Assembly: GCA_016928395.1 (NCBI GenBank)
Contig: JAFGKV010000037.1
Span: 1 to 22,646, forward strand
Length of the DNA: 22,646 nt
Origin: Candidatus Fermentibacterota bacterium
GTDB taxonomy: Bacteria; JAFGKV01
Direction: 5' to 3'
Every line of letters begins with the position of its first letter. Position 1 is the first letter of the stretch. Positions 1 to 22,646 of this stretch are shown piece after piece. A program made the position numbers and the translations under genes. The notes under the pieces are model-generated. The model was not told where the DNA came from. It saw only the letters and a list, made by a program, of their open reading frames with translations, and did not search any database.

Positions 1-1860
1 AAGCCGGGAGACTTCGCCCGCGACTCTGCGCAATGACGTATCCGGAGAGGAGAGTCTCCCAGGTGAATCCTGACGTACTTGGAGCCGTTGCACGCTCAGA
101 CGAATGGTCGAAAGCGCATCGCGCATGAGCACCGTGATCTCCCGTGCGACCGGTGACCAGGAATCTCCTCCGCGGCTCATTGAGCCGCTGGTATCCTCTT
201 CAACACAGACAAGCCGAACACCGCACCCCAGGTACGGCCGGGGGCCCGCCGTCGAATGGACACGGTAGTACAGGCCATCCCGAAAGAGCCTCGCCTCGCG
301 GGTGGGCCCGGCCTCGGCGCTCCTTGCCCTTTTGGCAAATCCCGCACCGAAAAACAACTCGTCCATGCCGACACCCCGCCGGAGTGGATCGCCCCCAAGG
401 AGATCACGCATCGCCTGGTTGACCCATCGGAGACGTCCCCTGGCAGTACTCAACGCCACAGCGGTTTTCGTATCCGATAAGCCCCTGCACATCCTGCGGC
501 GGGCGACGTGGTGGGATGTGACATCCACGAGCGCCAACATGGCCATTGCCAGAGCTGCCGCCAGTGCGATGGCAAGCCACGGCCGTACCCGGACGCCGCC
601 TCCCAGGGACGCGACCCGGAGGATCTGCCAGGAACGATACTGGCCCCCTTCCCTGGTGACGAGCCAGGGAGGAGCGCCGAATCCCGTGTGGAGCAGCCGG
701 ACTTCGTCATTCCCGGCGACCGTCATCACCTGGCCGTCGGTGAGGGAGACGCATGCGGTGTGCCCATCATATGTCTTCATCACCGCTTCCGGCTCACCGT
801 TGAGATCGAGATCATCCACCGCGGTGAGAGTCACGGGGCCCGAGACCACGCGATAGCGAAACAGAAGCCTCGGTTCTAGGTCGCACACCAGTAGGTCTCC
901 TTCTTCGGAGCCGCACACGATGCGCGTCTCGCCCCCAACCTGGCATGCCATGATTGGCCCGAGCGCGCCTCGCAGGGGGACGGTAGCGTGCATCGACGAC
1001 CCCAGATCATTCAGAATGGAGAGGGTGGGCGGGGATCCCGCCGTGTCCGCGGGGGTCACCAAGACCGCAAGGCGAGGCTGATCCAGGTGGTCATCGAGAA
1101 TCTGTGGATATGCCGCGATTGTGGGAGCGGTGGCGAGGCATGCGCGCCGCACTTCATTCCCGTCCGACGCCAGTACGACAAGCGTGGCTCCCGCGCTGTC
1201 GACGCACGCAACTACCGCGAGCACGCTATCTCCGCGGCTCCACATGAAAACCGGTCCCGACACTCGGCCGGGAAGCGGCTGCCACCAGCGCACGGAGCCC
1301 GTCATCCATTCCACGCAGAGCAGCGCGGTACTCCCCGAACCGTCGGGAGTCAGCGATACTAACAGCTCATCTGGAGGGACTCCGTCGACGTCAAGAACAC
1401 CCTCGATTCGAGGAGACGCCAAGGCCCAGGGTGGATCGATGGGCAAGGGACAGAACGCGACAAGCCCCATGGCACTGGAGATGACTTCGAGGCCTAATGG
1501 GTGGCGAAGACCAATGACGATTTCCGCGGATGAACTTCCGGCGGACCTCACGCCGCGGTCCAGTTCTAGTGCCTGGAGATCGCAGATCGTCCCCCGGGGC
1601 AGGTGGGGACCCGCGATGAAGGCCCCGGAAGCGTTCAGGAGCTGAAGATACGTGGCCTCCACTCCGCCCACGCGGCTGTCGTTGAGGAGAATGATCCTGT
1701 CCTGCCGGTTCAGGTCGACATCCGCAGGAATCTCGATCTGGCAGGGCTCCCGATGCCGGGCGGAGAGGAGAGAAGACGCCAGATGCTCGCGGCCGGGCCT
1801 GGCGAGAGCGACGCCCGGGAGAACACAGAGCATTGCGGCGCATGCCTTCATCCAGCTCAT
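1..1860 (-). CDS. Membrane sensor kinase, partial at left edge, degenerate H-box
   Basis: The frame is open for 620 codons from ATG 1860 to the window edge, so the C-terminus is missing. A signal peptide of about 20 residues ends in ALA. Residues 25-420 form a secreted beta-rich domain with FG-GAP/VCBS-like calcium-loop motifs, for example DDLDLNGEPE. A transmembrane helix lies at about 428-446 and a PAS-like segment (RLRWVNQAMRDLLG) at about 478-520. Residues 570-592, AREITVLMRDALSTIRLSV, align with the HisKA dimerisation helix of NtrY/AtoS-type kinases (consensus AHEIKNPLTxIxL). The phospho-acceptor histidine is Val577, the Asn is Asp and the Pro is Ala. The ATPase domain, if present, is outside the window. 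No other in-frame ATG, GTG or TTG lies between this start and the upstream stop, and a GAGGGCGAGG purine stretch precedes it. Family assignment is inferred from motifs; loss of the histidine is read directly. Confidence 0.75.
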   Translation of the reverse strand, partial: MSWMKACAAMLCVLPGVALARPGREHLASSLLSARHREPCQIEIPADVDLNRQDRIILLNDSRVGGVEATYLQLLNASGAFIAGPHLPRGTICDLQALELDRGVRSAGSSSAEIVIGLRHPLGLEVISSAMGLVAFCPLPIDPPWALASPRIEGVLDVDGVPPDELLVSLTPDGSGSTALLCVEWMTGSVRWWQPLPGRVSGPVFMWSRGDSVLAVVACVDSAGATLVVLASDGNEVRRACLATAPTIAAYPQILDDHLDQPRLAVLVTPADTAGSPPTLSILNDLGSSMHATVPLRGALGPIMACQVGGETRIVCGSEEGDLLVCDLEPRLLFRYRVVSGPVTLTAVDDLDLNGEPEAVMKTYDGHTACVSLTDGQVMTVAGNDEVRLLHTGFGAPPWLVTREGGQYRSWQILRVASLGGGVRVRPWLAIALAAALAMAMLALVDVTSHHVARRRMCRGLSDTKTAVALSTARGRLRWVNQAMRDLLGGDPLRRGVGMDELFFGAGFAKRARSAEAGPTREARLFRDGLYYRVHSTAGPRPYLGCGVRLVCVEEDTSGSMSRGGDSWSPVAREITVLMRDALSTIRLSVQRLQVRQDSPGRLSSPDTSLRRVAGEVSRL

Positions 1861-1973
1861 CGCCTCGCCCTCACTGGCGCCACGCCTCCCTCCCCTACCC
1901 TGGTCTCGCTGTGGGCGGGCGCCCAGAAGGCGCCGAGTGCCGATTACGGCTCGATTCGCTCCCGAGGCACGAG

Positions 1974-1994
1974 ATTCAGGGTTCGGGGTTCAGA
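1974..1994. repeat. Three-unit heptamer array
   Basis: Three consecutive 7-nt units, ATTCAGG, GTTCGGG and GTTCAGA, lie in the 223-bp gap between the sensor-kinase gene and the upstream ppiC-like gene. The array is short and degenerate. It is listed because similar 7-nt periodic tracts occur in other intergenic regions of this window. Nothing else recognisable is in this gap. Confidence 0.4.
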
Positions 1995-2083
1995 TCTCGA
2001 TCCTGCCCGGGACGACCGCCTCCTGCAGCCAGACCGCGTATCTCTCTTTTCCTGCTATCTCCTCATTGAAATGCAGCCCGCCC

Positions 2084-3010
2084 TCATGGGCTTTTGGCAA
2101 CCCCGCTCAACGACACGGTAGCCTTGGCGTGCAGCGCTTGCATGTATTCAGGCATGGCCGCGTCGACTTTGCTCTTGAGAAGAAAGGCTTCGAGGTCACT
2201 CCGGGTCTTCTTGTCCAGCACCGCAGGCACCGCCGGCTTAATCTCCTCCACCTTGAGAACGTGAAAGCCAAAGTCGGTGGCCGCGACGGGGCTGATCTCA
2301 CCCTGTTCCACGCCCGCCAGTGCCTCCTGGAGTTGAGGAGCCAGCGCCGATAGCGACACGAACCCCAAGTCGCCGCCTTTGTCCCTGCTCCCCGCATCGT
2401 GCGATTTCAGCGCTGCCAGCTTCGCGAAATCCGCGCCGGCCTGCAGAGCGACAAGAACCTCTTGGATCTCGGCCTCCGTGGGCACGAGGATATGCCGAAG
2501 GTGATACTGCGGGGGAATTCCCAGTTGATCCTTGTTCGCCTCGAAGAACTCGTCAACTTCATCGGTCGTGATCCCGATCTCGCGGGCCTCGATAATGACC
2601 TTCTCCTGCAACATCCCCAGGCGAACCTGGGCCTTAACATCGTCCATGGTCATCCGCTGCGAGGCCAGCCATGTGTCGAATTCCTCAGGGCTGGAATAGC
2701 CGGCAGTCAATTCAGAGACCCGTGCATCAAGATCCTGATCCTTGATCTGGATGTTCAGGGAGGCAGCCTCGTCTTGCACCAGCAGCTCACTGATCATCTG
2801 CCCGAGCACTTGGGCGCCATAGGTCTTGAACATTCGCTGATAGAGCTGGTCATCGGTGATTACGTGGTCGTTTACCTTGGCCACCACGTTGGCCAACTTG
2901 TACTCTATCCTGGGCGAATCCGTCTTCTCACCCGCTTCACCCTGGGCCAACACGCAGGCGGGAACCACCAGCGGCATCAGACCTGTTAGCACGATAGTCA
3001 CTGGACGCAT
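2084..3010 (-). CDS. Periplasmic parvulin-type peptidyl-prolyl isomerase (SurA/PrsA-like)
   Basis: A 308-residue exported foldase. Residues 1-22 are a signal peptide (MRPVTIVLTGLMPLVVPAC, then VLAQ). Cleavage after VLA is likely; the VPAC could alternatively be a weak lipobox. Residues 38-160 form a helical SurA_N-like chaperone region (NVVAKVNDHVITDDQL). Residues 167-257 form one PpiC domain, with YHLRHILV, the GSRDKGGDLGFV loop and the closing FGFHVLKVEE. The family catalyses cis-trans isomerisation of prolyl bonds and assists folding of exported and outer-membrane proteins. ATG 3010 was chosen over an in-frame start 63 bp upstream because GGAAAGGAG lies just before it and the signal peptide starts there. 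A small GCCC/GGGC hairpin spans the stop codon but has no T-run. The several outer-membrane proteins nearby fit a chaperone role, although this gene is not fused to their operons. Confidence 0.9.
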   Translation of the reverse strand: MRPVTIVLTGLMPLVVPACVLAQGEAGEKTDSPRIEYKLANVVAKVNDHVITDDQLYQRMFKTYGAQVLGQMISELLVQDEAASLNIQIKDQDLDARVSELTAGYSSPEEFDTWLASQRMTMDDVKAQVRLGMLQEKVIIEAREIGITTDEVDEFFEANKDQLGIPPQYHLRHILVPTEAEIQEVLVALQAGADFAKLAALKSHDAGSRDKGGDLGFVSLSALAPQLQEALAGVEQGEISPVAATDFGFHVLKVEEIKPAVPAVLDKKTRSDLEAFLLKSKVDAAMPEYMQALHAKATVSLSGVAKSP

Positions 3011-3122
3011 GCGAACTCCTTTCCATGAAGACCAAGTGCACTGCCCTCCCACTGACGGGCACACCGAATGCACGTCATGTTGGGCCTCAAGACGCCATCA
3101 CGTCAAGAGCAAATCAAGAGAA

Positions 3123-3219
3123 GGGTGGATGGATGGATGACGTGGCGGAATGAGGGAGGCACGGACACCCTCCAGTCGGCCACGCGACCACCTATCTGTC
3201 ACTCCAGGCCCATCCACCC
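3123..3219. repeat. Inverted repeat with GGAT-type array, 77-bp loop
   Basis: GGGTGGATGG at 3123-3132 is perfectly complementary to CCATCCACCC at 3210-3219. The left arm continues into further GGAT units to 3138. The 266-bp gap between ppiC and the helicase gene holds no other recognisable feature. The 12-mer GGGTGGATGGAT recurs exactly at 12340-12351. Related CCATCC units occur at 12634-12689. Confidence 0.5.
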
Positions 3220-3276
3220 TGAGCTCTGTCATCCACACCTCGCCTGGTCTCCGCTCAACTGCCCCCGCCATGAGGG

Positions 3277-6200
3277 TCAGAATCGGCGATACAGCGCAGC
3301 TTTCGTGTGTTCTACCACGATCTCCCCTATGGCCCGGAAAGACGCCAGGTAGGGGCTCGAAGCAGCCATCTCCCCATTGATACGTTCGATCACGATGCGA
3401 CGCTGGGGTTGCACGGGGCGAGTGAGCAGATGGGTGAACACCGTTAGGTATCGCGGGAGACTAGTATCAGACGGCGAGACGAAGAACGTCACCTCCCCGC
3501 CGTGGCGTTGCGAGATCACCACCAATCGATCCCCGTGATAGACCAGATGAGTTCCTGGCAGACGCGTGGGCAAGGGTACCGAGAGCCCAGTGACAGGTAC
3601 GCCACACAATGAGGCGGGATCGGCAGCGCTCAGCCAGAATACTTCACCGGTCCCCGCCTCCCGCAATGACCCCAGCGCATGGGCAGCCATGAACTGAAGG
3701 CCTGGGATCCCCTCGAAGAAACGCCCAGACACCACCTCGCCGGACAGCTCCATGATCCGCAATGATCGGAATATTCGGCTCCACCGAAACGCACAGAGCT
3801 CATGTTCGAGCAACTCACGGAAGAGGATGCCGTATCGGTTCAGGAGGATACGAATACGCTCTTTCTGCCGCTCCTCGCGCTCGATGCCATCCCCCCCAGG
3901 TTCGGGCCAAGGGATCCGGTACCAGTTCCCCTCCAGCGGCAGCGAGCCTCGCCAGCGTCCAAAGGCGCTGCGTGATGGTCGGCGCCCCCGCTCCGGGGAA
4001 GCCTCCGAGGGCGCCAACTGGAATGAAGCACCCACGCCGCGTCGCACGGCAAGGAATGAGTCATTCGCCATCTCCCCCTCCCACACGGCCCGCCATAGGC
4101 GATCGACCAGGTCTCTGACCGGCACCGTACACCTGAGCATGAGCGTACTGAGATCATACTTACCCCACGGATCGGGAAAGATGTCATGCAATGACGTGGT
4201 CTCGTCTGGCCGGGAACCGCCGCTTGGTTCCCATGGCTCATCCCGCACCAGATCCAGGTCGTGCCAGCGCGTGAACACCACACGCCGGTCTCCGCACCCG
4301 ATCCACCGCATCTCGCCCTCCCGGAGCAAGGCATCGAGCCATGCCGGCGCGTATCCACGCAGCCGGGCGGGGAGTATCTCCGTTTCCCATAGGCCCGCGG
4401 AGGCCGGACATGCCGCCAAACGCGAGACGCGATCCCTCGTGGCATCTGGGGAATTCCCCTGCGGCGCGACCCCCTGGTGAAAGGCTAGGAAGGAGGCGAT
4501 TCTATCGGCCGGTAAGGGTTCAAAGGCCCAGGACGTCTCGCGTCGTAGAGACTTAAGAATCCACATGAAGTTAGCCGCTTCACATATCTGTCTCCCAACG
4601 GATTCTTCGGTCAGTTCCCCGCACACGATTTTGCCTTCGGCCTCCAGGGCATCCAGTGCACGGCAGGCCCGTTCGCGACCAACTCCGAGAGTATCGGCAA
4701 TGGCCGACTGGGGCAGCGGCCCATAGAACCGAAGCCAGTCCGAGAGAATGACCGGCAAGAGCTCGTCAGGATCATAATCGGGGCAGGCGGGGATCTCCAT
4801 GGATCTCCCTGAGAGCGCGTGCGCGATGGCGCCCGTCCCGGGATGTAGAGCCCAGGTCACCCGGGACAGGTCTTCCACGGCCATGAGCAGCGTCGCCCCG
4901 CCGGGGAGCACTAGCCACACCAGCCGCGTGGCCAAGGAATCGATCACCTCCGGGAGGCACGTTTCCCGGGCGATATGCTCCCGCAACATCTCCCACTCGG
5001 CCGCCGGGATGGCGATGCGCTCCCTCACCCAGTCGAGCAAATCAGACGCACTGGTCGGCACATACCCGGGAATCAGCCGCTGCCGCTTCTGTGCGAAGCG
5101 CTTTGCTGCATCCGCGGAGATCTTTGGCCTGAGGTGCGGCGACCGTGCCACCTCGTTGATGAGATCGGCATCCGCTCTTGACCGGCCTGTGGGCTTGTCG
5201 CCCATATACATATACTCATTGATCTGACGCCACGCCGCACACCGCGCGAAGGGGCTGGGGTGGCCTGTGCGGACATGGGACCACCGGATTGACCCCGCCT
5301 CGATCGCCCAAAGCACAAGGTGCAGGCGATCAAGATCGAACTCATCCTGGAGACACGTGCGCCAGGCTTCCAGGAGGATCGGGAAGTCATCGAGATCACG
5401 GACCGCCTCAAACAGCTTCTGGGATCGCAGTCTATTCATCCAGAGGGGCATGCGCTCCGCTACTCTGCGCCTCGGGAGAAGCAAGGCGCGGCCCGCCGCT
5501 TCCCTGAACCGCGCGGCGAAAATCCCTGAACCTTCCAGGCGTCGGCGGACAAGGGCGTCCAGCGTGCCAGGGGCGACCATGGACAGAATCTCCCCTGCAT
5601 CCATGTCCTCGGCGAGCACCACCACGATGGTGTCGTTGGATGGGTAAATCTCGGGTAGAAACCCATGCCGTTGCTCCCACGCCGCGCCCAAGGCCAAGGC
5701 CCAGGGATGATTGACTCTCAGCCCGAAGCACGAATGAATAATCACTTGGGTGCCTGGGCCACCCCCGGGGCCGCTGTCCACATGCTCGACGACGAGGTGA
5801 TGGCGGTGCGGCACGTCGCATCCGGTGGCCGACGCCTGACTCTGCAAGAAGCCGACGAGCGCTTCGGCAGCCGCCGGTTCAAGGTGATGCACGGAGACGA
5901 GTGTTGCGGCGAAATCGGGATCGTGTGCCCGATCCGCGGCGGTCTCCAGAAAGCGACCGATCAACTCCGAGAAATGGGCGTCTCTCCGGTACCCTTCGCC
6001 TCTCCAGAAGGGGGTAGATGCCGCTCTGGAGGGAACGGGCGTCACAACTACGTCATTGTGGGTGATGCGCTGGATCCGCCAGGTCTGGCTCCCCAGAGTA
6101 AAGCTTTCCCCAGGCGAGGCTTCCCACACGAACTCCTCATCCAACTCACCCACCCGGGCACCGTCCTGACGCCGAAGGTGGAAGTAGCCTCGATCGGGAA

Positions 6201-7698
6201 TGACGCCACCCGACGCATAGAGCGTCAGCAATGATCCGCGGCGGCCGACAACCGTTTTGGCGATACGATCCACGCATACCAGGGGAGCGAGTTCGCGAAT
6301 CCTGGTATCTGCAAAGCGGCCGGCCAGCATGCCGAGCACCAAATCGAACATACGGCGGGTCAGCCCGTTGAAGGGATGACTGGTACGCACCGCGGCGAAG
6401 AGGCTGTCGATATCCCACTGTTCGATCCCCACCATGGAGACGATGATCTGGGCCAGTACGTCTAATGGGCAGGCAACCGGTCGCGTGGGCTCGATATCGC
6501 CCGAAAGAACGGCAGGGACCAGGGCCGCCGCCTCCACCAGATCATGGGCGTGGGTGGGCACGAACACCCCGCGGGAGATACCGCCGACCCGATGCCCGGA
6601 GCGCCCGATCCGCTGGAGGGCAGAAGACACCGAGGAGGGGCATGAGACCAGCACCACCTCGTCGATGGACCCGATGTCAATGCCCAATTCGAGGCTGTGC
6701 GTGGCCACGATGGCCTTTAACTGGCCAGATTTGAGTCGCTGTTCGACATCATGGCGGATTTCGCGAGACAAGGAACCGTGGTGCGCGTATGCTACTGTGG
6801 CATCTTCGGCGCGGTTGATCGCCAGCGTGAGCCGTTCGCTCACCCGCCTGCTAGTGGTAAAAAACAAGGTGGAGCGATTGCGAGCGATGATGCTGCGCAT
6901 CTGGAGAGCCATGGTATCCCAGAATGAGCCGTCCTGATCGCCGATCCGGGCAGTAAGCGCGACGCGGAGTTCGCAGGTCTTCGTCGGTGCCGTTCGAATC
7001 ACGACGACATCCCTGGCTGTGAAGGCTGGATCGTGGGACGGACCAGACACGACATACCCGCCGATGAAACGAGCCGCCTCGTCCTCCGGCTGCACGGTGG
7101 CCGACAAAGCGATCCTCTGGAACTCACCGGCCATCGCCACAAGACGGTCAACGGCCGTGATGAGATACGTACCCCGCTTTGTTCCCAACACCGCATGCAC
7201 CTCGTCAAGGATGACCGCCTTGATTTCGCCCAACACGCCTCTGCCACGGGGTGAACTGAGGAGCAGGTTGAGACTCTCTGGTGTCGTGATGAGAATCTCC
7301 GGAGGGTGCCGAATCATGGCCTGCCGCGCTGCGGAGGGTGTATCGCCGCTGCGGGTAAGCACTCGAATGCGAGGCATGGGTTCGCCGCCCACGCAGAATT
7401 CCTGCCGCAACTCGTGGAGCGGAACGATGAGATTACGCTGGATATCGTTGTTCAGGGCGCGCAGCGGCGATACGTAGAGTACGCTGGTCTGCCCTGAGGG
7501 CCACTGCCCGCGGACGAGCCGGTCTATCGCCCACAGGAACGCCGCCATGGTCTTTCCGCTGCCCGTGGGTGCAATCATGAGCACGTGATCGCCGCGGGCA
7601 ATGCACGGCCATGCAGACCGCTGCACCTGGGTCGGATCACCCATGCGGGCTTCAAACCACCGCGCCACCCACGGGTGAAAGAGGGAAAGAACGCTCAT
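3277..7698 (-). CDS. lhr: Lhr-type superfamily 2 DEAD/H-box helicase
   Basis: A 1473-residue ATP-dependent nucleic-acid helicase, close to the length of E. coli Lhr. The N-terminal signature FHPWVARWFEARMGDPTQVQ precedes Walker A APTGSGKT (43-50). The next motifs are the Ia segment SPLRALNNDIQRNL, TTPESL (138-143), Walker B DEVH (165-168) and SAT (199-201). The second RecA domain has THSLELGIDIG and the motif VI QRIGRSGHRVGG (around 340-400). The long remainder fits the winged-helix, Lhr-specific and C-terminal extension regions of full-length Lhr. Family members translocate on single-stranded DNA, unwind RNA:DNA hybrids and are linked to DNA repair. ATG 7698 is preferred over an upstream GTG (7746) because it gives the typical N-terminus; its Shine-Dalgarno (CCAGGAT) is weak and close. 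It looks monocistronic. No disrupted motif was seen. Confidence 0.93.
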   Translation of the reverse strand: MSVLSLFHPWVARWFEARMGDPTQVQRSAWPCIARGDHVLMIAPTGSGKTMAAFLWAIDRLVRGQWPSGQTSVLYVSPLRALNNDIQRNLIVPLHELRQEFCVGGEPMPRIRVLTRSGDTPSAARQAMIRHPPEILITTPESLNLLLSSPRGRGVLGEIKAVILDEVHAVLGTKRGTYLITAVDRLVAMAGEFQRIALSATVQPEDEAARFIGGYVVSGPSHDPAFTARDVVVIRTAPTKTCELRVALTARIGDQDGSFWDTMALQMRSIIARNRSTLFFTTSRRVSERLTLAINRAEDATVAYAHHGSLSREIRHDVEQRLKSGQLKAIVATHSLELGIDIGSIDEVVLVSCPSSVSSALQRIGRSGHRVGGISRGVFVPTHAHDLVEAAALVPAVLSGDIEPTRPVACPLDVLAQIIVSMVGIEQWDIDSLFAAVRTSHPFNGLTRRMFDLVLGMLAGRFADTRIRELAPLVCVDRIAKTVVGRRGSLLTLYASGGVIPDRGYFHLRRQDGARVGELDEEFVWEASPGESFTLGSQTWRIQRITHNDVVVTPVPSRAASTPFWRGEGYRRDAHFSELIGRFLETAADRAHDPDFAATLVSVHHLEPAAAEALVGFLQSQASATGCDVPHRHHLVVEHVDSGPGGGPGTQVIIHSCFGLRVNHPWALALGAAWEQRHGFLPEIYPSNDTIVVVLAEDMDAGEILSMVAPGTLDALVRRRLEGSGIFAARFREAAGRALLLPRRRVAERMPLWMNRLRSQKLFEAVRDLDDFPILLEAWRTCLQDEFDLDRLHLVLWAIEAGSIRWSHVRTGHPSPFARCAAWRQINEYMYMGDKPTGRSRADADLINEVARSPHLRPKISADAAKRFAQKRQRLIPGYVPTSASDLLDWVRERIAIPAAEWEMLREHIARETCLPEVIDSLATRLVWLVLPGGATLLMAVEDLSRVTWALHPGTGAIAHALSGRSMEIPACPDYDPDELLPVILSDWLRFYGPLPQSAIADTLGVGRERACRALDALEAEGKIVCGELTEESVGRQICEAANFMWILKSLRRETSWAFEPLPADRIASFLAFHQGVAPQGNSPDATRDRVSRLAACPASAGLWETEILPARLRGYAPAWLDALLREGEMRWIGCGDRRVVFTRWHDLDLVRDEPWEPSGGSRPDETTSLHDIFPDPWGKYDLSTLMLRCTVPVRDLVDRLWRAVWEGEMANDSFLAVRRGVGASFQLAPSEASPERGRRPSRSAFGRWRGSLPLEGNWYRIPWPEPGGDGIEREERQKERIRILLNRYGILFRELLEHELCAFRWSRIFRSLRIMELSGEVVSGRFFEGIPGLQFMAAHALGSLREAGTGEVFWLSAADPASLCGVPVTGLSVPLPTRLPGTHLVYHGDRLVVISQRHGGEVTFFVSPSDTSLPRYLTVFTHLLTRPVQPQRRIVIERINGEMAASSPYLASFRAIGEIVVEHTKAALYRRF

Positions 7699-7848
7699 AT
7701 CCTGGTCCGGATGGTCACAGATCGCTGCCACCGCACAGCGCTGCACTGGCGAAGGAAGAGGCAGCAGGCGGCTTCACCCTTAGGTGCGACGTGCAACGAT
7801 AGCCTGGGAGGCCCGTGCGGGAAGCCACGGATGCCAACTTTTGGTGAA

Positions 7849-7862
7849 ACGAGGAGGCTCGT
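7849..7862 (-). terminator. Weak candidate terminator after the outer-membrane protein gene
   Basis: On the minus strand, ACGAG and CTCGT form a 5-bp stem with a 4-nt loop, followed by TTTC. It begins about 10 nt after the TAA of the 7872-9104 gene. The stem and T-run are both short, so this is only a candidate. The rest of the 7699-7871 gap shows nothing recognisable. Confidence 0.25.
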
Positions 7863-7871
7863 CCACGGGCT

Positions 7872-9104
7872 TTATGGCCCCGGCAGCCTCCGGCGGGTCC
7901 ACGGCTCGAAGCCCGTGAAACCCAGCGATGCCTCCAGGTAGGTTTCCTTCACCCCATACCGAAGCAACCCACCTCGACGGCCCACGGCGATCGCCACCTG
8001 GACCACGCCTTGCCCTTGACCGGCACCCAGCATTGTCCCCGCAGTGAACGCCTCATCCGACGGTGGCGTAGACGACATGCCTCCATCAGGAAGCGGTACC
8101 AAGTAGTACCCCGGCCGGGATCGATAGCCGATCCGGATGGGAGGATACGTGCGCTCCCCGTTCGTGGGTACGAACTCAAGACCGATGCTCACCACGGTGA
8201 CATCGCGAAATTCGTCAGATTGGCCTTCGAAGGTCGCCTCGCTCCATCTCTCCTTCCACACATCCGCGGCCAAGGAGAGACCTCTCAGCGGCCCGACACC
8301 GATGCCGGCCCCAAAGCGCGAGGGCAACGAATAGTCGAACTCCGTGCTCCGATCGACGTAATGGGTGGTATGGATGGTCAGAAGCCCGTTCCCGGTAGAC
8401 GATCCGCGCCAATACGCACCCAATCCAACTGTTCCACCATCCCAGAAGAATCCCAGTGCGGGGTAGCCTCCGCTGTGCTTCTGCAGCAGTTCATCCTTGG
8501 TGTCGACGTAGGAAGAATTCTCGAAATCCAAGTTGGAAATGGTGCGCACGCTGCCGAACAACCAACGCCATCCCGCGCCGATGCCGATGCCGGAGCCCGG
8601 CGAATACGCAATAGAGAGACCCCCGGCATACACTCCGCCACTGCGATTCAGTTTTCTTGTGTACGCCAACCCCGCCTCCGTAGTGCAGGCCTCGGCAAAA
8701 CTATACTGGGCGGAATGGAGTTGCTCAATACCCAATCCCAGGGCAACTCCCCATTGTAGAGGCAGAGAGAATACTCCTGATGAAAGCCGGCCCGATGTCA
8801 GCCGCTGCGAGGACGATCCATCGCTTCCCCAGTTTACAAATGGCCGATACGTCAGGTTGAACGACGCGGTAGACACGCGGGCAAGACTGGCAGGATTGAC
8901 GGCATCCACATAGGCGCCGGTCGCTCCCAGCCCTGCGCCTCCCATGGCGAATGCTCGCTGATCCACCGAGAGCATCGACTCGCCGAAATACTGGGACGAC
9001 AGAACTCCGGCCCCGTACACAGGAGTCAATCCTCCCGTAAAGACGCAACACAGAACCGCCACGCACGCCAGGCGCGGCCATAAATCGTGAGTTCTGGGTG
9101 TCAT
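7872..9104 (-). CDS. PorV/PorQ-like outer-membrane beta-barrel protein
   Basis: A 410-residue exported protein. Residues 1-32 are a signal peptide (hydrophobic LACVAVLCCVFTGG, cleavage near VYGA). The early mature segment, SVDQRAFAMGGAGLGATGAYVDAVNPASLA, is the pattern of PorV/PorQ and UPF0164 barrels of the FadL-like superfamily: an 'amggAg.a...da.....NPA' plug and first strand. The rest alternates aromatic-hydrophobic strands with Gly/Ser turns, as in a barrel of about 14 strands. In Bacteroidetes PorV relatives serve the type 9 secretion system; others have no known role. Its ATG overlaps the TGA of the lipoprotein gene by 4 bp (ATGA), so translation is coupled and the two are probably partners. 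The family call rests on the N-terminal motif and the strand pattern. Confidence 0.75.
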   Translation of the reverse strand: MTPRTHDLWPRLACVAVLCCVFTGGLTPVYGAGVLSSQYFGESMLSVDQRAFAMGGAGLGATGAYVDAVNPASLARVSTASFNLTYRPFVNWGSDGSSSQRLTSGRLSSGVFSLPLQWGVALGLGIEQLHSAQYSFAEACTTEAGLAYTRKLNRSGGVYAGGLSIAYSPGSGIGIGAGWRWLFGSVRTISNLDFENSSYVDTKDELLQKHSGGYPALGFFWDGGTVGLGAYWRGSSTGNGLLTIHTTHYVDRSTEFDYSLPSRFGAGIGVGPLRGLSLAADVWKERWSEATFEGQSDEFRDVTVVSIGLEFVPTNGERTYPPIRIGYRSRPGYYLVPLPDGGMSSTPPSDEAFTAGTMLGAGQGQGVVQVAIAVGRRGGLLRYGVKETYLEASLGFTGFEPWTRRRLPGP

Positions 9105-10345
9105 CGGCTGCTCTCCGCAGGTGGCGGCGTGCCCCCGGGTGAAGCCGGCGCATACCCTCCGGGAGGCAAAGGAGGCACTGAGTAGTCGATCTCGATACGG
9201 GGAGTCAATCCCGCGGGTCCATCAATGGGGAAGAACGGGCAGAACGCCACCGCATTGTCCTCTGCGCTGAATCGAACCTGGAATCCGTTGTTGTCAATGG
9301 CCCGGGCCACCCATTCCTTCACGGCGCTGCTTATGTTGAACGACACCTCGGAAACGCCGGGCACCACCAGTGACTGATTCACATACGGCGACATCACGGC
9401 AGTGGAGTCTCCCCGCCAGATACTGTCGATGAGTTCGACCTGCAGCGACTTGGTCTCGAGAAGCGCCTGGGTAGTGTCACAATAGAGATAGAGGGTCGCG
9501 TAGTTGATGGTGACGGTACTGTCCAGCACATCGGGAAGCGGGAAATGGATCAGCATACGATAGCCGACGCCACTGCCGACCAAGAGCCTATCCTCGGCCA
9601 CCGGCGCGACGCGACGGGCGATAGAGGCATCGGCCGCGGCATAGAGCACTCGGGTGGTGTCGTTACCCGCGGTATCTACGAAGCTAACCTCCCATTGCGG
9701 ACGCAGGGTCACGGCGGCCTCGCGGCTATTGAAACGCCACAAGGACTGCGAGAACCCCTCATCATCCAGCCGGACCATGAAACCATAGTTCTCCGCGCGC
9801 TCCTCATAGATCTGACGCGTGACGGCTGCGGGAATGACGAACGTGACCCGCGAGGTATCGGCATGCAGCGAGCATGGCCCCGCCTCGGCGATGGTTAGCG
9901 GGAAGACGACACCTCCGGGCGAATCCCAGAGAAGGTCCCCAGTGCTGTCAGTGTTTGCCCGCTCCCAGGTCACGACGCTCTCATTCCAAAACTGCCGAAC
10001 CCGGTACAGCCGGAACCATACGGGATCATCCTGACCCACCTGAAGCGTCAGAGTGAGCCTGCTCTCCCCATAACTCTGCACAGTCGTGTCTACCAAGGCA
10101 AACCGCAGGAGCGAATGGGCCTCGTAGCCACCATCTCTTCCTACGAACAGCACCGCGCCTCCCCCCAGAGGCACGACACGGGCAAACGTCGTTTCGGCGT
10201 CGGCAGAGTCAATCACTAGACTGAGCGGCTGAGAACCCTGACCCGGAAGACCGCCCAACCATGGAGCGACCGGTCCCTCTTTCGTACTACAGCTCAGCAG
10301 GCATGCCAGGGTCAGCGCCGCCGCTATGATACGCCTATCCGGCAT
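9101..10345 (-). CDS. Lipoprotein with two DNRLRE-like domains
   Basis: A 414-residue protein with a type II signal peptide: hydrophobic [14 protein letters not shown] with lipobox LLSC at Cys19. It is therefore probably a lipoprotein. Two similar beta-sandwich segments follow, at roughly 45-195 and 235-395. Both have the DNRLRE pattern: a strand ending in LLRF or LIHF, 'A.L.L' strands, then SVVTWERAN or [31 protein letters not shown] domains are found in many secreted and cell-surface proteins; no enzymatic activity is expected. The C-terminus is Pro/Gly-rich ([15 protein letters not shown]). The ATG at 10345 overlaps the end of tatA by 11 bp and is preceded by CCAGGGT. An in-frame start 42 bp upstream would add a non-hydrophobic stretch before the signal peptide and is less likely. 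Genes on both sides overlap it, so it is in a three-gene operon. Confidence 0.75.
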
Positions 10346-10532
10346 TGTGTGACCCTGGACGTGGTGGTTCCTCCTTGGTGACATCACGCTCGATCTCCCG
10401 CATTCCCCGCTTGAACTCGTTGATGCCGCTACCCAGAGAGCGCATGACCTCCGGGATTCGTTTCGCCCCGAAGAGCAAGAGAACTACCAGCAAGATCACC
10501 AACAGCTCTTGCATGCCGATCATACCAGGCAT
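10335..10532 (-). CDS. tatA: Sec-independent protein translocase TatA/E family protein
   Basis: A 65-residue protein with the full TatA layout. A short N-terminus (MPGMIGMQE) leads into one transmembrane helix, [20 protein letters not shown]. The FGAKRIPE hinge is diagnostic. An amphipathic helix ([19 protein letters not shown]) and a charged tail follow. TatA oligomers form the pore element of the twin-arginine pathway for folded proteins in the inner membrane. ATG 10532 follows GGAGGGAAGAGGTT; a GTG six codons upstream lies inside that ribosome-binding region and is rejected. No tatC or tatB is in the window. It is the first gene of an operon with the lipoprotein and barrel genes, which is not its usual context. 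Confidence 0.93.
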
Positions 10533-10590
10533 AACCTCTTCCCTCCTCACAACGCAGTAGTGCCGAGTGGCGCTATTCCGTACATTTGGT

Positions 10591-10625
10591 AACTGCAGTT
10601 AGGGTGCCGGCACCAACCATGTCAA
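10591..10625 (-). promoter_or_regulatory. Candidate tatA-operon promoter with palindromic operator
   Basis: On the minus strand a perfect -35 TTGACA (10625-10620) is followed by an 18-bp spacer and a weak -10, TAACTG (10601-10596). The spacer contains the perfect 12-bp palindrome GGTGCCGGCACC (10603-10614). A second palindrome, AACTGCAGTT (10591-10600), overlaps the -10. This would give a leader of about 60 nt to the tatA ATG. A third palindrome, CGGCCGCGGCCG (10647-10658), lies nearer the divergent amylase gene. The motifs are seen; the promoter role is inferred. Confidence 0.35.
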
Positions 10626-10713
10626 GCAGGGCTGATGGATCACTGTCGGCCGCGGCCGGCGCGCGTCGCACGCGAGCCGCTGGAGAATACACCACAACGC
10701 GATGGAGGGGTCC

Positions 10714-12315
10714 GTGAATCCACGGAGCCGATGGCCGCGCAAACCAGTCGTCTATGAGATCAATACGCGGATTTGGCTGGCGGATCTTCAGGATCGATTG
10801 GGTCGCGAAGTAACCCTTGCAGATGTCCCGGACCAGGCAATCACGCGATGGAAGAACATGGGAATCCACGCGGTGTGGCTCATGGGCGTCTGGAAGACCA
10901 GCCCGTACAGCGCCGAGCTCTGCCGAGCAAGCCAGGGATTGAGACACGAGGCCACGGAGATTCTTGGAGAGTTCCGCGACCGAGATATCGATGCCTCACC
11001 GTATGCGGTGGCAGGGTACGAGATCGACCCGGTCCTGGGAGGCCAGGAGGCCATGGGCGCCCTGCACGGTAGGATGAAGGAGCTGGGGGTTCTCCTGGTG
11101 CTCGATTTCGTGCCGAATCACCTGGCGGTAGACCATCCGTGGACTGCGGCCAAGCCTGAGCTGTTCGTGGCGGGGACCCAGGAGATCTTGGCCCACGACC
11201 CGGTAGCATTTTTCTCCGTGCCCGATGGCTCCGCCATCCTCGCCCATGGGCGGGATCCTCACTTTCCACCATGGTCAGACACCGCCCAACTGGACTACTT
11301 CAAGGAACAGACACATGAGGCCATGACCGATGAACTCCTGCGGGTCGCCGCGCACTGCGATGGAGTCCGCTGCGACATGGCCATGCTGCTCCTGCCGGAT
11401 GTATTCAAATCGGTCTGGGGATGGACAACGCCCGAGCGCACGCCACCGTGCTTCTGGGACAAGGCCATTGCGACGGTTCGCAAGAGAAACCCGGGCTTCC
11501 TGTTCATGGCGGAGGTCTACTGGGGGCTGGAGGGAGTCTTGCAGGGGAAGGGCTTCGATTACACGTATGATAAAACTCTGTATGACCATCTCGTGTCGAG
11601 ACGAACCAATGAAATCCACGCCCACCTCTCCACTCGCATCGGGTTCCACGAGCATGCCATGCGCTTCATTGAGAATCACGACGAACCTCGGGCGGCAGCG
11701 GTATTCGGCAAGGCGCAATCGAAGATGGCGGCTGCTATGATTTTGACATTGCCCGGCGCCACGCTTCTCCACCAGGGCCAGGAATACGGATGGCAGAAGC
11801 GGCTTCCGGTGCAGCTCCGCCGCCGGCCTATCGAACCTACCGACCATGATCTCGAGGCAGTGTACACAACCCTGATCCGAATTGCCGGCGATCAGGTGAT
11901 CCAGGATGGGAAGTGGGAGATGCTGGTGGTTGAAGCTGACCGCAGGCAGGATGTTCTCGCCTACCAATGGGTTTCACCGTATCACGAAGGCAGCCTGCTA
12001 GTAGTACTCAATCTCACCTCGGCATGGCAGACCGGATGTGCCCGGGCGACGTGTCTGGGCTCGCACATGACCCGGGTGAATGCCCATGACATCATGACAG
12101 GTAAGGATGAGATCCGCCCCGCGTTGGTGGCCACCCGCGTGGAGGTGCCATTTCGTCTTCCCCCGTGGGGCTTCAAGATTGTTCGGCTTGGCGTCCCCGG
12201 TCATCAGGCAGACGACACAGAGGGAAGGCGGGTAGTCACCGGCAATCCGAGGAATCGCAGGAAGCGAGGACCGGGAAAGACGCAGCCCCATCAAGACAAG
12301 GGCCACCAGATCTGA
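10714..12315 (+). CDS. GH13 alpha-amylase-family glycoside hydrolase or transglycosylase
   Basis: A 533-residue TIM-barrel enzyme with the GH13 signature regions: region I DFVPNH (131-136), region II GVRCD with nucleophile Asp221, region III FMAEVYW with acid/base Glu267, and region IV NHD with Asp323. The N-terminal VVYEINTRIW is typical of the first barrel strand. There is no signal peptide, so it acts in the cytoplasm on alpha-glucans or related sugars; the exact specificity cannot be read. GTG 10714 is preferred because GGAGGGG lies 5 nt before it. An ATG at 10702 in the same frame has only a weak Shine-Dalgarno. The last 37 residues or so are basic and low-complexity (NPRNRRKRGPGK) and lie beyond the expected C-terminal beta domain. 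They may be a tail read into former intergenic sequence. It stands alone, divergent from tatA. Confidence 0.88.
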   Translation: MNPRSRWPRKPVVYEINTRIWLADLQDRLGREVTLADVPDQAITRWKNMGIHAVWLMGVWKTSPYSAELCRASQGLRHEATEILGEFRDRDIDASPYAVAGYEIDPVLGGQEAMGALHGRMKELGVLLVLDFVPNHLAVDHPWTAAKPELFVAGTQEILAHDPVAFFSVPDGSAILAHGRDPHFPPWSDTAQLDYFKEQTHEAMTDELLRVAAHCDGVRCDMAMLLLPDVFKSVWGWTTPERTPPCFWDKAIATVRKRNPGFLFMAEVYWGLEGVLQGKGFDYTYDKTLYDHLVSRRTNEIHAHLSTRIGFHEHAMRFIENHDEPRAAAVFGKAQSKMAAAMILTLPGATLLHQGQEYGWQKRLPVQLRRRPIEPTDHDLEAVYTTLIRIAGDQVIQDGKWEMLVVEADRRQDVLAYQWVSPYHEGSLLVVLNLTSAWQTGCARATCLGSHMTRVNAHDIMTGKDEIRPALVATRVEVPFRLPPWGFKIVRLGVPGHQADDTEGRRVVTGNPRNRRKRGPGKTQPHQDKGHQI

Positions 12316-12335
12316 AGCAGCCGAAGGAGAGGAGA

Positions 12336-12359
12336 GGATGGGTGGATGGATAGGTGGAT
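12336..12359. repeat. Octamer array, GGATGGGT type, three units
   Basis: Units GGATGGGT, GGATGGAT and AGGTGGAT start 21 nt after the amylase stop. The array is approximately the reverse complement of the CCATC array at 12634-12689. Confidence 0.55.
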
Positions 12360-12512
12360 GAAAGACGGGAAGCGAATCAGGAGTGGGGACTCGGCAGTCG
12401 GGCCCAGGGAGAAAGCCCAAGTACGGCGCTAAACGCGTGAGAGAATTGTCAGTCCTGCGATCCCGTGGCACTCGCTAGTGCAACCGGCTTCGCACTCGAA
12501 TGCCAGCTTCCT

Positions 12513-12548
12513 CGATTCCGATACCGATCGCGATACCGATCCCGAGCC
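12513..12548. repeat. Hexamer array, CGATNN type, six units
   Basis: Six adjacent hexamers read CGATTC, CGATAC, CGATCG, CGATAC, CGATCC and CGAGCC. The first four bases are constant except in the last unit, while the last two vary. Confidence 0.65.
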
Positions 12549-12558
12549 AACCGGCAGC

Positions 12559-12586
12559 GGAGTGAGGAGATAGGAGTGAGGAGAGG
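12559..12586. repeat. Heptamer array, GGAGTGA type, four units
   Basis: Units GGAGTGA, GGAGATA, GGAGTGA and GGAGAGG are adjacent. The reverse complement of this unit (CTCCTCA in another phase) is repeated twice at 19440-19453. Confidence 0.6.
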
Positions 12587-12602
12587 CGGCATTGGGCGGT
12601 AT

Positions 12603-12630
12603 TCAGAATCCAGAAGTCAGAACCCAGAAG
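12603..12630. repeat. Heptamer/14-mer array, CAGAA type
   Basis: A 14-mer is repeated twice with one mismatch. It resolves into heptamers TCAGAAT, CCAGAAG, TCAGAAC and CCAGAAG. Confidence 0.6.
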
Positions 12631-12633
12631 GCC

Positions 12634-12689
12634 CATCCATCCGTCCACTCATCCATCCGTCCATCGTTCCATCATTCCATCATTCCAAC
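12634..12689. repeat. Octamer array, NNTCCATC type, seven units
   Basis: Seven adjacent octamers read CATCCATC, CGTCCACT, CATCCATC, CGTCCATC, GTTCCATC, ATTCCATC and ATTCCAAC. The core TCCATC is most constant and the first two bases vary. Confidence 0.65.
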
Positions 12690-12758
12690 GCTGAACCCTT
12701 GTCGCACCACAAGGCGCCTTTGCGCCCATCCCCTCCCACGCAGCAAAATCAGCGAGGC

Positions 12759-15700
12759 CTACTTCGCCCCCTTCATCGGCAGCTCGCGGGCAGCATCGGT
12801 GCTGGCGCCGATCTTCACGGCGAAGCTGTCTCCCCCCGCGATATCCTCATCGGTAATGATATGCACGTCCAACAGGCCATCGCTGCGACACCCGGTCCGC
12901 CCTTGGTTGATTTCGCCCAGGCACAGGCTCCATCCTTCGAGCCAGAGGGTGAGGTCCTGGCGCTGGGCAGGCGTCCCGGAAAAATGGATGAGAAGGTCAA
13001 TATCGCTGGCGGGGCCCGCCGTGGCGTTCTTCGTGCTGCCCAGAATGTACATGGCCCGAATGCCGAAGCGTTGGGGGTCGGTGTGAGCTGCGATTCGCTC
13101 CGCCATGCGCAACCGCCACCGCCAGTTCTCGGCGCCGTCTTGCTGGCACGACACATCAGCCCTTTCGCTGCTTTTCACCTCCCGCATCTCCACAGACGGC
13201 TCCGCGAGACACCCAATGGCCTCTTCCTGATCGGCATTCATGAGAACACGGAGAACCTTGCCTTCGGTGCAGCGGGGTACATCAATGACCCGCAGCGTGT
13301 CGGCCAGATGAGCAAACTCCGGAAGGAGTTCGGCGAGGATGTTCGGCGACCCCAGGAGGAAGGCTTCGTTGAACTTGGTACCATCCGTATCTGGATACAG
13401 CGGAAGATATCGGATAGAGGCCTCCACCAGATCCTGGAAAAAGTGGGTACCGAATGACACGTCGGGCACATAGTTGCCCTTTTTCCGTGCTACTTCGATG
13501 AGCATCGCGGTGTTGTTGATCTCAGAGTATGTAACCCTGACCCCCAGTTTGATGTCGCCCCGGCTGCCCCAGCGCCCGGGCCCGATCAAGACGAACTTCC
13601 TTCGTGGCAGGATCTTGTTCAGTCGGCCCACAGCCTCTCCCACCGCGCAGAGGTCAGCCAGCTCCGCCAGTTCCCCATACTTGTCGGGATCGACATAGAC
13701 GACGTGCGTAAGATCGGGCACGCGCCCGTTGGAGACGAACCGGTTGGCGGTGAACAGGATAGCTTCGTCGGGAAGACCTCTCGGTATTTCCGCCGCCACG
13801 TCCTCGCCGGATGAAGCCTGCGGTCTGCACTGGAGAAGATAGAGATCCGTGCCGTCGTGGGCGAACTCCACATCCACCGGCGCCTGCAGAGCCTGATCAA
13901 GGGTCCGCAGAATGGCCGCCATCTGCTTCACGAACGGCGTGCCCAAGACCAGCGTGTCGAATGTCGCCACGACATCGTCACGCTGGAAGTCGGTCATGAG
14001 GCCTACCCCGCGTGTGAGCATACCCCCGGAATGAACTGAGAAGACGGAACTCAGGGCGGGATACTCATGACCGCATTCCTCCAGAAGCTGTTTGATCTCG
14101 AGACTCTCGAAGCAGTTCTTCTCGAGGTTGATGACATCGACCTTCTTGGGGGCGTAGCGGATCACCTCATCGACAGAGACATTGACCCTCAGGTTCGGTT
14201 TGCTGGGGGCCACGAGCACGGGGTAGTCATCCCCGACCCGATCCACTGCGCGGGTTCCCAGCCCCGGCACGAGCCTCAGGAGGCCGTCTTCCCGCTTGAT
14301 CCGGGAGGACCAACGGAACTCGTTCCGGCTGAACGCAACCCCTGCGAAGGCCGGGAGAAAATACTTGCCGACCCGTTTCCCCACGACTTCCTGGATCATG
14401 ACCCCCATCTCTTCATTGAAATCCAGGAGACCACGTTCAGCCCGATACTCGATGGGATCCGGGCCAAAGGTCGATGAGTAGACCTCGGCAACCGCATCCA
14501 GCAGGGCCGCGAGACGCTCCTCCTTGGGCCCCTGGTTCGCGATGAAGAGGCTCTTGTACTTCCCGGAGAACGCCGTGCCGAGCCGATCTTCGAGCAGACT
14601 CGAACTGCGGACGATGACAGGCACCTCACCCAAATCGTCCAATGCCTGAGAGAGGCCCTTCACAAGCTCCTGGGGAAAGTAGCAGTGCTTGAATACCTGG
14701 ATGAGTTGAGGATACTCTCTCCGGACTTCGTCGACCTCTTTGTACTTCTGTTCGTATACATCGCCCAGGTTGTTGTGCCCGATGAAGGCCAGAATCCCAT
14801 CGGATGCCACAAACCACGTCCGCGGGGTCTTTACCGTGCCTATCCCCTGGTTCTTGGGCGCCATCCTCTTCAAGATACGGCTGGCCAGAAACAAACCAGC
14901 CGTCTTGCCGCCAAGCCGGCCGTAGCTTCCTGCCGGGAAGATGATGCGCTCGCTCAGCTCGAAGAAGTCTTCGATCTCGATGAAACGCTTCGCGATGTTT
15001 ATGTACTCGAGCTGCTCGGTAAAAAACCTCCGAATAAGCGCGACCTTGACGCCCTTCTCCGCTGCGGTGGGCAGTGTTGCGCCGACCGGCATCATCCTCC
15101 GGAACTTCTGCATCGCATCAAGAATATCGGTCAGCGGGGCATATACGTTCTGCAGCGTACGTACCAGCCCCGCCGACCTGTCTTCCTGAATCCACTGCTC
15201 AATACTGGAGAGAATCTCGTGGTCGGTGAGGTAGCGCGTCGATACTCTGAATGTCTCCTCACTGATACTGCCGACGGTATCCGAATCTGGGAGAACCTGG
15301 GGTTGGTTGGTCTCCCCGAACAGGCTCTCTCCTTCATGCACGCCGTAGCGCTGCAGCAACGAACGAGCCTCGGCCGCGCCGATCCAGGCGAGATAGTTGA
15401 TCATCTTCCTGGAGATCCGCGTCAGAAGGTCAGGATCTGTTTTGCGGAGGAGTTCGAGGGCCATGAACCACTCGGGCCGCGCGGTGTCGATGAGTTGCTC
15501 CCGCTCCTGGCGAACCGTCTCGAACATGGCGCGAAGCCGATGATGCAGGATGTAGTGGCCGAGACGGTCGGCGATGGTGCGGAGGAGTTTGACCTCCTCC
15601 CGGAGGAACTGCCCCTCGTCACCCTGTGGACGCTCTTCTCGGTAGTATACGCAAATCTTGCCTACCGGAGCGTCCTGCACCCTGATGTCAGCGCAGAAGC

Positions 15701-15944
15701 CCCATGGTGTCGGCTCGTAGTCGTCGGTGCGAAAGACATGCGGCCCGTACGAGATCTCGGTTACGCAGATGTCCGAGTGCTGCAGAGCCGGCGGAATCGC
15801 CTGGGCCACGCCGGCGAAGGCCTCCTCGGGCGACGTGGTGGGGCAGTTGAGAAGTTCCTCGACCCGGTAGAGGCACCGCAATTCCTTTGCCCGCTCGTGC
15901 AGCGTGGAGAAAAGTGAGCCCGCAGCTCTGGTGGTCTTATCCAT
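12759..15944 (-). CDS. GAF-like / PPDK ATP-binding / nucleotidyltransferase fusion protein
   Basis: A 1061-residue multidomain protein. Residues 20-135 look like a GAF sensor (closing segment FLREEVKLLRTIADRLGHYI). Residues 335-710 form the ATP-grasp nucleotide-binding domain of PEP synthase/PPDK, with GSYGRLGGKTAGL (339-351), VIVRSSSLLED (443-453), MIQEVVG and the closing VEFAHDGTDLYLLQCRP. Residues 725-850 form a module shared with the downstream-numbered neighbour (GPGRWGS 788-794, FGTHFFQDL 831-839). Residues 945-1061 form a Pol-beta/MNT nucleotidyltransferase domain, with LGS (968-970), DID (981-983) and a third acid at Asp1026. The phosphohistidine and PEP/pyruvate TIM-barrel domains of real dikinases are absent, so a PEP synthase label would be wrong. 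ATG 15944 overlaps the preceding gene by 8 bp (ATGGATAA). The best ribosome-binding match, GAGGAG, is 12 nt away, so coupling probably drives translation. Domains are inferred by motif; function is unknown. Confidence 0.85.
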   Translation of the reverse strand: MDKTTRAAGSLFSTLHERAKELRCLYRVEELLNCPTTSPEEAFAGVAQAIPPALQHSDICVTEISYGPHVFRTDDYEPTPWGFCADIRVQDAPVGKICVYYREERPQGDEGQFLREEVKLLRTIADRLGHYILHHRLRAMFETVRQEREQLIDTARPEWFMALELLRKTDPDLLTRISRKMINYLAWIGAAEARSLLQRYGVHEGESLFGETNQPQVLPDSDTVGSISEETFRVSTRYLTDHEILSSIEQWIQEDRSAGLVRTLQNVYAPLTDILDAMQKFRRMMPVGATLPTAAEKGVKVALIRRFFTEQLEYINIAKRFIEIEDFFELSERIIFPAGSYGRLGGKTAGLFLASRILKRMAPKNQGIGTVKTPRTWFVASDGILAFIGHNNLGDVYEQKYKEVDEVRREYPQLIQVFKHCYFPQELVKGLSQALDDLGEVPVIVRSSSLLEDRLGTAFSGKYKSLFIANQGPKEERLAALLDAVAEVYSSTFGPDPIEYRAERGLLDFNEEMGVMIQEVVGKRVGKYFLPAFAGVAFSRNEFRWSSRIKREDGLLRLVPGLGTRAVDRVGDDYPVLVAPSKPNLRVNVSVDEVIRYAPKKVDVINLEKNCFESLEIKQLLEECGHEYPALSSVFSVHSGGMLTRGVGLMTDFQRDDVVATFDTLVLGTPFVKQMAAILRTLDQALQAPVDVEFAHDGTDLYLLQCRPQASSGEDVAAEIPRGLPDEAILFTANRFVSNGRVPDLTHVVYVDPDKYGELAELADLCAVGEAVGRLNKILPRRKFVLIGPGRWGSRGDIKLGVRVTYSEINNTAMLIEVARKKGNYVPDVSFGTHFFQDLVEASIRYLPLYPDTDGTKFNEAFLLGSPNILAELLPEFAHLADTLRVIDVPRCTEGKVLRVLMNADQEEAIGCLAEPSVEMREVKSSERADVSCQQDGAENWRWRLRMAERIAAHTDPQRFGIRAMYILGSTKNATAGPASDIDLLIHFSGTPAQRQDLTLWLEGWSLCLGEINQGRTGCRSDGLLDVHIITDEDIAGGDSFAVKIGASTDAARELPMKGAK

Positions 15945-17670
15945 GGCGTCGTATCACTCCTCTGCCGTTTCGCCCATCCACGCAGACGGAGAGAGGATTC
16001 TCCGCCTGCACATGCCGAATGAATCTCGTTCGCGCCACCTCAGCCTGCGCCTCCAGCCAATTCCAGTCAATCCCATGCTGCTCTGTGTGACGCACTGAGA
16101 AATAGGAAACCTTGAAACTTGTGAGATTGTGGAAGAAATGGGAGCCTTGGCTCAGGTCAGGCTGCATCTGCGGCAATGTCGCCTCTACAATAACGCGGGC
16201 TCCGGAGATCGTGCTCCAGTTCACGGGGATTCCAAGCCAGGGATCCGAGGAACCCCACCGCCCGAATCCTACCAGGAGATAGGGCCTCCCCTCGTCAACG
16301 AGCGGCAGGTTGATACGCTCCAGCTCCTGGGCGATACGCGGAGTGAAGCGCGGTTCGAACATCTCGGGCATCACGTAGACGATGTCACGGATATCGTCCC
16401 TTTGTCCATTGCCCAAGACCGTCTCGGACGCCACGATGACTCTATCGCCCCTGAGTTCCTCCACGGGGAGAAGAATCTCTTCATTGGACACCACCATGGG
16501 CCGAACCTGGAGGAAGCCGAACCGGGCGGGAATGCCGCGTTTCCGATCCAGCGTGACCGCGAACTCAACCTCCACGGGCGCCTTTACCGATTCCTCGCTG
16601 GCCTTGAGCACCGCGCGGATAAGATCATTGAACGGCACTTCCTCGTATTCCAAGATCGGAGCAAAATTCACCACCCTCGGCCCCTCGGGGCCTACCCCCG
16701 GCATCAGTCGGTCGGAGCGTGGATCATACGTGGACGCGACGAACCGCAAGGTATTGTCGTAGTCTGCCGCATCAAGACCGAGTTGCACCAAATACTCGGT
16801 CTCCCGAATGGGGTCATGGGGCGGAGACGCTCCCATGTTGACGGCCCAGAAGGCCGTCTGCGAACTCTTGAGCAGTTGACCAATACTCCCGTAGGGCGGC
16901 GGCGCCTTGGGATATGCGGGGGAATAGGTCCACACCAGCCCGCCGTCGACGATGGTCTTTCCCAGCCCGAGGGCAAGATCCACCACGCCATCCTCAGGCT
17001 TGGCATATCCGCTTGGGTAGAAGTTGTAGGATCGGGCGACCCCCGCGAAGGTAGGGTAGAAGCGATCCGTCACGGGAGAACCCACTACTTCCTGGATGAT
17101 GACCGCCATCTTCTCCGCTGAAGGATCCTTGCCGACTGTCCTAAGGTATGCCTTCGCCTCGCGGAAGAAGGTCGATGCCCACACGAACTTCACCGCTTCC
17201 ACCAGCCGGCGGAACCGGGCATCGGGATCAGGCTGATTGTTGGGGATCATCTTGGTGGCATAGACGCCGGCGAACGGTTCATACATGGCGTCTTCCAGCA
17301 TGCTCGATGAGCGCACGGCCAGGGGAACGCGCACGTCGTTCGTCACGGCGCGCAGGTCTCCCACCAGTCTCGCGGGAAGATCGCCCCGCTGGAACGCGTG
17401 GCCTATGCGCTCGTCGGGCAGATCTGAGTATGCCGTGTCGAGAAGATCGTTCTGCGCCAGGAAGGCATCGAAGAAATCGGTGCCGATAACCGTCATGCGG
17501 GGGATGGTAATGGTGAACCCGGGTGTCCGATCGGGCGGGAACTGCTGCCGGATGGTTTGTTCGACGGTCAAAAGTCCCTGCGCTTTCCCGCCAAAAGATC
17601 CGGTTCCTATCCGGGATACGGGGCTTTCGCCGTCGAAGAATCTCCTGTCGAAGCTGGAAAGATCAGTCAT
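15937..17670 (-). CDS. PPDK ATP-binding-domain protein without phosphohistidine or PEP domain
   Basis: A 577-residue cytoplasmic protein. Residues 18-392 form the ATP-grasp domain of the PEP synthase/PPDK family: GTGSFGGKAQGLL (22-34), LAVRSSSMLED (117-127), IIQEVVGSPV (191-200) and the closing EVEFAV...FGFLQVRP (367-391). Residues 405-530 form the same module as in the 1061-residue partner, with VGFGRWGSSDPWLGIPV (467-483) and SQGSHFFHNL (507-516). It stops before any swivelling phosphohistidine domain, so complete pyruvate phosphorylation is not expected. ATG 17670 follows GGCGGAG at normal spacing. It lies 82 bp after glutamate dehydrogenase and overlaps the next gene by 8 bp, so the three are probably cotranscribed. 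It could bind or hydrolyse ATP as a regulatory subunit, or phosphorylate an unknown substrate. Automated labels of 'phosphoenolpyruvate synthase' would mislead. Confidence 0.85.
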   Translation of the reverse strand: MTDLSSFDRRFFDGESPVSRIGTGSFGGKAQGLLTVEQTIRQQFPPDRTPGFTITIPRMTVIGTDFFDAFLAQNDLLDTAYSDLPDERIGHAFQRGDLPARLVGDLRAVTNDVRVPLAVRSSSMLEDAMYEPFAGVYATKMIPNNQPDPDARFRRLVEAVKFVWASTFFREAKAYLRTVGKDPSAEKMAVIIQEVVGSPVTDRFYPTFAGVARSYNFYPSGYAKPEDGVVDLALGLGKTIVDGGLVWTYSPAYPKAPPPYGSIGQLLKSSQTAFWAVNMGASPPHDPIRETEYLVQLGLDAADYDNTLRFVASTYDPRSDRLMPGVGPEGPRVVNFAPILEYEEVPFNDLIRAVLKASEESVKAPVEVEFAVTLDRKRGIPARFGFLQVRPMVVSNEEILLPVEELRGDRVIVASETVLGNGQRDDIRDIVYVMPEMFEPRFTPRIAQELERINLPLVDEGRPYLLVGFGRWGSSDPWLGIPVNWSTISGARVIVEATLPQMQPDLSQGSHFFHNLTSFKVSYFSVRHTEQHGIDWNWLEAQAEVARTRFIRHVQAENPLSVCVDGRNGRGVIRRHG

Positions 17671-17703
17671 CGTGCACTCCGCCGGCGAGGAGTATCTTCA
17701 ACC

Positions 17704-17738
17704 GCACACCCTCCCCGAAAATGCCGGAGAGGGTGTGC
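17704..17738 (-). promoter_or_regulatory. Strong intercistronic hairpin
   Basis: GCACACCCTC pairs perfectly with GAGGGTGTGC. After one mismatch three more pairs form inside, leaving a short loop. It fills much of the 82-bp gap between the dehydrogenase stop and the next start. No T-run follows on the minus strand, so it is more likely an RNA-processing or stability element or a leaky terminator than a full stop. Confidence 0.55.
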
Positions 17739-17752
17739 ATATCAACGGGTGA

Positions 17753-19039
17753 TCAGACCCAGCCGCGAGCCCTGCACGCATCGACGACCCGGCTGACCGA
17801 GATCACGTACGCGGCATCCCGCATGAAGAGCTTGCGCTTGCGCGCCAGATCACTGACGGCGATGAACGCGGAGGTCATCTTCTGATCGAGTTTACCCAGG
17901 ACCTCGTCCTTGGTCCAGAAGTAGTTCATGTTGCACTGGACCTGCTCGAAGTAGCTGCACGTCACCCCGCCGGCATTGGCCAGGAAGTCAGGGATGACGA
18001 ACACGCCGCGATCCTTGATGATGACATCGGCGTCGGGCGTGGTGGGACCATTGGCGCCTTCGGCGATGACCTTGACGCGCGGGCTCATCTTCTGCGCGGT
18101 CTCCGCATTGATCTGGTTCTCCAAGGCCGCGGGGATGAGAATGTCGGCATCCTGTGCAAGCCATGCATCGCCTGGCAGGCGCTCATAGCCCAGGTCCTGA
18201 GCCTTGCCCTTGTCAATGCCGCCGTACCGGTCGGTGATGGCCAGCAGTTCTTCGAGGCTGATCCCGCTCTTCTTACGGTAGGTATAGGATGTCTGCTCAG
18301 CCTGATCCCAGCAGGACACGCAGATCACCGTGCCGCCCAACTGAGTGTAGAGCTGGATTGCATACTGGGCAACATTGCCGAAGCCCTGCACGGCTGCCAC
18401 CGTGTCATCGGGCCTGATCCCAAGCTCCTTGAGCGCCTCGCGAATGGTATAGACAACGCCATACCCGGTCGCCTCCGTCCGCCCCAGCGATCCGCCGAGA
18501 CCCACCGGCTTGCCGGTGATGAAGCCGGGATACTTGGCACCGTGAATGGTCTCAAACTCGTCCAACATCCACAGCATGTGCTGCGGGCTGGTCATAACAT
18601 CCGGCGCCGGCACATCACTGAGAGGACCGACGTTTCGAGCCACCTGGCGTATCCAGCCGCGACACAGACGCTCCTGCTCCCGTTCGGATAGATCGTGGGG
18701 GTCACAGATCACGCCGCCTTTCCCTCCGCCGAGGGGGATATCGACCACGGCGCACTTCCACGTCATCCACATGGAGAGCGCCCGCACGGTGTCGATGGTC
18801 TCCTGGGGGTGGAACCTGATGCCACCCTTACACGGCCCCCGAGCATCATTGTGCTGGGACCGGAATCCGCGGAATACCCGGACGGATCCGTCATCCATCC
18901 GAACAGGTATATTGAAGTGATACTCGCGCATCGGCCAGCGAAGCAAGTCACGGGTCGGCTGATCCAGCCCGAGCGTATCGGCAACCCCGTCAAACTGCTT
19001 CTGCGCCATTTCGAATGGATTGAACGAGCCTCTTGCCAT
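17753..19039 (-). CDS. gdhA: Glu/Leu/Phe/Val dehydrogenase, probably glutamate dehydrogenase
   Basis: A 428-residue enzyme, the usual length for hexameric bacterial NAD(P)-glutamate dehydrogenase. The N-terminal dimerisation and substrate domain carries GPCKGGIRFHP (Lys71), MTWKCAVVDIPLGGGKGG (Lys95 and catalytic Lys107) and PAPDVMT (catalytic Asp147). The Rossmann domain has VQGFGNVA, and EGANGPTTPDAD and PDFLANAGGV follow. It interconverts glutamate and 2-oxoglutarate plus ammonia. Coenzyme choice and direction cannot be read safely. ATG 19039 follows GGAGGAGA; an upstream in-frame start at 19081 is rejected because it lies before that site. A structured leader with a U-tract hairpin precedes it. 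Two PPDK-like genes follow on the same strand. Confidence 0.95.
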   Translation of the reverse strand: MARGSFNPFEMAQKQFDGVADTLGLDQPTRDLLRWPMREYHFNIPVRMDDGSVRVFRGFRSQHNDARGPCKGGIRFHPQETIDTVRALSMWMTWKCAVVDIPLGGGKGGVICDPHDLSEREQERLCRGWIRQVARNVGPLSDVPAPDVMTSPQHMLWMLDEFETIHGAKYPGFITGKPVGLGGSLGRTEATGYGVVYTIREALKELGIRPDDTVAAVQGFGNVAQYAIQLYTQLGGTVICVSCWDQAEQTSYTYRKKSGISLEELLAITDRYGGIDKGKAQDLGYERLPGDAWLAQDADILIPAALENQINAETAQKMSPRVKVIAEGANGPTTPDADVIIKDRGVFVIPDFLANAGGVTCSYFEQVQCNMNYFWTKDEVLGKLDQKMTSAFIAVSDLARKRKLFMRDAAYVISVSRVVDACRARGWV

Positions 19040-19077
19040 GTCTCTCCTCCATGTGCACGGCCCCGCCGCGCTCTCTC

Positions 19078-19110
19078 CCACAGTACTTCAGGACATGTTG
19101 AGTGCTGTGG
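19078..19110 (-). promoter_or_regulatory. Leader stem-loop upstream of glutamate dehydrogenase
   Basis: CCACAG pairs with CTGTGG, then after one mismatch ACT pairs with AGT. It lies between the U-tract hairpin at 19130-19174 and the Shine-Dalgarno of the dehydrogenase. It could be part of leader control. Confidence 0.35.
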
Positions 19111-19129
19111 AATCATCACCGCCGGATCG

Positions 19130-19174
19130 AAAAAAAGAGCCCTGCCGACTGGAGCCCACGGGGGCTGTCGCAGG
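19130..19174 (-). terminator. Intrinsic terminator or attenuator with seven-U tract
   Basis: On the minus strand CCTGCGAC pairs with GTC-G-GCAGG (one bulged G). An inner AGCCC/GGGCT hairpin stacks inside, and GCTC then seven Ts (19136-19130) follow. It lies about 91 nt before the dehydrogenase ATG and about 275 nt after the NFACT-R stop. A TTGACA lies upstream of it. It is therefore either a late terminator for the NFACT-R transcript or an attenuator in the dehydrogenase leader. Confidence 0.6.
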
Positions 19175-19213
19175 AGTCCGACCTGGCATGGTGATAGTGG
19201 GCTAACAAGACTC

Positions 19214-19246
19214 GACGAAGTTCCTGCTTCGCCCTGCCTTTGTCAA
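19214..19246 (-). promoter_or_regulatory. Candidate dehydrogenase promoter and adjoining hairpin
   Basis: A perfect -35-like TTGACA reads on the minus strand at 19246-19241. No good -10 follows at 17 bp (GAACTT only). The sequence directly downstream forms a 7-bp hairpin (GGCGAAG with CTTCGTC, 19233-19214). Only the -35 match and the hairpin are seen; promoter activity is inferred. Confidence 0.3.
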
Positions 19247-19357
19247 ATATCGCGGTGACACGACACGAGGGGGATTGACTTCCTCGCTTCCCCCCCGCTT
19301 CGCTTCGCTCGCAGTTCTCAGTTGTTGTCAGTCAGTGTCAGTCAGAGGTCGGGCCTT

Positions 19358-19404
19358 CTTCACCTCTTCACCTCTTTGCTTCTTTGCTTCTTTGCTTCTT
19401 CACC
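19358..19404. repeat. Octamer array, CTTCACCT/CTTTGCTT, six units
   Basis: Six adjacent octamers: CTTCACCT twice, CTTTGCTT three times, then CTTCACC(G). They lie in the 411-bp gap between the NFACT-R and dehydrogenase genes, whose other contents are the leader elements, CAGT-rich tracts at 19312-19346 and a heptamer pair at the NFACT-R stop. Confidence 0.65.
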
Positions 19405-19439
19405 GCTCATGCTCTTCGTGGTGAATCACGCCGCTCTAT

Positions 19440-19453
19440 CTCCTCACTCCTCA
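19440..19453. repeat. Heptamer CTCCTCA repeated twice
   Basis: Two perfect copies of CTCCTCA. This is the reverse complement, phase-shifted, of the GGAGTGA unit at 12559-12586. The second copy supplies the TGA stop codon of the NFACT-R gene. Confidence 0.4.
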
Positions 19454-19870
19454 CTCCCGCCGTGGCCTTACCTTGATCGTACGGTAGCGCCCCAGGCTTA
19501 CCGTGCCGGGCGGGGCGCCCCGCGGCTTCCTGACCTCACGACAGGTGGTGACGTGCACGGCAACGCTTCCCCCTGCCTTGGCAACAGAATATCCCGCCGC
19601 CAAGGCTGCGGCATAGCGCTCCGTGTCCCGGGGGAGACGATCCGCCCCACCCGGATTCCGCACGACAACGTGCGATCCTGATCCGGAGGCAATATGAAAC
19701 CAAAAATCACCCGGAGCGGCCAGCCTGAGCGTCAGAATGTCGTTGTCGGCCGCGGTGCGGCCAACGAGCACCGTGGAGCCGTCAGGTGCCACAAAACGCC
19801 GGGCAATCGCACGGCCGCGCCACATTCCTGAATCAGCACTCTGTGGATCAGGCCCGTCTGATGCTCTCAT
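19451..19870 (-). CDS. Stand-alone NFACT-R (DUF814) RNA-binding domain protein
   Basis: A 139-residue protein made almost entirely of an NFACT-R domain, the C-terminal RNA-binding part of RqcH/FbpA/Rqc2. Recognisable blocks are GSTVLVGRTAADNDILTLRL (31-50), DFWFHIASGSGSHVVVRNPG (55-74), AAALAAGYSVAKAGGSVAV (87-105), VRKPRGAPPGTVSL (113-126) and RTIKVRP (130-136). The NFACT-N, helix-hairpin-helix and coiled-coil parts of full RqcH are absent, and no fragment of them lies upstream. RqcH binds stalled 50S-tRNA and drives alanine tailing; this short form could at most bind RNA or the ribosome. ATG 19870 follows AGGAG at 9 nt; a GTG 39 bp upstream is less likely. Confidence 0.82.
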   Translation of the reverse strand: MRASDGPDPQSADSGMWRGRAIARRFVAPDGSTVLVGRTAADNDILTLRLAAPGDFWFHIASGSGSHVVVRNPGGADRLPRDTERYAAALAAGYSVAKAGGSVAVHVTTCREVRKPRGAPPGTVSLGRYRTIKVRPRRE

Positions 19871-20301
19871 ACGTCGTTGCTCCTGCCGGACTGGCCTGAG
19901 GCCTGCCACCTAGTTCTCGCCTGAGACGGGTCGAGCACGATCGATTCGTCGCATCCCCTGCGGCAATTCGAGGTGACCGCTGTGCGTGCTGGATGGCTCC
20001 AAGATACGGCTCACCGCACCCAGCAGAAACAGTTAACCCCCTCGTCCATGCTGCAGTACTTCACCGAAGGGGTGACACCCGACCTTCGAACGAATCGCGC
20101 CTGTCCTGACGTGGCCAGAAGTGAAACAGGGCCGAATGCCCAGGATCTCACGCGGACTGCAGACTGGCTGCGAAGCGAGCGTGCAGACAGCCGACGGCTT
20201 CCCGCACAACGAGACGGGGAACCACCGCCGCATCATCGGGTTCGCTTGACTATACCTCACGACATCTTCCTCGTTTCCCGTATCTCAAGGAGGTCACGCC
20301 T
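19871..20301. other. Divergent intergenic region, no gene recognised
   Basis: These 431 bp separate the NFACT-R gene (minus) and the propeller gene (plus) and should hold both promoters. Open frames here have no recognisable protein features. A hairpin at 20065-20088 pairs CGAAG with CTTCG and GGGT with ACCC around a GAC loop; no T-run follows. A weak TATACC lies at 20251-20256. No convincing promoter was found. Confidence 0.5.
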
Positions 20302-21723
20302 GTGCATCTCAGGCATCTCGGTGCCCTTATGCTCGCCTTACTCCTCCCCTGGACGGTCGCGGCAACACCGCTTACCCTCGCAATGGCTCCCTCATCCGAG
20401 CGGGGCCTGGCCTCCAATTCTCTCTCGACCCTCGTCTGGGACGGTGCCCGGCTCTGGGCAGCCAGCGGCAGCGGCGTCAGCCATTCCCTGGGTGTGCCCA
20501 CCACTGCGTTGGACTGGGTGACCTTCACCACCGACGACGGCCTGCCTTCAAACATCATACCTGCCCTGGCCGCCCAGGACGGGATCGTCATCGTGTCGGC
20601 GGCATCCTATGACGATCCCGATCTGAGTTACACCTTGGATCGGGGCGACGGTCTCTTCCGCTCGGACGACCTGGGTGCCACATGGGATTCTCTTGGCTTG
20701 AATCGGGCAGTCGGCATCGGCAATATCTGCTGGGACGTGGCCCTGGCCGGCAATGCGGTATGGGCTGCCTGCTGGAACGGGAAGGCAACCTCCGACTTTC
20801 CGTCAGGGTTGGCCCTGAGTACCGATGGCGGCGCCACATGGGCATACCCCGATGTGGCAGACACCATCGGGCCTCTGTGCTTCGCCCTGGCTGCGGCCGA
20901 TTCGACGTGCTGGGTGGGGACAGGCCAGGGAATCGGCCGTACGACCGACTTCGGAGCAACATGGCGCTCGTTCAGCTACGCCAGCACAGACGGAGACATC
21001 TCCGGTGATTGGATCGTCGCGCTTGAGGTTCACCCCGATGACCCACAGGCCGTGTGGGCCGCGACCCGCGCCATTCCTTCCATGGACGGTCAGCCGGGCT
21101 ATGGCACTGACGGAGCCTGCTTCAGTCTCGACGGAGGAGGCGCGTGGCACCGAATCGAAGAACTGGTGGGTGCCAGTGTATGGGACTTTGCATTCTCCGG
21201 TGACACGGTCTGGGCGGCCACGGAGGAGGGGTTGGGGTTCTCACCAGACCGGGGTGCCACATGGTCCCTTCTGACCAGAGACGCGGGTCTACCCGAAGAG
21301 GTGTTCTATTCGGTGGCCGTCGTCGGATCCCACGTGTACGCGGGATCCGACGACGGCCTGGTGTGGAGCAATGACCGCGGTGTCACCTGGCAGGTCATGT
21401 TGGCCAGTCAACCCCAGGGGACCCTTGATACACCCGAGGTGTATGCGTATCCGAATCCATTCAGCCCCAGGCGGGGTCAAACCGCCCGGATCCGCTATAG
21501 CTTGGGAAATTCGTCCCGAGTGTGGCTCAGGATCTTCGACTTCAATGAGCATGTGGTGCGCACCCTGACGGACGGCCAGCAACGAACCCTGGGCGATCTC
21601 CTCTTCGAATCGTGGGATGGCCTTGACGACCAGGGGCGCCTCGTGCCCAACGGGACCTACTTCTTCCGCTTACATGCAGAACGAGGCGCCCCGTCATACG
21701 GCACAATCATGGTGTTGGACTGA
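20302..21723 (+). CDS. Secreted Asp-box beta-propeller with C-terminal FlgD-Ig-like domain
   Basis: A 473-residue exported protein. Residues 1-21 are a signal peptide (LGALMLALLLPWTVAA). The body has six sialidase-type Asp-box motifs at 121-128, 173-180, 214-221, 275-282, 314-321 and 356-363 (SDDLGATW, STDGGATW, TTDFGATW and similar), a BNR-type propeller. Residues 380-473 form a FlgD-Ig-like domain: VYAYPNPFSP, VWLRIFDFNEHVVRTL, WDGLDDQGRLVPNGTYFFRL. In FCB-group bacteria such C-terminal domains occur in surface or secreted proteins and resemble type 9 sorting domains. No catalytic residues are apparent, so binding is more likely than hydrolysis. The start is GTG, set by a perfect AAGGAGGT 7 nt before it. 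Its TGA shares one base with the next ATG, so translation is coupled to the barrel gene. Confidence 0.85.
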   Translation: MHLRHLGALMLALLLPWTVAATPLTLAMAPSSERGLASNSLSTLVWDGARLWAASGSGVSHSLGVPTTALDWVTFTTDDGLPSNIIPALAAQDGIVIVSAASYDDPDLSYTLDRGDGLFRSDDLGATWDSLGLNRAVGIGNICWDVALAGNAVWAACWNGKATSDFPSGLALSTDGGATWAYPDVADTIGPLCFALAAADSTCWVGTGQGIGRTTDFGATWRSFSYASTDGDISGDWIVALEVHPDDPQAVWAATRAIPSMDGQPGYGTDGACFSLDGGGAWHRIEELVGASVWDFAFSGDTVWAATEEGLGFSPDRGATWSLLTRDAGLPEEVFYSVAVVGSHVYAGSDDGLVWSNDRGVTWQVMLASQPQGTLDTPEVYAYPNPFSPRRGQTARIRYSLGNSSRVWLRIFDFNEHVVRTLTDGQQRTLGDLLFESWDGLDDQGRLVPNGTYFFRLHAERGAPSYGTIMVLD

Positions 21724-22646
21724 TGCGATACACAACGCTCCTCACGCTAGTGTTCCTGACGACGGCTCACGCGCGGGTCAACCCCGGCGACTTCCTCAGC
21801 ATGCCTTTCGACCCTTCCACGGCAGCCCTAGGCGACGCCGCCGAAATCCTGCGGGGAGGCGCCGCCTCGGCACTGCGCAACCCGGGAATCATCGGAAGCA
21901 TGGAATCCCGCGAGGTGTTTGCGGCGCACACCTTCCTTTCCCTACACCGGCGACTCGATGCCGCGGCTGTGGCCATGCCCATCGGCAACCACGGAACGCT
22001 GGCCATCGCCGGAGTCCAGGCCGCGGTGGACAAGATCGACGGCAGAGATCTGAATGGCCGCCATACTGGCTATCTTACCGACACGCGCAATGCCGTATCC
22101 TTCGTATTCGGCCTGCGCCCCATCCCACAGGCCTCCTTCGGCATCGCCATCAAGGCGTTGTTCCGGGAGATGTCCGAGGAGACCGCCAGCGGCACCGCGT
22201 TTGACATCGGGGGTCGCGCGGAAGTCTACGAAGGCATCACCGTAGCGCTGACAGGCCGAAATCTCGGCATCATGAGGCCCAAGGGTCGGCCTATGGGGGC
22301 CTATTGGCCGTGGAACAGCTCCTACTGGTCTGACGACTTGCAGGTACAAAAGGATGACCGGATCCCGCCATCCCTGGCCTTCTCGGCAGCATCAAGATCC
22401 CTGCCGTGGGGACTGCGTGCGGGGCTGGGGGTGGCGAAGACTGAAGGCGAGGCCGCAACGGTCTCTGGAGGTCTAGAGTATCCCGTGGATAATCGCCTGA
22501 CGCTCCGGGCCGGGGGAACAGTCGATTCACCCGCGCTGGGTGCGTCAATGCTGATTCCGGTATCGTCCGCGCTCGTCACTGTGGGATATGCCTGGAGCAC
22601 GGGAGAGTTGACGAACGACCCGATTCATCGAGTTTCTCTGACCTCT
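21723..22646 (+). CDS. PorV/PorQ-like outer-membrane protein, partial at right edge
   Basis: The frame is open for 308 codons to the window end, so the C-terminus is missing. A signal peptide (MRYTTLLTLVFLTTAHA) leads into SMPFDPSTAALGDAAEILRGGAASALRNPGIIG. That is the PorV/PorQ/UPF0164 N-terminal pattern of a Gly-Asp-Ala plug followed by 'NP'. The rest shows barrel-like alternating strands with recurring Gly and aromatic girdles (FVFGLRPIPQASFGIAIKAL, VGYAWSTG). The last visible strands suggest it is nearly complete. Its ATG overlaps the stop of the propeller gene by 1 nt. It could anchor, export or assemble the propeller protein at the cell surface. It resembles the 7872-9104 product in family but not closely in sequence. 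Confidence 0.78.
   Translation, partial: MRYTTLLTLVFLTTAHARVNPGDFLSMPFDPSTAALGDAAEILRGGAASALRNPGIIGSMESREVFAAHTFLSLHRRLDAAAVAMPIGNHGTLAIAGVQAAVDKIDGRDLNGRHTGYLTDTRNAVSFVFGLRPIPQASFGIAIKALFREMSEETASGTAFDIGGRAEVYEGITVALTGRNLGIMRPKGRPMGAYWPWNSSYWSDDLQVQKDDRIPPSLAFSAASRSLPWGLRAGLGVAKTEGEAATVSGGLEYPVDNRLTLRAGGTVDSPALGASMLIPVSSALVTVGYAWSTGELTNDPIHRVSLTS

Follow-up and report, generated by a model that had tools for sequence, protein, structure and literature searches.

In PEP synthase and PPDK, the ATP-grasp domain is followed directly by a swivel domain; the catalytic His of PPDK, in the motif GGxTSH, begins a helix that comes after a Gly/Ser loop. Ammonia assimilation is controlled by the nucleotidylation carried out by GlnE and GlnD, and in this system the nucleotide is also removed. 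Glutamate dehydrogenase (GDH) joins carbon and nitrogen metabolism in most cells, and, to our knowledge, little has been described of covalent control dedicated to it in bacteria. PPDK-type phosphotransfer can be split over two proteins and directed to non-pyruvate acceptors, as in the two-component dikinases HpeHI, CreHI, and PpsAB (PMC12167813); in the HpeHI type, one protein carries the ATP-grasp and the other carries the swivel and substrate domains. In rifampin phosphotransferase (RPH) of Listeria, roles have been assigned to residues of the ATP-grasp (PMC4844700).

We analyzed a stretch of 22,646 nucleotides from a Candidatus Fermentibacterota bacterium (contig JAFGKV010000037.1), referred to here as the window, and focused on a single open frame with an ATG start and 1061 codons. 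As shown in Table 1, its product combines a sensor, a PPDK-type ATP-grasp, and a nucleotidyltransferase. The gene is the last of three, after GDH and a short paralogue; the paralogue overlaps it by 8 bp, and GDH lies 82 bp upstream of the paralogue. We read the protein as a phosphohistidine transferase that is gated by its sensor and dedicated to GDH, and to which a nucleotidylation cycle has been added, and give this reading a probability of about 0.48. The operon is conserved, the active-site residues are intact, and the nucleotidyltransferase active site and a metallophosphoesterase co-occur and are lost together; the covalent modification itself is what we infer from these observations.

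Table 1. Features of the window
Feature	Position	Strand	Basis
1061-aa protein: GAF, helical region, PPDK_N ATP-grasp, GRWGS module, nucleotidyltransferase	12759..15944	minus	
GAF sensor domain, residues 1-151	15492..15944	minus	VIA-align Z 10-13 to many GAF structures
Helical region, residues 155-330	14955..15482	minus	kept in orthologue alignments; all-helical in AlphaFold model
PPDK-type ATP-grasp, residues 343-720	13785..14918	minus	Pfam PF01326 (PPDK_N), E 3.7e-58
GRWGS module, residues 712-916, probable diverged phosphohistidine-type swivel domain	13197..13811	minus	model and VIA-align
Codon of invariant H834 in SFGTHFF, proposed phospho-acceptor	13443..13445	minus	conservation
MNT-like nucleotidyltransferase, residues 940-1061; G969-S970, D981, D983, D1026	12762..13127	minus	PF01909, Foldseek, conservation
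Short PPDK_N + GRWGS paralogue, 577 aa, without sensor or nucleotidyltransferase	15937..17670	minus	PF01326, 1e-33
Strong RNA hairpin with 15-bp stem in the 82-base gdh-paralogue gap	17704..17738	minus	gap fold -39.2 kcal/mol, z -4.4 vs shuffles
GDH, first gene of the operon, 442 aa	17753..19081	minus	PF00208/PF02812
Alpha-amylase-family protein, convergent to the 1061-aa gene	10702..12315	plus	
Protein with weak PorV/BamG-like, FlgD-Ig, or sortilin-like matches	7875..9104	minus	
Protein with weak PorV/BamG-like, FlgD-Ig, or sortilin-like matches	20302..22646	plus	

Conservation was assessed in an alignment of 83 orthologues, a few of which are truncated in the nucleotidyltransferase region. 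No variation was seen among them at K347, R446, S465, D691, E693, Q705, R707, R791, W792, or H834, and since the named motifs are invariant or nearly so across these rows, the sequences indicate that they are under selection. The frame and motifs picked out by an earlier sequence-only reading of this DNA are therefore real: Pfam, the 83-row conservation, and an AlphaFold model of the full protein (pLDDT 84.5) agree with its list of parts. Its claim of a GAF-like sensor was borne out by structure alignment, in which residues 10–142 of the model matched GAF crystal structures (best 3cit, Z 13.1, 2.2 A over 123 residues); no Pfam GAF match was obtained at E 0.01 in the 1061-aa protein, and it is the predicted structure that identifies the N terminus as a GAF fold. 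GAF domains matching at positions ∼5–150 were also found in other long frames of the sampled genomes. The nucleotide-binding domain of PEP synthase/PPDK, which had been called intact, is likewise present, with its catalytic residues K347, R446, S465, E693, Q705, and R707 kept in 83/83 orthologues. A sensor, an ATP-grasp, and an intact nucleotidyltransferase in one chain, and the signal-responsive modifying enzyme proposed from them, thus fit the Pfam, fold, and conservation evidence.

The best structural match of the ATP-grasp in Foldseek was RPH (8.5e-15). The equivalents of RPH K22, R117, T136, and E297 are kept and are invariant in the orthologues, the position of T136 being Ser in this protein and Thr in the short paralogue. 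Unlike RPH, the protein has no recognized rifampin-binding domain, its swivel-like module directly follows the ATP-grasp, and it has an added sensor and nucleotidyltransferase and a place in a GDH operon. The NCBIfam model RIF_Ptrans_rph matched the ATP-grasp only, at 31.2 bits, below its equivalog cut-off of 999. The order of ATP-grasp and swivel-like domain is that of PEP synthase and PPDK; in contrast to these enzymes, the motifs GRWGS and SxG[ST]HFF stand in place of GGxTSH, and neither PF00391 nor a Pfam match to the PEP/pyruvate-binding barrel was found in the 1061 residues, the model ending in the nucleotidyltransferase instead.

The GRWGS module, for which there is no Pfam model, sits where a phosphohistidine swivel domain would be. 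H834 was present in 83/83 orthologues, the equivalent position was His in 67/67 paralogues, and of the distant members readable at this position, nearly all keep the SxG[ST]HFF motif. Like the catalytic His of PPDK, H834 is placed at a helix start after a Gly/Ser loop. Folded alone (74 sequences), the module reached pLDDT 92.3 and pTM 0.91, and among its top VIA-align rows, at modest scores (Z 5–6), were PPDK central domains, the swivel of RPH, and the PEP-utilizer-like domain at the C terminus of pyruvate kinase from bacteria. Interspersed with these were LD-carboxypeptidase, TRiC apical, RraA, and further domains, which share the swivelling beta/beta/alpha fold. The match to the RPH swivel (5fbu, 756–867) had Z 6.0, and residues 304–915 of the full-length model aligned with residues 13–467 of PEP synthase (2ols) through the ATP-grasp and module together, with Z 25.9. 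No significant match to the module alone was returned by Foldseek, and its low-ranking rows (CD38, CoaD, LD-carboxypeptidase, and others) were taken as noise. Comparison of the module alone with PEP-utilizer domains by hhalign profiles gave no signal, and in an ATP-grasp-anchored alignment to PEP synthases the local match of the paralogue reached only the start of the swivel (template position 397 of 495), leaving the His unplaced.

Because of the position of the module, its swivelling beta/beta/alpha-like fold, and the invariant H834, we consider it quite probable, judging from the models, that the GRWGS module is a diverged phosphohistidine domain, from which it follows that the protein probably keeps the first half of the dikinase reaction. 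The sequence-only reading had held the dikinase domains to be missing and had named the detection of a phosphohistidine domain as evidence against itself. For the PEP/pyruvate-binding barrel the loss stands; a phosphohistidine domain is probably kept in diverged form, and its detection was nearly reached, with a swivel-like fold and an invariant His at hand and PF00391 absent. Both this protein and its paralogue carry an ATP-grasp and a swivel-like module, neither with a recognized substrate domain, unlike the division of labor in the HpeHI type. If the swivel assignment is true, it suggests a branch of swivel-type phosphohistidine domains, so far unrecognized, that acts on partners in trans.

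Relatives of the protein were found at 80 loci, with 52–84% identity and nearly all covering the whole query; the nearest named one is from a "Candidatus Eisenbacteria" MAG (84%). The loci are labeled Aminicenantes, Zixibacteria, Calditrichota, Acidobacteriota, Bacteroidota, Krumholzibacteriota, Planctomycetes, Gemmatimonadetes, Myxococcales, and others, and the breadth of this spread is clear even though some MAG labels are possibly wrong. The architecture, whose distribution had been proposed as a check, is therefore not a one-off fusion. A characterized homologue with the same architecture, of which the sequence-only reading knew none, did not appear in the literature searched or in Pfam, NCBIfam, or PDB sequences.

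All neighbors of these 80 loci were clustered with no targets named beforehand. GDH was nearby at 68 loci and at 62 of these lay upstream in the same orientation; among the 12 loci that lack it, 11 run into a contig end no more than 4 kb upstream, and L090 alone had enough upstream sequence (9.9 kb) to show a GDH. The paralogue/neighbor cluster was present at 61/80 loci, and of its 55 best-placed copies, 51 either overlap the start of the main gene or stop no more than 50 bp from it. In an independent sample of the wider family, GDH lay within 3 kb at 30/46 loci. With equal flanks of 1.5 kb, it was found at 20/46 family loci and at 0/41 PPDK/PEPS/EI loci (Fisher 2e-7; the control loci include overlapping and repeated ones). 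The closest NCBIfam model to the GDH of the window was GdhA_Arch (468 bits, below the cut-off of 750). Elsewhere the linked GDHs were either NADP-specific, above the curated cut-off, or archaeal-like, and the subfamilies differ in their sensors too; since the linked GDHs belong to different types, their sequences indicate that the association is not simply one inherited gene block. In the window, the hairpin between gdh and the paralogue is not followed by a T run and may set the ratio of gdh to downstream expression or act as a processing site.

For 12 of the 46 sampled members (one of them truncated), no glutamate-forming enzyme was recognized nearby. As judged from gene neighborhood, the link to glutamate-forming enzymes is nevertheless strong, and the enzyme probably controls or works with GDH. 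The target had been left as "a protein, RNA or small molecule"; because the GDH operon is conserved across phyla, GDH or glutamate metabolism now appears the likelier one. Three members of ∼870–920 aa (L139, L140, and L141) adjoin gltB/gltD, and L140 also has glutamine synthetase nearby.

We propose that the PPDK-type ATP-grasp would use ATP to phosphorylate H834 in the module next to it, as the invariant residues and the fold suggest. Since the acceptor domain usual in such enzymes, whether a PEP/pyruvate barrel or a rifampin-binding domain, is absent, phospho-H834 would then hand its phosphate over in trans, with the co-encoded GDH as the most likely recipient. GDH would thereby be switched by whatever the GAF domain senses, or, in relatives, by receiver-like domains. 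In this subfamily, the C-terminal nucleotidyltransferase may add a nucleotide to GDH or a partner, and the co-occurring metallophosphoesterase may remove it. The resemblance to GlnE/GlnD is one of analogy, with no homology shown beyond the superfamily; here, unlike there, removal would fall to a separate phosphoesterase, and the suspected target is GDH rather than glutamine synthetase or PII.

The Pfam model NTP_transf_2 (PF01909) matched residues 959–993 at 22 bits against a cut-off of 21, and Foldseek placed the C-terminal domain with MNT antitoxins, ANT(9), and AadA (E about 0.02–0.1). The domain resembles MNT-type enzymes (MntA, the ANT(9)/AadA fold) in its GSx10DxD motif, third Asp, and fold; unlike them, it is fused to a PPDK-type protein and pairs with GDH and a metallophosphoesterase. 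The three acids first noticed in the sequence (Asp981, Asp983, and Asp1026) held up, being present together with G969 and S970 in 75–78 of the 83 rows. They have decayed at six loci (L036–L040 and L112). In the Aminicenantes loci L036–L040, the fused domain is kept and its catalytic motif is lost, a natural separation of the two activities.

A metallophosphoesterase was adjacent at 41/80 loci by neighbor clustering and at 49/80 by a more sensitive search. It belongs to the Metallophos family and keeps the canonical metal-site motifs. Among 290 sampled genomes, strong orthologues of it occurred in 9/12 with a nucleotidyltransferase-bearing member and in 0/278 others (Fisher 6e-15). Where the nucleotidyltransferase was intact and the phosphoesterase not adjacent, an unlinked copy was found in 11/16 genomes, and the genome of the window has such a copy; in the genomes of the six decayed loci, none was found (0/6). 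Adjacency and genome search combined gave 60/65 for intact against 0/6 for decayed nucleotidyltransferases (p 3e-6), a p-value that overstates independence, as presence was ascertained in two ways and the decayed cases, five of six from Aminicenantes and mostly also lacking related paralogues, are few independent events. This co-occurrence and joint loss across genomes fits a writer-eraser pair. In a genome-wide comparison of the short paralogue with the nucleotidyltransferase, the paralogue profile also matched receiver-type relatives, which made the pattern ambiguous. In most cases the phosphoesterase gene runs convergently, on the other strand, and its neighbor in some genomes is a receiver-type relative instead; for this reason it may serve the wider family rather than the nucleotidyltransferase alone. 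The window has an alpha-amylase-family gene in the convergent position where many relatives have the phosphoesterase.

The gene neighborhood fits modification of GDH and use of glutamate alike. The main alternative, which we regard as unlikely, is a metabolic phosphotransferase in which the phosphate on H834 goes to glutamate, 2-oxoglutarate, or some metabolite derived from them, the operon being its pathway. Characterized relatives do phosphorylate small molecules, namely pyruvate, rifampin, and phenols (PMC12167813, PMC4844700), and some of the family lies beside other glutamate enzymes, with three distant members lacking GDH next to glutamate synthase large-subunit genes and one member near glutaminase. 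However, no small-molecule acceptor domain is recognizable, no other pathway gene recurs among the clustered neighbors, and sensor domains and a nucleotidyltransferase would be unusual on a pathway enzyme. The missing acceptor domain would equally suit a non-catalytic, energy-sensing partner whose ATP-grasp binds nucleotide and which alters GDH activity allosterically, and the GDH link, our strongest signal, agrees with it; yet the invariance of the ATP-grasp catalytic residues and H834 (83 orthologues, 67 paralogues) goes beyond what mere binding needs and makes such a partner distinctly improbable.

It is very improbable that the nucleotidyltransferase is a separate toxin-antitoxin- or defense-like add-on with no tie to GDH. 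Its matches to NCBIfam MntA (17.5 bits against a cut-off of 60) and to the candidate defense model PDC-S09 (24 bits) point that way weakly, but most orthologues, in an operon of housekeeping type, carry it as a fusion whose position is conserved, and no HEPN/HepT partner was noticed among recurrent neighbors. A defense-system reading of the locus was rejected, as the candidate models matched only the nucleotidyltransferase and the phosphoesterase, and these weakly.

Returning to the phosphohistidine transferase dedicated to GDH, its parts are of known kinds; the open-licence literature searched has no description of their combination, of the acceptor in trans, or of the GDH link, and we found in it no account of GDH with PPDK-like, nucleotidyltransferase, or phosphoesterase partners. 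It is possible, if rather doubtful, that sensor-driven phosphohistidine transferases of the PPDK superfamily modify GDH covalently and reversibly as a new and widespread control of ammonia assimilation, to which this subfamily adds a second cycle of nucleotidylation and phosphoesterase action. The family is kept beside GDH across many phyla, most of which have hardly any cultured members or none, and this points to a layer of nitrogen control that is common yet unstudied.

The nucleotidyltransferase-bearing form occurred in ∼12 of ∼290 sampled genomes, and shorter or receiver-type relatives were commoner. Some relatives have receiver-like matches in place of GAF. Proteins of ∼1000 aa with receiver-like, PPDK_N, and GRWGS parts repeatedly adjoin NADP-specific GDH (L030, L031, L046, L060, L089, L155, and L157–L161), and from these gene arrangements the shared core has a second pairing with GDH, separate from the first. 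The genome of the window encodes a third member, of ∼996 aa and the receiver-type subfamily (G000:C188:17343-19088; L028:7171-10161), which is not beside GDH and adjoins a histidinol-phosphate-aminotransferase-like gene. Elsewhere in the window, the weak PorV/BamG-like, FlgD-Ig, and sortilin-like matches of two proteins suggest, by sequence, that this lineage has a type IX-like set for secretion or the outer membrane.
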